From positions 25,936-89,935 of the forward strand of contig CAIUPP010000109.1 of the NCBI GenBank assembly GCA_903901045.1: a DNA stretch of 64,000 bases, read 5' to 3'. Shown one piece after another: positions 1-64,000 of this stretch (within the stretch, counting starts at the first letter, position 1; each line of letters starts with the position of its first letter). The translations under genes and the position numbers were made by a program. Source of the DNA: an uncultured Planctomycetota bacterium. GTDB taxonomy: Bacteria > Planctomycetota > Brocadiia > CAIUPP01. The notes under the pieces were generated by a model, which made no database searches, was not told where the DNA came from, and was given only the letters and a program-made list of their open reading frames with translations.

Positions 1-300
1 CCCGATGGGGATGGTGGACTGGATGACCAGCCGCACCCCCTGCGACCCCTCGCCGAAAAGCTCGAGGACGGAGTTCGCGAGGCGCAGGAGCGGGGCGATT
101 GCGTCGGCGTGGTCTCCTTTCGCCTCCGGTCCCTGAAGGTCGGGGGCGAGCAGTTCCATTCCGCCGTGGCGCGTGAGTTCCACTTCCACTCGCGCCTGCA
201 CTCCGCGCACGGGGATGGCGATGGCGGGATGGCCGTAAACGACGGCGTGTTCGCCGATGAGCAGTACTTTCCCCGGCGCTTCGCCGATGGCGTGCGTCAT
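1..300 (-). CDS. GHMP kinase, mevalonate kinase type (5' part only)
   Basis: This gene runs off the left edge, so the ORF track does not list it. Reading the minus strand from the ATG at 300 gives 100 codons with no stop. The N-terminus contains EAPGKVLLIGEHAVVYGHPA, the hallmark start of mevalonate kinases within the GHMP family. The last visible residues, STIPIG, are where the glycine/serine-rich ATP-binding loop should begin. Mevalonate kinase phosphorylates mevalonate in the isoprenoid pathway and is cytoplasmic. An AGGAG ribosome site lies 6 nt upstream of the ATG. Galactokinase, phosphomevalonate kinase or a heptose kinase are less likely, because the GEHAVVYGHPA block is typical of mevalonate kinase. 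The other pathway genes are not visible. Confidence 0.85.
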   Translation of the reverse strand, partial: MTHAIGEAPGKVLLIGEHAVVYGHPAIAIPVRGVQARVEVELTRHGGMELLAPDLQGPEAKGDHADAIAPLLRLANSVLELFGEGSQGVRLVIQSTIPIG

Positions 301-403
301 GAGCGCTCCTGTGAAAATGGGACGGGCCGACAAGGCGATTCTATAAATGAGGCGGGACAAAAGCAACGCGGGTGACGGCGACGGGGGCGCGGTGCGCACG
401 GCG

Positions 404-808
404 CAGCTGGGATTTCACCGCAGAGACGCGGAGTGCGCGGAGGACGACGGAAAAGGGTAACGAACAACGGCGGGGATCACGCAAAGACGCAAAGGCGCAA
501 AGAACGGCGCAGGAGGGGGACGACGGCAACGACGGAAACGGCGGCGGGGGGGGTACGACGGCGACGGCTTTCACCACGGAGGGCCACGGAGAACGGTGGA
601 GGAGGGTGACGAACAGCGACGGGGATCACGCAAAGACGCAAAGGCGCAAAGAACGGCAAGCCGGGGCTAACAACGGGAAGGATGTCGTCGTTTCCGTTGC
701 TATGAATGGCCGTCCTCTGTGCCCTTCGTGCCCTCTGTGGTGAAATCCGTCGTTGCCGTTACCCTCCGCCGCCGTTCTTTGCGCCTTTGCGTCTTTGCGT
801 GAGCCCCG
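404..808. repeat. Cluster of dispersed intergenic repeats
   Basis: There is no gene between the kinase start and serA. The 37-nt sequence beginning GGGGATCACGCAAAGACG occurs directly at 472-508 and 622-658 and inverted (slightly diverged) at 771-808. Between these lie segments of the TTTCACCACGGAGG...CACGGAGAACGG type, direct near 413 and 569 and inverted near 710-745. All ORFs called here (for example 372-743) are translations of this repeat. Related copies occur near 4411-4510 and 6958. Confidence 0.8.
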
Positions 809-825
809 TTGTCGTCCGCCGAGGC

Positions 826-854
826 TAGACAAGCCCGCTCTCTTTCCTTATGAT
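826..854 (+). promoter_or_regulatory. Predicted sigma-70 promoter of serA
   Basis: TAGACA (826-831), a 17-nt spacer and TATGAT (849-854) match the housekeeping consensus closely. Transcription would begin about 25 nt before the serA start codon, leaving only a short leader with its GGAGG. Confidence 0.65.
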
Positions 855-884
855 ATGGCCACTTGTTCAACGGAGGTATATCCC

Positions 885-2459
885 ATGGCGAAAGTGCTTG
901 TGGCGGATGCGTTGTCCGACGTGGGCGTGGCGCTGCTGAAGGGCGCGGGGCTGGAGGTCGATGTCAATACCGGTCGCACCGAGGATGAGCTGGTGAAGCT
1001 CATCGGATCGTACGATGCGCTGGTGGTGCGCAGTGCGCCGAAGGTGACGGCGCGCATTATCGAGGCGGGGACACAACTCAAGGTGATCGGCCGCGCCGGC
1101 GTCGGCGTGGATAATGTGGATGTGGCGGCCGCGTCGCGTCGCGGGGTGATCGTGATGAACACGCCGCTGGGGAATGTGACCAGCGCGGCGGAACACGCCG
1201 TGGCGATGCTGATGGCCCTGGCGCGCAATATCCCCGGGGCGGACGCTTCCATGAAGGCGGGGAAGTGGGATAAGAAGAGCTTCACCGGCGTCGAGGTGAG
1301 CGAGAAGACGCTGGGGATCGTCGGTATGGGCAAGGTGGGGCAGATCGTCGCCAAGGCGGGGATCGGCCTGAATATGAAGGTGCTGGCGTACGACCCGTTC
1401 CTGCCGGAGCGGCGCGCGCGCGAGCTGGGCGTGGAGCCGGCCACGCTGGATGACGTGCTGGCCAAGAGCGATTTCATCACGATCCACACTCCGCTGACCG
1501 ACCAGACGCGCGGCCTCTTGAACGAGGCGGCGCTGGCGAAGATCAAGAAGGGGGCGCGGCTGGTGAATTGCGCGCGCGGCGGCATTGTGGACGAGGTGGC
1601 GCTGGTGAAGGCGCTGGAGGAAGGGCGTCTGGCCGGCGCGGCGGTGGACGTGTTCGGCACGGAGCCTCTCCCGGCGGACAGCCCGCTGCGTAAGGCGCCG
1701 CATCTGATCCTGACTCCGCACCTGGGCGCCAGCACCGAGGAGGCGCAGACCAAGGTGGCCGAGGCGATCGCGCAGCAGATCGTGGCGTACTTCAAGGAGG
1801 GGAAGATCCAGTACGCGGTGAACCTGAGCGTGACGCTGACGCGCGAGATGGAGCCGTTCGCCGAACTGGCGCGCGCGCTGGGCAAGCTGCTCTCGCAGAT
1901 GCTGCCGAATCCGCCGCAGAAGCTGGTCACCGCCGCCGAGGGGCGCATCGCCACGGAGGATACGCACGCCCTCTCCGTCTTCGCGCTCCAGGGGCTGCTG
2001 GCCAGCTGGCATGACCGGCTCAACGTGGTCAACGCGCCGCTGGTGGCGGAGGAGCGCGGCATTGCGATCGTCGAGCAGAAGGCCTTCGAGTCGCGCGATT
2101 ACGCGAACCTCGTGCGCCTGACCGTCGAGACCGCCAAGACCACGCACACGGTGGCCGGCACGGTCTTCGAGGGGCGCGAGGTGCGCATTACGGAGATCGA
2201 CGGTTTCAGCGTGGACCTGAAGCCGGAAGGGACGATGCTGGTGTTGTTCTACGCCGACCGCCCGGGCATGGTGGGCAAGTTCGGGACGATCCTGGGGGAT
2301 GCTAAGATCAACATCGCCGGGATGGATGTCGGGCGCAAGGAGAAGCGCGGCCGCGCTTGCATCGCGCTGTCGGTGGATGATCCGGTTCCGGCCGACGTGG
2401 TTGAAAAGATGCGGGCCTGCACGGGCACCGGCGAGACGTATCTTGTAAGCTTTGCGTGA
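885..2459 (+). CDS. serA: D-3-phosphoglycerate dehydrogenase
   Basis: SerA oxidises 3-phosphoglycerate to 3-phosphohydroxypyruvate with NAD+, the first step of serine synthesis, in the cytoplasm. The 524-residue product has the long-form architecture: substrate and NAD-binding domains (about 1-310), an intervening allosteric-type domain and a C-terminal ACT domain (about 450-524). Visible motifs are the Rossmann loop GMGKVGQI near residue 146, the signature NCARGGIVDE near 227 with the catalytic Arg region, and HLGAST with the catalytic His near 278. The ORF opens at 753, but I chose ATG 885. MAKVLVADAL is the normal family start, a GGAGG lies 8 nt upstream, and the predicted promoter sits inside the longer ORF. 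The ACT domain suggests serine feedback. Minus-strand ORFs across it are shadows. Confidence 0.97.
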   Translation: MAKVLVADALSDVGVALLKGAGLEVDVNTGRTEDELVKLIGSYDALVVRSAPKVTARIIEAGTQLKVIGRAGVGVDNVDVAAASRRGVIVMNTPLGNVTSAAEHAVAMLMALARNIPGADASMKAGKWDKKSFTGVEVSEKTLGIVGMGKVGQIVAKAGIGLNMKVLAYDPFLPERRARELGVEPATLDDVLAKSDFITIHTPLTDQTRGLLNEAALAKIKKGARLVNCARGGIVDEVALVKALEEGRLAGAAVDVFGTEPLPADSPLRKAPHLILTPHLGASTEEAQTKVAEAIAQQIVAYFKEGKIQYAVNLSVTLTREMEPFAELARALGKLLSQMLPNPPQKLVTAAEGRIATEDTHALSVFALQGLLASWHDRLNVVNAPLVAEERGIAIVEQKAFESRDYANLVRLTVETAKTTHTVAGTVFEGREVRITEIDGFSVDLKPEGTMLVLFYADRPGMVGKFGTILGDAKINIAGMDVGRKEKRGRACIALSVDDPVPADVVEKMRACTGTGETYLVSFA

Positions 2460-2483
2460 CGGCGGGTGCGTGACAGGAAAGCT

Positions 2484-2564
2484 GCGAAAGTCGGGACACA
2501 ATACTTTCCAAAGGAAAGTTTTGTGTCCCGATTTTCGCAAGAAAGTATTGTGTCCCCACTTTCG
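2484..2564. repeat. REP-like palindrome, three arms
   Basis: Arm 1 (2484-2509) and arm 2 (2513-2538) form a 26-bp inverted repeat with 2 mismatches and a 3-nt loop. A third arm (2541-2564) is another inverted copy differing from arm 1 at one base. The core is GGGACACAATACTTTC. It lies 24 nt after the serA stop, so it could also act as a terminator or 3' stabiliser for serA, although no clean T-tract follows. Its form resembles REP elements mobilised by Y1-type transposases, but none is in the window. Confidence 0.7.
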
Positions 2565-2808
2565 TTCGACGCATCTATCGGCGGCTATTCGGGTTATCGA
2601 GAGCGCGCAGACTCGCTGAATTTTGGCAGTTGAAAATCGGCCCGAAAAAGATTTAGTATGAGGAAGTGAGATTTCGGCTCGCCGCCAGAACCAGCGGCGG
2701 GCAGGGGTCGCGCAGTCGTGCGCGACTGGCAAAAGGTCCGACCCCGCCGGGGGTGGTTCGCCGGCGGAACAGGTCGGGAGCCTTTTGAGAAAGGAGGTGG
2801 TCCAGCAG

Positions 2809-2841
2809 ATGTGCCATAGACCTAGGAGGCCGCTGACGTAA
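2809..2841 (+). CDS. Possible 10-codon mini-ORF (MCHRPRRPLT)
   Basis: An ATG lies 11 nt after the GGAGG of the very strong ribosome site at 2788-2803 and opens a 10-codon frame ending in TAA. It is too short for the ORF track. The peptide is basic and proline-rich with no domain. Whether it is translated, or the ribosome site serves another purpose such as binding 30S subunits, cannot be told from sequence. Confidence 0.35.
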   Translation: MCHRPRRPLT

Positions 2842-2881
2842 GCCGGCCGACGGGCCCGCGATGTCAGCGGCCCTCAAACTG

Positions 2882-2921
2882 ACGGCCCGCTCCTCGTGAT
2901 GAGGAGCGGGCCGTTTTGTTT
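2882..2921 (+). terminator. Intrinsic terminator
   Basis: A perfect 14-bp stem, ACGGCCCGCTCCTC / GAGGAGCGGGCCGT, with the loop GTGAT is followed directly by TTTGTTT. It ends the candidate small RNA on the plus strand. Confidence 0.85.
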
Positions 2922-2943
2922 AGTGATCAACGGAAACGGCCTT

Positions 2944-3028
2944 CCACAGATTACACAGATGAACACCGATTACAGAGACATGGCACAGCGCCGTCAACCT
3001 AATCGGTGTTCATCTGTGCAATCTGTGG
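2944..3028. repeat. Inverted dispersed repeat
   Basis: A 29-nt arm starting CCACAGATTACACAGATG (2944-2972) is repeated inverted at 3000-3028 with one mismatch. It lies between the small-RNA terminator and the icd stop codon and could form a hairpin for icd messages. The sequence belongs to the class of low-information repeats seen elsewhere in this window. Confidence 0.75.
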
Positions 3029-3042
3029 ACCGTCCGTTCGTT

Positions 3043-4245
3043 CTATGTTAACCGCTTTGCCACGGCCTCGATGAACCCCTCCGTCGTCACCCAGCTCTCG
3101 CGCGGCGGGTCGGCGGTTTCATGCGTCAGCCGCGCCAGGTCGCGCGTCATCGTCCCCTCGGTGATGGCGTCCAGCACCGCTTTCTCCAGCCGGTCGGCGA
3201 ACGCGCACAACTCCGGCGTGGCGTCCAGTTGCCCGCGTTTGCGCAGCGCGCCGCTCCAGGCGAAGATCGTCGCCACCGAATTCGTGCTCGTGGGCTTGCC
3301 GGCCACGTGATCCTTGTAATGGCGCGCCACGGTTCCGTGCGCCGCTTCGAACTCGTAGCAGCCGTCCGGGCTCACCAGTTCGCTGGTCATCATCCCCAGC
3401 GACCCGAACCCCGCCGCCACCATGTCGCTCTGGACGTCGCCATCGTAGTTCATCAGCGCCCAGATGATCCCTCCCTCGTGCTTCATCATCTGCGCCACGG
3501 CGTCGTCGATGAGCAGGTAGCGGTAGTGGATTCCCGCCTGCGCCATCTCGGCGGCGTGCGCGGCGGTTTCCTCCGCGAAGATGTTCTTGAAGAAAGTATG
3601 GTAGGTCTTGCTGATCGTGTCCTTGGAGGAGAACCACAGATCGATCTTCTGGTCCAGCGCGTAGCGGATGCAGGCGCGGGCGAAGGAGCGGACGGACTTC
3701 TCCGTGTTGTGAATTCCCATCACCACGCCGGGCCCCTTGAACTCGTGGATCGTCCGGCGTTCCGGCGCGCCGGAGGCGGGGGTGTACACCAGCTCCACCT
3801 TGCCGGGCCCGGGGACGGCCAACTCCGTGGCTTTGTAGATATCGCCGTAGGCGTGGCGGCCGATCACGATGGGCTTCTTCCAACTGCGCACCGCCACGGG
3901 GATCCCCTTCGCCAGGATCGGCTTGCGGAAGACGGTGCCATCCAGTTCGCTGCGGATCGTGCCGTTCGGGCTGACCCAGGCTTTCTTGAGGTGGTATTCC
4001 TGCACCTGCGCGATGCTGGGGGTGATGGTGGCGCACTTCACGCCCACCTTGTGGCGCTTGATCGCCAGCGCGGCGTCGTGCGTGACCTTGTCCTCGGTCT
4101 GGTCGCGGTGTCCCAGCCCCAGGTCGTAGTATTCCAGGGGGATATCCACGAAGGGGGCGATCAACTTTTCCTTCACCAGCTTCCAGATGACGCGCGTCAT
4201 CTGGTCGCCATCCATCTCGACCAGCGGGTTCTTTGCCTTGATCAT
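3043..4245 (-). CDS. icd: NADP-dependent isocitrate dehydrogenase, eukaryotic-like type
   Basis: The enzyme converts isocitrate to 2-oxoglutarate, CO2 and NADPH. 2-oxoglutarate is the carbon skeleton used by the glutamate synthase encoded further along. The 400-residue length and the start [17 protein letters not shown] match the homodimeric type related to mitochondrial and cytosolic IDH rather than the E. coli Icd type. ATITPS, SPNGTIR and the [15 protein letters not shown] metal-binding stretches are all present. The ORF opens at 4314, but [13 protein letters not shown] at 4245 is the family start, has a GGAGAG 7 nt upstream and lies downstream of the predicted promoter. Confidence 0.95.
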
Positions 4246-4285
4246 CAGAGTCTCTCCAGAGCAGTAAGGAAGGCCCAACGCTCCA

Positions 4286-4314
4286 AATATAAGGGAAATG
4301 GGCGGGAAGGGCAA
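4286..4314 (-). promoter_or_regulatory. Predicted sigma-70 promoter of icd
   Basis: On the minus strand TTGCCC, a 17-nt spacer and TATATT stand about 40 nt before the icd start codon. The -35 is imperfect. Confidence 0.45.
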
Positions 4315-4316
4315 GG

Positions 4317-4510
4317 AGAGTGCAGAATGCAGAGTGCAGAGTGCAGAACAACGGCAACCCCTGCGTGCGCAGCGACCAACGTGTTTGCCGTTTCCGTGAG
4401 CCTGTAACTTCGTCCCTCGTGCCCTTTGGGGCCTTTGTGGTGAAAGCCGTTCTCGTTTCGTTGCTCTTTATCGTCGTTCTCCGCGTTCTCTGCGTCTCCG
4501 CGGTGAGCCT
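4317..4510. repeat. Dispersed repeat region
   Basis: A short GTGCAGAATGCAGAGTGCAGA-type repeat (4317-4347) is followed by inverted copies of the GTGCCCTTTGGGG...GTGGTGAAA and CCGCGTTCTCTGCGTCTCCGCGGTGA repeats (4411-4510) related to those at 404-808. No gene is present between icd and the tRNA. Confidence 0.65.
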
Positions 4511-4536
4511 CGCCGTCACGTTCTCGCCCTCCGCGT

Positions 4537-4566
4537 TTGATTTCATTGGCGCGCGCCGAATATAAT
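4537..4566 (+). promoter_or_regulatory. Predicted promoter of tRNA-Leu
   Basis: TTGATT (4537-4542), an 18-nt spacer and a perfect TATAAT (4561-4566) stand 21 nt before the mature tRNA 5' end. Confidence 0.6.
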
Positions 4567-4587
4567 CCCTCATTGCGCGTGCGATGG

Positions 4588-4673
4588 GCCGGAGTGGCGG
4601 AATGGCAGACGCACGGGTTTCAAAAACCCGCGGGCTTACGCCCATGGGGGTTCGACTCCCCCCTCCGGCACCA
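4588..4673 (+). tRNA. tRNA-Leu (anticodon CAA)
   Basis: The 7-bp acceptor stem GCCGGAG/CTCCGGC is intact with discriminator A and an encoded CCA. The anticodon stem CGGGT/ACCCG encloses the loop TTCAAAA, giving the anticodon CAA, which reads UUG. The long variable arm (class II) and the GGTTCGACTCC T-arm confirm tRNA-Leu. Confidence 0.97.
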
Positions 4674-4728
4674 TGATGGCGCGCGTGGAGATGTTTCCCT
4701 CCGGACAGTTCTTATGGGAGAAGGCGCC

Positions 4729-5022
4729 ATGTGGAACTTCCTGACGTTCCGTAAGCTGATCACGCCGATATTCCTCCAGATCATCATGTGGATCGGCGTG
4801 GTGACCACCCTCACCATCGGCATCGTCTGGTTCGTTCAGGGCATCTGCAACGATTACGCCGGCGGCCTGCAGGTGCTCGAGGGGCTCTTCATGATCATCA
4901 TGGGGCCGCTGCTCTGCCGCGTCTGGGCGGAGAAGACCACCATCCTGTTCCGCATGTATGACAAAACCTGCGGCGAGACCTCGTGCGGGAAGCCCCCCGC
5001 CGAGAAGCCGCCGAGCGCGTAG
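4729..5022 (+). CDS. Small membrane protein, DUF4282-like
   Basis: This is a 97-residue protein with two hydrophobic segments (about 8-38 and 48-65) joined by a short loop, and a charged proline-rich cytoplasmic tail ending KPPAEKPPSA. The arrangement FLTFRKLITP...G..VL.GLFMI..GPLLCRVWAE matches the DUF4282 family, whose role is unknown. ATG 4729 is preferred over the longer ORF, which runs back through the tRNA. It has GGAGAAGG 5-10 nt upstream. An in-frame ATG at 4714 is an alternative. It follows the tRNA by 55 nt and may share its transcript. Confidence 0.75.
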   Translation: MWNFLTFRKLITPIFLQIIMWIGVVTTLTIGIVWFVQGICNDYAGGLQVLEGLFMIIMGPLLCRVWAEKTTILFRMYDKTCGETSCGKPPAEKPPSA

Positions 5023-5030
5023 GCGTATAT

Positions 5031-5150
5031 GGAGTGCGGCGGCGATGACGCCGCTTTGGCTTGTGACGCGGCTTGATTGCGCCCGGGAAGTGATGAGCCG
5101 GGAGTGGTGCGCCTTCCGCAGCCAAAGCGCCGCCGTTGGCGGCGCACTCC
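5031..5150. repeat. Imperfect inverted repeat, dispersed type
   Basis: GGAGTGCGGCGGCGATGACG...TTTGGCT (5031-5061) returns inverted as AGCCAAAGCGCCGCC...GCACTCC (5120-5150), enclosing about 58 nt. This is the cruciform type of intergenic repeat and sits between the DUF4282 gene and the isomerase-like gene. Confidence 0.65.
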
Positions 5151-5233
5151 AAGACCCGCGGGACGGCGCAATCTGACAGGCCGTTATGCCCAGAACCGGT
5201 TTCGCAGCTCAGGTTGAGATAGAGGAGACCCCC

Positions 5234-6949
5234 ATGCCCAGGAGCATTCGCCTTTCCCAGTCCGACGCGCTGCCCCGCTCGACGATGACCTTCGGCGTTT
5301 TCGCCACCTGCGACCCGCGCGTGGACAAGGCCTCGCGCGATCGCGCGCGGAACATTGTGGAGCTCGTGGCCGACGTGGTCGCGCGCGACGTCAAGCTCCC
5401 GGATGGCCGCCCTGCGCGGGTCGTCTGGAGCCCGGTCCTCGTGGATGGCGAGCGCCAGGCCGACATCGTCGCCGGGCAATTCCGCGCCGCCGGGGTGGAC
5501 GCGCTCATCTGCGCGCCGGACACCTGGGCCTTTCCGCAACTCGGACTGATCTCCCTGCTCCAGCAATTCCCGAAGGACACGCCGCTCAACCTCACTTGCG
5601 GCAACAGCGGCCCGAAGCCCGGCGTCGTCTTCACGCACGCCGCCGGCGGCGCGATCAGCCAGTACGGGCGGCTGGTGCACATCAACGTCGGCAACTGGCC
5701 CGACGTCGGCCCGAAGCCGAAGATGTCCAAGACCACCGCCACCGCGCTGGTGGACTGGTGCTACGCGGCGCTCACCGCGCAGTCGCTCAAGGGGCGGCGC
5801 GTGGTCGTCTGGGGGCACGACTCCATGGGCATGGAAACCGCCCTTGCGCATGTCATCCCCACCCGCAACAGCTTCGGCATCGAGATCACCCGGCTGGACA
5901 TGAAGCTGCTCTCCGACATGCTCGCCAAGAAGTCGTACAAGGCCTCCGAGCTTCGCGCCCTGCGCGGCTGGATCGACCGCAAGTTCGGCAAGCGGCTCAT
6001 CCTGCGCGGCAAGGCCGATAGCGAGCGCTTCAACCAGAGTCTGGCGATGTACCTCATCACGCGCGACCTTATGGCGGAGCTCAACGCCGTCGGCGGCGGG
6101 TTCATGAGCCAGCTCGAATGGGGCTCCGACCGGCGCGGCCTGCCGCTGCCGGTGGCGGACGTGATGGAGTCGCTCTTCAACTCCACCTTCGACCACAACG
6201 GCCGCAAGCCCCCCACGCCGTACGCCACCGAGGCGGACTTGCAGGGGCTGCTCACCATGCTCCCCTTCACCTGGCTGACGGGGGGCAACCCGCCGCTGTT
6301 CATGGATTTCCGCAAGGTCTGGGAAGCGTGGGAGATCAAGGAGCTCGCCGCGCGCCTGAAGCTCTCCGGCCTCGACGGCAGCGCGCTCTGGGAGCGCAAA
6401 GGCTTCGTGGATGGCGATAACTCCGGCAGCGCGGCCTTCGACTGGGCGGCGAAACCGGGCGCGGCCGTGGATGAAATTCTCTCCAACATCGCGCTTCCCC
6501 CGGCGGACGCGGGCTACTTCCCCGGCCTGGGGAACTCCGTCACCTTCGTTTCCCCCGGCGGCATCGAAGGGATCGCCGCGCGTCTGGCCTACTCCGCGGC
6601 GAACGGCATGTTCTCGATGATCTGGGACGAAGCGGTGACCGTGGACCTGCCCGCGAAGCTCGCCGCCGCGGTGTGCAACACCTCCAACGTCACCTGGCCG
6701 CACACCTTCGTCGTGCCGAAGTATGCTACGATGACGGAGTACAAGCAGTACGCCCCGGCCAACCATTTCCACATGACGTGGGGCCTTCCCCCCGCGCGCC
6801 TGCAATATTGGATGGACTTGGCCAATGTCCTCTCCGCCACCCCCTGGGCCGCGCGCCCGAGTTTCATCGAAGGGGTGGACCGCCCGACGCCGCTGCTGCA
6901 CATCCTCAACGGCGGCGAGGCGGCGGCGAAGATGGGACGGCGGTCGTAG
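5234..6949 (+). CDS. L-fucose/L-arabinose isomerase family protein
   Basis: The 571-residue protein resembles the FucI/AraA ketol-isomerase fold. It has an N-terminal Rossmann-like part beginning MTFGVFATCDPRVD, a middle part with VVVWGHDSMGMETAL, and a C-terminal substrate-end block PANHFHMTWGL where FucI has its conserved ANH motif. Enzymes of this family interconvert aldose and ketose sugars using Mn2+. The exact sugar cannot be told and no fucose kinase or aldolase is nearby. The ORF opens at 5186. I chose the ATG at 5234 because AGAGGAGACC lies just upstream and the first 16 residues of the long version look non-coding. Its neighbours are unrelated, so it is probably a single-gene unit. 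Confidence 0.75.
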   Translation: MPRSIRLSQSDALPRSTMTFGVFATCDPRVDKASRDRARNIVELVADVVARDVKLPDGRPARVVWSPVLVDGERQADIVAGQFRAAGVDALICAPDTWAFPQLGLISLLQQFPKDTPLNLTCGNSGPKPGVVFTHAAGGAISQYGRLVHINVGNWPDVGPKPKMSKTTATALVDWCYAALTAQSLKGRRVVVWGHDSMGMETALAHVIPTRNSFGIEITRLDMKLLSDMLAKKSYKASELRALRGWIDRKFGKRLILRGKADSERFNQSLAMYLITRDLMAELNAVGGGFMSQLEWGSDRRGLPLPVADVMESLFNSTFDHNGRKPPTPYATEADLQGLLTMLPFTWLTGGNPPLFMDFRKVWEAWEIKELAARLKLSGLDGSALWERKGFVDGDNSGSAAFDWAAKPGAAVDEILSNIALPPADAGYFPGLGNSVTFVSPGGIEGIAARLAYSAANGMFSMIWDEAVTVDLPAKLAAAVCNTSNVTWPHTFVVPKYATMTEYKQYAPANHFHMTWGLPPARLQYWMDLANVLSATPWAARPSFIEGVDRPTPLLHILNGGEAAAKMGRRS

Positions 6950-6957
6950 GCGGGACT

Positions 6958-7151
6958 ATTCACCGCAGAGGCGCAGAGGGCGCAGAGAACGGCGGAAGAG
7001 GAAACCGTGTGGCGCGGGTTATAAAACCCGCGGACATAGTTCGTTCTTTCCGCTTCTCGGCGTGAGGGCGCAGCATGCTGCGCCCCTACAATGCTCCAAA
7101 TGGTCAGCGCGCGACGGGACCGCGGGGGCAAGGCATGCCTTGCCCCTACAA
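6958..7151. repeat. Dispersed palindromes between two convergent genes
   Basis: A TTCACCGCAGAGGCGCAGAGG-type repeat (6958-6996) is followed by two perfect palindromes, GGGCGCAGCATGCTGCGCCC (within 7065-7091) and GGGGCAAGGCATGCCTTGCCCC (near 7124-7146). Each is followed by TACAA. The second touches the last codons of the MFS gene. Both could terminate the converging genes. The first recurs at 22279 and, as a variant, at 22462. Confidence 0.75.
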
Positions 7152-8414
7152 CGTCTCGCGCGTGCGTTCCGCACGCGATGCGCCGTCGCCAGAGGCCGTG
7201 ACCGGCAACGCGCAACTGGCGCTGATGGAGGGGACTTTCCACGCCACCAGCAGCCCGGTCAGCAGCAGCACCACGGAGCAGAACGCGAAGGGGGGCCAGA
7301 AGGCGTTCGCGCCCGCGGCCAGGTGGCCGCCGATGAGCGGCCCGAGGAAGAAGGCCATCCCCGCCATGCAGGAGGTGGTGCCGAACGCCCGCCCGATGTG
7401 CCGTTCCGGCGTAATCTCGCGGATGATCGCGTTCGCGCTCGGCAGCATGCCCGCCATCGCCAGGCCGAACATGATCCGCAGGATATAAAGCTGAGTGATG
7501 TTCTGCGCCAGCGGCTGCGGGAACGCCAGCACGGAGGCGCACAACGCGCTGGTCACGAGCATCCGCTTGTGCCCCCACCGGTCCGACAGCCGCCCGAAGA
7601 ACCACGTCCCGAGGCAGGCGACCATTCCGGTGATCGACTCTATTTTTCCGGTGATCGGCGTGGCCTCCCGGATGGTCGTCTGGGTCAGGTGGCGCACGAA
7701 CTGCGGGAAGATCGGGTTCGGCGTGTTGTTCGCGAAATGGATCTGAAAGATCGCCAGGACCGCCACCGCGAAACCGGCCACGCCGAAAAGCTCCACATAA
7801 CCGCCCGCCTTCTTCGCGGGGTCGTGCGCGATGGGGAGGAACTCCTCCTCGGCGTAAACCTTCACCAGCATGCCGCTGATGAGCAAGAGGGTGGCCGCCA
7901 CAAAGAAGGTGACGCGGAACCCCAGGTGCGCCGCGGTGTATCCTCCGGCGAACGGTCCGACGGAAATGCCCCCGAACACGGCGGCCTGCATCAGCCCGAT
8001 CACCCGCCCCGTGCGCTCGCGCGGCGTTACGCTGGCCACCAGCGCCAGGCTGGCGGCGACCGTCCCGGTCAGCGCCCCCTGCAGCAGCCGCAGCACCAGC
8101 AATTGCCAGACGTTGTGCGCGCACCCCATCAGCGCGACGACCAGGGCCCCGCCGAACAGCGAGCGCATCAGCATCGGCTTGCGCCCGTACCGGTCCGACA
8201 GGATGCCCCACACCGGCGCGCAAATCGCCATGGAGAAGCCGACGGCGGACATCAAAATGCCCGACCAGCGCGCCGTGACGGCGAACTCATCCGGCAGCCC
8301 CAGGTCGGTGGTGAGGTAGTAGGGGAGGAACGGCAGGACGAACGAGAATCCCATCATCGCCAGGAACTGCGCGGCGAAGCAGGCGTGGAATGTCTTTTCC
8401 CAGGAGGGACGCAT
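7146..8414 (-). CDS. MFS transporter, 12-TM drug/metabolite type
   Basis: The 422-residue integral membrane protein has about 12 hydrophobic segments in two halves. The MFS signature GILSDRYGRKPML lies between TM2 and TM3 and its repeat FGRLSDRWGHKRML lies in the second half. RLLQGALTG and the GPFAGG motif near TM5 fit proton-coupled antiporters of the DHA1/multidrug type, although sugar efflux is possible. The N-terminus is cytoplasmic and short. The C-terminal 25 residues are polar and lie partly in the repeat at 7124-7151. The ribosome site is weak (GAAGG). The substrate is unknown. Confidence 0.85.
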   Translation of the reverse strand: MRPSWEKTFHACFAAQFLAMMGFSFVLPFLPYYLTTDLGLPDEFAVTARWSGILMSAVGFSMAICAPVWGILSDRYGRKPMLMRSLFGGALVVALMGCAHNVWQLLVLRLLQGALTGTVAASLALVASVTPRERTGRVIGLMQAAVFGGISVGPFAGGYTAAHLGFRVTFFVAATLLLISGMLVKVYAEEEFLPIAHDPAKKAGGYVELFGVAGFAVAVLAIFQIHFANNTPNPIFPQFVRHLTQTTIREATPITGKIESITGMVACLGTWFFGRLSDRWGHKRMLVTSALCASVLAFPQPLAQNITQLYILRIMFGLAMAGMLPSANAIIREITPERHIGRAFGTTSCMAGMAFFLGPLIGGHLAAGANAFWPPFAFCSVVLLLTGLLVAWKVPSISASCALPVTASGDGASRAERTRETL

Positions 8415-8513
8415 GGAGCCTTCAATTCCAACAGGTCACCGGCGCGGCGGCACACCGCGCCTGAAACAACCAATTATAGGCGTAGAGCGGGAGCGCGGCA
8501 AATGCAGTTGACG

Positions 8514-8682
8514 GACTCAACGTTCAACGTTCGACGTCCAACGTCCAACGTTCGACGTCCAACGTCCAACGTCCAACGTCCAACGTCCAACGTCCAATGA
8601 ACGACCGACAACGGAACGGCACTGCACGCGGGACGCCGTAGCCGTTAGTTGGACGTTGGACGTCGAATGTTGAACGTTGAAT
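8514..8682. repeat. Heptamer tandem array (CGTCCAA) with inverted copy
   Basis: From 8514 to 8597 the unit CGTCCAA and its variants CGTTCAA and CGTTCGA are repeated about 12 times. After 50 nt a shorter inverted array (8648-8682) follows. There are no spacers, so it is not CRISPR. It lies between the start codons of the MFS gene and the sigma-54 activator gene. Confidence 0.85.
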
Positions 8683-8722
8683 CCGGTTCGTTTCCTCTGA
8701 TTTGACCCGCCGCCCGCACATT

Positions 8723-8738
8723 CCTACAATGCCGTAGG
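8723..8738. promoter_or_regulatory. CCTAC-N6-GTAGG palindrome upstream of the activator gene
   Basis: CCTACAATGCCGTAGG is a perfect 5+5 inverted repeat 36 nt before the start of the sigma-54 activator gene. The same pattern stands upstream of amtB and glnA. This position would suit autoregulation by the activator or control by another nitrogen regulator. Confidence 0.55.
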
Positions 8739-8774
8739 ATTTCCGAAACCACCCTACAGAACGGAAGATGCCCC

Positions 8775-10334
8775 ATGGCCGACAGCCGCACCGCCCCGAT
8801 CAAGCGGGAAGTGAAAGAGCTGACGCTCCTGTTCGAGATCAGCCAGACGCTGGACCGCAGCCTGGACCTGCGCAGCGTTCTCCAGCCGGTGCTGGAGGCG
8901 ATGGCGCGCCACATGGGGATGATGCGCGGCACTCTCACGCTGCTGAACCGCGATACGGGGGAGATTTTCATCGAGGCCGCGCACGGGCTCTCCGAGCATG
9001 AGCGCCGGCGCGGCATTTACCGCCCCGGCGAAGGGGTCACCGGCATGGTCATCAAAAGCGGCAAGCCGGTGGTCGTGCCGCGCATCTCGAAGGAGCCGAT
9101 GTTCCTCAACCGCACCGGCGCGCGCAAGGAGCTCTCCAAGGAGGAGATTTCCTTCATCTGCGTCCCGATCAAGCTGGGCAACGAGGTGTTCGGCGCGCTC
9201 AGCGCCGACCGCCTGTTTCGCGACGAGGTCTCCTGCCACGAGGATGTGCGGCTGCTCTCCATCATCGCCTCCATGATTGCGCAGGCTGTGCGGCTGCGCC
9301 AGTCGGCGATGGAGGAGCGTCAACGGTTGATGGAGGAGAATACGCGGCTCCAGGAGGAGTTGCAGAACCGTTTCCGCCCCTCCAACATCATCGGCAATTC
9401 GCGGGCGATGCAGGCGGTCTACGACCTGATCGCCAACGTCTGCCGCAGCGACACCACGGCGCTGGTCACGGGGGAGAGCGGCGTCGGCAAGGAACTGGTC
9501 GCGCACGCCATCCACTACAACAGCCACCGCGCCAGCAAGCCCTTCGTCAAAGTGAACTGCGCGGCGCTGCCGGAAACGCTCATCGAAAGCGAGCTCTTCG
9601 GCCACGAGATGGGGGCCTTCACTGGCGCGGTGCGCGAGCGCAAGGGGCGCTTCGAACTGGCCTCCGGCGGCACGATCTTCCTCGATGAGATCGGCGATTT
9701 CTCCCCCTCCACGCAGATCAAGTTGCTGCGCGTCCTCCAGGAGCGCGAGTTCGAGCGCGTGGGAGGCTCTCGCACCATCAAGACCGATGTGCGCATCATC
9801 GCCGCCACCAACCGCGATCTGAACGCGCTCATCCAGGAGTCCAAGTTCCGCCAGGACCTGTACTACCGGCTGAACGTCTTCTCCATCCACGTCCCGCCGC
9901 TGCGCGAGCGCAAGACGGACATTCCCCTGCTGGCGGACTACTTCGTCGAGCGCTACAGCAAGCTCAACCATAAGAAGATTCAGCGCATCAGCACTCCGGC
10001 CATCGACATGCTGATGAGCTACCACTGGCCCGGCAACGTGCGCGAACTGGAGAACTGCATGGAGCGCGCCGTGCTGCTCAGCGAGGACGAGGTGATCCAC
10101 GGCCACCACCTCCCCCCGACGCTCCAGACCGCCGAGGCGACCGGCACCACCCACAACGGCACGCTGCAGGAGGAGCTGGACAAGGTGGAGCGCGAGCTGA
10201 TTCTGGACGCGCTGAAGTCCTCGCGCGGCAACATGGCCAAAGCGGCGCGGCAGTTGGGCCTCACCGAGCGCGTCATGGGGCTGCGCGTCGCGCGGCATCA
10301 GGTGGATTATCGCCGTTTCCGCGCCGCGCGATAG
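8775..10334 (+). CDS. Sigma-54-dependent transcription activator, GAF-AAA+-Fis (NifA/NtrC type)
   Basis: This bacterial enhancer-binding protein (519 residues) opens sigma-54 promoters using ATP. The order is an N-terminal GAF sensor domain (about 25-175), a short coiled linker, the AAA+ domain (about 200-440) and a C-terminal Fis-type helix-turn-helix (about 480-515). Visible motifs are Walker A GESGVGKE near 232, the sigma-54 contact loop GAFTGA near 279, Walker [12 protein letters not shown], and the R-finger region. There is no phospho-receiver domain, so NifA is a closer analogue than NtrC. The next genes, amtB-glnK-glnA, have sigma-54-type promoters and a palindrome shared with this gene, so the target is probably nitrogen assimilation. 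GGAAG 8 nt upstream supports ATG 8775. The signal sensed by the GAF domain (2-oxoglutarate, redox or PII) is unknown. Confidence 0.93.
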
Positions 10335-10392
10335 CGCCGACGTGTGTGACGGCGGGCCGATCCGTACCCCGGCGTGGGTTTTCAATATAAAC

Positions 10393-10408
10393 CATACCAC
10401 CGCGTAGG
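10393..10408. promoter_or_regulatory. Candidate enhancer site upstream of amtB
   Basis: CATAC-CACCGC-GTAGG differs at one position from the perfect CCTAC-N6-GTAGG sites near the activator gene and glnA. It lies about 100 nt upstream of the sigma-54 promoter, the usual range for enhancer-binding protein sites. Confidence 0.5.
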
Positions 10409-10508
10409 AAAGCCTCAGCCTCGTTTCGTCCCTTCCTCTTCCTCCCATGCGCATTGTCGCCGCGCTGCTGCGGCAATTGAGGCAGTGCGCCGCCGCCTTC
10501 TCGTCCTT

Positions 10509-10524
10509 TGGCACGACGCTTGCT
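10509..10524 (+). promoter_or_regulatory. Sigma-54 promoter of amtB-glnK
   Basis: TGGCACG-ACGC-TTGCT matches the -24/-12 consensus TGGCACG-N4-TTGCW at every position, with GG and GC separated by exactly 10 bases. Transcription would begin near 10535, leaving a leader of about 120 nt before amtB. Confidence 0.88.
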
Positions 10525-10654
10525 TACCTGCGGGGCGTGTTCAGCTATCGCCGAACGCGCTTGATTGGGATACACCCCGACTTCACAATGGACCGAGTGG
10601 GCTCCCGGGGTGCGGGTTCGCGCGGCTGACGTGCCCGGAAGGACAGGCGAATTC

Positions 10655-11989
<1,335 letters not shown>

Positions 11990-11994
11990 GAAAC

Positions 11995-12336
11995 ATGAAA
12001 CTCATCGTCGCCATCATTCAGCCGCACCGCCTCGACGCGGTCAAAGAGGCGCTCTATGCCGCTGAGGTGAACCTCATCACCGTATCGGAGGTGCTGGGCC
12101 ACGGGCGTCAGAAGGGGGTCACGCAGATCTACCGCGGCGCCAGGGAATCCGGCAACCTCCTGCGCAAGATCCGGCTGGAGATCGCCGTCAACGAGGACTT
12201 CGTTCAGCCGACGATCGATGCGATTGTCACAGGCGCGCGCACGGGTGAAACCGGGGACGGGAAGATATTCGTTATGGACCTTGTCAACTGCGTGCGCATC
12301 CGAACTGGCGAAAGCGGCGGGGTGGCCATAGGCTGA
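11995..12336 (+). CDS. glnK: PII nitrogen regulatory protein with atypical T-loop
   Basis: PII proteins report ATP/ADP and 2-oxoglutarate status and block AmtB through their T-loop. This 113-residue protein has the family start MKLIVAIIQPHRLDAVKEAL, the T-loop approach GHGRQKG, and the C-terminal GDGKIFVMDL and RIRTGE nucleotide-binding stretches. In the T-loop, YRGARESGNLLRK replaces the usual YRGAEYxVDFLPK, so the uridylylated Tyr51 is absent. Regulation must then be by ligand binding alone or by another modification. ATG 11995 with GGAG 8 nt upstream is preferred to a GTG at 11986 that would overlap the amtB stop. Confidence 0.95.
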   Translation: MKLIVAIIQPHRLDAVKEALYAAEVNLITVSEVLGHGRQKGVTQIYRGARESGNLLRKIRLEIAVNEDFVQPTIDAIVTGARTGETGDGKIFVMDLVNCVRIRTGESGGVAIG

Positions 12337-12337
12337 A

Positions 12338-12384
12338 ACTACCTCCGCGTGGGAAAGATGGGGAAAAACCTACGCGTGGGTAGG
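12338..12384. promoter_or_regulatory. Paired candidate enhancer sites upstream of glnA
   Basis: ACTAC-CTCCGC-GTGGG (12338-12353) and the perfect CCTAC-GCGTGG-GTAGG (12369-12384) have centres 31 bp apart, about three helical turns, so bound dimers would lie on the same DNA face. The second is about 80 nt upstream of the sigma-54-like -24 element. Confidence 0.55.
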
Positions 12385-12461
12385 AAATGCGGCTTGCGAG
12401 ACAACACCCCGTACGAGCGTAACCATAGTTGCAATATGATGTTACGCGTTTCCGATGGTTT

Positions 12462-12477
12462 CGGCACGCCGTTTGTT
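12462..12477 (+). promoter_or_regulatory. Sigma-54-like promoter of glnA
   Basis: CGGCACG-CCGT-TTGTT keeps GG and a GT at the -12 position with exactly 10 bases between. It departs from consensus at the first T and at the -12 C. It lies 86 nt before the glnA start. Confidence 0.6.
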
Positions 12478-12562
12478 ATAGAAATCCAGACGGTCCAGGC
12501 GCGTAGCTTGGGCCTGCCGCGGGCGGCTGGGCCGCCGCGGCGCTTTATTTGGGAGAATGGTG

Positions 12563-13975
12563 ATGAACGCCAAAGAGTTTCTGGCCTACTTCAAGAAGAG
12601 CAAGGCGGAGATGCTGGACCTCAAGTTTGTCGACCTGCTCGGCACCTGGCAGCACTGCTCCTATCCGATCGACGTGGTGGATGAGAAGATGTTCACCGAA
12701 GGGGTCGGCTTCGACGGCTCCTCGATTCGCGGCTGGCAGGGGATTCATATCTCCGACATGCTTGCCATCCCCGACCCCTCCACCGGCTGCATGGACCCCT
12801 TCTTCGCGCAGCCGACGGTCAGCATCATCGCCGACATCTACGATCCGGTGACGCACAAGAAGTACTCGCGCGACCCGCGCCACGTCGCCATGAAGGCGGA
12901 GGCGCACCTGAAGAAGACCGGTCTGGCGGACACCTGCTTCATCGGGCCGGAGCTGGAGTTCTTCATCTTCGACGAAGTCCGCTTCGAGCAGAACCAGCAT
13001 ACCGGGATGTACCAGATCGACTCCGTCGAGGGGGCCTGGAACAGCGGACGCTTCGAGGAGCCGAACCTGGGATACAAACCGAGCTTCAAGGGAGGCTACT
13101 TCCCCGTCAGCCCCACCGACACCTACCACGACCTGCGCGGCGAGATGGTCGCCGAGATGCGCAAGGTGGGCATCATCGTCGAAGCGCACCACCATGAAGT
13201 GGCGACCGCGGGGCAGAGCGAAATCGACATGAAGTACCGCAACCTCCTGCGCATGGGGGACCAGGTGATGTGGTTCAAGTACATTTGCAAGAACGTCGCC
13301 AAGCGCCACGGTAAGACGGTGACCTTCATGCCCAAGCCGATTTTCGAGGACAACGGCAGCGGCATGCACACGCACCTGTCGCTCTGGAAGGACGGCAAGC
13401 CGCTCTTCGCCGGAAAGAAGTACGCCGGGCTGAGCGACATGGCGTTGCACGCCATCGCCGGCATCCTGAAGCACGCGCCGGCCATCCTGGCGCTGGCCGC
13501 GCCGACCACCAACTCGTACCGCCGCCTCGTGCCCGGCTTCGAGGCGCCCGTCAACCTCTGCATGTCCGCGCGCAACCGCTCGGCCTCCGTGCGCATCCCC
13601 ATGTACAGCGCCAATCCGAAGGCCAAGCGCCTGGAATTCCGCTGCCCCGACCCGAGCTGCAATCCATACCTCACCTTCCCGGCGATCCTCATGGCCGCCC
13701 TGGACGGCATCGAAAAGAAGATGGACCCGGGCAAGCCGCTGGACCGCGATATCTACGAGATGACCGTCGCGGAACTGACCGGCACGCCCAAGACCCCCGG
13801 CTCGCTCGAAGAGGCCATCGGGGCGCTCGAAAAGGATCACGACTTCCTGCTCAAGGGGGGCGTTTTCACCCCGGACGTGATCGAGGCCTGGGGCAGTTGG
13901 AAGAAGAGCCGGGAACTCGATCCGATGCACATGCGTCCGCACCCGTACGAGTTCCACCTGTACTACGACAGCTAA
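12563..13975 (+). CDS. glnA: Glutamine synthetase type I
   Basis: GlnA makes glutamine from glutamate, ammonia and ATP as a dodecamer in the cytoplasm. The 470-residue product has the GS beta-grasp domain with [11 protein letters not shown], the metal-binding [10 protein letters not shown], the ATP block [16 protein letters not shown], and [13 protein letters not shown] near the region equivalent to the adenylylation loop keeps a Tyr, but GlnE control cannot be inferred from that alone. ATG 12563 was chosen over ATG 12557 because GGGAGA gives correct spacing only for the former. It is separated from glnK by 226 nt holding two enhancer-like sites and its own promoter. ORFs on the minus strand are shadows. 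Confidence 0.97.
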
Positions 13976-14109
13976 GAAGCATAGAATCAGCGAACTGATG
14001 GACGCAAGCGCGCTCCGTCGCAGTGGACAAGGCAGTCTTCTCCTCTGCGGCGGGGCTTGCGTGAGCGTCCTCCTTGTCAGCACATCCTGGAGTTTCGATA
14101 GGACAGGCC

Positions 14110-17100
14110 ATGCCAGAGGAACCTGACCAGCGGCGATGCGATCGGTCCGGCCGGCCGTTGCCGACGGGGCTGTATCATCCCGCTCAGGATCACGACAGTT
14201 GCGGCGTCGGCTTCGTCGCCTATCTGGAGGGGAAGCCGCGCCACAGCATCGTCGAGCAGGGGGTGCGCGTCCTCATGAACCTGGAGCACCGCGGCGCGCT
14301 CGGGGGCGACAAGTCCACCGGCGACGGCGCGGGTCTGCTCATCCAGATTCCCGACGACTTCCTCCGCCGCGAGTGCAAAGGGGCGCGCATCCAGCTTCCG
14401 GCCATGGGGGAATACGCCGTCGGCATGGTCTTTCTGCCCACCGACGCCGCGCTGGCGTCGGCGTGCGTCGAGGCGGTCGAGCGCGCGGCGCGTGCGGAAG
14501 GGGTGGAACTGCTGGGCTGGCGCAAAGTGCCGGTGGACGCGCGCACGCTCGGGGAGCTCGCCCGCTCCACTCAGCCGGAGATCAGGCAGTTGTTCCTCGG
14601 TCGCGGGAGCATTCCCGCCGAGGCGTTCGAGCGCAAACTTTACCTCCTCCGCCGCGCGGCCGAGAAGACGGTTGGCGCGCTGCATGCGGACGCCAGCCAG
14701 TTCCACATCCCCAGCCTTTCCAGCCGCACCCTCGCGTACAAGGGGATGCTCACCGCCACCCAGCTTCCGGAGTTCTATCCGGACCTGCGCGACCCGGCGC
14801 TGGCCAGCGCTTTCGCCATCGTGCATCAGCGATACAGCACCAACACGTTTCCGATGTGGCGGCTGGCGCAGCCCTTCCGCATGCTTGCGCACAACGGCGA
14901 GATCAACACCCTGCGCGGCAACATCAACCGCATGCGCGCGCGCGAGCCGCTGCTGGCCTCTCCGCTCTTCGGCCCGGACCTTGAGAAGCTCAAGCCGATC
15001 CTCCAGGAGGAGGGAAGCGACTCCGCCATTCTGGACAACCTGCTGGAACTGCTTGTCGCGGGGGGGCGCAGCCTGCCGCACGCCATGATGATGCTCGTCC
15101 CCGAGGCGTGGGGGGGGAAGTACATGATGGCCGAGGACAAGCGCGCCTTTTACGAGTACCATGCCGCCATCATGGAGCCGTGGGACGGCCCGGCGGCCCT
15201 CGTGTTCACCGACGGCCGCTACATCGGCGCGACGCTCGACCGCAACGGCCTGCGCCCCGCGCGCTACACCGTCACCCGCGACGGCCTGGTGGTCATGGCC
15301 AGCGAGACCGGGGTGCTGGACATTCCCGGCGACAAGATCCTCAGCCGGGGACGCCTTCAGCCCGGGCGCATGTTCCTGGTGGACCTGGAGCAGCACCGCA
15401 TCATCCCCGACAGCGAAATCAAGGCCAAAGTCTCGCGCCAGCGCCCGTACCGTCACTGGGTCAAGGACAACCGGATCGAACTGCGCGGCCTGCTGGCCCC
15501 CAGCCACATCCCCTCCGAGGACCCGGAGGTGCTGCTGCGCAAGCAGCACGCCTTCGGCTATACGGAAGAGGAACTGAAGATGGTCATCGCCCCCATGGCC
15601 ATCCGCGGCCAGGAGGCCATCGGCTCCATGGGGAACGATGCGGCGCTGGCGGTCCTCTCCGAGCGCCCTCAGATCCTCTTCAATTACTTCAAGCAACTTT
15701 TCGCGCAGGTGACCAATCCGCCCATCGACCCGCTGCGCGAGGAGCTGGTGATGTCCCTCATGAGCTTCGTCGGCCGCGAGCGCAACCTGCTGGTCGAGAC
15801 CCCCGAGCATTGCCGGCAGCTCAAGCTGCACCATCCCATCCTCACCCCGGAGGACATGCTGCGGCTGCGCAGCACCCGCCGGCCCGAGGTGGTCGCGCGC
15901 GACCTGGATATGCTCTTCCCTGCGAACGGCGGGGGCAAGGAGTTGGGCGAGGCGCTCGAGGAAATGTTCGAGCGCGCCGAGAAGCAGATCGCCGAAGGCG
16001 CCACGCTCCTGGTGCTGACCGACCACCACATGGATGAGCGGCACGCGGCGATCCCCGCGCTGCTGGCGGTCTCCGGCCTGCACCACCACCTCATCCGCAA
16101 AGGGCTGCGCACCTCCGCGGGCATCATCGTCGAGACCGGCGAAGCGCGCGAGGTCATCCACTTCGCCATGCTCCTGGCCTTCGGCGCCAACGCCATCTGC
16201 CCGCACGTCGCCTTCTCCACCGTCCGCGAGCTGACGGAGATGGGGATGATCGAGACGGCCGCCACGCACGACGACGCGATGGACGCCTACATCACCGCCG
16301 TCAAGAAGGGGCTGCTCAAGACCTTCAGCCGCATGGGCATCTCCACCATCCGCAGCTTCGTCGGCTCGCAGATTTTCGAGGCGGTCGGCCTCGGGCCGGA
16401 ACTGATCGAGAAGTACTTCAGCACCACCGTGAGCCGCATCGGCGGCATCGGGCTGGAGGAGATCGCCGGCGAAGTGCGCGCCCGCCACGCCAGGGGCTTC
16501 CCCCCCTCGGGCCGGCCCGCGCGCCTGCTCGACGTGGGCGGAACCTATCACGCGCGCCAGGGCGGAGAGAAGCACCTCTGGTCCCCCGACGCCATCGGCA
16601 TGCTGCAGCAATCCGTGCGCATGAACGACGAGCGCCTCTTCAAGGACTACGTGCGGCTGATGAACGACCAGTCGCGCGCGCACGTCACGCTGCGCAGCCT
16701 TTTCCAGTTCAGGGCGCGCAGCCCCGTGCCGCTCGACCAGGTCGAGTCCGTGGAGAAGATTCTCCCGCGATTCGCCTCCGCCGCCATGTCCTTCGGCTCG
16801 ATCAGCAAGGAGGCGCACGAGGCCATTGCGATCGCCATGAACCGCTGCGGCGCGCGAAGCAACAGCGGGGAAGGCGGGGAGGACCCCGCGCGGTACGTTC
16901 GCCTGCCCAACGGCGACAACCTCTGCTCGCGCGTCAAGCAGGTGGCCTCGGGGCGTTTCGGCGTCACCACCGACTACCTCATCCACGCCGACGAATTGCA
17001 GATCAAAATCTCGCAGGGGGCGAAGCCCGGCGAGGGAGGGCAGCTCCCCGGCGACAAGGTCAGCGCGGAAATCGCCCGCGTCCGCCACACGACCCCCGGC

Positions 17101-18690
17101 GTCACCCTCATCAGCCCGCCGCCGCATCACGATATTTACTCCATCGAGGACATCGCCCAACTCATTTACGACCTGAAGTCCGCCAACCCGAAGGCCCGCA
17201 TCAGCGTCAAGCTCGTCAGCGAGGTGGGGGTGGGGACGGTCGCCGCGGGGGTCGCCAAGGCCAAGGCGGACATGGTGCTTATCGCCGGGCACGACGGCGG
17301 CACGGGGGCCTCGCCGCTGACGGCGATCAAGCACACCGGTCTTCCCTGGGAGCTCGGGGTGGCCGAGGCGCAGCAGACGCTCATCGCCAACCGCCTGCGC
17401 GAGCGCATCCGCCTTCAGACCGACGGCCAGCTTCGCACCGGGCGCGACCTGGCCATCGCCGCGCTCATGGGGGCCGAGGAGTTCGGCTTCGGCACTCCGC
17501 TGCTGGTCACGCTGGGCTGCGTCATGCTGCGCAAGTGCCACATGAACAGCTGCTCGGTGGGGGTCGGCACTCAGGACCCGGCGTTGCGCGCGCGCTTCGC
17601 CGGCAAGCCGGAATACGTCGAGCGCTTCCTGCGATTCGTGGCGCAGGACTTCCGCGAGCAGATGGCCGCGCTGGGCTTCCGCAGCGTGGATGAGATGGTC
17701 GGCCACGTCGAGGTGATCGATCCCACCCCGGCGCAGGCGCATGCCAAGACGCGCCACCTGGACTTCACCGCGCTGCTGAAACCGGCCGAGCCGCTGAACG
17801 GCGGCGCGCGCCGCTGCGTCCGTGCGCAGGAGCATGAAGTGGGGCGCTCGATGAACGCCGAACTGCTCCGCCTGGCCGAGCCCGCCCTGGAACGGCGCGA
17901 GCCGGTGGAAGTGAACCTGCCGATCCACAACGTGGACCGCACCGTCGGGGCGACCCTCAGCGGCGAAATCATCCGGCGCTTCGGCAGCCGCGGGCTGCCG
18001 GTCGATACGGTGAAACTGAACTTCAAGGGCTCCGCCGGCCAGAGCCTTGGCGCTTTCCTCGCGCCGGGGATCACGATCCGCGTCGAAGGGGACGCGAACG
18101 ACTACCTGGCCAAAGGGCTCTCGGGCGGGCGCATCATCCTGGTCCCGCCGGCCGAGGCCGCCTTCGTCGCGCATGAGAACGTCATCGTCGGCAACGTCGT
18201 CCTGTACGGCGCGACCGGCGGCGAAGTGTTCATCGCGGGGGTGGCGGGGGAGCGCTTCGCCATCCGCAACAGCGGCGCATCGGCCGTCGTCGAGGGCGTC
18301 GGCGATCACGGTTGCGAGTATATGACCGGCGGCGTGGTGGTCGTGCTCGGCCCGACCGGTTACAACTTCGCCGCGGGGATGAGCGGGGGCATCGCGTACG
18401 TCTACAACGAGGCCGGTTTCTTCGACACCCGCGCCAACCTGGACATGGTGGACCTGGAGAGCGTCTGGTCCGAGCAGGACCGCGCGCGTCTGCGCGGACT
18501 CATCGAGGAGCACCAGCGCGCCACCGGCAGCCTGCGCGCGCGCAACATTCTGGAGAACTGGGACGCCAGCCTCCCGCTCTTCGTGAAGGTGATGCCCATC
18601 GACTACCGCAAGTCGCTCGAACGCATGAAGATGGGGGAGGACCGCGACAAGGAAACCGTCTCGGCCACCGAGGAGGTGTATCATGGGTAG
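14110..18690 (+). CDS. gltB: Glutamate synthase (NADPH) large subunit
   Basis: GltB transfers the amide of glutamine to 2-oxoglutarate, giving two glutamates. In the 1526-residue protein the class II glutamine amidotransferase domain starts at Cys31 (HDSCGVGF) after a 30-residue propeptide that must be removed. The central domain, the FMN-binding synthase barrel (about 840-1230, with SNSGEGGEDP and GGTGASPL) and the C-terminal GxGxG beta-helix (about 1290-1480) follow. The 3Fe-4S cysteines are in GCVMLRKCHMNSC near 1137-1148. ATG 14110 has AGGAC upstream and gives the usual propeptide length. It overlaps gltD by 8 nt, implying translational coupling. No sigma-54 element or CCTAC palindrome was found in the 134-nt gap before it, so read-through from glnA or a separate promoter is possible. 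Confidence 0.97.
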   Translation: MPEEPDQRRCDRSGRPLPTGLYHPAQDHDSCGVGFVAYLEGKPRHSIVEQGVRVLMNLEHRGALGGDKSTGDGAGLLIQIPDDFLRRECKGARIQLPAMGEYAVGMVFLPTDAALASACVEAVERAARAEGVELLGWRKVPVDARTLGELARSTQPEIRQLFLGRGSIPAEAFERKLYLLRRAAEKTVGALHADASQFHIPSLSSRTLAYKGMLTATQLPEFYPDLRDPALASAFAIVHQRYSTNTFPMWRLAQPFRMLAHNGEINTLRGNINRMRAREPLLASPLFGPDLEKLKPILQEEGSDSAILDNLLELLVAGGRSLPHAMMMLVPEAWGGKYMMAEDKRAFYEYHAAIMEPWDGPAALVFTDGRYIGATLDRNGLRPARYTVTRDGLVVMASETGVLDIPGDKILSRGRLQPGRMFLVDLEQHRIIPDSEIKAKVSRQRPYRHWVKDNRIELRGLLAPSHIPSEDPEVLLRKQHAFGYTEEELKMVIAPMAIRGQEAIGSMGNDAALAVLSERPQILFNYFKQLFAQVTNPPIDPLREELVMSLMSFVGRERNLLVETPEHCRQLKLHHPILTPEDMLRLRSTRRPEVVARDLDMLFPANGGGKELGEALEEMFERAEKQIAEGATLLVLTDHHMDERHAAIPALLAVSGLHHHLIRKGLRTSAGIIVETGEAREVIHFAMLLAFGANAICPHVAFSTVRELTEMGMIETAATHDDAMDAYITAVKKGLLKTFSRMGISTIRSFVGSQIFEAVGLGPELIEKYFSTTVSRIGGIGLEEIAGEVRARHARGFPPSGRPARLLDVGGTYHARQGGEKHLWSPDAIGMLQQSVRMNDERLFKDYVRLMNDQSRAHVTLRSLFQFRARSPVPLDQVESVEKILPRFASAAMSFGSISKEAHEAIAIAMNRCGARSNSGEGGEDPARYVRLPNGDNLCSRVKQVASGRFGVTTDYLIHADELQIKISQGAKPGEGGQLPGDKVSAEIARVRHTTPGVTLISPPPHHDIYSIEDIAQLIYDLKSANPKARISVKLVSEVGVGTVAAGVAKAKADMVLIAGHDGGTGASPLTAIKHTGLPWELGVAEAQQTLIANRLRERIRLQTDGQLRTGRDLAIAALMGAEEFGFGTPLLVTLGCVMLRKCHMNSCSVGVGTQDPALRARFAGKPEYVERFLRFVAQDFREQMAALGFRSVDEMVGHVEVIDPTPAQAHAKTRHLDFTALLKPAEPLNGGARRCVRAQEHEVGRSMNAELLRLAEPALERREPVEVNLPIHNVDRTVGATLSGEIIRRFGSRGLPVDTVKLNFKGSAGQSLGAFLAPGITIRVEGDANDYLAKGLSGGRIILVPPAEAAFVAHENVIVGNVVLYGATGGEVFIAGVAGERFAIRNSGASAVVEGVGDHGCEYMTGGVVVVLGPTGYNFAAGMSGGIAYVYNEAGFFDTRANLDMVDLESVWSEQDRARLRGLIEEHQRATGSLRARNILENWDASLPLFVKVMPIDYRKSLERMKMGEDRDKETVSATEEVYHG

Positions 18691-20113
18691 CCCCACCGGC
18701 TTCATCAAGCACGCGCGCGAAGAGGCGCCCAAGCGCCCGGTTTCCGAGCGCGTCAAGGACTTCGCCGAGGTCGAGCAGCCGCTCTCCGAGGAGCGCCTGG
18801 AGACCCAGGCGGCGCGCTGCATGGACTGCGGCATTCCGTATTGCCACATGGTCGGCTGCCCCGTGCGCAACCTCGTCCCGGATTTCAACGACATGATCTA
18901 CCGCCACCAATGGCGGCGCGCGCTGGAACTGCTGCACTCGCGGAACAACCTGCCGGAGATCACCGGCCGCATCTGCCCCGCGCTCTGCGAGGCCTCCTGC
19001 ACCCTCTCCATCAACCAGAAAGCAGTCACCATCCGCCAGATCGAACTTCAGATCGTCGAACGCGGCTGGAAGGAAGGCTGGATTCAGCCGGAGCCGGCCG
19101 CCGTCAAGAGCGGCAAACGCGTGGCCGTCATCGGCTCCGGCCCCGCGGGGCTCGTGGCCGCGCAGCAGATCGCGCGCGCCGGGCACGACGTCGTCGTCTT
19201 CGAGCGCGACGAACATCCCGGCGGCATCCTGCGTTACGGCATCCCGGACTTCAAGCTGGAAAAGCGGTTCATCGACCGTCGGCTCGACCAGATGCGGGGC
19301 GAGGGCGTCGTGTTCGAGACGGGGGTCGAGGCGGGGGTGGACATCAGCGCGCGCTACCTGTTGCGCAGCTTCGACGCCGTCCTGATCGCCATCGGCGCGC
19401 GCGCGCCGCGCGACCTGAAGATTCCCGGCCGCGATCTCAAGGGAGTCCACCAGGCGATGGAGTTCCTCACCCAGCAGAACCGCATCAACGAAGGGGTGGC
19501 CGTCCCCGAGGATCGGCGCATCAGCGCTGCCGGAAAGAACATCGTGGTCGTCGGCGGCGGGGACACCGGCGCGGATTGCATCGGCGTCTGCCGACGGCAG
19601 GGTGCGGCGGAGATTCAGCAGATCGAACTGCTCCCGCAGCCTCCCGCCGGGCGCGAGGCGGACAACCCCTGGCCCACCTGGCCGCGCATTCTGCGCACCT
19701 CCTCCTCGCACGAGGAAGGCTGCGCGCGGCTCTGGAGCATCGGCGCGAAGGAGTTCGTGGGCGACGCGCAGGGGCGGCTCAAGAAACTGCGCTGCGTGCG
19801 GCTCGACTGGAGCGCGCCCGACGCCTCGGGTCGCGCCACGTTCAAGGAAATCCCCGGCTCCGAATTCGAGATCAAGGCCGAACTGGCGCTCCTGGCGATG
19901 GGGTTCGTTCACCCCGAGCATGGCCCGCTGGTGCAGGACCTGGCCCTCGCCCTGGACGAGCGCGGCAACATCAAAGTCACCCCGCGCCTCGCCACCTCCA
20001 CCGAAGGCGTCTTCGCCTGCGGCGACGCCGTCATGGGCGCCTCCCTCGTCGTGCGCGCCATCGACATGGGGCGCACCGCGGCGGAAGCGGTCAACGCCCA
20101 CCTGGCGCGATAA
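18683..20113 (+). CDS. gltD: Glutamate synthase small subunit
   Basis: GltD feeds electrons from NADPH through FAD and two 4Fe-4S clusters to GltB. The 476-residue product has the N-terminal cysteine pattern CMDCGIPYCHMVGCP and CPALCEASC for the clusters, the FAD fold VAVIGSGPAGLVAAQQ near residue 150, GGILRYGIPDFKL, and the second dinucleotide fold IVVVGGGDTGADC near 290. The ATG lies inside the gltB stop region (ATGGGTAG), a typical coupled pair. Confidence 0.96.
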   Translation: MGSPTGFIKHAREEAPKRPVSERVKDFAEVEQPLSEERLETQAARCMDCGIPYCHMVGCPVRNLVPDFNDMIYRHQWRRALELLHSRNNLPEITGRICPALCEASCTLSINQKAVTIRQIELQIVERGWKEGWIQPEPAAVKSGKRVAVIGSGPAGLVAAQQIARAGHDVVVFERDEHPGGILRYGIPDFKLEKRFIDRRLDQMRGEGVVFETGVEAGVDISARYLLRSFDAVLIAIGARAPRDLKIPGRDLKGVHQAMEFLTQQNRINEGVAVPEDRRISAAGKNIVVVGGGDTGADCIGVCRRQGAAEIQQIELLPQPPAGREADNPWPTWPRILRTSSSHEEGCARLWSIGAKEFVGDAQGRLKKLRCVRLDWSAPDASGRATFKEIPGSEFEIKAELALLAMGFVHPEHGPLVQDLALALDERGNIKVTPRLATSTEGVFACGDAVMGASLVVRAIDMGRTAAEAVNAHLAR

Positions 20114-20191
20114 CCTTTCCCCTCCCCTCCGACCACCGGCATGGATATCCGACTGTGCCCGGGATATCCCGGGCCAAACCACCTTCGGATA

Positions 20192-20291
20192 TTGACAGAG
20201 CAATGGGGGGATGGTAGAAGACGCGCATAGTAAAGATGGCGCGAGGGGAGCTTTCGGAATTAGATCGTGTTCCCAGGTATCCCTAGATACC
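20192..20291 (+). promoter_or_regulatory. Predicted promoter and palindrome of the DUF262 gene
   Basis: TTGACA (20192-20197), a 17-nt spacer and TAGAAG (20215-20220) form a plausible promoter. GGTATC-CCTA-GATACC (20276-20291) is a perfect 6+6 inverted repeat 28 nt before the start codon and could be an operator or a hairpin. The GC-rich palindrome CCCGGGATATCCCGGG near 20158 separates this unit from gltD. Confidence 0.45.
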
Positions 20292-20318
20292 AGATATCTA
20301 TTCCCATTGGAGGCCCAG

Positions 20319-22028
20319 ATGAGTAAGCTCCGGCACAAACCGCAGATTACGGCAAACCAGATTGGCATCGGCTCCATATTGAAAAACTTCTGGTTGAAAG
20401 TACCACCGCACCAGCGAGAGTATAGATGGACTGACTCGCACGTGCTGACATTGTTCGAGGACTTGCATCACGCCTTAACCTCCGACGACCAAGAGTATTT
20501 TCTTGGAACAATCGTTACGATCCCGGACGCAGACGGCGCGCTTGAAGTTATAGACGGACAACAGCGCCTCGCGACTGTCGCAATTCTGCTGTCTCGAATT
20601 CGCTGGTATTTTCAACAGACAGATGCGAAGCTTGCGCCTACGGTAATCCCCTTCTTGTATGAGTATAATCGCCAACAGAAGGAGGACGTTGTTAAGCTAA
20701 GACTAAACCTCATAGACAATCACTTTTTTGCAAGTATGTTGATCGCCAATTCGCTGCCGACCGCCCTTCCTAGAACTGCGCCGGTTTCCAATAAACGCCT
20801 GCAAAGCGCTTTCGTCGCCGCCGAAGACTATGTCAATAAGATCGTAGCTCCATGCCCCGTGAACGCTCGCAGCGATGCCCTCGACAAGTGGATAGACTTC
20901 ATCGAAAATGGTGCGGAAGTAATTCTTCTTCGCGCCCCGACCGAGGCGAACGCTTACAAGATGTTCGAGACTCTCAATGCTAGAGGACTGGGAACTACAC
21001 AGGCAGACCTTGTTAAGAACTACCTTTTCGGCCAAGCCGGGAACCGTTGCCCTGAAGCACAAGCGGCATGGAGCTCCATGACGGGCGGACTAGCCTTGCT
21101 TCAAGGCGACGATGACGAGAAAGATGACGTTACTGTGGTCTTTCTGCGATGCGCATTAATGGCAATCCACGGTTTAGTGCGCAAAGACGAAGTCTACAAA
21201 GTGGTTCAGTCAATTGCCAAAGGCCCCCAGAGCGTTATTACACTCTCAAAGAATCTGGAAGAACTGGCGGCCATATATGTGGCTACGTTTTACCAAGATC
21301 ACGAGAAGTGGGCCAAGTCCCCCGACGTTACACGGCACGCAATACAGACAATAAACGATTTTGATATCAAGCCATTCCGTCCGGTCTTGTTGTCTGTGGC
21401 TGGGAAATTTGCTCCTGCCGAATCCACAAAAGCATTTCAAATGTTCGTTGCGCTTGGCGTTCGTTTACTGATCGCAGCGAGCACCCGTACCGGGATGATC
21501 GAAGAAACACTTGGGAAGGCTGCCAATAAGATATTCAAAGGTGAGATTACGACGGCAAGAGGGCTTGCAGGAGAAATTGCCAGTATTATCCCCTCTGATA
21601 CGCAATTCAGGCAAGCGTTTGAGCGGTATACGGCATCAAAGGCGCAATTCGCAAGATATTACCTTCGGGCAATGGAATTTGCTGCACAACCACGTGCGAA
21701 TCCGTGGTACGTTGAAAATGCAGACAAAGAGAAAATGACCCTTGAACATGTGCTGCCCAAAGAACCCGGCAACAACTGGCCCAAGTTCACGCCCCAAGAA
21801 GCCGATCTCTACTGTAATTGGCTTGGCAACATGTGTCTATTGCCCAAGGAGGCAAATAACGACCTCAGGAGCGCAGACCAAAAGAAGAAATGGGCGGTCT
21901 ACAAGGAAGCTCCTTACGCTTTAACCCGAGAGATCGCATCCGTTTCCGATTGGACGCCCCAGACGCTTGAGGAACGACAAAAGGCGCTGGCAAAATTGGC
22001 GGTGAAGACGTGGCCTTCACGACCGTAA
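20319..22028 (+). CDS. DUF262/DUF1524 protein, GmrSD-like (probable defence gene)
   Basis: The 569-residue protein starts with a DUF262 (ParB/Srx-like) domain. VPPHQREYRW (about 28-37) and the nucleotide-binding motif IDGQQRLATV near 78-87 are visible. The C-terminal part carries a DUF1524 HNH-type nuclease signature, LEHVLPKE near 474, followed by NWLGNMCLLPKEAN. This pairing is known from type IV restriction enzymes such as GmrSD, which attack modified phage DNA. Base composition is clearly less GC-rich than the flanking genes and codon use is different, so it was probably acquired. It stands alone, with repeats and a MITE-like element following. ATG 20319 has GGAGG 6 nt upstream, and the upstream extension of the ORF to 20211 covers the promoter region. 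Activity and specificity are not shown. Confidence 0.88.
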   Translation: MSKLRHKPQITANQIGIGSILKNFWLKVPPHQREYRWTDSHVLTLFEDLHHALTSDDQEYFLGTIVTIPDADGALEVIDGQQRLATVAILLSRIRWYFQQTDAKLAPTVIPFLYEYNRQQKEDVVKLRLNLIDNHFFASMLIANSLPTALPRTAPVSNKRLQSAFVAAEDYVNKIVAPCPVNARSDALDKWIDFIENGAEVILLRAPTEANAYKMFETLNARGLGTTQADLVKNYLFGQAGNRCPEAQAAWSSMTGGLALLQGDDDEKDDVTVVFLRCALMAIHGLVRKDEVYKVVQSIAKGPQSVITLSKNLEELAAIYVATFYQDHEKWAKSPDVTRHAIQTINDFDIKPFRPVLLSVAGKFAPAESTKAFQMFVALGVRLLIAASTRTGMIEETLGKAANKIFKGEITTARGLAGEIASIIPSDTQFRQAFERYTASKAQFARYYLRAMEFAAQPRANPWYVENADKEKMTLEHVLPKEPGNNWPKFTPQEADLYCNWLGNMCLLPKEANNDLRSADQKKKWAVYKEAPYALTREIASVSDWTPQTLEERQKALAKLAVKTWPSRP

Positions 22029-22050
22029 CCGTGAAAATAATAGGGACAGC

Positions 22051-22204
22051 GGGGCTGTTGAAAAAGTCATGATCGGCTATCCCTCATTGCGGTGCGCAGT
22101 CGGAAGTCTATGTGGCACGAGCACCCTCGCCTGTGTCCTCCCAGCCGAGGGCTCAGGTGGCAGAGTACTGCCACCGCGCGGGGTCACACTTTTTCAACAG
22201 CCCC
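22051..22204. mobile_element. MITE-like element with perfect 17-bp terminal inverted repeats
   Basis: GGGGCTGTTGAAAAAGT (22051-22067) and its exact inverse ACTTTTTCAACAGCCCC (22188-22204) bracket 120 nt with no coding capacity. Inside is a hairpin GGTGGCAG-AGTA-CTGCCACC. No clear target-site duplication is seen. The ends resemble termini of transposons, but no matching transposase is present in this window. Confidence 0.65.
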
Positions 22205-22278
22205 ACAGTCATCTATTTCCCATTTCCGCAGAGTGCAGGAGTGGCGCGCAAGCGCGGCCGGGAGTTCAGAATGAAACG

Positions 22279-22644
22279 AGGGCGCAGCATGCTGCGCCCC
22301 TACAAGGCAAGCGGCTGAGGGGCAGAATAAAATACTGAGGGTTTGGGGCAGGAGTGACGAGGGGAATCAGGAATTCATGTCGCACGAATCGTGATATAGG
22401 TGGAGGGACGGTTTTTCGAGTGCAGAATGTAGAGTGCAGAGTACTGAGTGTAGAGTGACGTAGGGCGCAGCGTGCTGCGCCCCTACAAGGCAAACGGCTG
22501 AGGGGCAGAATAAAATATTGAGGGTTCGAGGCAGGAGTGACAAGGGGTTTCGCGATTTCATGGTATACGAACCCTGATATAGGTGGAGGGACAGTTTTTC
22601 GAGTGTAGAGTGTAGAGTGCAGAGTACTGAGTGTAGAGTGAACG
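22279..22644. repeat. 183-bp direct tandem duplication
   Basis: Unit 1 (22279-22461) and unit 2 (22462-22644) begin AGGGCGCAGC(A/G)TGCTGCGCCCC and run colinearly through AGGGGCAGAATAAAATA, GATATAGGTGGAGGGAC and AGTGCAGAGTACTGAGTGTAGAGTGA. They differ mostly by substitutions in the middle. A decayed third piece seems to follow at about 22735-22810. ORFs on either strand are translations of the repeat. Confidence 0.8.
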
Positions 22645-23441
22645 GCGAACAACGAGGAGACGCGGAGTGCACAAATGGGGAAGAATGCGGACGGCGAGAA
22701 CTGAGACGAAGGAGCGGGCCGGTTTGTCGCCCATTTCCTGACATAGGTGAGGGAGCATGTGAGTGCGGAGTGAACGGCGAGAACTGAGAACTGAAGACTG
22801 AAAACTGAGAGATAGGGTGCATCGCACCGGAGATAACGCTCCCAGGCCGCTGCAGCGGCTGGGGGGGCGATTACATATGACGCAAGCGCGCCGGGCGGTG
22901 CGCACTGCGTACCTGGGATGGCGCGATATGAAGAGCGTGCTGAGGACAGCCCGCTCCACCAAGGTTTATTGGAGGGGATGGCGAACGGCAGTTGCCTGTT
23001 TCTTGTCGTGCCCGGCGTACCGTCGCACTGGCGCACCCGTCTCACCCGCGCACCCGTCGCACCCCCGCCACAGGATCGGCGGGCAAGTGTCGCACCCGAA
23101 TGTCGTGTCCCACGGGACACGGAACAGGCAATTGCCGGCGTATGTGCCGGAAGCGCAGGGGGACAGTCCGTCCGTCATGCACGGGGGAGGCTGGCCCCGT
23201 TGTCCTGCGCGCGGCGTGGGGCGTTGCAGGTGAAGTTGACTTTCCTCCACCGGCAGGGCACAGTATAACTCTTGGAGTGAGCAGGGGGTTTGGCTGCTTT
23301 TCGGACGCTGGAAAAGTCGCCCGACCCCTTTCCCTTGAACGACGCAACTTCTACCGGCGCCCCGGCAGGACCGCAGACAGTGAACAGTGACGACGCAAGC
23401 CTGAGAGCACTCCCCCGCGCTAGCCGAAAGGGGGGCTGCGC
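22645..23441. other. Gene-free repeat-rich stretch
   Basis: No ORF here has a credible ribosome site or recognisable protein. It contains low-complexity GAACTGAGAACTGAAGACTGA repeats (22780-22810). An inverted repeat pairs CGGCAGTTGCCTGTT (22986-23000) with AACAGGCAATTGCCGG (23123-23138), and CGTGTCCCACGGGACACG lies nearby. The last 150 nt lead up to the EamA transporter gene. Confidence 0.5.
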
Positions 23442-24293
23442 ATGATCTGGGTGCTCCTGTGCGTCCTGGCGGGCACGGCGTTCGGTCACATCATGCGCAG
23501 CGCGCAACTGCGGCAGTGCGCCATGTCGTGGGTGGGCGCGTGGAACTACCTGGTCGCCGCCGGATCGTGCTGGCTCTGGTGGGCGCTGCAAAGCGGCCGC
23601 CACCTGGGTTGGGAGGCCGCGATCCTGGGCAGCCTCTCGGGCTTCGCGCTGGTCACCGCGTACTTCCTTATGAACCCCGCCATCCGCGCGGCGGGCGTGG
23701 GCGTCACGCAATCCATTCAGTGGTTAGGGATCAGTCTTCCGATAGCCGCCTCCATTCTCATCTGGCGGGAAATACCCACGGCGGTGCAGGCGCTGGGCTT
23801 GCTGCTTGCGCTGATCGCCCTCCCGCTGCTCGCTTGCGGCCACGGCGCGCCGGGCGCATCTAAGCACCGCTGGAAGCTGCTCATTCTGGCGGGGCTGTTC
23901 CTGCTGGAAGGACTGGTCAGTCTGGCCATGAAGTTCTACAGCCGGCAAGCCGCGCCCGGCTCCGAATCCACGCTGGCCTTCCTCTGTTTTCTCTTCAGCG
24001 GCGCGGCCGCGGGAAACGTTCTCATAGCGGCGCGTCAGGCGCGGGCGGGTCTTCGCGATATCACGCATGGTGTGAGCATGGGCATCTCGAACGTCCTATG
24101 CAATTTTGCGTTTCTGCAGGCATTGGCTTTGCTCCCCGGCACCATCGTCTTTCCCACCATCTCCGCCGGAAGCATCGTCATGACAGCCACCGTCGGCGCG
24201 CTCTTGTGGCGGGAGCGGTACTACGGGCGCTCGCTCGCGGGCCTCATCCTGGCCGCCATAGCGCTGATCCTCATCAACCTGCCGCCGCTGTGA
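23442..24293 (+). CDS. EamA/DMT-family transporter
   Basis: This is a 283-residue membrane protein with about 10 hydrophobic helices arranged as two similar halves, the layout of drug/metabolite transporters of the EamA type. The second half ends with ...TVGALLWRERYYGRSLAGLILAAIALILI, the usual EamA closing pattern (helix, E-R, helix). The substrate is unknown; amino-acid or sugar-derivative export is common in the family. AAGGGGGG lies 5 nt before ATG 23442. Confidence 0.78.
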   Translation: MIWVLLCVLAGTAFGHIMRSAQLRQCAMSWVGAWNYLVAAGSCWLWWALQSGRHLGWEAAILGSLSGFALVTAYFLMNPAIRAAGVGVTQSIQWLGISLPIAASILIWREIPTAVQALGLLLALIALPLLACGHGAPGASKHRWKLLILAGLFLLEGLVSLAMKFYSRQAAPGSESTLAFLCFLFSGAAAGNVLIAARQARAGLRDITHGVSMGISNVLCNFAFLQALALLPGTIVFPTISAGSIVMTATVGALLWRERYYGRSLAGLILAAIALILINLPPL

Positions 24294-24401
24294 CGTTGAA
24301 GGGGCGCGCTCCGGGAGAGGCAGAGGCTCCCTGGCGCCATGCCCTGTAATGCTCTGGCCGCGCCTGCGCTTGAGCGCGATCCGAGACGATCTGCGGGCGG
24401 T

Positions 24402-24430
24402 TTGGCGTTGGGGCCGATGTAGGGTATAAT
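24402..24430 (+). promoter_or_regulatory. Predicted promoter of ssrA
   Basis: TTGGCG (24402-24407), a 17-nt spacer and a perfect TATAAT (24425-24430) stand 25 nt before the mature tmRNA 5' end. Confidence 0.65.
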
Positions 24431-24455
24431 GAATGCAGTCACCACTCGAAATGCC

Positions 24456-24820
24456 GGGGGCGATAGGATTCGACCGGGCAGATTGAGGTGGAAGTGGCGT
24501 GCCGAGGTTGTCAGGCGGCCTCGTTAAACACCTGGCAAAAACAACATAAGTGCCGACACACACTACTCTCTCGCAGCTTAATTGACTGCGACGCTCGTCT
24601 GGTTCAGCCTGCGGGACCGGAACGGGCGACCACAGCAGGCTGGTCTCGACCCTCGTTGCCTGGCGGGGAAGAGGCGAGAGTGTCAGTTGGGCTCGGGTCC
24701 AAAAGGAGTCCTGTCCACCGGAAGCCTGAGGATCTAGAAAAAATAAAAGATGGACTATGCACGTAGAGGCTTCCACTGAAATGCTTCGGGACGGGGGTTC
24801 GATTCCCCCCGCCTCCACCA
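24456..24820 (+). ncRNA. ssrA: tmRNA
   Basis: tmRNA rescues stalled ribosomes and adds a degradation tag. The 5' end GGGGGCGATAGGATTCGAC and the 3' end GGGTTCGATTCCCCCCGCCTCCACCA form the tRNA-like acceptor and T-arm, with 7 pairs and an encoded CCA. The tag frame at 24534-24581 reads GKNNISADTHYSLAA and then TAA. It begins with the GGC AAA resume context seen in some bacteria and ends in LAA as expected for ClpXP recognition. Pseudoknot-forming stems follow the tag. The length of 365 nt is usual. ORF 24488-24766 is spurious. Confidence 0.96.
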
Positions 24821-24829
24821 AACGCATGA

Positions 24830-24871
24830 AGACCGGTACGGGACTGAGAGAGTCCTATGCCGGTCTTTTTG
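24830..24871 (+). terminator. Intrinsic terminator of ssrA
   Basis: AGACCGG...CCGGTCT with an inner GGACT/AGTCC stem is followed by TTTTT, starting 9 nt after the tmRNA CCA end. Confidence 0.85.
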
Positions 24872-25204
24872 TGCCATAAGTGGCCACGCTTCAGTGACTT
24901 TGTACGGATTAGAATTGTGAAAAGGCAAGTATGGGACGGGGGCTCTAGGGATGGTCGGACAGCGGAAGTAGGGGCCCGGAACATTACAGGAGCATTAAAA
25001 GTCAGGCAGCCGAGCGGCGTGTCTAGTAGCATTTCCGGTGACTGAGCGCCCACTTGAGCCCTTCTAGTGATTCATGTCGGGTAGGAAGCACAGAGCTGCC
25101 GCCACTCTGGCGGCGGTACCTCTTTACTTCGCTCCTGCCTGGACTCCTCTGATCCAGCTATCCTCCCCAGTCTCCACCTCCCAATAGCCACCTCTTCATG
25201 CGCC
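24872..25204. other. Intergenic region after ssrA
   Basis: No gene is recognised. Base composition is lower in GC than the surroundings for about 200 nt. ssrA 3' ends are frequent integration sites, but no second copy of the ssrA end and no integrase was found in this window. Confidence 0.4.
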
Positions 25205-25244
25205 TGTCCGCGCCAGGCGGCTCCTGCGCCGCATGGCGCGGACA
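25205..25244 (-). terminator. Hairpin after the SGNH gene
   Basis: A perfect 11-bp inverted repeat TGTCCGCGCCA/TGGCGCGGACA lies 12 nt beyond the minus-strand stop at 25256. It lacks a T-tract on that strand, so it may protect or pause the transcript rather than terminate it strongly. Confidence 0.5.
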
Positions 25245-25255
25245 ACGGACGCCTT

Positions 25256-27172
25256 CTACTTGTCCGATTCTGTCAGCGCGATATCGTCCACGAGCAGGTC
25301 CGCCGTGTCCTTTTGTGCGTAGTTGGCCAAGATCAAAATTTGGACGTACTTGGTCCCGGGCCAAAAGTGGTCCATCGGGATGCCGCTCTTGACGACGCCC
25401 TTGATCGTGGCGCTGGCGCTGGCCCAATTTGTGTTGACGCCGTTTCCGGAGAGCACGTTATAGATGTGGACAGCCCCGGCCATGTGCAGGCGGATTTTGG
25501 TCCCGGCAGCGTACTCCTGGCCGCACGCCTCCTTGAGTTGCACCTCCCAGTACTGGCCCTTGTTCTCCACCTTGAGAACGCCCATGTTGCTGAGGCGGCG
25601 ATTGGGCAGGTCGACGTAGTTGCCCGAAGCATCCACGTCAAAGGCGATGTAAGCCCAAGGCGTCACCTGCCATTTCCCGCCGTCGGCGATCTTCACAGTC
25701 GTGTCGCTGCGCTTCGTGTCCGCGAAGAGGGTCGTTTCCGTTCCGGCGATGGGATTAACGAACTGCGGCTCAATCCATTGCTTCTGGGCGTCAAACGGCG
25801 TATAGCCGAAGTAGACGGTGCTCGGTTCTTTGCCGGCGGACCGGAACCATCCCGTGAGCGTGTAGATCTTGTCCGGATTTATCGGGACCATTTCCACGCT
25901 CTGGACAATCGCATCGCCCTTGCGCTCGAAACAGAACTTTCCCGCGTGAACGCCTTCGGCGACTGCCTTGTCGAAACCTTTCCAGTTCTCCAGCGTGCCG
26001 TTTTCGGCGTCTCCGTTCTTGACCAGTCCCGCCGGCTTCTGATCGTCCGCCGGAACGCTCGTCGCATTTTTCTCTACGAGTTCCCCCAGACTGATCGGGC
26101 TGGTCGCATCCAGGTAGCTCCCCACGCCATAAACTGAGGCTACGCCGGAGGGGCGCTTCTTCTCAAACAGGACATGATCCACGGTGCACTTATCCGTCGT
26201 CATCTTGATGACGCCTCTCGTGTAACCATAGCCCTCAAAACCGGTCAAGATTTCCCAAGTCAAGCGTTTGCCCACCGCGGTAGCGGGGACCTGGAAGGTC
26301 TGCACCAGCGTCAGATTGGGGTCCTTCCCCTCGCCGGTCAGCTTGATCGTTGCGCCCGCCTCGGCAGCCTTCACGTCGAAGGACACGGTGTACCATCCGG
26401 CGATGATGGGGCGGACGGTCTGGTCGCCCTGCCACAGGTTCTCGACGCGCACGCCGGCCCCTGCAACGGGTTGGGGCGCGGAGATGTTGTCGCCCAGCTT
26501 GAGTTCGTCGCGGATCGTCTGAGCGAGGATGGTCGCAATCAAGCGGTAACCGCTCTTTGTCGGGTGCAGCAGGATGAGGGGCTCCCAGTTGCGGATGGAC
26601 CGGATGGGCTTTTCATACTCCACCCAAACGACTTTGCCGTCGGGAAAGAGAGGGCTGATCTGCGGGCGCAGGAGGGTGTTCACCACGCTGTTCGTCTGGT
26701 CGCGGAAAGGGTTGTCGGTCTGGCAGGGCAGAATGCTGCCGAGAAAGACCTTCTTCACGCTGGGCTTTGTCAGCAGCCCCCGCACGATCTGGATAATCCG
26801 GTCGGCGCGGGCCTGGGCCACCACCTGCTGCTCGGCGGGGGTCTTGCCGTCAGGGTCGTTGGTGCCGATCAGCAGGCTGTAGTACGGGCAGTCGGGAATC
26901 TCCGGCAAACGCTGGAGCACGGCCAAAGTGCCATTGCCCCCCTCGCCGGCGTGGCTGTAGCCCAGCAGGGCAGAATGGGTGCCGACGAAGGCCAGGGGTG
27001 GAATCTCCTCCAGAAGATAGGCCCGCCAGAAGTCGCCCGCGGGGGGAGCCCAGGTGATGCTGTCGCCGATCATGCACAAGGGCACCTGCGGGGGGAACGT
27101 TGCGGTCTGAGCCTGAACCGGCGCGGCGGCGACGATAAGTGCAAGGAGCGACATGACGGCGAGCTTAAGCAT
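25256..27172 (-). CDS. Secreted SGNH/GDSL hydrolase with C-terminal binding modules
   Basis: The 638-residue protein starts with a signal peptide (cleavage near AQTA, residues 21-24). An SGNH esterase domain follows (about 30-230): block I MIGDSITW with the catalytic Ser, a GTND block, and LHPTKSGYR with the catalytic His. Residues about 240-370 and 385-636 look like beta-rich carbohydrate-binding modules (for example KNGDAENGTLENW, typical of CBM-type beginnings). It probably removes ester groups such as acetyl from glycans outside the cytoplasm. AGGAGGTAAT lies just before the ATG. It is 148 nt downstream of the LamG-glycoside hydrolase and in the same direction, so the two are likely co-transcribed. 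A smaller SGNH protein stands in the mirror position at 38188. Confidence 0.83.
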   Translation of the reverse strand: MLKLAVMSLLALIVAAAPVQAQTATFPPQVPLCMIGDSITWAPPAGDFWRAYLLEEIPPLAFVGTHSALLGYSHAGEGGNGTLAVLQRLPEIPDCPYYSLLIGTNDPDGKTPAEQQVVAQARADRIIQIVRGLLTKPSVKKVFLGSILPCQTDNPFRDQTNSVVNTLLRPQISPLFPDGKVVWVEYEKPIRSIRNWEPLILLHPTKSGYRLIATILAQTIRDELKLGDNISAPQPVAGAGVRVENLWQGDQTVRPIIAGWYTVSFDVKAAEAGATIKLTGEGKDPNLTLVQTFQVPATAVGKRLTWEILTGFEGYGYTRGVIKMTTDKCTVDHVLFEKKRPSGVASVYGVGSYLDATSPISLGELVEKNATSVPADDQKPAGLVKNGDAENGTLENWKGFDKAVAEGVHAGKFCFERKGDAIVQSVEMVPINPDKIYTLTGWFRSAGKEPSTVYFGYTPFDAQKQWIEPQFVNPIAGTETTLFADTKRSDTTVKIADGGKWQVTPWAYIAFDVDASGNYVDLPNRRLSNMGVLKVENKGQYWEVQLKEACGQEYAAGTKIRLHMAGAVHIYNVLSGNGVNTNWASASATIKGVVKSGIPMDHFWPGTKYVQILILANYAQKDTADLLVDDIALTESDK

Positions 27173-27320
27173 GGATTACCTCCTGTATTCGTTGATCACT
27201 CCCGAGGTCGCGAGCAGGTTCTGCTGCCATCGCTCCTTGGGAGTGTTCTCGGTGATTCCCACGATGCGCCGGTTGGCGCCGGCGGCGGCTTCGATCAACT
27301 CGCGCGCGGTCCGCTGCTCC

Positions 27321-30248
27321 TCAATCAAGGAGGACCATCCGATAGGTTCTGGCTGGAACCGCCAACTTAACGCCTTGATCGGAAATCGGCAATAATGATT
27401 CGTCCATGGGATTCCGGGCCTTCAGCGGTGCGCCCAGCCCCAGACGTTTTGCGTCCGCCTTGAGGCTCAATTGCGCGTCCACCGTGCCGGTATTGTAAAC
27501 CACCAGCAATGCGGCGCCGGACCTCTGATACACGCTCACGATGACGTCCTTGTTGTCCGTCGTGACGCCGTTGGGCTCCCAGTAGGGCAGGAACTTGGCC
27601 TCGGCGGCGCCGAACTTGTCCATCGCTTTCCACGCGGCGAAAACGGCGTCGGAATTGCACCAGGTGGGCCACGGCGCGATGTCGTGAGTGAGCATCAGCC
27701 CCATCAGGCGCTCCGCCGGAAGCGCTTGGAGCCGTTCCGGACCAGTGAACTCCGTCAGGAAGAAGGGCACCACACCCCATTGGCGGCCCGTGTGCTCCGC
27801 GCGCCATTTGTCGAGCGGAATCACGTTGAGATAGTCCTCCTTCGGGTTTCGCGCGCCCTGGTATTGCTCGCCGTCGAGCATGCTGTCGGCGAAAGCATCT
27901 ATCGGGATGATGACGCCGGCCGACATGTGGACGATGATGTGCGGGTCCGGCCGGCGGTCCTGCAAAAGCTCGCGCACCCGCCGCAGAATTTCCCGGTAGT
28001 CCCGGATCAGGTACGTCCCGTGCAGGTCTCCGTTCTCGTCCCGCCAAGCGCAGCCATGGTTTTCCTTGCACTCATAGCACAGCCAGCAGTCCACGTAAAT
28101 GCCATCCACCTGGAATTCATCCACGAACTTTGCGATCTTCCACGCGATGAAGTCACGCCATGCCGCGCTGTGCGGGCACGCTCCATAGGTGGCGCCGCCC
28201 ATCGCCATGACGTCGCCGGCGGTGCAGCACCGGCCATGATCGATCCAGTCCCCGCTGTAATAGGGCCACTCCGGCGCGCCGGCGGAAAAGAAGTTCAAGT
28301 TCACATAAGGCACCACGCGGACATTCTTCGCATGGAGGTCCTTCACCAGGGCGCGGAACTTCTCCGGGTCCGACGGCCACGGATAGCCGTAGTAGCTGAG
28401 ATGGTCGTTGGACCAGACGAGGCGGATATTGCCCATGCCCAGCGTTTCCATGTCATTGAGCGCGCCGTTTGGCCGCCACTTGCGCGCCTCCGCCGGACGC
28501 GGCTTGACGGGCGTCGCCTGCAGGCCGAAGCTGAACTTGAGCGGCGTCTTGATCAACGTGGACTGATTCACGATGGAGATGCGCATGTCCGCAATCTCGC
28601 CGTCGCGCACGATAAACTGCCGCGGCTTGGCGGGCGCGCTCGACCATCCCTGCATGGATTCAGCGAACCACCCCAGCCCGCGGTCGTTGTCGCCCACCCA
28701 CAGGAAGGGCTGGAAAGCCACCGACTCATATCCCTTCGCCGGCAGGGTGCCGGCGTTGTCGTCGTCCCAGTCGCCATTCGTGTGATGGAGATACATGGCC
28801 ACGGCGGCGCGCACGGGGATGTGGATTGTGACTTCGGTCAGCGACACGGGCGCTTTGGGGGTCAGGGTCACTTCCGTCCAGAGCATCCCGTCATATTCGA
28901 TCGTGGTCTCGGTCGTCAGCCCGATCTCCGGCGCGTCGGCCGAGCCGGCGATCTGCGACCGGGTGGCGGTGCAACCCAGGACCTTTCCCGCGAGCTTCTG
29001 GAAGGCGACTTCCCCCTTGCCCGTTGAAACGCTCACGCGGATGGGTGCGGCCAGAATCGGCTGGCCCGCGCTCTCAATCTGGGCCGGAAAGGGGCCCGCC
29101 CCCATGACGTACTTCCTCCCCCAGCATTCGACGTCGTTGCCGTTCGCGTGCATGGCCGTGAACGGCGCCAGCACGCGGTCTTCCATGCCGATCCTGTTTC
29201 CGATCCACGGCGCATCGGCCGGCTTCGCGAAGGGCAGTTCGACGCTCGCCCTTTCCTTCCCCGCGGCGTCCAGAACCCTCGCCTTGATTACGACAGCGCC
29301 GACCGGCACTTTGCTGATGTTCACGTTGACGCTGCAAACGCCTTCTTTAAAGCTCTCCACCTTGGCGCCGGCCACCGAGTTGGCGCCGCTGAGCACGTCC
29401 ACGACCGCCACGACGCCCGGTTCGTTCTCGCCGACGAAGCCCGTGGCATCCACGATCACCGTCCACTCCCCTTTGGCTGGATGGGGCTGAATCTCCATGC
29501 GCGCCTTAGGCTGGAACGTCAGCGGCTTGTCCTGGGCCGCCAGCGCGACCTGATCGTCCGGCAGCGCAAAGCGGTAGATCTTCACGCCCTGGAGGAGCGT
29601 GTGGCTCGTGTGCGGCTTGCTCCACGGCGCGTCGCCGATGGCAAAGTAGCCGGTCAGAGCCTGCGGCAGCGGCGGCGCCTCGATCTGTTTCTTCAAGACG
29701 CCATCGACGTAGAACGCCAGCCGAGTGCGCTCCCACACTCCGGCGAGGTGGTGCCACTGCCCGTCGGTCAACGGCGTGCAGTCCGGCCATTGGGCGAAGG
29801 CATAAGTGTGCGTGTGGTCCACGCCCGAAAGAAAGCTCGCACCGCCGGTCCAGAACTTGTAGAGCAACAGCCAGCCGGGGCCTTCTGTCTCGAAGAAAAC
29901 GTGGTAGGCCTGCTCGTCCTTGGGCCAGTCCACCGCCTTCATCCACATCTCGATCGTGCCCTGACTCATGGCCATGTGGCCGTTCACGGCGTACTTCACG
30001 AGTGCGCCGTCACCGCCGCAGATGAGCGCCTGCCCGGTCCGTCCCGGAGCGTAGGCCACTTTGCCCTCCACGGACAGCGGTTTCACCGCTCCGTGCGCGT
30101 CGGTCGCATCAAGGGACCCGTTGAAACTCGCCTCGAACAAGGTGGATAGCGGTGCGCTGAGAGCGTTGGTCGAAGCCAGCCCCAAGAGCATGCTGGCCAC
30201 TGCCAGGAAGAACGGCCACCGGGACGGGTAAACGAGAGGACGGGACAT
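27321..30248 (-). CDS. Secreted LamG-domain glycoside hydrolase-like protein (copy 1)
   Basis: The 975-residue protein has a signal peptide (about 1-31) and then a LamG/concanavalin-like jellyroll (about 38-245, with GTIEMWMKAVDWP and DGQWHHLAGVWE). A beta-sandwich region (about 250-590) and a TIM-barrel-type catalytic region (about 610-890) follow. The barrel contains LHAKNVRVVPYVNLNFF, the Asp-bearing strand VDGIYVDCW near 713 and FADSMLDGEQYQG near 789. The layout matches large secreted glycoside-hydrolase-like proteins common in PVC bacteria. The substrate is unknown. It is a full-length paralogue of the protein at 35240. AGGAGGAG precedes the ATG. Upstream lie a LacI-type site and a 13-bp inverted repeat. 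Confidence 0.82.
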   Translation of the reverse strand: MSRPLVYPSRWPFFLAVASMLLGLASTNALSAPLSTLFEASFNGSLDATDAHGAVKPLSVEGKVAYAPGRTGQALICGGDGALVKYAVNGHMAMSQGTIEMWMKAVDWPKDEQAYHVFFETEGPGWLLLYKFWTGGASFLSGVDHTHTYAFAQWPDCTPLTDGQWHHLAGVWERTRLAFYVDGVLKKQIEAPPLPQALTGYFAIGDAPWSKPHTSHTLLQGVKIYRFALPDDQVALAAQDKPLTFQPKARMEIQPHPAKGEWTVIVDATGFVGENEPGVVAVVDVLSGANSVAGAKVESFKEGVCSVNVNISKVPVGAVVIKARVLDAAGKERASVELPFAKPADAPWIGNRIGMEDRVLAPFTAMHANGNDVECWGRKYVMGAGPFPAQIESAGQPILAAPIRVSVSTGKGEVAFQKLAGKVLGCTATRSQIAGSADAPEIGLTTETTIEYDGMLWTEVTLTPKAPVSLTEVTIHIPVRAAVAMYLHHTNGDWDDDNAGTLPAKGYESVAFQPFLWVGDNDRGLGWFAESMQGWSSAPAKPRQFIVRDGEIADMRISIVNQSTLIKTPLKFSFGLQATPVKPRPAEARKWRPNGALNDMETLGMGNIRLVWSNDHLSYYGYPWPSDPEKFRALVKDLHAKNVRVVPYVNLNFFSAGAPEWPYYSGDWIDHGRCCTAGDVMAMGGATYGACPHSAAWRDFIAWKIAKFVDEFQVDGIYVDCWLCYECKENHGCAWRDENGDLHGTYLIRDYREILRRVRELLQDRRPDPHIIVHMSAGVIIPIDAFADSMLDGEQYQGARNPKEDYLNVIPLDKWRAEHTGRQWGVVPFFLTEFTGPERLQALPAERLMGLMLTHDIAPWPTWCNSDAVFAAWKAMDKFGAAEAKFLPYWEPNGVTTDNKDVIVSVYQRSGAALLVVYNTGTVDAQLSLKADAKRLGLGAPLKARNPMDESLLPISDQGVKLAVPARTYRMVLLD

Positions 30249-30278
30249 GACGGTTCGCTCCTCCTGAAGATTACAGCA

Positions 30279-30378
30279 TGTTTCATAACTGCCACAATGG
30301 CAGGGCGCGCAATTGTTAACCTATTGCATCTAAGCAAGCTACAGCATACGCATTTCGACCAAAATCAGTTATGAAACA
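30279..30378. promoter_or_regulatory. Widely spaced 13-bp inverted repeat upstream of LamG-GH copy 1
   Basis: TGTTTCATAACTG (30279-30291) and its exact inverse CAGTTATGAAACA (30366-30378) are 74 nt apart. They flank a LacI-type site, GCAATTGTTAAC. They could be two half-sites for a looping regulator or arms of a leader hairpin. Confidence 0.45.
30309..30320. promoter_or_regulatory. LacI-type operator candidate
   Basis: GCAATTGTTAAC matches 10 of 12 positions of GCAATCGTTTAC, the inverse of the site at 33741-33752. It is 61 nt upstream of the start of LamG-GH copy 1. Confidence 0.5.
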
Positions 30379-30635
30379 GCTTCTTGTTGCTCTCACGCGA
30401 TCTCTCCGCCTCCATCGAGGCGGAACGTACACCGATCTCCAGCCGAGTCGGATTATCCAGAACGTCGTCGTCCGGTTGAAGGGCATTTCGACGCCTGCCC
30501 CGGCGCTTTGCAGAACGGAAGAATATTCGGGCGGCACGGGATGCCCCACCGGATCTTGCGCCCAGGCGCCTGACAAAACGCAGTCGGCGCTGGAGTTCTT
30601 CCCCCAGCGCCGATAGCGTGTGTAAAAATGAGGGT

Positions 30636-32012
30636 TCAATACGTCAGCTTGTTCTCCGCTCCGACGTCAATTCCAGCAGTCGTGTCGAACGAATGCCAGA
30701 CCCAGATCGGGCCGCGGAACGAAAAGGCTGACTCATCATTGTATACCGTCACACCGTTTATCGTCGTAGATGCCGTCAGACTGTCCAGATAGGGATTGAA
30801 GGTACCCCACGTCGGGACCTGGAGGAAGAACGCAGTGATATTATTATTGTCCAGATTGTAGTAAGTGGAATTGTCATTCGCGTTGCTGACGCGCGGCGCC
30901 CACATGACCTGCTGCTGGGGATCGCCGTACCACTTGGCGCTCCAGTCACCATAGAGCACGTTGTAGCCGTCACGGTGAGCATAGAAGCCGTAGCCGGGGG
31001 AGTTGCTGCTGGGGAGGACGGAGGAGCCCGAGCCGGGGTTCAGCGACGCGTCATAGACTCCGGTCAGGGCGCGGCTGAAGGTGTCCGACACAATCGCGTG
31101 GCCCCCCAACTGCTTGGACGTCTTGAACTGCGGTTCGCCCACGTTCTGCGGCACGTGCGGTATGGAAGTCAACAGGGCATAGCGCGTACGCGCCGGAGTC
31201 ACACCGCTGTAAGGAGTCGGATTATTGTAGGCGTAGCCACCCGTAGAAAAGTTTCCTAATGACCCGATGCAGCTCGCCTGCAGGCGGTAGCTATAGGAAG
31301 ACTGCATGACTTTTGCGAGGCTGTAGTAGGAGGAGGCGTTGGCTTCCCAGTTGGGCAGCCAGCCGTAGTTGCCGTGGACAACGGCGTCCGGCGACGTTCC
31401 GCCGACCGTCCGAAGATCCGTGACGCTGATGGCGGCGCCATTGGTCTTCGAGAGGTTGAACTCCTGGTCCGCCGGCATGTTGTTGGCGCTGGGGCAGAAG
31501 AACGCGCGGCAGTCCGACACATAGTTGGAAGAGGCCAGGTAGCCCATGCCGACCGGGTTCATCACGGTCTTGCCCGCCGCATTGGCGCCGGCCCCTACGG
31601 CCGCATTCCATCCGCTGAAGATGGTGCGGTAACAGGTCACCGGGCTCAGCCAGGTGCCGTAGAAGGTAAAGGTGGGATTCGCGGTGTCCGAGATGGTTTG
31701 CACGACCGAGTTGGTTCTCGCGTCTGAGGACACGCCATGGTCCACGAAAGCGCCGCCGCTGCTCCCGTTGATCGCATACGGCGATTGGCCCCAGGCGTTC
31801 CAGTTGGGGAAATATCCGGCGTAGTCGGAAGTGTAGGACTCGAACCCTTTGCTGAACTGGTTGAGATTGTTCATGCAATTCGTACGGCGCGCCTTTTCCC
31901 TCGCCGCGGCCAGCGCTGGCAGGAGCATCCCGGCTAGAATGGCGATGATCGCGATCACGACTAGCAGCTCAATCAGCGTAAACGCCTGCCGCCATATTAG
32001 GTTCGTTTTCAC
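30636..32012 (-). CDS. Prepilin-like protein with H-x9-DG-type motif (cluster A)
   Basis: The 458-residue protein starts with a type IV/type II pseudopilin leader: a short basic segment, then [21 protein letters not shown] with the conserved Glu5 after the cleavage site, and [10 protein letters not shown]. The remainder is a long secreted domain rich in Asn, Ser and Tyr. Near the C-terminus stands [19 protein letters not shown], the H-x9-DG-type signature of a large PVC family of unknown role. Here the final Gly of the motif is Trp. It is divergent from the LacI regulator and has a near-consensus promoter. A paralogue at 51042 holds the same position in cluster B. It could be a surface fibre, a substrate-binding protein or a component of a type II secretion system. 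Confidence 0.88.
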
Positions 32013-32179
32013 ATCCAGACCCTTTCCTGATTGCAGACAAAACTCACCAAGAACCCTGCCGCTTCAGCGCTTGCGTCCCTTTCCTGCCGAACCCAGGATC
32101 ACGCTGACGGCGCGAAATCATCTTCGGCCGTCGGTGACAAGTCTCCGTCGCTAACGGAGCGCGGCCCATTCTCTCTGCA

Positions 32180-32232
32180 ATACTACACAACGGAATTCGG
32201 GTTGTCAAGGAAATTTACGCGCAAGCGTTAGC
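32180..32232 (-). promoter_or_regulatory. Promoter of the cluster A prepilin gene
   Basis: On the minus strand TTGACA (32208-32203), a 17-nt spacer and TAGTAT (32185-32180) are near-consensus. Just upstream is GCAAGCGTTAGC (32221-32232), a degenerate relative (9 of 12) of the LacI-type operator. The 170-nt leader before the gene contains CTCCGTCGCTAACGGAG, a small hairpin. Confidence 0.65.
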
Positions 32233-32353
32233 GTGTTCTTTTGGCTCCGCGGTCCCCGAACGGCGCCGCGGGATTCCCGGCCTGGCGCGTCAATGTAAGC
32301 CGGCCAAGTGAAGCGGGCATGCCCCTCCCCGCGTGTTTCGTGCGACGTTTTTC

Positions 32354-32402
32354 TTGACAAATGCACTCCCACAGAGTTAGGTTATGTTGAGAAAACGATT
32401 GC
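32354..32402 (+). promoter_or_regulatory. lacI-type regulator promoter and operator
   Basis: TTGACA (32354-32359) is followed after 18 nt by TAGGTT. Next comes GAAAACGATTGC (32391-32402), which contains the LacI/GalR family core AANCGNTT and would cover the start site. Its position fits autorepression of the regulator. Confidence 0.6.
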
Positions 32403-32468
32403 TCTGTTCTTATATTGTCACGGTGGAAGTTGGCGCACGGCCTTTGGTAAGACGAGGTAACAGAACTC

Positions 32469-33524
32469 ATGCGCGAGTGCCGAGCTAATCTGAAAGACCT
32501 CGCCAGCGAGGCCAACGTGACGGTGGGGACGGTCTCCAAAGCCCTGCGGAATCTTCCCGGGGTTGGCCCCGGCATGCGCAAGAAAATTCTGGCGCTTGCG
32601 AGGAAACACCGGTATGTGCCCAACGCGATGGCCCGGGCGTTGAACTCCGGAAAGACGGGGTTGATCGGACTCGTGACCCCTTCGGAGATGCATGGGACCG
32701 TTCCGTTTGAGTCGTTCCCCCTCATGCAAGCCCTCGCTGAACAGCATGGCAAGCGGATCATCCACCTCCCGTTCGAGAGCGGCGACTTCATGGCCCTCGC
32801 CAAGATCGGCTATGAACAGCAGTGGGAGGGAATGCTTCTGTCCATCAACCAGAATATGATTCCCTTCAACCCCCGGAAGTTCCACAAGGCCATCCGAATT
32901 CCGGTGGTCGGGGTGGACCTCTTGCCGGACTGGGATAAGGACATGGATACGGTATCGTATGACCGGGGGCACGGAGTGCGGCTGATTCTGGACCATGCGG
33001 CTCAGCGCGGCGCGCGCACCGTGGGGCTGATTGCGCCGAACGACGCCGGCCATCCCCACCCGCCCAAGTTCGCCAATCTCAGGAATGAGCTGCATGCGCG
33101 AGGGATGGAATTGGTCTTCAGCGAGCAGATCGACATCGACGTTGCCCCGGTGCTCTTCAGGTCAGCCTATCAGACGATGGAACGGGTGCTGGCCAGCGGG
33201 CGCCGCGCGGACCTTGTGATGGGCGGCACCGACCCCGTGGCGCTGGGCGTTCTGAACTGCCTCAAGGACCACGGCTGCCGGGTCCCGCACGATGTCTCGG
33301 TGACCGGTTACGACAACACGAATGAATCTCAGTACGCAGTCCCCACGATGACGACCGTTCAGCGCCCGATCAACGAGATGATTCATCTGGCCTGGAGCAT
33401 CCTGCGCCAGCGTCTCTCCGGCACAGCCGGAAACGCGCAGCACGCGATCCTGCAGCCGGCGCTGGTGATTCGAGGATCCACCGATCGGCCGGCCGATTCA
33501 CAGAGCGCGAGCGAAGGGGCGTAA
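32469..33524 (+). CDS. LacI-family transcription regulator (cluster A)
   Basis: The 351-residue regulator has an N-terminal LacI helix-turn-helix (NLKDLASEANVTVGTVSKAL, residues 7-26), a hinge helix around PNAMARALNSGKT, and a periplasmic-binding-protein-like sensor domain (about 62-340). MGGTDPVALGVLNCLKDHG and PHDVSVTGYDNT are typical of the family. It would sense a sugar from the glycan broken down by cluster A. Similar operator-like sites occur in front of this gene, the Gfo/Idh/MocA gene at 33968 and LamG-GH copy 1. GAGGTAAC precedes ATG 32469. Confidence 0.93.
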   Translation: MRECRANLKDLASEANVTVGTVSKALRNLPGVGPGMRKKILALARKHRYVPNAMARALNSGKTGLIGLVTPSEMHGTVPFESFPLMQALAEQHGKRIIHLPFESGDFMALAKIGYEQQWEGMLLSINQNMIPFNPRKFHKAIRIPVVGVDLLPDWDKDMDTVSYDRGHGVRLILDHAAQRGARTVGLIAPNDAGHPHPPKFANLRNELHARGMELVFSEQIDIDVAPVLFRSAYQTMERVLASGRRADLVMGGTDPVALGVLNCLKDHGCRVPHDVSVTGYDNTNESQYAVPTMTTVQRPINEMIHLAWSILRQRLSGTAGNAQHAILQPALVIRGSTDRPADSQSASEGA

Positions 33525-33701
33525 AGTCCTGAACGAATGTCGCGCGGCGTGGAAGGCCATTTAGCCGGGTGACGCCGGTCGCACTGGGTTTCACCCACCT
33601 TGCGCGGCGCAAAATGATGCCCCGGCGGGCCGCGCCATGGGGCCATCCTGCCCAGCTTCTGCTCCATCAGCCGCAGTAGGGCGCGCGCAACAGCCTTTTT
33701 C

Positions 33702-33752
33702 TTGACAAGCCTACTTTCGGAGAGTATGATTCGTTGGAGAGTAAACGATTGC
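33702..33752 (+). promoter_or_regulatory. Promoter and LacI-type operator of the cluster A plus-strand operon
   Basis: TTGACA (33702-33707), a 17-nt spacer and TATGAT (33725-33730) are near-perfect. GTAAACGATTGC (33741-33752) lies over the expected start site and shares AAACGATTGC with the site in front of the regulator. The rest of the 443-nt gap (33525-33967) has no gene; the leader from here to 33968 is about 215 nt. Confidence 0.75.
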
Positions 33753-33967
33753 GTGATTCTTTCGTTTGCCGTGGTGTTGATGGAGACAAAACGCCCCCGA
33801 AGCAGCCCCGGCGTTTGATCCGAAAACCGGACTGCCTCGTTCCCGACTCAACCCGCCGGCTTCCTGTGTCGGCTTGTTCCATTCGTGGAAGGATGTTCTG
33901 AAAAAATGGCCCACGATGGTCGTGGACCGCGGACGCACCAGGAATTTCCGATCTGGGAGCCACACGC

Positions 33968-35131
33968 ATGAGGAAACATCGCGTCGCCGTTGTGGGATGT
34001 GGGTCATTGGCGCAAGGGGTCCATCTGCCGAACGCGCAGCGGAATCCTCGCATAGAGCTCGTCGCGACCTGCGATATCAACGCCCAGGCAGCCGAGAACT
34101 GTCGCGTCCGATTCGGTGCGCAGCGGGCCGAGACGGATTGGCGCAAGTTGGTCGTCGCCCCGGACATCGATCTCTTCATCCTGGCCACTCGCCAGACCCT
34201 TCGCGGCGAGTTCATCGCCCCCGCGCTCGAAAACGGCAAGCCCGTCTACACGGAGAAGCCGCTGTCGCCGGATTTGGACGACATGCTCCGCATCCTGCGC
34301 GCCGTGCGCAAGAGCGGCCTGCCGGTGTGCGTCGGCCACAATCGCCGGTCGAGCCCCGCCATGATCGAATTCAAACGGCTTCTGGACAAAGCCGTCTCCG
34401 GCGTTCCCTCCATTCCCCCCACCGTGAACCGCATGGGGGATCGGCAGCGCCTCCCCGAGGAGAAGCAGATGCAGCTCCTGATGCGCATCAACGACGACGC
34501 CCGCAGTTGGAAATCCTGGGCTTTCTGCGAGAAGGAAAGCATCCTCTTCGCGGAGATAGTGCATTTCATCGACCTGGCGCTGTGGATGAACAGGAGCCAC
34601 CCGGTCCGCGCGTTCGTGGAAGGATCGAACCGCGGCAACTTCACGATCATCCTGCGTTTCGCGGACGGCTCCATGACCACGCTGCAGCACAGCCTGGTCG
34701 GACACTTCGATTATCCCAAGGAGCTGTTCGAGGCCACCGTCAACAACATCACCGTGGCGATGGACCAGTACTTCGAGATTCGTCAGTGCGGCATGGCCGA
34801 CGAAGCGGCCGTGAAGCAGATGCCCTACGCCGCCGGATGCGAGTGGGCCACGAAGACGGGGATGACCGGTTACATGCAGTGCGTCGCCGAGGAACGGCAG
34901 CGCGCCAAGGCCAAAGGGGACGCGCCGCGCTGGCTCAACGTGAACAAAGGGCATTACGATCATCTGGACCGATTCCTGGATCATATTGAGGGTCGCGGTC
35001 CCAATCCGTGCGATGTGGAGAGCGCCGTACCGGTCAATCGCCTGGCGCTGAAGCTGCTCGATTCGGCGCGCCTCGGACTGCCCGTCGCCGTTCAGCCCGA
35101 AGACTGGCATCTCCCTCAGCTTGAGGCGTAA
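33968..35131 (+). CDS. Gfo/Idh/MocA-family oxidoreductase (cluster A, first)
   Basis: This 387-residue NAD(P)-dependent sugar or inositol dehydrogenase family member has an N-terminal Rossmann domain (RVAVVGCGSLAQGVHLP; VATCDIN) and the YTEKPLS motif with the catalytic-type Lys near residue 97. The C-terminal alpha/beta domain contains FAEIVHFIDLALWM, where the His of the usual H-x-x-D region is present. There is no export signal, so it is cytoplasmic. It is the first gene after the LacI-controlled promoter and 108 nt before the LamG-glycoside hydrolase. GGGAG is 8 nt upstream of the ATG. The sugar substrate is unknown. Confidence 0.88.
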   Translation: MRKHRVAVVGCGSLAQGVHLPNAQRNPRIELVATCDINAQAAENCRVRFGAQRAETDWRKLVVAPDIDLFILATRQTLRGEFIAPALENGKPVYTEKPLSPDLDDMLRILRAVRKSGLPVCVGHNRRSSPAMIEFKRLLDKAVSGVPSIPPTVNRMGDRQRLPEEKQMQLLMRINDDARSWKSWAFCEKESILFAEIVHFIDLALWMNRSHPVRAFVEGSNRGNFTIILRFADGSMTTLQHSLVGHFDYPKELFEATVNNITVAMDQYFEIRQCGMADEAAVKQMPYAAGCEWATKTGMTGYMQCVAEERQRAKAKGDAPRWLNVNKGHYDHLDRFLDHIEGRGPNPCDVESAVPVNRLALKLLDSARLGLPVAVQPEDWHLPQLEA

Positions 35132-35239
35132 TCTCGTGATTCGCGGACTCAATTCAGTGGAACGCCGGGCAGGTGCGGCATGTCGCCTATCCGTGGCCTT
35201 GTTCTCATGGGAGCCCCTTCCGGGAGAGGAGTAGATTTG

Positions 35240-38158
35240 ATGCGAATCTTGCATGACGCTTTCCGCTCGTCGACCTTCGTCCTGTCGCTCGCGCTGTTCT
35301 TCGGACTCGTCTCGGTCGCATCGGCCGATGAGCCGTTGGTCCTGTTCGAAGCGAGCTTCGATTGCAGTATGGACGGCACGGACGCCCACGGCGTGGTCAA
35401 GCCGCTGTCGGTGGAAGGAAAAGCGGCCTATGACCAGGGGCGAACCGCCCAGGCGCTTGTCTGCGGCGGTGATGGTGCGCTCGTCAAGTTCCCTGTAGCG
35501 GGCCACATCCTCGCCAGCCAGGGCACGATCGAGATGTGGATGAGAGCCCCGGACTGGCCGAAGGAGGAGCAGGCCTATCACATCTTCTTCGAGACGGAAG
35601 GCCCCGGCCGCATCACGCTCTACAAGTTTTGGACGGGCGGCGCGCTCATTCTCTCCGGCAAGAACTATGGCGATTTCAGTTGCGCGAAATGGGAGGACTG
35701 TACCCCGATCGCCGACGGGAAATGGCATCACCTTGCCGGAACGTGGGACCACAGCCGGCTGGCGTTCTACGTGGACGGGCAGTTGAAGATGAGCGTGGAC
35801 AAGCCGATTCTGCCCGATGCGCTCGGCGAATCATTCACCGTCGGCGACGCCCCGTGGACCAAGCCGCACACCAGCCACACACTGATCCAGAACGTTAAGG
35901 TGTATCGCGTCGCGCTGCCGGCCGACCAGGTCGCCCGGCTGGCGCAAGGCAGGCCGGTGACCTTCTCCAACGAGGCTCGCCTGGACATTGAGCCCCGTCC
36001 GGCCAAAGGGGAGTGGAGGGTCAGCCTGGATGCCAGCGGTCCGCTCGGCCAGAGCGCGACCGGCAGCACGGCGGTCGTGGAAGTTATCAGCGGCGGCAAG
36101 GCCGTTGTCAGCCAGAAAATCGAGAGCTTCAAGGAAGGCATTGGCGTCGCCGTACTGCCGATTGCGAAGATTCCCGTCGGCGACGTCCTGGTCAAAGCCC
36201 GGGTTCTCGACGCCGCGGGCAAGGAGTTGGCGAGTCCGCAACTCCCGTTCAAGCGGCCTGAGGATGCGCCGTGGGCCGGCAACAAGATCGGGATGGATGA
36301 TCGGGTGCTGGCGCCGTACACACCCATGCACGTGGCCGACGGCAATGCGGTCGAGTGCTGGGGACGGAAGTACGTCCTGGGCGGCACGGGACTTCCAACT
36401 CAAATTGAGACCGCGGGGCAACCGGTGCTTGCCGCGCCGGTCAACATCAGCGTAACCACGGCCCAGGGGGATGTCGCATTCCAGAAGGTCTCGGAGAAGA
36501 TCGTCAGTTCTTCGGCCACCCGGGTGAAGGCCGTGGGATCGGCGGAATCCGCCGCGGTCACCCTGTCCATGGAAACCACCATCGAGTATGACGGCATGCT
36601 CTGGACGGATGTAACACTCACCCCGACCGCTCCGACGACGCTGACGGGTGTGACCATCCGCGTGCCTGTCCGGTCCGCGAACGCCCTGTACGTGCATCAT
36701 GCCAACGGCCACTGGCAGGATGACGGCGCGGGCAACCTGCCGGCCGATGGATATCAGTCGCTGGTGTTCCAGCCGCTCATGTGGCTCGGCGATAATGAGC
36801 GCGGACTGGCCTGGTTCACCGAATCCAACCAGACTTGGTCGAACGCCCCCGGCCAGCCGATGTATCGCATTGTGAGGACCGGCGACGCGGCGGAAATGCA
36901 GATTTACATCGTCAACCGTTCCACGCTGATCAAGACTCCTTTGAAGTTCTCGTTCGGCCTGCAAGCCACGCCCGTCCAACCCCGCCCGGCCAACGCCCGA
37001 AGCTGGCGGATGGGGGGGGCCTATGACAATATGGACGACCTGGGCATGGGCAACATTCAGATTGTGTGGGCCTATCACATGATCGCCTATGGCTATCCGC
37101 AGCCGAAAGACCCGGCGAAATTCCGCGCGATGGTGGCGGATCTCCATGCGAAAAACATCCGGGTGGTGCCCTACGTGAACCTGAACTACTTCTCCGAGGG
37201 GGCACCGGAGTTTGCGTACTACAGCCCGGACTGGATTGACCGCAGCCGGAACGTAAGCGGCGGAGACGTTGGGGAAATGGGCCACACCACGTATGGGGCT
37301 TGCCCGGGCAGCGCCGCGTGGCGCGATTTCGTTTCCTGGAAGATCGCCAAGTTTGTGGAAGAGTACCAGGTGGACGGTCTCTACGTGGACTGCTGGATGC
37401 CCTTCCAGACCTGCGACGAAGATTACGGCGGCTCCTGGCGCGATGAATTTGGCGGCCTGCACACCGTGTACCAGGTCCGGGCCTACCGCGAAATCCTCCG
37501 GCGCGTGCGCGAACTCCTCCAGGACCGCCGGCCCAACGTGCACATCATGGCCCACATGTCGCAATGCATCGTCATCCCCACGCTTTCCTTCGCCGACAGC
37601 ATGCTCGATGGCGAGCAATACCAAGGGCCCCTCTGCCCGAAGGACGATTACCTGAACGTGATCCCGTTGGACAAATGGCGGGCCGAGCATATGGGCCGCC
37701 AGTGGGGCCTCGTTCCCTTCTTCCTGTGTGAGTTCCTGCCCGCGGATCGCACCGATCTGGCGGTTGGTCGGCTAATGGGACTTCTGCTCGCGCACGATAT
37801 CACCCCCAGTCCCTTGTGGTGCAAGTCCAGCGTCGTCTTCAACGCCTGGAAAACGCTCGACAAGTTCGGCGCCGTCGACGCCGACTTCCTTCCGTACTGG
37901 ACGCCGAACGGCGTGACGACGGACAACAAAGACTTCATTGCGAGCGTCTACAAGAAGCCCGGCAAGGCGCTGCTGGTGGTTGTGAACAGCGGGAATGCCG
38001 ATGGGCAGGTGAGCATCAAAGTGGACGCGAAGCAGTTGGGCCTCGCCGCCAACGCCTCCGCCAAAGACGCGTATGATGATTCGCCGGTTCCCGTGGCGGA
38101 GCAGAGCTTCAAGCTGAGCATCCCGCGTCACGGCCACAAGCTGTTGGTGCTGCAATAA
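35240..38158 (+). CDS. Secreted LamG-domain glycoside hydrolase-like protein (copy 2)
   Basis: The 972-residue paralogue of the protein at 27321 is almost the same length and has the same domain order: signal peptide (to about 31), LamG jellyroll with GTIEMWMRAPDWP and DGKWHHLAGTWD, beta region, and a TIM-barrel region with LHAKNIRVVPYVNLNYF, VDGLYVDCW near 711 and FADSMLDGEQYQG near 787. Differences are concentrated in loops, such as the cysteine-rich CYECKENHGC of copy 1 against FQTCDEDYGG here, suggesting divergence in substrate binding. I chose ATG 35240 (GGGAGAGGAG upstream, signal peptide directly after) over the ORF start 35180. SGNH follows after 29 nt. Confidence 0.83.
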   Translation: MRILHDAFRSSTFVLSLALFFGLVSVASADEPLVLFEASFDCSMDGTDAHGVVKPLSVEGKAAYDQGRTAQALVCGGDGALVKFPVAGHILASQGTIEMWMRAPDWPKEEQAYHIFFETEGPGRITLYKFWTGGALILSGKNYGDFSCAKWEDCTPIADGKWHHLAGTWDHSRLAFYVDGQLKMSVDKPILPDALGESFTVGDAPWTKPHTSHTLIQNVKVYRVALPADQVARLAQGRPVTFSNEARLDIEPRPAKGEWRVSLDASGPLGQSATGSTAVVEVISGGKAVVSQKIESFKEGIGVAVLPIAKIPVGDVLVKARVLDAAGKELASPQLPFKRPEDAPWAGNKIGMDDRVLAPYTPMHVADGNAVECWGRKYVLGGTGLPTQIETAGQPVLAAPVNISVTTAQGDVAFQKVSEKIVSSSATRVKAVGSAESAAVTLSMETTIEYDGMLWTDVTLTPTAPTTLTGVTIRVPVRSANALYVHHANGHWQDDGAGNLPADGYQSLVFQPLMWLGDNERGLAWFTESNQTWSNAPGQPMYRIVRTGDAAEMQIYIVNRSTLIKTPLKFSFGLQATPVQPRPANARSWRMGGAYDNMDDLGMGNIQIVWAYHMIAYGYPQPKDPAKFRAMVADLHAKNIRVVPYVNLNYFSEGAPEFAYYSPDWIDRSRNVSGGDVGEMGHTTYGACPGSAAWRDFVSWKIAKFVEEYQVDGLYVDCWMPFQTCDEDYGGSWRDEFGGLHTVYQVRAYREILRRVRELLQDRRPNVHIMAHMSQCIVIPTLSFADSMLDGEQYQGPLCPKDDYLNVIPLDKWRAEHMGRQWGLVPFFLCEFLPADRTDLAVGRLMGLLLAHDITPSPLWCKSSVVFNAWKTLDKFGAVDADFLPYWTPNGVTTDNKDFIASVYKKPGKALLVVVNSGNADGQVSIKVDAKQLGLAANASAKDAYDDSPVPVAEQSFKLSIPRHGHKLLVLQ

Positions 38159-38187
38159 CAGAAGGGCGCGGCGCGATTGGCGGGCGC

Positions 38188-38958
38188 ATGGCTCCGACAG
38201 GGGGCCATGCGCTCCGTGCGCTGACGGAGAAGCACCCTGAAAGGATGAGGCGTCGGATGCTGAAGTGCGTCGAAAAGCTCAAAGCCGGCCAGCACATCAC
38301 GATCGTGGCCCTGGGGGACTCGGTTACGGAAATCACTTTCCATACCCGGGGGCATATGAATTGGGTGGGCTTGCTGTCCGAGGCGATCTTTGAGGCCTAT
38401 GGCGCCGGCGTCTGCACCATGATCAACTCCGGCAAGTGCGGCACGACGGCCTGCGACGCGCTGAAACGGCTCGACCGCGACGTGCTGCGCTTCCAGCCCG
38501 ATCTCGTGATCATCTCCTTCGGCCTGAACGACGCATACGGCGGGTTGGAAGCCCTGCCTGTCTTTCGTCAAGGAATCAGCGAACTCGTCCGGAGAATCCG
38601 GGAGCACAACGGCGCCGAAATCCTGATCCGAACGCCCAACCCGATCGTCACGGCGCACGGCCTTCCACTTCCGCCGGAGCAGCCGCAGGTGGGGAGGCCG
38701 TGGAATTCCTCCAAGCACCCGGTCAAGGAGTACGCGGCGGCTTTGCGTGAACTGGCCGGAGAACTCGCGTGTTCGGTGGTGGATCACTACTCCCTGTGGG
38801 AGAATTCGGAGCAGCCGTTCAAGCAATCGGTGGCGAACCCGCAGGGATTGTGGCCGCGAATGTCGGATGCCCTCCATCCGGGTCCGCTGGGACACCGGAT
38901 GTTCTTCCGTGAGCTCGCGCCGCTCTTCCAGGTCGCGCCTCGTTTTCCCTGGGAATAG
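38188..38958 (+). CDS. SGNH/GDSL-family hydrolase
   Basis: The 256-residue protein without a clear signal peptide has block I ALGDSVTE (catalytic Ser, near residue 44), SGKCGTTACDAL, the block III-like SFGLNDAYGG with Asn, and a C-terminal DALHPGPLGH with the Asp-His pair. It is probably an esterase acting on a sugar ester or glycan decoration. It starts 29 nt after the LamG-GH stop. The true start could be ATG 38257 (GAGG 6 nt upstream), although residues before it (LTEKHPERMRRRM) look like a family-style N-terminal helix. It mirrors the larger SGNH gene at 25256. Confidence 0.82.
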   Translation: MAPTGGHALRALTEKHPERMRRRMLKCVEKLKAGQHITIVALGDSVTEITFHTRGHMNWVGLLSEAIFEAYGAGVCTMINSGKCGTTACDALKRLDRDVLRFQPDLVIISFGLNDAYGGLEALPVFRQGISELVRRIREHNGAEILIRTPNPIVTAHGLPLPPEQPQVGRPWNSSKHPVKEYAAALRELAGELACSVVDHYSLWENSEQPFKQSVANPQGLWPRMSDALHPGPLGHRMFFRELAPLFQVAPRFPWE

Positions 38959-39059
38959 AAAGGCCGTGGGCTGCCGCTCAACGCACTTCGTCGAGCCGCG
39001 TCGACGGCTCTTTCGGCCGTGACCTCTGCGCCTCGCGGCGCTGGAATGTTGGAGCACCC

Positions 39060-40295
39060 ATGAAGAAGAAACGCTTTGCCATCGTCGGCACGTCGAACCG
39101 CGCCCTGCACATGTTCGCCCTTCCGATCTCCGGCAGCTTCAGCGTCGGCAGCGAGCTCGCCGCCCTCTGCGACCCTTCGCAGGTCCACATGGACCTGTTC
39201 AACAAGGCGCTGCCGCGGCCCGTGGCCACCTTCCGCGATTTCGATCAGATGGTTCGCGAGGTCGCGTTCGACACGCTCATCGTCGTCACGCAGGACTGTT
39301 TCCACCACGAGTACATCATCCGGGGCCTCAAGGCCGGCAAGGACGTGATCACCGAGAAGCCGATGACCATCGACGACGCCAAGGTCCGCGCCATCCTTCG
39401 CGCCGAGAAACAGACCGGGCGCAAGGTCACCGTCACGTTCAATTACCGCTTCACGCCCGCGGCGACCCTCATCCGGCAACTCCTCGCGGACGGCGCCATC
39501 GGCGAGGTGGTCACGGTGGACATGCACTGGCCTCTGGATTACCGGCACGGCGCGGACTATTTCCGCCGGTGGCACGCCCGGCGCGCCAACTCCGGCGGAC
39601 TGCAGGTCCACAAGTCCACGCACCACTTCGACGCCATCAACTGGTGGCTCCAGGATGAGCCGGTCGCCGTCACCGCGCAGGGCAGCCTGGCGTTTTACGG
39701 CAAGAACGGTCCGTTCCGCCATAAGCGCTGCCGCGGCTGCCCGCATCGCGGCAAGTGCCAGTTCTATTGGGACATCACCGCCGATAAGTACATGGCGGAC
39801 TTCTACGTCAATGCCGAGCAGGAAACCGGCTACATCCGCGATGGCTGCGTCTTCGATAACGAGATCGACATCGAAGACAACTACTCGCTCATGGTGAGCT
39901 ACAAGCGCGGCGCGCGGCTGTCGTATTCGCTTCAGGCGTGGTCGCAGTGGGAAGGGTACCGGGTGGAGTTCCAGGGCAAGAAAGGCCGGCTGGAGTACCT
40001 CGAAGTCCATGGCCCATCGGAAAAATGGGTCGAGCCGCGCCAGCGGACGATCAACCTCATGCTCAACGACGGCTCGCGCGCGTCGTTTGTCCCGCCCGAA
40101 GCGCAGGGCGGGCACAACGGCGGCGACGACCGGCTTCTCAAAATGGTCCTCGAACCGGGCCAGCCCGATCCGCTCGGACATCAGGCCGGAACGCTCGCCG
40201 CGGCGCACAGCGTCCTCATGGGCGTCGCCGCAACCCGCTCCATGCAGAATCACAACGCATGGGTGAAGATTGCCGATCTGCTGAAAGGCGCGTAA
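39060..40295 (+). CDS. Gfo/Idh/MocA-family oxidoreductase with cysteine cluster
   Basis: The 411-residue protein begins with the Rossmann fold FAIVGTSNRALHMFALP. TEKPMTIDDAK carries the conserved Lys, and STHHFDAINWWL supplies the catalytic-type His. Unusually, the C-terminal domain contains KRCRGCPHRGKCQFYW (near residue 221), with three Cys and a His in a metal-binding arrangement. TTGGAG is 7 nt before the ATG. It belongs to the plus-strand operon of cluster A. The reaction is unknown. Confidence 0.87.
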   Translation: MKKKRFAIVGTSNRALHMFALPISGSFSVGSELAALCDPSQVHMDLFNKALPRPVATFRDFDQMVREVAFDTLIVVTQDCFHHEYIIRGLKAGKDVITEKPMTIDDAKVRAILRAEKQTGRKVTVTFNYRFTPAATLIRQLLADGAIGEVVTVDMHWPLDYRHGADYFRRWHARRANSGGLQVHKSTHHFDAINWWLQDEPVAVTAQGSLAFYGKNGPFRHKRCRGCPHRGKCQFYWDITADKYMADFYVNAEQETGYIRDGCVFDNEIDIEDNYSLMVSYKRGARLSYSLQAWSQWEGYRVEFQGKKGRLEYLEVHGPSEKWVEPRQRTINLMLNDGSRASFVPPEAQGGHNGGDDRLLKMVLEPGQPDPLGHQAGTLAAAHSVLMGVAATRSMQNHNAWVKIADLLKGA

Positions 40296-40470
40296 CGTCG
40301 TCCGCTTCCTATCGGCGTGTTGCAGGAGGCTCAGGCGCGCATCGGGGAGTTCGTCGCCGCTGAACTGACGGCGTACGTGCAGAGCCCGCCGCTGAAAGGC
40401 GAAGTCACCCGCGAGCGGCTTGCGATCATGAAGGGAGCGTCCAGGTTTTTGACCAGGAAAGGCACTTGCC

Positions 40471-41277
40471 ATGGCGGCACCGACCATTCAAGACATTCTG
40501 AATTGGCTTTCGTCGCTCGCCAGAGGACATTATCCGGAAGACTGCCTCTATGAGGGCAAGCCGGAGAATGCGGCGACCGGCGTGCTCTTCTGCTGGATGG
40601 CCAACGCCGGCGCGCGCCAGGCGGCCCTGGACAGCGGCGTCAATGTGCTGGTGTCCCACGAGGCGCCGTACTACGTAACCCGGAACGTTGATCCGGGCTG
40701 TCCTCCGCCGGAGGAATGGCAGGTCAATCAGAACATCAAGCAGTACTATGCCTCCCATGGAGTGGCCATCATCCGGTCCCATCGCACGCTTGATGCCTAC
40801 TGCATCCCGCGCCTCTTTGCCGAGCATCTCGGCTTTCCGGCCCCGGCGGTGCGGGAAGGCTACGAGGGCTACGATTTCACGCTCGTGTACGATCTCCCGC
40901 GCCAGTCCTTCAGCGCCCTGACCGCGCAGCTTGGGAAAAAGATGCAGCTGGCGACGGTCCGCGCCAGCGCGTGCGATCCGGCCAAGCCCGTGAGCCGCGT
41001 CGGCATCGGCTGGGGCGGCGTGAGCCTCTCCACCAATCTGCAATACATGGAAAAGCTCAGGCGTCACGGGGTGGAGGTGGTCCTCGGCGGCGAGGTGGAT
41101 GAGTACGCGCTGGAATATTATCGCGAATCGGGAATGGAATGGATTGAACTGGGGCATTATGCCAGTGAAATCATCGGTCTGGCGGCGACCGCGACCGACC
41201 TGGCGCGGCGCTTCCCGCAATTGAAGGTGGAATGCTATCGAGACGCGGCTCGTCGCATGGCGCATTACGCGCTCTGA
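40471..41277 (+). CDS. Nif3-like dinuclear metal-centre protein (DUF34)
   Basis: The 268-residue protein resembles the NIF3/YbgI family. GVLFCWMANAGARQAAL, the metal-site histidine in VSHEAPYY, the IIRSHRTLDAY histidine and the C-terminal GGEVDEYALEY...IELGHYASE, with the Glu/His pair, are where the family binds two metal ions. Its biochemical role is uncertain even in E. coli. Its position inside a sugar-degradation operon suggests a catabolic hydrolase role here. AGGAAAGG lies about 10 nt upstream. Confidence 0.82.
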   Translation: MAAPTIQDILNWLSSLARGHYPEDCLYEGKPENAATGVLFCWMANAGARQAALDSGVNVLVSHEAPYYVTRNVDPGCPPPEEWQVNQNIKQYYASHGVAIIRSHRTLDAYCIPRLFAEHLGFPAPAVREGYEGYDFTLVYDLPRQSFSALTAQLGKKMQLATVRASACDPAKPVSRVGIGWGGVSLSTNLQYMEKLRRHGVEVVLGGEVDEYALEYYRESGMEWIELGHYASEIIGLAATATDLARRFPQLKVECYRDAARRMAHYAL

Positions 41278-41337
41278 TCCGTCGCCCGCAGCGTGGCGCG
41301 GATCAAGAACTTCGTGCTTACACAGGAGTGATGTTTC

Positions 41338-42393
41338 ATGAAGACGATGACGCCCCGGCAACGCGTGCTGGCCGCCCTTCGGCACGAGCCGACCGATCAG
41401 GTCCCCTTCACCATCTACGAGTGCAAAATCCCGCAGTGTGCCGTCGAGCGGCAATTGCGCAACGAGGGGCTCTGCATTGTCAACCGCCGCATCCCGGTCA
41501 CTCAGGTGGTCCTGCCTCACTGCGTCACCGAGTCGCTCACGTATGACGAGAGCGGCCACACCCGCACGCGCACCGTCATTCGCACCCCCTGCGGGGAATT
41601 GTCCTTCGTCACCCAGGCGGCCGGCTTCACGAGCTGGCTCATCGAACGGCTCTTCAAAGGGCCGGAGGACTACCGGCGCATCCGGTGCATGATCCGGGAT
41701 GAAGTGGTCACAGCCGCGTACGAAGGGTTTGCGGAGGCGGAGAAGTGGATGGGCCAGGACATCATCCTGCGCGCGGGCGTCGGCGGAAGCCCCCTGCATC
41801 AGATCATGATCCACTGGATGGGCGTCGAGGTCTTCTCTGAAGAGTGGATCGAGCGCCGCGACGAAATCCTCGCGCTTGAGAAGGCCCTGCGCGACAACTT
41901 GCGGAAGGTCTACCCCATCCTCGCCGCCGCGCCGATCACCCACGCCAACTTCGGCGGCAACGAAGTGCCCGAGGTCATGGGCCCGCCGCGATACCGTGAG
42001 TTCTGCCTCCCCCTTTTCGACGAGTGCGCGCAGGAGTTCCACAGGAAGGGCAAACTGCTCGGTTCGCACATGGATGGCAACAACAAAGCCTGGGCGGCGG
42101 ACGTGGCGAAATCGGGGCTGGACTACGTCGAGGCGTTCACCCCCTGGCCGGACACGGACATGACCCTGGAAGAGGCCCTCAAGGCGTGGCCGGACAAGGT
42201 GCTCTGGATCAACTTCCCCTCCTCCGTGCATCTGTCCAGCATCGACGTGATCAAGCGGACCACGCGCGAGCTGATCGAGGCGGCCGCAGGCACCCATCGC
42301 CTGATTCTCGGCATCACCGAAGACATCCCCGCCGACCGCTGGCAGGGGAACCTCCTGGCGATCTCTGAGGTGATCAACGAAATGGCCCGATGA
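41338..42393 (+). CDS. Uroporphyrinogen decarboxylase (URO-D) family protein, cluster A
   Basis: The 351-residue protein has the URO-D-type start MTPRQRVLAALRHEPTDQVP and the late GSHMDGNNKAWAADVAKSGLDYVEAF, with LGITEDIPAD near the end. This divergent branch includes corrinoid methyltransferases and many members of unknown role next to sugar genes. True HemE residues for tetrapyrrole binding are not evident and there are no other haem genes, so haem synthesis is unlikely. GGAGTGA lies upstream. It is the last gene of the plus-strand cluster A operon. Confidence 0.85.
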   Translation: MKTMTPRQRVLAALRHEPTDQVPFTIYECKIPQCAVERQLRNEGLCIVNRRIPVTQVVLPHCVTESLTYDESGHTRTRTVIRTPCGELSFVTQAAGFTSWLIERLFKGPEDYRRIRCMIRDEVVTAAYEGFAEAEKWMGQDIILRAGVGGSPLHQIMIHWMGVEVFSEEWIERRDEILALEKALRDNLRKVYPILAAAPITHANFGGNEVPEVMGPPRYREFCLPLFDECAQEFHRKGKLLGSHMDGNNKAWAADVAKSGLDYVEAFTPWPDTDMTLEEALKAWPDKVLWINFPSSVHLSSIDVIKRTTRELIEAAAGTHRLILGITEDIPADRWQGNLLAISEVINEMAR

Positions 42394-42406
42394 GAAGACG
42401 TCGCTC

Positions 42407-42844
42407 TCATGGAGACGGCTCGATCAGTTCTCCCAGGTGTTGACGATAGCGGACGGTTCCTGCGGTTTGCGGCATGAAGTTCGGATCGAGAACCCGGTTC
42501 CTAATTCCGACTCCGCGATGCGGGCGTTGCATGTGATAATGGCGCAGCCAGACGACCACAATGTGGTCCAGTTGCCGCAGCGAAAAGATCATGAAGTGGT
42601 TCAGGCGCTCATGTCCGAACTTCCCGATGAACGTCTCCACGAAGGCGTTGGCCTGGGGCGCGCCAATTGGAATCTGGTTGGGTCGCACCCCCAGGTCCTT
42701 CCAGAATTGCCTGAAGTGCAGGCTGAACTTCGTGTCATGGTCGATGATCGGCATAGCGGGCTTGACGCGGATCTCCTCCATCCACATCGACGCACAGCGT
42801 CCCTTGGCGGTCAGTCGTGCGATTAGCCGGCATCGGGCTTTCAA
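42407..42844 (-). pseudogene. Truncated IS transposase (integrase-core remnant)
   Basis: The 145 residues cover only the second half of a DDE integrase core. IIDHDTKFS carries the second Asp, and PIGAPQANAFVETFIGKFGHERL carries the Glu, followed by HYHMQRPHRG. The first Asp strand and the N-terminal DNA-binding part are missing, and no terminal repeats are seen. It is of the IS3/IS481 integrase-core class. It marks the boundary between clusters A and B and begins 13 nt after the UroD stop. Confidence 0.85.
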
Positions 42845-42926
42845 ATAGCAAGCGGCGACAACCCAAAAGTTGCCCGTAACGTTAAGAATTTCCGATTACA
42901 CGTGCGTTCCCTCCACCAGTGAAGAG

Positions 42927-42970
42927 AAGGCCGGGATCGGTAAGAAACCCACCGATTCCGGCCTTTTCGC
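42927..42970 (+). terminator. Intrinsic terminator
   Basis: AAGGCCGGGATCGGT/ACCGATTCCGGCCTT is a 15-bp stem with one mismatch, followed by TTCGCTTT. It probably ends transcription from cluster A or the remnant. The rest of 42845-43153 contains no gene that I can support. Confidence 0.65.
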
Positions 42971-43153
42971 TTTGTCCCTCAGCCTCTTTCGCGTTCCGCT
43001 CTTCCGTCAGATGTCCAGCACCGGACGCTGCCCGGACAACTGGCGTTTGTGGCGGAAACCCGTCCGGCAATCAACACCCCCACCCTCTATGCCAGTCGCC
43101 TTGTCTGGTCGTCACGCGTCCCCACGTATGCATTCATGGTGAGATTAGATAGT

Positions 43154-44437
43154 TCAGGACAGCAGGGCCGTTACCTCCTCCTTGAATCGCCGTTCAAATT
43201 CATCTGTACACCAGCAGAACGACGTGGGCTCATATCCGCCTTCCTCGAAGTGCCGCGCAAGAGGAAGATAAAGGAAACTGTCGCCGCAGTTGCCGGCGAC
43301 GGCAAGGAACTGATCAGGGATTGCGCTCTGAGCGAAGAGCTGGTACTCAACGAAGGGCTCCCCAGGCAGGAACAGAACCCGTGAGTTCCCCAACGTCAGA
43401 AGCGTGAGGGTATAGTTGAGATTCCCCGGGTACTCGATGCACGTCAAGAGCGCAGCGGCAGTGAGCTTGTCGACGCTCGTGAAGCGTTCGCCGGCACATG
43501 CGGCGCGCAACGCATCCTTGTTCAGGGGCTTGGCAGGGAACGGAAAGGAAGAGACGCGCCAATTCACGGGATCCACAGGCTCCCAGATCATGGAGTCGAG
43601 GTTGCGTCCGATGCCATCGGCCAGTCGTTTGCCGAACGTGAGCAGATTGCTCTCCAAGTCGTGGACCGATGAGTACTTTCCTGCAGTGACGTTGCCGCCT
43701 GCGCCGGTGAAGAAGGCATGGAGGCCCGCGGGGTGTTCGGCAAGCAAGCGCATAGCCTCACCGGGGGCGTCGCCGCTATACAAACGACGCCCACTGGCCA
43801 CCTGGGGATGCGTGGCATAAAAAGTCATGGACCCGAGAAGATTGGCCGCGGAGTCCCGAAACGCCACGCTCCGCAGCATCGGGTCAATGGTTCCGACCGG
43901 CGCGCGGCGAAGCTCCTCCTCTTCACACCGGCTCCACCGCATGCCCTTGACCTTGCCGTCCGGTCCAAGAATACGGCGGTTCGAGGCATAACCATTCAAG
44001 CGAGTCTCACTGTGCCCGACAGCCGCCACACTGTGCATGTTGGCCAGGCAGGTGCGCGCGGCTTCGGCGCAGCGGCCGGTTACGCTTCTCCACCACGCCC
44101 TTGGATGTGTCTCCACATGGAGAATGGCATCGAGTTCAAAATCGATAAGCGGCGCATCGTGCTGATGGACGCAGTGGAGGACCACTTGATGGGGGGCAAT
44201 CTCCACGGCCCTGGCCAGTGCGCCGACCAGCAGATCGTGCGCGCTGTTCATGAGGCCGGTGTAATCCAAACTTGCGACGACGTACCGCGTATCGTTGGCC
44301 GCCAGGACGAACCCTCGAAGCCACAGGGGGTCTCTCACGCCGGTGGCCGTCGTGTTATCGATCCCGAAGCCGATCTTCCCCCCGGCCGGAGGGGTGCAGT
44401 CCACCTTGAACGTTCCCAGTTGCAGCATGTGCATCAT
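43154..44437 (-). CDS. Neutral/alkaline ceramidase-like protein
   Basis: The 427-residue protein matches the N-terminal domain family of neutral/alkaline ceramidases. CTPPAGGKIGFG at the start, the metal-site HCVHQHDAP near 88-96, SMTFYATHPQVASG with a further His, TGAGGNVTAGKYSSV where the family has a GD/N-x-S/N motif, and LPGEPFVEY are all visible. There is no signal peptide and the long C-terminal domain is absent, unlike secreted ceramidases. This shorter branch is common in PVC bacteria beside sugar genes and its substrate is unknown. It is the last gene of the minus-strand cluster B operon, 65 nt after the UroD gene. Confidence 0.82.
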   Translation of the reverse strand: MMHMLQLGTFKVDCTPPAGGKIGFGIDNTTATGVRDPLWLRGFVLAANDTRYVVASLDYTGLMNSAHDLLVGALARAVEIAPHQVVLHCVHQHDAPLIDFELDAILHVETHPRAWWRSVTGRCAEAARTCLANMHSVAAVGHSETRLNGYASNRRILGPDGKVKGMRWSRCEEEELRRAPVGTIDPMLRSVAFRDSAANLLGSMTFYATHPQVASGRRLYSGDAPGEAMRLLAEHPAGLHAFFTGAGGNVTAGKYSSVHDLESNLLTFGKRLADGIGRNLDSMIWEPVDPVNWRVSSFPFPAKPLNKDALRAACAGERFTSVDKLTAAALLTCIEYPGNLNYTLTLLTLGNSRVLFLPGEPFVEYQLFAQSAIPDQFLAVAGNCGDSFLYLPLARHFEEGGYEPTSFCWCTDEFERRFKEEVTALLS

Positions 44438-44502
44438 CTTTCGTTCGCAGTAACGGCTTATTCAGTTGCGGGGCCGGCTGAAAGACCAACCGAAATGTCG
44501 GA

Positions 44503-45702
44503 CTAATGCGCGCCGCTACGGCCGTGGTCGCGATAGTACCTCAGCCCCTCCAGCAGCGCCGTCATGTTCTCCCAAGGCACCCCGGGAGTGATGGAACTGC
44601 TGCCGGCGAGAAAGAGGCCTGTTTTCGGGCCGTTGTCGACGAGCCACTTCAATTGCTTCTTCACGTCCGCCGGTTTGCCGTGAGGCAGCGTGTCCGTGAC
44701 TGAGACGCCGGCGACGATGATGGGGGCCTGCCCCTCCCTCGTCTTCATACGGCAGATCTTCTCGTAATCCATGCCGGCTTCGTACTGGAAGCCCTGGAAG
44801 CCGCGGATGCCGACATCGAGGAGTCGCGGCACCATCTGCATCAGGTTCCCATCGCAGTGCCAGATCATGCGGACGTCCGTCTTGATCATCGGCTCCAGAC
44901 AGCGGACGAAGTGAGGGAACCATATCCTGTCCAGTGACTGGATATCCACCAGCGTGCCGCGCGAGTCGGCCATATCGTGGTCGAGGCGGTACAGCGGCGG
45001 CAGGTTGCCTTCGCGGCATGCGCGGGCCGCTGCGCGATTGCCCAACAGAGCCAGGTCCGCCTGCAGAGAGAAATGTTTTTCAATCACGTCGGGGTAGAGC
45101 GCATAGGCCATGAAGTAGTTGGCGTATCCATACGCGCCATAGTGGAATACCGGGAAGCCGACAAACCCATAGCCGGTCTTGAGGATGTGTGGGCGCAGAA
45201 CGGCCTGAACCGCCCGTTCGTTCTCCAGGATATTCTGGACGCGTTCCTCCTCGTTGAACTCAATCAGGGCCCTTCGAAGGCCGGGGAAGACGAACCGTTC
45301 CATATGCTCAATCACGTCCTCGGGCGAAACGATGGCCATGCCGTCCAGGACGATCTCGTCCGCGCCGGTCGTGGCCACGCGCCGCGCGCCCTCAAAGCCC
45401 TTGTTCCCCATTGAGAGCGGATTGTCGGGAATCCACTGGTCAAGGAAGCAAGTGCCTGCGGCGTTCTGCATCGCGAGGTAGACGACGGCAGGCGCCGCCT
45501 GATACGCGCCCGGCGGATAACCCGCCAGCCGCTCAATGACGGCATGCTCCATAGGGTGGATCAGCCACGAAGGAATGCCCTTTGTGCGCTTTCCGAGGAG
45601 GGTGTCCAGGGCAAGGCCGGCCGCCGCGGCATCAAGATTGAACGTTTGCTGCCACTGCGCCTTCACGAGCGCTGGCGAACGGGATGACCTTCCTTGCGCC
45701 AC
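44503..45702 (-). CDS. Uroporphyrinogen decarboxylase (URO-D) family protein, cluster B
   Basis: The 399-residue URO-D-fold protein is divergent from that of cluster A. MIWHCDGNLMQMVPRLLDVGIRGFQGFQ is the equivalent of the conserved H-x-DGN segment, and the C-terminal FLAGSSSITPGVPWENM is typical of the branch. It has an N-terminal extension of about 30 residues. A URO-D-like gene in both clusters suggests a shared step, possibly one-carbon or methyl handling or a decarboxylation. It sits between the hydrolase and the ceramidase-like gene in the operon. Confidence 0.83.
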   Translation of the reverse strand: MAQGRSSRSPALVKAQWQQTFNLDAAAAGLALDTLLGKRTKGIPSWLIHPMEHAVIERLAGYPPGAYQAAPAVVYLAMQNAAGTCFLDQWIPDNPLSMGNKGFEGARRVATTGADEIVLDGMAIVSPEDVIEHMERFVFPGLRRALIEFNEEERVQNILENERAVQAVLRPHILKTGYGFVGFPVFHYGAYGYANYFMAYALYPDVIEKHFSLQADLALLGNRAAARACREGNLPPLYRLDHDMADSRGTLVDIQSLDRIWFPHFVRCLEPMIKTDVRMIWHCDGNLMQMVPRLLDVGIRGFQGFQYEAGMDYEKICRMKTREGQAPIIVAGVSVTDTLPHGKPADVKKQLKWLVDNGPKTGLFLAGSSSITPGVPWENMTALLEGLRYYRDHGRSGAH

Positions 45703-45737
45703 GACATTGCCTCCTGACCTGGACAGTGGGGCAGCCC

Positions 45738-46517
45738 CTACGCATTCAGCAGATACTTCTTGAAGAACCCCTCAAACGCATTGGCCCCGCCGAGCGGCTC
45801 GCGAGGCTTCGTTCCCGGCATGAATGCGGTATGGTCCGCGCCGGGGACAATAATCGCCTCTGCGGCGACGCCTGCTTTGCAGAGCGCCTCGGTGAACAGG
45901 GTGGACTGGCTTAACGGTACGACGTCGTCGGCGTCGCCGTGGACGGCCAGACAAGGTGGCGCGCCGGCATGGACGTTGAAGAGTGGGGAGCAGTCCCGCG
46001 CGACCGCTCCGCGCTCTTCTGCCGGCCCGCCGAGAAGAGCTTCCACATCTTGGCGATATTGAGGCTTTTGCTTCAACCAGAGGGACACATCGCTAATCCC
46101 GCAGACCGGCAGAATGCAGCGCACGGCGTATCTGGCCCCAGCCCGGCGCGCCGCCTTGAGCCCGACCAGTGCGGCAAGATGCGCGCCCGCCGAGGCGCCT
46201 GTCAGCCCGATGCGCTGAGCATCCAGCCGATGGGCGCGCGCGTTGTCGGCAATCCAGTCAAGCACGGCAAACAGGTCCTCTTCCTGCGCAGGATGGGGAT
46301 GGGTCACGGTCAGACGGTAGTTGGGAAGGAGTGCTGCGATACTTGCGTTAACGAGGAAAGGGGCGTAATCGCGGATGATCTCTTTGGTCCCATCCTGCCA
46401 TCCGCCGCCATGAATGCAGACGACCACGGGGAAGGGGCCGGGCCCGGCAGGCGTTATCAGATCGAGCAGTCCTCGGTCGCTGCCAGGACGGTAGACGATA
46501 TTCTTGTTCTCAGTCAT
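45738..46517 (-). CDS. Alpha/beta hydrolase (BD-FAE/esterase type)
   Basis: The 259-residue protein has an oxyanion HGGGW loop (VVVCIHGGGWQDG), a nucleophile elbow GLTGASAGAHLAAL with the catalytic Ser, the Asp in HGDADDVVP and the His in GADHTAFM, all in family order. It is probably a cytoplasmic deacetylase or esterase for sugar or aryl esters. The ORF opens at 46631, but MTENKNIVYRPG at 46517 overlaps the upstream stop by the ATGA pattern, a typical coupled start, so I chose it. Confidence 0.87.
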   Translation of the reverse strand: MTENKNIVYRPGSDRGLLDLITPAGPGPFPVVVCIHGGGWQDGTKEIIRDYAPFLVNASIAALLPNYRLTVTHPHPAQEEDLFAVLDWIADNARAHRLDAQRIGLTGASAGAHLAALVGLKAARRAGARYAVRCILPVCGISDVSLWLKQKPQYRQDVEALLGGPAEERGAVARDCSPLFNVHAGAPPCLAVHGDADDVVPLSQSTLFTEALCKAGVAAEAIIVPGADHTAFMPGTKPREPLGGANAFEGFFKKYLLNA

Positions 46518-47632
46518 ACCCTGTCCAACTCCGGAATGGAAATCGGCAGGGGAAGCAGCGCAGAAAGCCCCCCGAGGCATCCGGCGCCGGAAGGCGGTCC
46601 ACCCAATAGCAGGCGTATCGCCGCGTGGCATTCAATTTCCATGTGCTGAGCGACCTTGTCGCGGGTTACGTCGAGGAGGCCCGACTGCCAGTGGATTCCC
46701 GCTACGTCCACTTCGTTGCCGTAACGCACGCCGATTGAGAATGCAAAGTCGCGGAGTTCGAGGGCGCCGGCCTTCCTCTGGAGCATGGGCTGAAACGCCT
46801 TGAGCAGCGCGTAGCAGTTATTGATGCGGAACATCCCTTCCGGGCTGATGGTCCAGGACTCCGCCGGAACAAGAAGCCGTGCGACGCGTTCTTCGTCGTG
46901 CACGGTTGCCGCCGCCTGCGCCTTCTGGAGGGAATTCCGCCGCATAGCCGCCATGATGAGGGAGGGCTCTCGTCCGGAAGCGGACACCACTTCGCGGACG
47001 ACGAGCCGGTCTTCCCGGGTCCAGCCGCACAGGTAGCCATGAGCGCCGATCCACAACCGGACTTCCGGACGGCGCACGCCGATGGGATGCCAATCGCTGC
47101 GGAGCACCCGGAACAACTGGCCGGCGTGCAACGGCTTGATCTCCGACTTTGCTTCCTCGGCCGTGACTTCGCGAATGGCCGGGTCGGGGGCGACGCCAGC
47201 CTTCGTGAAGGAGTGTTCCGTGAATTCCATCGAGACGCGCTCTCCGGCAGACTCATAGCCAAAAGGGGCATATCGTTGACGGAACCCCCATAGCGCAGAA
47301 AGAGGCATGCCCAGTTCCTGCATTCGGACGATCAAGTGCCGGAGCAACTCCTGCATATGTCCCTGGCCGCGCTCCTCAGGCAACGTTCCGATGCCGCCGA
47401 TCCCGCCCACAACCAGTTCGACCCCCTCCGCCATCACCCGAAGTGGGAACAGACCGGCGTGAGCGACGATCCGGCCGTTCTTCTCAATGACATGGAAGCA
47501 GTCCAGGGGAGTCCGGTCGGGATCGTATATGGTGGGATAGTGCAGGGTGAACCAGCCGGGCTGAAAACCATAGCACCTCTCCAGGAACCGCATGAAGTCG
47601 TCCCATTCCTGGCGTTTCACATTCCGGATCAC
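46514..47632 (-). CDS. GNAT-family N-acetyltransferase (Eis-like)
   Basis: The 372-residue protein has GNAT motif A, GIGTLPEERGQGHMQELLRHLI, near residue 80, after an N-terminal strand pattern typical of Eis-type enzymes. A second GNAT-like half and a sterol-carrier-like C-terminus follow. It would use acetyl-CoA; the acceptor could be an amino sugar or a small molecule. It starts with GTG, with AAGGGA about 10 nt upstream. Its stop overlaps the hydrolase start (ATGA), so translation is coupled. Confidence 0.82.
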   Translation of the reverse strand: MIRNVKRQEWDDFMRFLERCYGFQPGWFTLHYPTIYDPDRTPLDCFHVIEKNGRIVAHAGLFPLRVMAEGVELVVGGIGGIGTLPEERGQGHMQELLRHLIVRMQELGMPLSALWGFRQRYAPFGYESAGERVSMEFTEHSFTKAGVAPDPAIREVTAEEAKSEIKPLHAGQLFRVLRSDWHPIGVRRPEVRLWIGAHGYLCGWTREDRLVVREVVSASGREPSLIMAAMRRNSLQKAQAAATVHDEERVARLLVPAESWTISPEGMFRINNCYALLKAFQPMLQRKAGALELRDFAFSIGVRYGNEVDVAGIHWQSGLLDVTRDKVAQHMEIECHAAIRLLLGGPPSGAGCLGGLSALLPLPISIPELDRV

Positions 47633-47668
47633 GTGCGTGTCGTCCCTTCCATCCCTGCGGTTACCGAA

Positions 47669-49651
47669 TTAATCCTCGAACACAATCATGGCATATCCCG
47701 GAACAACCGGGACCTTCACTTGGACGTAATTCTCGACCATCGCGAATTCGAGCTTCTGGCGCGTCGGGGCAAGGTAGACTTGCTTGGGCGGACGGCCGTC
47801 CACCCGCAGGCTCAGGCGGACGTTGGAAAGCACAATGGGTTCTTCGATCATGTCCGTCCGCTCGCCGCGGCGCTCCGGCACGTACGAGAGCAAATGCACC
47901 ATTCGGCGACCGGGCTGTCCGGTGACCGTCGCGCGAGCGAAGGAGGGCAGGTCCGGCGCTTTCACCAGCGGATCCGACAGGAGCATTGCCAACAGGTTTG
48001 CCACCAGTTGCCGCATGGGGATCGGCGCGTGCCGGTAGTACGCGGTGAACACCGGATGACTCACGTGCGCGACCGCTCCGCGGCGCGTGACGGCCGCCCG
48101 GTCGGTGGCCTTGTCCGGCGGAAGGTAGACAAAGCCGTGCTCGCCATCCCAATGCCGGCTATAGTAAGGCGCCATGATATGAGCGAGGACGTCCGTCTTG
48201 TCCAGCGGCCGGATCGCCGTCCCGCGCTCGTAGAGAGTGATGGGCATATCGGGCATGTTCCGGGAAATCTCCGGTCCCATCAAAATGTACGCGGGGTCAA
48301 ACGGGTCTTCCCCCTCGAACTCCAGCCCCCATTCCTTGAGCGCGAACCCCTTCTTCTGCGGATCGAGGCCGGACCATCCGGTCGAAAGCACAGCTCCTCC
48401 CCTGCGCAAGTGCTCGCGGACCTTACCGGCAGAGGCTTCATCAAGGAGGACTTCGTCGGCCAATACGAGCAGTCGATAGCCTTCCCACGGGGAGCGTTCG
48501 GTGAGGATGTCGAACTGCGCCTTGGTCTCTGCAAGCAGGCGCGCCGCACCTTGACAGGGCAGCCATGCGCGCTCGTGCGCGTCCGCATGCGTGTGGTTGA
48601 AAGCCCCTTTCGGGGGGATGACGGCCATGTCCACCAGCGACTGGGCCTGGTTCAGCCACGGCTCCAACGCCTGCAGACGCGTATACACGCGCTTGACCAG
48701 GTCAGAGACGGCGCGGTTGATGTCGCCCCGCGGGTGAACGTGATCGCCGACGCAGACGCGCATGCCATGCGAGAGGCCGTCGAGACAGTCGTACTCCAGG
48801 CTGGACTCCGTGCGGATGCCCCCGAAATCCCCCCAGGACTTGTGGAAGCGGCCGGTCATGTTGAACACCGGCTTGCCCAGTGTCCGCATGTAACGCGCAT
48901 AGGCCGGACGCGCATCGTACCCCCAGCCGCCGGTCGGCAGGCATTCGTACTCCAGGTGACTGCACCACTCCAACTGGTCCTCGTAGTTGATCCCGTTGAA
49001 GTGGAGGAGCAACTCGGGCCGGATCGTCCGCGCCGCCTCGGCGATCCGCCGGGTCATGCGCACGCGCGAGACATTGGCGAATTCATCGAGCGCGTATTTG
49101 TCCTTCCAGTCCATCCCCAGCTGTTTCATCTCGCGTACGCATTCCTCTCCCACGCAGGGGGGCTGGCGCATGCAATCGAGAAACAGCCCGGCTACGGGAT
49201 AGCCCTGGACAATCTCGCGGACCATCTCCAATACGTGGTCGCCATACCCGCTGTTGTAGCACATCATGCGGAAGAAGGAGTTCAAGCGATCAGGGCCGTA
49301 CGTGTATCCCTGCTGCGTCAGGATCAGCCATTCCCGGTGGCGCAGCCCCTCTTCATGGCTGAGACCGACGTTGACGTAGGCCGTCAGGGCAATCTCTTTC
49401 GACCGGCATGCCTCCGCCAGCTTTCCGAAGAGATCATACTGGAGGGAAGGATGCCGAATGCCCACCTTCGTGTCATAGTAGGCCATCCCCTGATTGCAGC
49501 GCGCAGGAAACACGATGTAATCCGCCCCGCACGCCTTGACTCGGTCGGTGAATGCATCGACGTCGAAGTTCGCCCCCACGTCGGGGCAGGCCGGCATCGT
49601 GTGAAAATCGAAGAAAAGGTACCATTTCGGTTCGCGCGCGGGACGCATCAT
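47669..49651 (-). CDS. Glycoside hydrolase-like protein (GHL6-type TIM barrel)
   Basis: The 660-residue protein has no signal peptide. Residues about 10-350 form a TIM barrel starting WYLFFDFHTMPACPDVGANF, with GADYIVFPARCNQGMAYYDT, the strand GLFLDCMRQPPCVGEE and ELLLHFNGINYED. This resembles the hypothetical glycosyl hydrolase family 6 (GHL6), which is related to alpha-L-fucosidases. Residues about 390-560 look like a beta-galactosidase trimerisation/GATase-like domain (LLVLADEVLLDEASAGKVREHL), and the C-terminus is a beta-sandwich. It would act on an imported oligosaccharide. It is the first gene after the GntR regulator, 37 nt away. Confidence 0.78.
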   Translation of the reverse strand: MMRPAREPKWYLFFDFHTMPACPDVGANFDVDAFTDRVKACGADYIVFPARCNQGMAYYDTKVGIRHPSLQYDLFGKLAEACRSKEIALTAYVNVGLSHEEGLRHREWLILTQQGYTYGPDRLNSFFRMMCYNSGYGDHVLEMVREIVQGYPVAGLFLDCMRQPPCVGEECVREMKQLGMDWKDKYALDEFANVSRVRMTRRIAEAARTIRPELLLHFNGINYEDQLEWCSHLEYECLPTGGWGYDARPAYARYMRTLGKPVFNMTGRFHKSWGDFGGIRTESSLEYDCLDGLSHGMRVCVGDHVHPRGDINRAVSDLVKRVYTRLQALEPWLNQAQSLVDMAVIPPKGAFNHTHADAHERAWLPCQGAARLLAETKAQFDILTERSPWEGYRLLVLADEVLLDEASAGKVREHLRRGGAVLSTGWSGLDPQKKGFALKEWGLEFEGEDPFDPAYILMGPEISRNMPDMPITLYERGTAIRPLDKTDVLAHIMAPYYSRHWDGEHGFVYLPPDKATDRAAVTRRGAVAHVSHPVFTAYYRHAPIPMRQLVANLLAMLLSDPLVKAPDLPSFARATVTGQPGRRMVHLLSYVPERRGERTDMIEEPIVLSNVRLSLRVDGRPPKQVYLAPTRQKLEFAMVENYVQVKVPVVPGYAMIVFED

Positions 49652-49688
49652 GCCGTCGTCTCCACAGGGGAAAGTCTGTTGCGTGGCC

Positions 49689-50840
49689 TCAGACGCCGAC
49701 GTTCAATGCCAGTCGTTGAGTCGTTTGCCCTTCGACCAAATGCGCGGGCAACAGCCGTTTCATCACCACGTGTGTCTTGCGCTCCACGCGGGATTGAATG
49801 CACTCCCACGCCACCCTCCCCATCATTTCGCGATCCACCAGGCATGTCGTGAACTTCACATTCTGGGAGGACGCGGCGGGAACATGGTCGAAGACCACCA
49901 GGCTGATATCCTGAGGCACTCGCAAGCCAGCCTCCAAGCAGGCCTGATACAGGTTTATCGCGGGGATGTGCGCCGGCACGAAGATCGCTGTCGGACGCGA
50001 GGGCTCGCGAAGGAAATCATGCAGGTCACGCGCGCCCTTGTTGGAGATACGGTCGTCCTCCCCGACGTCAACCACCAACTGGCAGGACGGATCAACGGGA
50101 AGGCCTCGGTTTGTCAGCGCATCGGACCAGCCGAGCAACCGCTCCCTGATGCCTACGGGGGGTGTCGGCTTCCCCTCGAAGCGCGGCGCCACGGTGCCAA
50201 GACGGGTGTGCCCGAGTCGCAGCAGATGATCCGCCGCCAACTGTCCGCTCCCGTAGTTGTCCGGCACCACGGAATCGAACAGGTTGCTCATTGCGGGGTA
50301 GTCCATCAGCACGCTGGGAACGCCGAGCAGCTCACACTCCTCGGCCAGCGCTTCCCCCTCATGTCCCGAGAGGATGATGCCGGCGGGCCGCGCCGTGCCG
50401 CTTTCCCGCAGGTGCGCAAGGTGCCGCCGCAGCGAGTCCCCCAACTGTATGACAATGTTCCACCCGGCGGCCAGCGCGGCGTCCTCGGCCCCTTTGTACA
50501 TCTCGTAGAACCACGGATGCTGAACCAGCATGTCGGGCAGCGCCCACTCGAATACGCCACCGAAGATGACGGTGTTCGTCACCACTCTTCCGGCTGTGAC
50601 CCGCTCGGACGACTTGACCACGAGAGTCCCGCCGCGGCCCTTTCGCCGCAGGATGCCCTCGGCGGCGATGCGCGCCAGAGCTTTGCGCAGCGTGCCCCTG
50701 CTCACGAGGTACTTCCGGGATAGCTCGCGCTCCGGCAACAGACGGTCGCCGGGCATCAGGTTTCCGCGCTCGATTTGTAGCCGGATGGCGCGTTCCACCG
50801 TTTCCACGGGGCCGAATGAATTCTTTATCTCCTGCGGCAT
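49689..50840 (-). CDS. GntR/LacI hybrid transcription regulator (cluster B)
   Basis: The 383-residue regulator has an N-terminal GntR winged helix (PGDRLLPERELSRKYLVSRGTLRKALARI, residues about 30-58). It is fused to a LacI-type sugar-binding domain (about 85-370, with GIILSGHEGEAL, NYGSGQLAADHLLRLGH and PQDISLVVFD). This is the AraR-like architecture. It is divergent from the prepilin gene. Its own promoter (TTGACA-N17-TATATT) and the GTACC sites next to the prepilin promoter suggest dual control. AGGAGA lies upstream of the ATG. Confidence 0.92.
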   Translation of the reverse strand: MPQEIKNSFGPVETVERAIRLQIERGNLMPGDRLLPERELSRKYLVSRGTLRKALARIAAEGILRRKGRGGTLVVKSSERVTAGRVVTNTVIFGGVFEWALPDMLVQHPWFYEMYKGAEDAALAAGWNIVIQLGDSLRRHLAHLRESGTARPAGIILSGHEGEALAEECELLGVPSVLMDYPAMSNLFDSVVPDNYGSGQLAADHLLRLGHTRLGTVAPRFEGKPTPPVGIRERLLGWSDALTNRGLPVDPSCQLVVDVGEDDRISNKGARDLHDFLREPSRPTAIFVPAHIPAINLYQACLEAGLRVPQDISLVVFDHVPAASSQNVKFTTCLVDREMMGRVAWECIQSRVERKTHVVMKRLLPAHLVEGQTTQRLALNVGV

Positions 50841-50868
50841 CGATGGTCTCCTATTGGTCTACGGATGC

Positions 50869-50897
50869 AATATATCACGTTGCGGCCTATATGTCAA
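50869..50897 (-). promoter_or_regulatory. Promoter of the GntR-led minus-strand operon
   Basis: On the minus strand TTGACA (50897-50892), a 17-nt spacer and TATATT (50874-50869) are near-perfect. Transcription starts about 20 nt before the GntR start codon and probably covers the six genes down to 43154. Confidence 0.8.
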
Positions 50898-50937
50898 GAC
50901 ACTTCAAGCGAAATAGGGCTATAGTGCGAAAATACTC

Positions 50938-50966
50938 TTGACATTCCGCAAATGCAGTGCTATAGT
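50938..50966 (+). promoter_or_regulatory. Promoter of the cluster B prepilin gene
   Basis: TTGACA (50938-50943), a 17-nt spacer and TATAGT (50961-50966) are near-perfect. A second TATAGT-like sequence (50930-50935) lies just upstream. Confidence 0.8.
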
Positions 50967-50967
50967 T

Positions 50968-50996
50968 GTACCGTGATGATGTACCGTAGGGGTACC
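50968..50996. promoter_or_regulatory. Candidate operator for the GntR/LacI regulator
   Basis: Starting directly after the prepilin -10 element, GTACCGT occurs twice in direct order (50968, 50981). The second copy forms an inverted pair GTACC-N5-GGTAC (50981-50995). Binding here would block the start site. Confidence 0.55.
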
Positions 50997-51041
50997 AGTG
51001 CGGCTCCGGTCTTTGGTTTGTGATAGAGGGAGGGTGGGAAG

Positions 51042-52427
51042 ATGAACACGCGTATGAAGTGGCTGTCGGCATTTACGTTGATCGAATTGTTAGTAGTGAT
51101 CGCGATAATCGCTATCTTGGCCGGGATGCTTTTGCCGGCTCTGGCGGCGGCAAGGGAGAAGGCGCGCCGCACCTCCTGCCTCAACAACCTTAACCAGATA
51201 AGCAAGGCGCTGGTCTCGTACACCGGGGACTACAGCGACTATCTGCCGTGCTGGCCGAACTACGGCGCTCCGGGGGGAGTTGCAACCTACACCGCCGGAC
51301 TTAAGGGGGGCGCCTCGCAGTCGGTGACGCTCGTGACCTATGCGCCGGACATCACGTATCTCGGGAAGGCCACGCTGCCCTATTCGGCGTACGGCACGAT
51401 TGCCGCTTGCCACAAGCCGACCACTTTGAATAGCTACACCTTTGTAGACGCCACCCTTAACCCCGATACTTCGTTCAAATACTTGAAGACGGCTCCGGTC
51501 GGACTGGGTATGCTGGCCACAGGAGGATACGTCGGGGATATTGGCCTGTTCTTCTGCCCCTCCGTTCAGGACTTGGACGTCAACTTGTTGAGCGTGGGCA
51601 ACAGTTACTTCTCCGGGATCATGGGCCGGCCCTGCCAGAACGCCTATGGCGGATGGTTGAGCACCAGTTCCACGATGCTCAAATCGTTGGGCGGTCGCGA
51701 CGGCCTCGCCCTCATCGCCGGGAACTACGGTGTGCTGACCAATTACAGCCAGGGCGCCTTGAACATGACCCCCTTCTTCCGCGGCAACTGGGCAAACAGG
51801 TACGGTCCCTACTGGACCAATCTGGCCGATTGCGGGCAGGGGATTGGGGTGGGCTGCATGTACGCCTACCGAAACCAGCCGATCTCAGAGATAGAGTACG
51901 CCGCCGGCGAAGTCGCCACCGACAATTACTCGTTCGGATTGCCCTTTACGAAACCGTTCATCACCTGCAACCGGAACTGCCCGCCATTCAAGACCGTCAA
52001 GATGCTGGGTGGCCGGATGATCGTGTCGGACCGGTTCAGCGCCTCCGACTGGAGCCAGGGTGAAACCGTCGCCTCGCGCGCGATGATTCCTGGCGATGGA
52101 TTCTACGTCCACAAGGACGGTTACAACGTCCTCTATGGCGACGGGAGCGCTCGGTGGTACGGCGATGCCACGCAGCAGATTATCTGGACGCGTAAGGCGG
52201 CGGACACGTCGGCCGGGCCCTATCTGGCATACTGCGGCGGCCTCTCGATGGTCGCGTTCGAGTCGGATATCAATACGTGGTCGCAGGGCGCGCTCCTGCC
52301 GCACCGGTTTGACGTGGCGGCAGGGATCGACATCATGGGCGCAACCTATGACAACGACTGGGATGATACCGGCCTTGTGACGCCCGCCTACCCCAGTCGC
52401 TACAACTCGATGCCGGGCCGGTGGTAG
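51042..52427 (+). CDS. Prepilin-like protein with H-x9-DG motif (cluster B)
   Basis: The 461-residue protein is a paralogue of the one at 30636. It has the prepilin leader [21 protein letters not shown] and [21 protein letters not shown], a long Asn/Ser/Tyr/Gly-rich exported domain, and the motif [19 protein letters not shown] with the full H-x9-DG near residue 361. A prepilin peptidase would process it; assembly into a pseudopilus is expected from the N-terminus only. GGAGGGTGGGAAG lies just before the ATG. It is the first gene on the plus side of cluster B and has its own strong terminator, so it can be made in excess of downstream enzymes. Confidence 0.9.
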
Positions 52428-52482
52428 AAAGCGGCGCGCACGAGGAGCGGTTGTTGATGGACTTGTGCTGTTGAATGAACGA

Positions 52483-52527
52483 AGCTGGCCCCGTCTTCCG
52501 AGGGCGGGGCCAGCTCTCTTCTGTTCT
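52483..52527 (+). terminator. Intrinsic terminator after the prepilin gene
   Basis: AGCTGGCCCCG/CGGGGCCAGCT is a perfect 11-bp stem with an 11-nt loop, followed by CTCTTCTGTTCTT. The U-tract is imperfect, so partial read-through into the downstream operon is likely. Confidence 0.7.
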
Positions 52528-52551
52528 TGGAAGGCACAATGCCGGCAGGAA

Positions 52552-52572
52552 GGTTCACGCCGGTCGTGAACC
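52552..52572. promoter_or_regulatory. Palindrome upstream of the GH42-like operon
   Basis: GGTTCACG-CCGGT-CGTGAACC is a perfect 8+8 inverted repeat 47 nt before the start of the next gene. It is operator-like, but no clear -35/-10 pair was found beside it. Confidence 0.45.
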
Positions 52573-52619
52573 GCCGGTCATCTGGTAAACCCCGGATCAG
52601 ACCGTTGAAGGAGGCCTTG

Positions 52620-53438
52620 ATGAGACACATCGTCTGGTGCTGTGCTCTGTTTGCCCTGTCTATCTTTGCCGTGGAATCCCGCGCCGGAGCGGCTGACCTG
52701 CGGCAACTCGATCCGGCGAACCCCGAAATCTGGGGTACGGATGATTTCCAACTCGCCATTTCCAACCAGGGAACCATCCGCGCCGTCCAAGTGAAGGGCA
52801 AAGAAGTTATCGCGCAAGCCCTGGCGCTGTACACCTTCCCCGTGCCGCCCGGCACGGAAAAGAGCGTTCGCTGTGTTCAGGGGGAAGGTTTCGGTGCGGG
52901 ACCTGGCGGCGAACAGCCCAAGCCGCAAGTGCGCGAGGAGGACGGCAAGCGCATCTTTGAATATGACCGCGTCATCGGCACCAGCCAGATACTTGAAGGC
53001 CACCCGCTCTGCAAGGTGCACGAACAACTCATCGTCACCCCCAAAGGCGAGATTCACGTCCTTTACGAATTTGAGTGGATGGAAACGGTTCGCTGGGATT
53101 CTTTCGGCCAGTTCATCATGTTCAACGAGGAGAACTGCAGGGATCGTGAATACCAGATCAAGGTCAAAGAGCAGTTCTTCACCGGCAAGCTCGACAATGG
53201 GCCGATCACAGAGCGCCAGATTCGCTTCATGCCGTTCGATCAATTGACCATCCGGACCGATCTCGGTCCGGTTCAGTATGTGTGGGAAGCGCCATCCCAG
53301 GCCAGTTTCTACTGGGCCACCGGGTTGATTCAACTGCACATTGCCCCGCCCATTGTCCCGACGACCCCCGGGTCCATCTTCAAGGGGCAGAAGGACCGAA
53401 TGGCATTCCGCATTCTGCTCCCTGTTCCCCAGCAATAG
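52620..53438 (+). CDS. Secreted protein of unknown function
   Basis: The 272-residue protein has a signal peptide (MRHIVWCCALFALSIFAVES, residues 1-20, cleavage near RAGA). The rest is beta-rich with no motif that I can assign; the opening FQLAISNQGTIRAVQVKGKEV suggests a glycan- or galactose-mutarotase-like beta-sandwich. It lies 37 nt before the giant GH42-like gene and may be a substrate-binding or processing partner. The ORF opens at 52527, but AAGGAGG 7 nt before ATG 52620 and the signal peptide fix the start. Confidence 0.7.
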   Translation: MRHIVWCCALFALSIFAVESRAGAADLRQLDPANPEIWGTDDFQLAISNQGTIRAVQVKGKEVIAQALALYTFPVPPGTEKSVRCVQGEGFGAGPGGEQPKPQVREEDGKRIFEYDRVIGTSQILEGHPLCKVHEQLIVTPKGEIHVLYEFEWMETVRWDSFGQFIMFNEENCRDREYQIKVKEQFFTGKLDNGPITERQIRFMPFDQLTIRTDLGPVQYVWEAPSQASFYWATGLIQLHIAPPIVPTTPGSIFKGQKDRMAFRILLPVPQQ

Positions 53439-53475
53439 GTTCGTGGCGCACGTTCCATCTGCCAGGAGATAAGCT

Positions 53476-56400
53476 ATGAGTCGTTCAGGCCTAGGGGCCG
53501 TGTTGGTTTCGCTCGCGCTTGCCGGACTTGCCGCCACGGCGTCGGCGAAAGCGACCATCGCCGAAAAGACCGTCGAAGGGCAGACGCAGGTCGTTCTGGA
53601 GAATGAATTCATCCGGATCGCCTTCACGCCCACCCTGGGCGGAGAGTGCACGGAGTGCGTCTACAAACCCGCCGACAAGTCCTTCGTCGAGCCGCGCGCC
53701 GGCGCCCTCATCGGCAACCGCGTGTGGAACTACGCCAACGACGCCCTCTATAGCCAATGGCGGAAACTTCCCTGGAGCTATGAAATTCAGCCGCGCAAGG
53801 GGGAGGTGGCCCTCCTGCTGCGCGCAGCGGGCAAGGAAAACTTCACCCACGCCACCACATTCGAGCGGCTCATTGTCCTGCGCGACGACGAAGCGATGGT
53901 CCGCATCACGTACACCTTCTCTGTCGGCCAGGAACTGATGGTGCCGGAGAAGATCGGCCTATGGTTCTTTAACATGCCGCGCGTCAGCGGCGAGCAGTCC
54001 TGCTTCACTCTCCCGCTCGATACCGGGGTACGCACGGTCGATCCCACCACCGGGGCGCGCGAAGGCTGGTTCTACAATCCGGCCCGCGGCTGGGGTGCGA
54101 TCTCCGGTCCGAGCGGCGCCGGCCTCTGCTTCAATATGGAATACCGCCGCCTCATGTGCTTCTACAGTCAGTTCGGTGGCGACGCAAGCTTGGAGTGGGC
54201 CTTCCGCACTCTGGATATCAAGAACGGCGAAAGCTTCTCCACCCAGGCGCTCCTGATTCCTTTCGCCGGCATCAAGTCGGTCTGTGGCAGCGGCAACGGC
54301 GTGGTCGCCGGCTTTGAAGCGCCCGACCGGCCCACGGCCGCCGAGGCTCAGGCCGGCCTTCAAGTCCGCGCGCTGCTCACCTCCGGCTCGGCCCAGTCCG
54401 GCGAGTTGGTCGTCTCCCTTAGGCGGTTGCCGTCAGGCGAGCTTCTACCCGTCCATCGCACAAAGCTCGCTCTCAAACCCGGCGAAGTCGCCGCCGTGAA
54501 CATGACTGCTACGCCGCCTGCGGAAGGAACATGGCTTCTCGTCGGCCAGTTCCTTCGCGATGGCCAGGAGGTCATGGACTTCATCCGGCCTGTCATTGTC
54601 GGCAAAGAGAGCGGGCCGGTCCGCATCGAGGCAAAGGAGGCGCGCCTCGGCGTCGTCACGGAGCGTTTCGAAGATCGCGCGCCTCTGACCGGAAGCGCCG
54701 CGCCGAAGGACATGGAACTCTCGATGGCCGTCGAGACGCCCCATGTCAAGTGGGCCAAGCCGTACCGGGGGGGCAAGTTGAAGGTCCTCGTTCTCACCGA
54801 CTACCTCACCGGCCGTGAGGCGGTGGAACTGGCCCAGCGGCTGGACATGGAGCTCCTCTGGGTGACCGCCGGCTCCCAGTACGAGTTGGACGATGCGGCC
54901 TGGCTCTTCGGCAAGGCGGAAGGAAGCTACCGCGTCGAACACATGAACGAGTACATCAAGCAGTGCCTCACCCGCCCCTGCGACGCCGTCATTATCGGCG
55001 GCATCTCCGCCGGCGCTTTCACCGACGAAGTGATCGAGCTCCTTCGGAAGAAGGTCAACGAAGGCATGGGCCTTGTGTACGTGACGCCTGTGAACGGGAG
55101 CGACAAGCTGTACTCTTTCCTCCCGGTGGAGAAGGAGTCCGTCCACCTGGTAGCCAACGCAACCTGGTCCGCAGCCCAGCAGCACTACATCACCAACGGC
55201 GTTCCGCTGGCCGCGCTGCCCGACACGGGTTATGCCTTGTACAAGGCCACGGGGCAGGTGCTCGCCACGGTCGGCGCCGCCCCTCTCATCGTCACGCAGG
55301 AAGGGCCCGGCAAGGGACGCGTCGCCGTCTTCACCTATAACACCAGTTGGGCGGGCCCCGGGAGCTACTCGACCGGCATCACGCCGTGGATCGAAGGGGA
55401 TACCTGCACGTTCAAGTATTGGGAATACTACTTCTCCATGTTGTCCAAAGCGCTCATCTGGGTTTCGCGCAAGGAACAGCCAGCCATGCTGAAGAGCGTG
55501 ACGGCGGACTTTACCGGCGACCCTCAGCTTGTGATAAGCCTGGACAATGCGGGTGACGCCATTCCGGCGAAGGCCTCTCTGTCCATCTCCGATGCGTACG
55601 GCGTGGCGGAGGCTTCTGCGCAGGGTCTGGACGCCCCTCTTCCCAAAGGCGATGCTACCATCCGGCTCAAACTGCCGGAGACGCTTGCGGGCGGCCGGCA
55701 TTTTGCCGACGTCATCCTCAAGGACCCAGAGGGCAGGGTGATCACTTGGGGATCGGCCATGTTCCGCACCCCCGAACCGGTCAAGATTGCGAAGATCAGC
55801 TTTGACAACCGCGCGTACTATCCCGGCGACACCGCCAGGGCGACGGTCACGCTGACGGCGGGCGACCCGGCGCACCCGGTGCTTCTCTCGGGTCAGTTCG
55901 TGGACGCCCTGGACCGCGTCCTGTTCCGCATCGACGGCAGGAAATTGGAGGACGTGAAGCAGACGACGGTTACCTTCGATCTGCCGATCGGCAGACCGCT
56001 GGCCACCACGGCCACATTCCGGGTCACGGCGTATGTGGACGAGCGTCCCGCCTCGGTGGCGCAGGCCACCGTCATCACCTTCCCGGAACGTTTCGCGCAG
56101 CGAGGCTGGGACGACTGGCACGGCGCGGTCTGGGGCAACCCGACCGGCTCCTACGTGCGGGAATATCTGGTCCCCGGCTACGCGAAAGCGTACCATGACT
56201 ACGGGATATCCTCCGTCTTCAGCACCGCCAACTGGCGCAATGCGCGGGAGTATGAATGGCCAATCCGCGCGGGATTCCAGATCATGCCGATGAGCGTCTC
56301 CCAGGGCTACATTAACGTCGGCCATGTGGCCCCCGAGGGCAAGCTTACCTTTGTGCAGCAGCAACAGAAATACCAGGAGACCCACGACAAGAAATATCTT

Positions 56401-58389
56401 GTCCGTCCGGTCTGCCTCAACAGCGAGGCCGACCTCGAACCACTCGCCAAGCAACTCCGCGAGTTGGCGGACTACTGCGGCTGGCTTGAGCCGATCGGCT
56501 ACAACCTCGGCGACGAGATGAGCACCACCTACTACCTCACCCCCTTCGACTACGACTTCCACCCCGACGCCCTTGCCGCATTTCGTATCTGGCTGAAGGA
56601 GCGCTACACTACTCTGGACGCCCTGAATAAGGAGTGGGACGCCCACTTCGCCACATGGGACGCCGTCATGCCTATGACCGCCCTGGAGGTGAAAGCGCGC
56701 GCCAACTACGCTCCCTGGGCGGACCACCGGCAGTTCATGGAAGTCTCTTTCGCCCGCTTCTTCGACTGGACGCGCGACCGGCTCCGCGAGCGCGACCCGC
56801 GCGCGCGCATCGGCCTGTCCGGCAGCCAGGCGGCGGAGGCCTATGGCGGCTACGATTGGTCGCTGGTCATCAAGTCCTTTGACTTCATCCAGAACTACAC
56901 GCATTGCAACACCTCGATTATGCAGCGCTCCTTCGGCCCCAATGTTCCTCGTGCTCCCTGGTACGGTTACGGCTGGCGCAATCCGGAGTTGCGCGGATTT
57001 CTCTGGAGATGCCTCCTCGATGGGAACATGGGCGGTTCCTATTTCAACGCCCCCTCCATGCTGCGCCCGGACCTCCTACCGAGCGAGTGCGCCGCCGACG
57101 CTCGCGGCGTTTCGGAGGAGTTCCAGCGCGGACTGGCTAAACTCCTCGGCAACTGTCCCCGCATCTCCGATATTGGCATCCACTATTCCCAACCGAGCAT
57201 CCGCGGCGCCTACATTACCGGCTCCGAAGCCATCTTCCGCGATGACCGCGCCGGCTGGATCAGCGCCGTCGAAGACCTCGGCTTCCAGTGCGAGTTGCTC
57301 TCCTCTTCTCAACTGGAGGCCGGCGAACTGGCGAAGCGCAACTATCGCGCCTTCATTCTTCCCTGTTCCGTCGCGCTCTCGGACAAAGAAGCCGCCGCTC
57401 TGCGTCAGTACGTGGAGGCGGGCGGCCTGCTCATCGCCGACGCCAAACTCGGCCTCATGGACGAGCACTGCAAGACCCGCTCCAAGTCCCTGCTCGAAGA
57501 ACTCTTCGGCATCAGCCGGGACAAGGTGGACCCCTCGGTTTCCGCTCGTGAGGGGGAGGCTCGTTTCACGCGCGACAGCGGACAATGCAAATTGAGCGAC
57601 CTGAGGGTGGATGTCAGCGTGGCGGAGCCGGAGCTGAGAACCGGGGATGGCGAGGCGTTCGGCATCCACGGAAGAGCGCCCGTCGCCGTCGTTCGGAAGG
57701 CAGGCAAGGGCGTCACCGTGTTCCTCAACTTCTTCATGGACTCCTATCCGCAACGACGCGGCCTGAACATCGAAACGCCGTTGCGAAACGTCCTCGCAAA
57801 CCTGCTTCGGTTGAACGGCGTAGAACCCTCAGCCAAGGTGGAAATCGCGGGCGATCCCAAGGCGCATCTGCTCACTGTGCGGTACAGGAACGGCAACGCA
57901 CTTTGCATTGCCGCGATGCGGGAATACGACGGCAAGCAGGCCGATACGCAAGCGACCTTGAACCTCGCATTCCCGACGCCCGGGTTTGTTTATGACCTTC
58001 GCCAGGGCAAAGCGCTCGGCCGCTCCGGCTCCGCCGCCTCCTCCGTCCTGCCCGGCGAGGCCGCCGTCTTTGCCGTCATGCCGTACGAGGTGAAATCCGT
58101 CGCGGTCGCTCCCAAGGCTGCGAGCGCAGCCGCCGGCGCCCCGGTGCAGTACGAAGTGTCCATCCCGGAGGCGCGGGGGCAGTCCCCGCTGCACATCCTT
58201 CTCGTGGAGGTGCTCGGCCCCGACGGCAATGCGCGTCCTCATTACGGCGCCAAGCTTGTCGCGAGCGACGGAAAAGCCGCCGGCGAATTCGTTCCGGCCT
58301 TCAACGATCCGCCCGGCCGATGGACCATCCGCGCCACGGACTTCATCAGCCGCGTCTCCGGCGTGGCAACCGTCGAATTGCGACCGTAG
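53476..58389 (+). CDS. Giant secreted GH42-like multidomain protein
   Basis: The 1637-residue protein has a signal peptide (about 1-24) and an N-terminal beta-sandwich (about 27-290). Between about 433 and 625 lies a ThuA/GATase-1-like alpha/beta domain (GGKLKVLVLTDYLTG, DAVIIGGISAG). A beta-sandwich follows at about 660-860. A GH42-type TIM barrel (about 865-1200) contains YNLGDEMSTT near 1010, a likely catalytic-acid strand, and FRIWLKERYTTLDALNKEW, a GH42 landmark. Another GATase/trimerisation-like domain (about 1215-1430, QYVEAGGLLIADAK) and a C-terminal beta domain complete it. It probably cleaves beta-galactoside-like bonds outside the cell. Two GATase-like modules in one chain are unusual. 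AGGAGATAAG precedes the ATG. Confidence 0.8.
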   Translation: MSRSGLGAVLVSLALAGLAATASAKATIAEKTVEGQTQVVLENEFIRIAFTPTLGGECTECVYKPADKSFVEPRAGALIGNRVWNYANDALYSQWRKLPWSYEIQPRKGEVALLLRAAGKENFTHATTFERLIVLRDDEAMVRITYTFSVGQELMVPEKIGLWFFNMPRVSGEQSCFTLPLDTGVRTVDPTTGAREGWFYNPARGWGAISGPSGAGLCFNMEYRRLMCFYSQFGGDASLEWAFRTLDIKNGESFSTQALLIPFAGIKSVCGSGNGVVAGFEAPDRPTAAEAQAGLQVRALLTSGSAQSGELVVSLRRLPSGELLPVHRTKLALKPGEVAAVNMTATPPAEGTWLLVGQFLRDGQEVMDFIRPVIVGKESGPVRIEAKEARLGVVTERFEDRAPLTGSAAPKDMELSMAVETPHVKWAKPYRGGKLKVLVLTDYLTGREAVELAQRLDMELLWVTAGSQYELDDAAWLFGKAEGSYRVEHMNEYIKQCLTRPCDAVIIGGISAGAFTDEVIELLRKKVNEGMGLVYVTPVNGSDKLYSFLPVEKESVHLVANATWSAAQQHYITNGVPLAALPDTGYALYKATGQVLATVGAAPLIVTQEGPGKGRVAVFTYNTSWAGPGSYSTGITPWIEGDTCTFKYWEYYFSMLSKALIWVSRKEQPAMLKSVTADFTGDPQLVISLDNAGDAIPAKASLSISDAYGVAEASAQGLDAPLPKGDATIRLKLPETLAGGRHFADVILKDPEGRVITWGSAMFRTPEPVKIAKISFDNRAYYPGDTARATVTLTAGDPAHPVLLSGQFVDALDRVLFRIDGRKLEDVKQTTVTFDLPIGRPLATTATFRVTAYVDERPASVAQATVITFPERFAQRGWDDWHGAVWGNPTGSYVREYLVPGYAKAYHDYGISSVFSTANWRNAREYEWPIRAGFQIMPMSVSQGYINVGHVAPEGKLTFVQQQQKYQETHDKKYLVRPVCLNSEADLEPLAKQLRELADYCGWLEPIGYNLGDEMSTTYYLTPFDYDFHPDALAAFRIWLKERYTTLDALNKEWDAHFATWDAVMPMTALEVKARANYAPWADHRQFMEVSFARFFDWTRDRLRERDPRARIGLSGSQAAEAYGGYDWSLVIKSFDFIQNYTHCNTSIMQRSFGPNVPRAPWYGYGWRNPELRGFLWRCLLDGNMGGSYFNAPSMLRPDLLPSECAADARGVSEEFQRGLAKLLGNCPRISDIGIHYSQPSIRGAYITGSEAIFRDDRAGWISAVEDLGFQCELLSSSQLEAGELAKRNYRAFILPCSVALSDKEAAALRQYVEAGGLLIADAKLGLMDEHCKTRSKSLLEELFGISRDKVDPSVSAREGEARFTRDSGQCKLSDLRVDVSVAEPELRTGDGEAFGIHGRAPVAVVRKAGKGVTVFLNFFMDSYPQRRGLNIETPLRNVLANLLRLNGVEPSAKVEIAGDPKAHLLTVRYRNGNALCIAAMREYDGKQADTQATLNLAFPTPGFVYDLRQGKALGRSGSAASSVLPGEAAVFAVMPYEVKSVAVAPKAASAAAGAPVQYEVSIPEARGQSPLHILLVEVLGPDGNARPHYGAKLVASDGKAAGEFVPAFNDPPGRWTIRATDFISRVSGVATVELRP

Positions 58390-58455
58390 ACTGGTGAAGG
58401 CCCTCTTGATAACTTGTTTCAGCCGTCTTGGCAGGAACCTATAGTGGAGAACGTC

Positions 58456-59211
58456 ATGCTTCATAGCCACAAGTGGGAAGAGCTTCTTCCCGAGGAGTTC
58501 AATGAGGAACTCCAACGGGCGCCGATTGCGTATTGGGCGTGCGGAGGAATGGAGGAACACGGCCTTCATAATGCGCTGGGGGTGGACCTTTACCTCGCTT
58601 ACGATATTTGCCTCCGCGCCGTAGGCATCTCAGGCGGGATCGTGTTTCCGCCGGTTCCGTGCGCGCCCGCCGGCTGGCCGTCCTATTCGCGCGAAGCGCT
58701 CCGAAGCGGCAAACACCAGCTCTATCCGCCCAGCCTTTGGGTCAGCCGCGAGCTCTGCGAGTCCCTTTACACCGAAATTCTTGAATCCATCGCTGACCTC
58801 GGCTTCAAGTCCTGTATTGCGCTTGGCCTCCACGAGCCGGCCCTTCTCCTCCTGCGCCAAATTGAAGAGAAGCAGGGCGCGCGAATCAAGAACATGAAGT
58901 TCTGGGGCGGGTCGGACCGCGTCAACCTGGACCTGATAGGGCTCGGAAAGATCCGGCCCGAAGACCGTGATCTGGCGGTCCATGCGGGCATGCTGGAGAC
59001 CTCGCTCGTCGCTGCATGCCGGCCCGATTGGGTGGATCTTCGCCGTGTGGACCGGACGTCAAGCAGCCCGCTGCCGCTGCAATTGAAAGCGTCCACTCCG
59101 GGACAGATTGCGCTCGTCGCGCAGGCAACAGCCGAGTTCGGAGAGGCGCGGCTGAGCGTTGTCAGCGAACGTGTCGCCCGATGCGCGCTCGACATGGCAG
59201 CCTCAAAATAA
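58456..59211 (+). CDS. Creatininase-family amidohydrolase
   Basis: The 251-residue protein has the creatininase core ACGGMEEHGLHNALGVDLYLA near residues 30-50, whose Glu, His and Asp are the expected metal ligands, and IALGLHEPALLLL further on where the family has GNGGN. The replacement of GNGGN by GLHEP is notable, so activity may be altered or absent. Such genes often accompany sugar dehydrogenases in PVC genomes; hydrolysis of a lactam or cyclic amide or sugar lactone is possible. The start ATG 58456 has GGAG 7 nt upstream; the ORF opens at 58414. Confidence 0.78.
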   Translation: MLHSHKWEELLPEEFNEELQRAPIAYWACGGMEEHGLHNALGVDLYLAYDICLRAVGISGGIVFPPVPCAPAGWPSYSREALRSGKHQLYPPSLWVSRELCESLYTEILESIADLGFKSCIALGLHEPALLLLRQIEEKQGARIKNMKFWGGSDRVNLDLIGLGKIRPEDRDLAVHAGMLETSLVAACRPDWVDLRRVDRTSSSPLPLQLKASTPGQIALVAQATAEFGEARLSVVSERVARCALDMAASK

Positions 59212-59229
59212 GAGGAAGGAAAGAACAGC

Positions 59230-60285
59230 ATGATTCGCATGGGAATGATCGGCTGCGGCTCAATGGCCGACCGGCACATCAGCGCGCTGGCCCCGCTGCA
59301 GGGCCGGATGCGCTTCACCGCGTTTGCGGATATTGAACTGCCGCGGGCGCAAAGGCTTGCCTCCTCTGTGGCAGGGGCCGTCGCCGCCGAGAACTACAGG
59401 GACATCTTCGACCACGTCGATGCCATCATCATCGCCCTGCCGCATGATCTCCACCACCAGGTCGGCATGGACTGCCTGAGGGCCGGAAAGCATGTTCTGA
59501 TGGAGAAGCCGCTGGCGCTAACCGAAGCGCAGTGTCTGGAGTTGATCGCGGCGGATCGGTCGCCGGAGCCGGTCCTGATGTTGGGCTATGTGATGCGCCA
59601 CCATCCGCTGTGGAAGCAGATGGGCGAGTACATCCGCCAGCGGACCTATGGAGAGGCGTTTCACGTCTCGATATGGACTGAGCAGTACACCGACGCCTCA
59701 CAGGGCGCTTGGATCGGTCAGGCGAAGCGGCTCGGAGGCGGCCAGCTTTTCAGCCATGGCTGCCACTACATTGATCTGCTCCTGGACTGGCTTGGCGATC
59801 CTGTTTGCGGCACGCACATAGGCACCCGCCTAGGCACCCCCTGGATGGAACGGGAAGGCACCAGCAATGTCAGCCTGAAATTCAAGAGCGGGGCCACGGC
59901 GTACCACTTCGGCACCTGGGGGGCGCGCGGGTCGCGGCTGGGCTATGCCGCGCATGCACATTGCACTGAAGGCATGCTCGAACTTGACCATGCCGAAGGG
60001 ACGATCACGCTGCACCGCGATAAGTCCGGCGGCGACCTGCCCGCGCTGGAGGCGTTGGCGTTCAAGGGAGAAGCGCCGAAGGACATCAATAAGGTCGTCG
60101 TCTACCGATGCTCGGGGGCGGACAAGCGCCGGAAGGCCGTGGTTCAGCAAATCGAGGCGTTCCTCGATTGCATCGAGAAGAAGATGAAACCGGATATCAG
60201 CGCACAAGCTTCTCTGCGCAGCCTTCAGGTCATATGGAAGCTGTATGAAGCGGAGGAGGGCATGGTGGTGGCTGACCTGCGATAG
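59230..60285 (+). CDS. Gfo/Idh/MocA-family oxidoreductase (cluster B, first)
   Basis: The 351-residue protein has the Rossmann start IRMGMIGCGSMADRHISAL, FADIELPRAQRLA, LMEKPLALTEAQ with the conserved Lys, and GGQLFSHGCHYIDLLLDWLGDP with the catalytic-type His. It is cytoplasmic. GAGGAAGG lies upstream. It starts 19 nt after the creatininase-family gene, so the two are one transcript. The substrate is unknown. Confidence 0.9.
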   Translation: MIRMGMIGCGSMADRHISALAPLQGRMRFTAFADIELPRAQRLASSVAGAVAAENYRDIFDHVDAIIIALPHDLHHQVGMDCLRAGKHVLMEKPLALTEAQCLELIAADRSPEPVLMLGYVMRHHPLWKQMGEYIRQRTYGEAFHVSIWTEQYTDASQGAWIGQAKRLGGGQLFSHGCHYIDLLLDWLGDPVCGTHIGTRLGTPWMEREGTSNVSLKFKSGATAYHFGTWGARGSRLGYAAHAHCTEGMLELDHAEGTITLHRDKSGGDLPALEALAFKGEAPKDINKVVVYRCSGADKRRKAVVQQIEAFLDCIEKKMKPDISAQASLRSLQVIWKLYEAEEGMVVADLR

Positions 60286-60292
60286 TGCCCGC

Positions 60293-60388
60293 TGCGAGCG
60301 GCGGAAGGCCGCCGGGGAATGCGCCCGGTCTTCGACAATCCGCCCAGCCGATGGACCGTCCGCGCCATCGGCTTCATCAGCCGCGTCT
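60293..60388 (+). pseudogene. Fossil of a GH42-like gene 3' end
   Basis: These 96 nt align with the end of the giant gene (58258-58357). From 60330 to 60388, 52 of 59 bases match 58299-58357. Before that the match continues (GCGAGCG.CGGAA...GCCGCCGG) with single-base gaps that break the reading frame. It sits between the oxidoreductase stop and the next gene's start, so a paralogue of the giant gene once ended here or its end was copied. Confidence 0.7.
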
Positions 60389-60417
60389 GCTGGTTTCGCC
60401 ATAAAGAGAGAGTTCGC

Positions 60418-62397
60418 ATGGATTGGCACCGTCCCGAGAAAGCGCGTCTTGCCGTGTGCGAAAGTGGAAAGGACCTCGTCGTCGGTTGCCAATATTGGGA
60501 GGTCCGCCACAGTTCCGAAGCGGGCGGCAACCTTTCCAGCATCCTCTTTCCGCACGGCTCAGGCAAGAACGTCCTCGCCGCCCCATGCCTCACCGAGGTC
60601 CGCACGTTCCACCGTGGGGCATTGAAGTCCTATCAAACCCGCACGCTCGCCGGGGCGAGATCATCTCTTTCCTACTCCTTGACCGGTGACGCCGCGTGCA
60701 TCGAGAGCGAAAGCCCGCTGATGACAGCGGAAGGGGAAGTCCTCCCGGCAACCTGCCGGCATCGGTTTGAGTATCACCCCTGGGGCTATATACGCCAGCG
60801 CGTGGTGCTGACCTTCACGAAACCACTCCCGGACGCTCACGGAGTCATGATTGCGCGTCCCATCGTCTCGCCGCACTTGAACGAGTTCGGGCTGCGGCCG
60901 GCGCACACGGAGCCGAACGACTGGCGCAGGCATTGCTGGCTGCGGCAATGGCACAAGTTCTCCGCCGGCGCGAGCATCCATGACTACGGCGCCATCGCGA
61001 GATCGAACATGCCGCTCTACTTCACTTTCCTCCAGCGCGGAGTCGAGGGGTTCGACTGGTTCCTCGGCAACAACATCGACCAGTGGCACCGCCAGATTGC
61101 CGGCGTCGAGCACTCCAATGAGTTCATGGTTAACTATCGGACACAACCCGAGGGTTACGAGGTGCGGATCTGCCCCTTGAGTTACTTCCCGCCGCGCGTG
61201 ACGCTGAAGGGAACCTACACGTTCGACTTTTTCATGGGCCTCCCGTTCGTCCAGGAACGCGTCCGGCCGCTTGTCAGGGCCATCGGCAGCCTGCTTGTGG
61301 CAAGACAAGACCGCCGCGGCACGCGTTTCCCGGGCATTGAGACGGTTCGCAATGAAGGGAAACAGGGCGTTCAACTGGCGCGGCTCCATGACGACGGCCC
61401 AGGCCCGGACGGGCTCTTCTGGCGCGACGGCGCCTATCCGCCGTATCCGCCGCAGCGGATGAGAGAGATGGACCGTTGCCTCCGCCGTTGCCATCAAAGC
61501 GGAATCCGGGTCGTGCCCTATTTCTCCTTGCACGAGTTCCATCCCGACGTGCCGCCTTTCGGGCGGAAAGCGAAGGAATGGCAGCGAGTCACCGACGCCG
61601 CCGGCCGGATGATTCACAATCCCACCGACCAAGGGGAGTTCGGCGCGCAGATGTGCCTCGCTTCCGGCTGGCTGGACTTTCGCAAGAAGACGATTGACGT
61701 GGCGCTCCGCCATCATGCCTTCGACGGCATCTACTATGACTGGACTATGGCGATGCCCTGTCTTCACAAGGGCCATCGCCCCTACGCGCACTGGGATGTG
61801 GAGGAGTTCATTGACCTGCTGGAATGGACGCGGGGGCGCGTCGGCCCTGACGGCACAATTTACCTGCACATGTCCGCCGTACCGTTCGCCATCGCGCAGA
61901 ACCTCGCCAACAGCATTCTAACCTTTGAGGAGTATTCGCCTGCCAGGGTCCACCCGGACATGTTCCCGCCTTCCTCGCAGTACATGAAGAGCTGCATGCA
62001 AGGGGTGCTTCCGATGGAGGAGGGGGGGAAGCGGCCGAGGCTCTTCGCGTTATGCGCCCTGCTGAACCATCTCGCGCCGGATTCCAGGCATCCAGAATTT
62101 CTGAAGGTCTTCAAGGCCATTTCCAGAATCGATTTCACCAGGTACACGAACTTCGAAAATCACCGCACACGGGCCGTGCGGACGACGCACACCGATGTCC
62201 GCGCTGCCGTGTATTGGAACAGGGAGGAGGCCATGATTCTGCTGGCCAACCTCTCGACGAAACGTTGCCGGTTCACATGGAAGGCGCTCCCCCGATATCT
62301 GGGTTGGGGACGCGACGGCTATCATGTGAAGGGAAAGGGCTGCGGCGAATTGCCGGGGCTCGGCTTTAAGTATATCGTGTTGAAACGGACAAGCTGA
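60418..62397 (+). CDS. Glycoside hydrolase-like protein (DUF6259-type)
   Basis: The 659-residue protein has no signal peptide. An N-terminal beta-rich domain (to about 330) precedes a TIM-barrel-type region. GIRVVPYFSLHEFHPD, HHAFDGIYYDWTMAMPC (an Asp on the strand end, as in the LamG-GH pair), GTIYLHMSAVPFAI and NSILTFEEYSPARVHPDMF are the landmarks, similar in order to the LamG-GH proteins of cluster A. It is probably a cytoplasmic glycosidase. The ORF opens at 60319, but the first 33 codons are the fossil described above. I chose ATG 60418; its ribosome site (AGAGAG) is weak. Confidence 0.75.
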   Translation: MDWHRPEKARLAVCESGKDLVVGCQYWEVRHSSEAGGNLSSILFPHGSGKNVLAAPCLTEVRTFHRGALKSYQTRTLAGARSSLSYSLTGDAACIESESPLMTAEGEVLPATCRHRFEYHPWGYIRQRVVLTFTKPLPDAHGVMIARPIVSPHLNEFGLRPAHTEPNDWRRHCWLRQWHKFSAGASIHDYGAIARSNMPLYFTFLQRGVEGFDWFLGNNIDQWHRQIAGVEHSNEFMVNYRTQPEGYEVRICPLSYFPPRVTLKGTYTFDFFMGLPFVQERVRPLVRAIGSLLVARQDRRGTRFPGIETVRNEGKQGVQLARLHDDGPGPDGLFWRDGAYPPYPPQRMREMDRCLRRCHQSGIRVVPYFSLHEFHPDVPPFGRKAKEWQRVTDAAGRMIHNPTDQGEFGAQMCLASGWLDFRKKTIDVALRHHAFDGIYYDWTMAMPCLHKGHRPYAHWDVEEFIDLLEWTRGRVGPDGTIYLHMSAVPFAIAQNLANSILTFEEYSPARVHPDMFPPSSQYMKSCMQGVLPMEEGGKRPRLFALCALLNHLAPDSRHPEFLKVFKAISRIDFTRYTNFENHRTRAVRTTHTDVRAAVYWNREEAMILLANLSTKRCRFTWKALPRYLGWGRDGYHVKGKGCGELPGLGFKYIVLKRTS

Positions 62398-62490
62398 GTG
62401 GATGAACGTGGGCAGGACGGGTGGCTGTTTCAAGAACCAATGGGCGATGCGTAACTATATTGCCCCTACAGCTTCTGGCAGGAGAAGGAA

Positions 62491-63747
62491 GTGGCTCGAT
62501 CATTGAGGAAGATTCGAGTAGGCGTAGTCGGCGTCGGACGCGGCCAGGCCTTCGCCAAGGGCGCCGGGCCGAATCTGGGCATGGAGTTGGTGGCTTTGTG
62601 CGACTCATGGGAAGAGCGACTCAACGTGCTCGGCAAGCAACTCAAAGTGGCTGCTTACACGGACTATGACAAGTTCCTCGCCCACGACATGGACGCCGTC
62701 ATTCTGGCGAACTATTTTCATGAGCACGCGCCGTTTGCCATCAAGGCGCTGTGCGCAGGCAAGCACGTCATGAGCGAGACCGCCGCATGTTTCACCCTCG
62801 CGGAAGGCGTCGCGCTCGTCGAAGCCGTCGAGAAGAGCGGAAAGGTGTACATGTTCGCCGAGAACTACCCCTACTCCGCCTGCAACCAGGAGATGCGCCG
62901 GCTCTACCGGGAGGGACTGGTTGGCGATTTCCAGTATGGCGAGGGAGAATACGTCCATCCGATGGACTCCCATTACTACGACAGCATTTCCATCGGCTTG
63001 AACCACTGGCGCAACTGGTTCCCCGCGACATACTACTGCACACATGCGCTTGCACCCCTGATGTTCATCGCGGATGCGATGCCGGCCAAGGTGAACGGGT
63101 TCGTCATTGCGTATGACCCGGAGGACGAAGTGAGTTTTGGCCGGACGGCGCGCCGCAACGACGCCGCATCGGCGATTCTTGTGCGCATGAACACGGGGGC
63201 GGTGGCGAAGCTGCTGCAGGGATCCCTGCGCGGGCATGGCGTTTGGACCAGCATCCACGGCAACAAGGGGCTGATGGAAAACCTGCGATGGGGTTCAACG
63301 GAGATGTTGCGAATCCGGCGCGAGCCGTTCGATAAAGGCATGGGCGAACCCGTGGAAAGGATTTACGCGCCCGAATTCCCTGAACAGGGCGAACTCGCCG
63401 CGAGGAGCGGGCATGGCGGCGGCGATTTCTTCATGAACTATCACTTTGCGAATGCCATCCGTAGCGGGAAACCGCCGTACCTGGACGTTTACCGTGGAGT
63501 GGCGATGTCTATTGTGGGTATTCAGGCCTATCGCTCGGCGCTGAAGGACTCGAACACCTTCGAAGTACCGGATTTCCGCCGGAAAGCAGTACGCGATAAG
63601 TTTCGACGCGACGACTGGAATCCCGATCCAACGCGCCGGAAGAAGGGCTGTCCCTGGCCAAGCGTCCTCGGCAAGATCACGCCCAGCCGAAAAGCTGTGG
63701 CATTCGCAAAGAAGGTCTGGAAAGAGGCCGGCTATCAGAGCGAGTAA
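62491..63747 (+). CDS. Gfo/Idh/MocA-family oxidoreductase (cluster B, second)
   Basis: The 418-residue protein begins with IRVGVVGVGRGQAFAKGAG, a Rossmann fold, and VALCDSWEERL. HVMSETAACFTLAEG stands where most members have EKP, so the usual catalytic Lys is not present at that position. A second sign of divergence is YYCTHALAPLMFIA in place of the D-x-x-H region. Either the enzyme uses other residues or it is a non-oxidative member. The start is GTG 62491 with AGGAGAAGGAA immediately upstream. It is followed after 47 nt by the M24 peptidase-like gene. Confidence 0.83.
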   Translation: MARSLRKIRVGVVGVGRGQAFAKGAGPNLGMELVALCDSWEERLNVLGKQLKVAAYTDYDKFLAHDMDAVILANYFHEHAPFAIKALCAGKHVMSETAACFTLAEGVALVEAVEKSGKVYMFAENYPYSACNQEMRRLYREGLVGDFQYGEGEYVHPMDSHYYDSISIGLNHWRNWFPATYYCTHALAPLMFIADAMPAKVNGFVIAYDPEDEVSFGRTARRNDAASAILVRMNTGAVAKLLQGSLRGHGVWTSIHGNKGLMENLRWGSTEMLRIRREPFDKGMGEPVERIYAPEFPEQGELAARSGHGGGDFFMNYHFANAIRSGKPPYLDVYRGVAMSIVGIQAYRSALKDSNTFEVPDFRRKAVRDKFRRDDWNPDPTRRKKGCPWPSVLGKITPSRKAVAFAKKVWKEAGYQSE

Positions 63748-63794
63748 AACCGGCATATTCACTGAAGCTTGATAGATCATGGGAGGGTGAGAGC

Positions 63795-64000
63795 GTGCAT
63801 TGTATTTTCGAGAGTGAGTATCGGACAAGGATACGGAAGTTTCAGGCTAATATTCGCGCGGCCGGCTTGGACGCCGCGCTGGTGCATGGGAACGAAGCGG
63901 ACTTTGCGAACGTCCGCTACCTTTCGGAGTACTGGCCGACGTTCGAGGCGGGCGGGGTGTTCGTCCCGGCGCAGGGCAGTCCGGTCCTCATCATCGGTCC
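63795..64000 (+). CDS. M24-family metallopeptidase-like protein (5' part only)
   Basis: The gene runs off the right edge and is not in the ORF track. From GTG 63795 (GGAGGGTGA upstream) the frame stays open for 68 codons. FQANIRAAGLDAALVHGNEADFANVRYLS is the creatinase N-terminal-type domain of Xaa-Pro aminopeptidases and creatinase, which precedes the M24 metal-binding domain. It would be a cytoplasmic peptidase or an amidinohydrolase; with a creatininase-family gene in the same operon, creatinase-like chemistry is possible. Confidence 0.75.
   Translation, partial: MHCIFESEYRTRIRKFQANIRAAGLDAALVHGNEADFANVRYLSEYWPTFEAGGVFVPAQGSPVLIIG

Follow-up and report, generated by a model that had tools for sequence, protein, structure and literature searches.

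A phylum-wide, stand-alone RNA of Planctomycetota with an extended Shine-Dalgarno sequence and a mini-ORF, probably operated by ribosomes

The described systems closest in plan to the RNA reported here are two Rfam families, RF01867 CC2171 of the Alphaproteobacteria and RF02471 Ms_IGR-5 of the Actinobacteria, both listed as "sRNAs" without a stated function. CC2171, a Caulobacter sRNA, stands alone, ends in a terminator and carries GAAAGGAGGTGATCC directly 5' of an open reading frame (ORF) of 14-26 codons. Ms_IGR-5 combines a GGAAGGAGGTGGTCC-like Shine-Dalgarno sequence with a mini-ORF, a stop codon in a hairpin arm and a big terminator. A stand-alone RNA that also bears a short ORF is known from SgrS, SR1 and Pos19, dual-function sRNAs whose ORFs encode conserved peptides and whose RNAs base-pair with mRNAs. 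6S RNA, for its part, is a promoter mimic that binds RNA polymerase. In the Planctomycetota, the use of Shine-Dalgarno sequences is weak, as reported. Pairing past the classical core has been described for extended Shine-Dalgarno sites of Staphylococcus aureus (PMC13009471), and Ms_IGR-5 overlaps a transcript reported in M. smegmatis (PMC10454040). The RNA presented below comes from an uncultured planctomycete and lies in a window, meaning the whole stretch of 64,000 nt of DNA that was analysed, for which CC2171 and Ms_IGR-5 are the only Rfam leads. It resembles SgrS, SR1 and Pos19 in general make-up but differs from them in that its peptide is not conserved and its clearest pairing partner is 16S rRNA; the S. 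aureus sites belong to ordinary mRNAs with a few extra pairs, whereas this RNA is stand-alone and structured.

The RNA is sited between serA (888-2459, plus strand) and icd (3043-4245, minus strand), and Table 1 presents its parts. Transcription is predicted to start near position 2666, giving an RNA of about 256 nt, and the predicted block folds at a z score of -9.2 relative to shuffles. A preliminary description made from the letters of the window had placed the RNA at 2788-2921; the element begins further upstream, with a promoter and three hairpins, H1 to H3. The 10-codon ORF and the terminator of that description stand, its 10-bp hairpin is present but refined to the 11-bp lower stem of H4, and its statement that no gene follows on the same strand agrees with the position of icd and with the next annotatable plus-strand gene, a tRNA-Leu at 4588. 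In G001, a genome from another genus of the same family, TTGCGC-17-TATCCT occurs at the position equivalent to that of the window promoter. The H1 loop GAACCA is complementary to UGGUUC of the H3 loop, and both segments are identical in G001; a kissing pair between the two loops is possible, with no covariation there to judge it by. Several repeats lie in this part of the window. Between serA and the promoter (2483-2564), nested inverted and direct repeats are arranged around GGGACACAATACTTTC, with 27-nt arms that are 93% complementary plus a third copy, resembling a palindromic repeat element. Just past the terminator (2943-3029) is a 30-nt inverted repeat, TCCACAGATTACACAGATGAACACCGATTA, with arms 97% complementary, and the intergenic region before serA (420-830) is crowded with CGCAAAGACGCAAAGGCGCAAAG-type repeats in both orientations.

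Table 1. Parts of the RNA locus, in window coordinates, with the basis of each assignment
Feature	Position	Strand	Basis
Putative sigma-70-type promoter, TTGAAA-18-TAGTAT	2630..2659	+	Consensus scan, 9/12 matches; 1 found vs 0.2 expected
H1 hairpin	2677..2702	+	Fold
H2 hairpin	2705..2727	+	Fold; G-C to A-U on both sides in G001
H3 hairpin, AAAAGG-CCGAC...GUCGG-CCUUUU, immediately 5' of the Shine-Dalgarno sequence	2731..2786	+	Strong covariation, 64 members (helices 1, 2)
Extended Shine-Dalgarno sequence, complement of 16S rRNA 3' tail, 16-19 nt	2788..2806	+	Duplex energies, run lengths, phylum members
Mini-ORF MCHRPRRPLT*, ATG...TAA (stop 2839-2841)	2809..2841	+	Same peptide in G001; ORF of 10-18 codons in 66/69 members
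H4 hairpin, 11-bp lower stem	2828..2872	+	Covariation, interior motif, stop register, alignment-free test
Intrinsic terminator, 16 pairs then T-rich tail (bounds also given as 2881-2917)	2881..2921	+	Terminator scan

The preliminary description had also drawn attention to a 16-base complement to the 3' tail of 16S rRNA, and the duplex calculations bear it out. By computation, AGAAAGGAGGTGGTCC at 2788-2803 of the plus strand pairs without interruption, and with one G-U, with the tail GGAUCACCUCCUUUCU, giving 16 bp at -29.9 kcal/mol; the pairing extends to 19 bp and -37.2 kcal/mol if AGC joins GCU of helix 45, against -11.1 kcal/mol for an ordinary AAGGAGG site in the same comparison. Since a search of the window's own assembly found no 16S gene, the tail was borrowed from other genomes of the class, and the assumed tail is supported by AGAAAGGAGGTGATCCAGCCGC being 16S antisense in four other genomes of that class. 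The exact site is unique in the 4.77 Mb genome, where a search allowing two mismatches added four places, all of them two mismatches away. For 31 longer ORFs in the window, the longest Shine-Dalgarno run is 5-9, compared with 19 at the mini-ORF. Together, the genome-wide search and the run-length comparison rule out a chance origin of the complement. A 16S fragment or antisense gene is ruled out as well, as the likeness stops at CCAGC, whereas the true 16S antisense of the class goes on with CCGCAGG. Runs of 12-19 nt are found in 68 of the 69 located members from the phylum; this set includes L162, whose Shine-Dalgarno sequence was misplaced by the script and whose true site was seen in the fetched locus. 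In the window, 11 nt separate GGAGG from ATG; this is more than the usual optimum and counts against a reading in which ribosomes operate the RNA.

Conservation of the block, which the preliminary description had named as a check, extends well outside the strain. In G001, the block is kept at 81% identity among unrelated neighbours. A covariance model (R1) built from the window and G001 led to more members in other families, some of them confirmed independently by pattern search, and a second model (R2) was built from nine members. At E<=0.01, R2 matched 83 genomes out of the 392 sampled; these fall in 64 of 267 genera across the phylum. Nearly all of the 65 loci inspected from the covariance searches are real, most of the weakest included. 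The 69-member set used for counting excludes L140, L172, L202, L222, L227 and L185-L189; its members are related, so that the counts given here are not independent events, yet they cover many families. Within the window's class, the inspected matches placed the RNA only in two genomes of its family, the others being 16S antisense or coding sequence; by R2 it is absent or undetected elsewhere in the class, which counts against the explanation preferred below. At gathering threshold, Rfam 15 gave no match over 2450-3060, its sole hits in the rest of the window being tmRNA and tRNA. A literature search covering papers outside subscription found none describing the plan of an extended Shine-Dalgarno sequence with a mini-ORF, or its function. 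This is a real, phylum-wide structured RNA family without an Rfam entry.

The preliminary description had pointed to compensatory base changes in the hairpins as a check, and such changes are present in both alignments. Among nine members, changes on both sides occur in 24 of 25 pairs and 90.3% of cells pair (62.3% when shuffled), while among 64 aligned members 86.6% of cells pair (55.9% when shuffled) with 443 both-sided changes against 140, figures that are biased in favour of the structure because the alignments were fitted to it. Slid controls of the 64-member alignment drop to 32-50% paired. A test that uses no alignment pointed to the same H4 helix: in 30 of 54 distinct members, the 8-mer that begins 11 nt 5' of the stop codon has a full pairing partner further downstream, compared with 8 after shuffling, and the same test gave no pairing signal at other positions. 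Compensatory change thus maintains the helices of H3 and H4 across the family defined by R2. The interior of H4 carries the motif G[AG]CGG[GA] in 48 of 54 members, against 11% (GACGGG at 2849-2854 in the window). The conserved GACGGG is complementary to positions 1402-1407 of 16S rRNA (CCCGUC). A pairing there was set aside, given that a chance match of 6 nt is to be expected in an rRNA of 1.5 kb and that GACGGA takes the place of the motif in some members.

Turning to the surroundings of the RNA, a mini-ORF followed by a hairpin and a terminator has the anatomy of a leader-peptide attenuator, which would act in cis on a neighbouring gene. In the window, however, icd lies beyond the terminator on the other strand, and across the 69-member set no conserved same-strand gene lies directly downstream, the next gene being on the same strand in 23 members and on the opposite strand in 25. 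The alphaproteobacterial analogue behaves likewise, with 52 same-strand and 57 opposite-strand genes among the matches listed. Neighbour orientation rules out a cis-leader for practical purposes, and we regard such a role as very improbable. An automatic scan, which lies outside the covariance models, detected terminators in 52 of the 69 members; with the strand counts, these bear out the stand-alone RNA of the preliminary description. Other identities were considered and rejected. The RNA is not tmRNA, for which there is a separate gene at 24456-24820 (the tag encoded there is ADTHYSLAA). A mobile element is ruled out by the single genomic copy and by searches that found no plasmid match and, for the window type, no viral match. 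Matches to microRNA families are hairpin artefacts.

The mini-ORF is retained as a unit. An ORF of 10-18 codons follows the Shine-Dalgarno sequence in all but three of the 69 members, compared with 18.5% in the null, and the 66 ORFs start with ATG (33) or GTG (33) and stop with TAG (31), TAA (24) or TGA (11). In the window, the stop codon starts 11 nt into the 5' arm of H4 (ATG at 2809, stop at 2839, H4 start at 2828). Across the family defined by R2, the start likewise follows the Shine-Dalgarno sequence and the stop falls 11 nt (45/64) or 12 nt (11/64) into this arm, 56 of 64 together, with 0-2 members at neighbouring registers. All 45 members with register 11 have an open start in frame, at 20, 23, 26, 29, 32 or 35 nt.

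The retention of start, frame and stop would also be seen in a conventional mRNA that encodes a conserved micropeptide (10-15 residues) and has hairpins for stability. The peptides share a rough pattern, with basic residues near the end and then often S, T or A, and form groups such as RRWLST, KGLHA and RRGGSA; their C-terminal residue is skewed to T, A, R and S. G001 and the window encode the identical peptide, their ORFs differing at just three third positions, one of which turns TAA into TAG. The same peptide pattern, however, is what the 5' arm of H4 would impose, and codon changes between close pairs show no synonymous excess, at 17 of 62 or 0.27 against 0.27 expected in a small sample of 20 pairs; the alphaproteobacterial analogue gives 0.25 against 0.28. 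As the test is small and RNA constraints overlap the ORF, weak selection on the peptide may go unseen, but a micropeptide gene is on these grounds an unlikely explanation. The ORF is selected as a translatable unit, through its start, frame and stop register, and its product apparently is not. This signature is unusual: an ORF constant in start, frame and stop register and variable in product.

A different possibility is that the long duplex passively traps initiating 30S subunits, with the ORF incidental. The duplex of 16-19 bp at about -30 kcal/mol would suit such a decoy, as would the start of H4 about 20-29 nt past the start codon, close to where the front of an initiating ribosome is expected to be. 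A decoy has no need, however, of an in-frame stop at a fixed register of H4 with the frame kept over spacings of 20-35 nt, and runs in some members are only 12-13; we consider it distinctly improbable. Because the ORF is kept translatable and its peptide shows no sign of purifying selection, a pure peptide mRNA and a passive 30S trap without any translation both become less likely. Of the two candidates in the preliminary description, the regulatory RNA that binds ribosomes is favoured here, with the twist of a kept, translatable ORF, and the mRNA encoding a very short peptide loses ground.

The explanation that we prefer, and hold to be probable, is a stand-alone, structured RNA operated by ribosomes, its function being inferred from sequence comparison. 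With the peptide apparently free of purifying selection and downstream genes equally often on either strand, the RNA is not a leader and is probably not a peptide gene. Conservation covers its shape, start and stop and not its peptide, so that it probably acts through the engagement of ribosomes and not through a protein product. The RNA is kept able to pair with the full 16S tail, and ribosomes would load on it preferentially. A loaded ribosome would then translate the few codons, open H4 and terminate inside it, so that ribosome occupancy or availability would set the state of H4 and of its G[AG]CGG[GA] interior. The RNA may in this way have its effect in trans: it could buffer or sense free 30S subunits, or the segment of H4 uncovered by the ribosome could be the active part. 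Its likely role is that of a trans-acting RNA with an activity that depends on free ribosomes or is directed at them.

How this RNA relates to CC2171 and Ms_IGR-5 can be judged from their plans and from their scores. The phylum RNA follows the CC2171 plan of GAAAGGAGGUGAUCC and then a short ORF, stand-alone and with a terminator; its stop codons are interchangeable, as in CC2171, and selection at the peptide level is apparently lacking in both. Scanning genome contigs gave at least 120 loci, almost all alphaproteobacterial, with GAAAGGAGGTG[AG]TCC and then a short ORF. Among the matches listed, some alphaproteobacterial loci exceed the CC2171 threshold, the ORFs have 14-26 codons in 115 of 119 cases (22% expected), synonymous changes show no peptide-level selection, and the complement of the locus's own Shine-Dalgarno end occurs inside the ORF in 52 of 120, against 27 by permutation. 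Such an internal mimic of the 16S tail, matching the RNA's own Shine-Dalgarno sequence, is carried by many members of the CC2171 type, but visual inspection of the phylum members revealed none, and the CC2171 stems also differ, with the start region pairing with a late GACAATG element.

A few loci stand apart. L019, L077 and L088 and the viral contigs L230, L231 and L236 hold a CC2171-like variant with a near-constant peptide, VSHSKRCHLAG.AR or VSYSKRCHLAGIAR, in whose ORF CACCTC is complementary to its own Shine-Dalgarno sequence; some copies are on contigs classed as viral. L072, from a metagenome-assembled genome labelled Candidatus Kuenenia stuttgartiensis, is a copy of the alphaproteobacterial type and probably reflects binning contamination. 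In L050, L082 and L095 (Azospirillum), an extended Shine-Dalgarno sequence and an MSHGA start lead into a protein of 57-59 residues with a signal-like N-terminus, and there is no mini-ORF.

The shared plan of an extended Shine-Dalgarno sequence, a mini-ORF and a terminator in a stand-alone RNA might mean that the phylum RNA, CC2171 and Ms_IGR-5 descend from a common ancestor, one ancient RNA class in three phyla. A Nocardia record has Ms_IGR-5 at 142.7 bits to its own family, with the same plan around the mini-ORF MDSSRTREVAVR, and this copy and member L140 both carry GAGGTGGCTGTCCGC at the same place. Scores nevertheless stay under the gathering thresholds, the window reaching 27.8 of 75 bits for CC2171 (three other members 37.2, 31.6 and 31.2) and 18.4 of 45 bits for Ms_IGR-5. 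R2, moreover, misses the Nocardia copy and reaches the alphaproteobacterial loci mainly through the Shine-Dalgarno sequence, and convergence could produce the same plan. Common ancestry is accordingly a tentative suggestion that we lean somewhat against.

A broader generalisation can be phrased, speculative and on present comparisons unlikely: that at least three bacterial phyla possess a class of stand-alone RNA which mimics a super-strong start site of translation and serves as a regulator or sensor of the free-ribosome pool, its disposable mini-ORF providing the release or read-out step, making it the translational counterpart of 6S RNA. The likeness to 6S RNA concerns the working idea of a stand-alone RNA that mimics the substrate of a core machine and claims no membership; unlike 6S RNA, the phylum RNA would imitate an initiation site. 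For the Planctomycetota, the finding adds a widespread structured RNA family that is missing from Rfam. It also offers a testable reading for CC2171 and Ms_IGR-5, long-listed sRNAs of tractable laboratory bacteria. If ribosome engagement is indeed its function, the RNA would be a regulator with the ribosome itself as its target, and this in a phylum for which weak use of Shine-Dalgarno sequences is reported.
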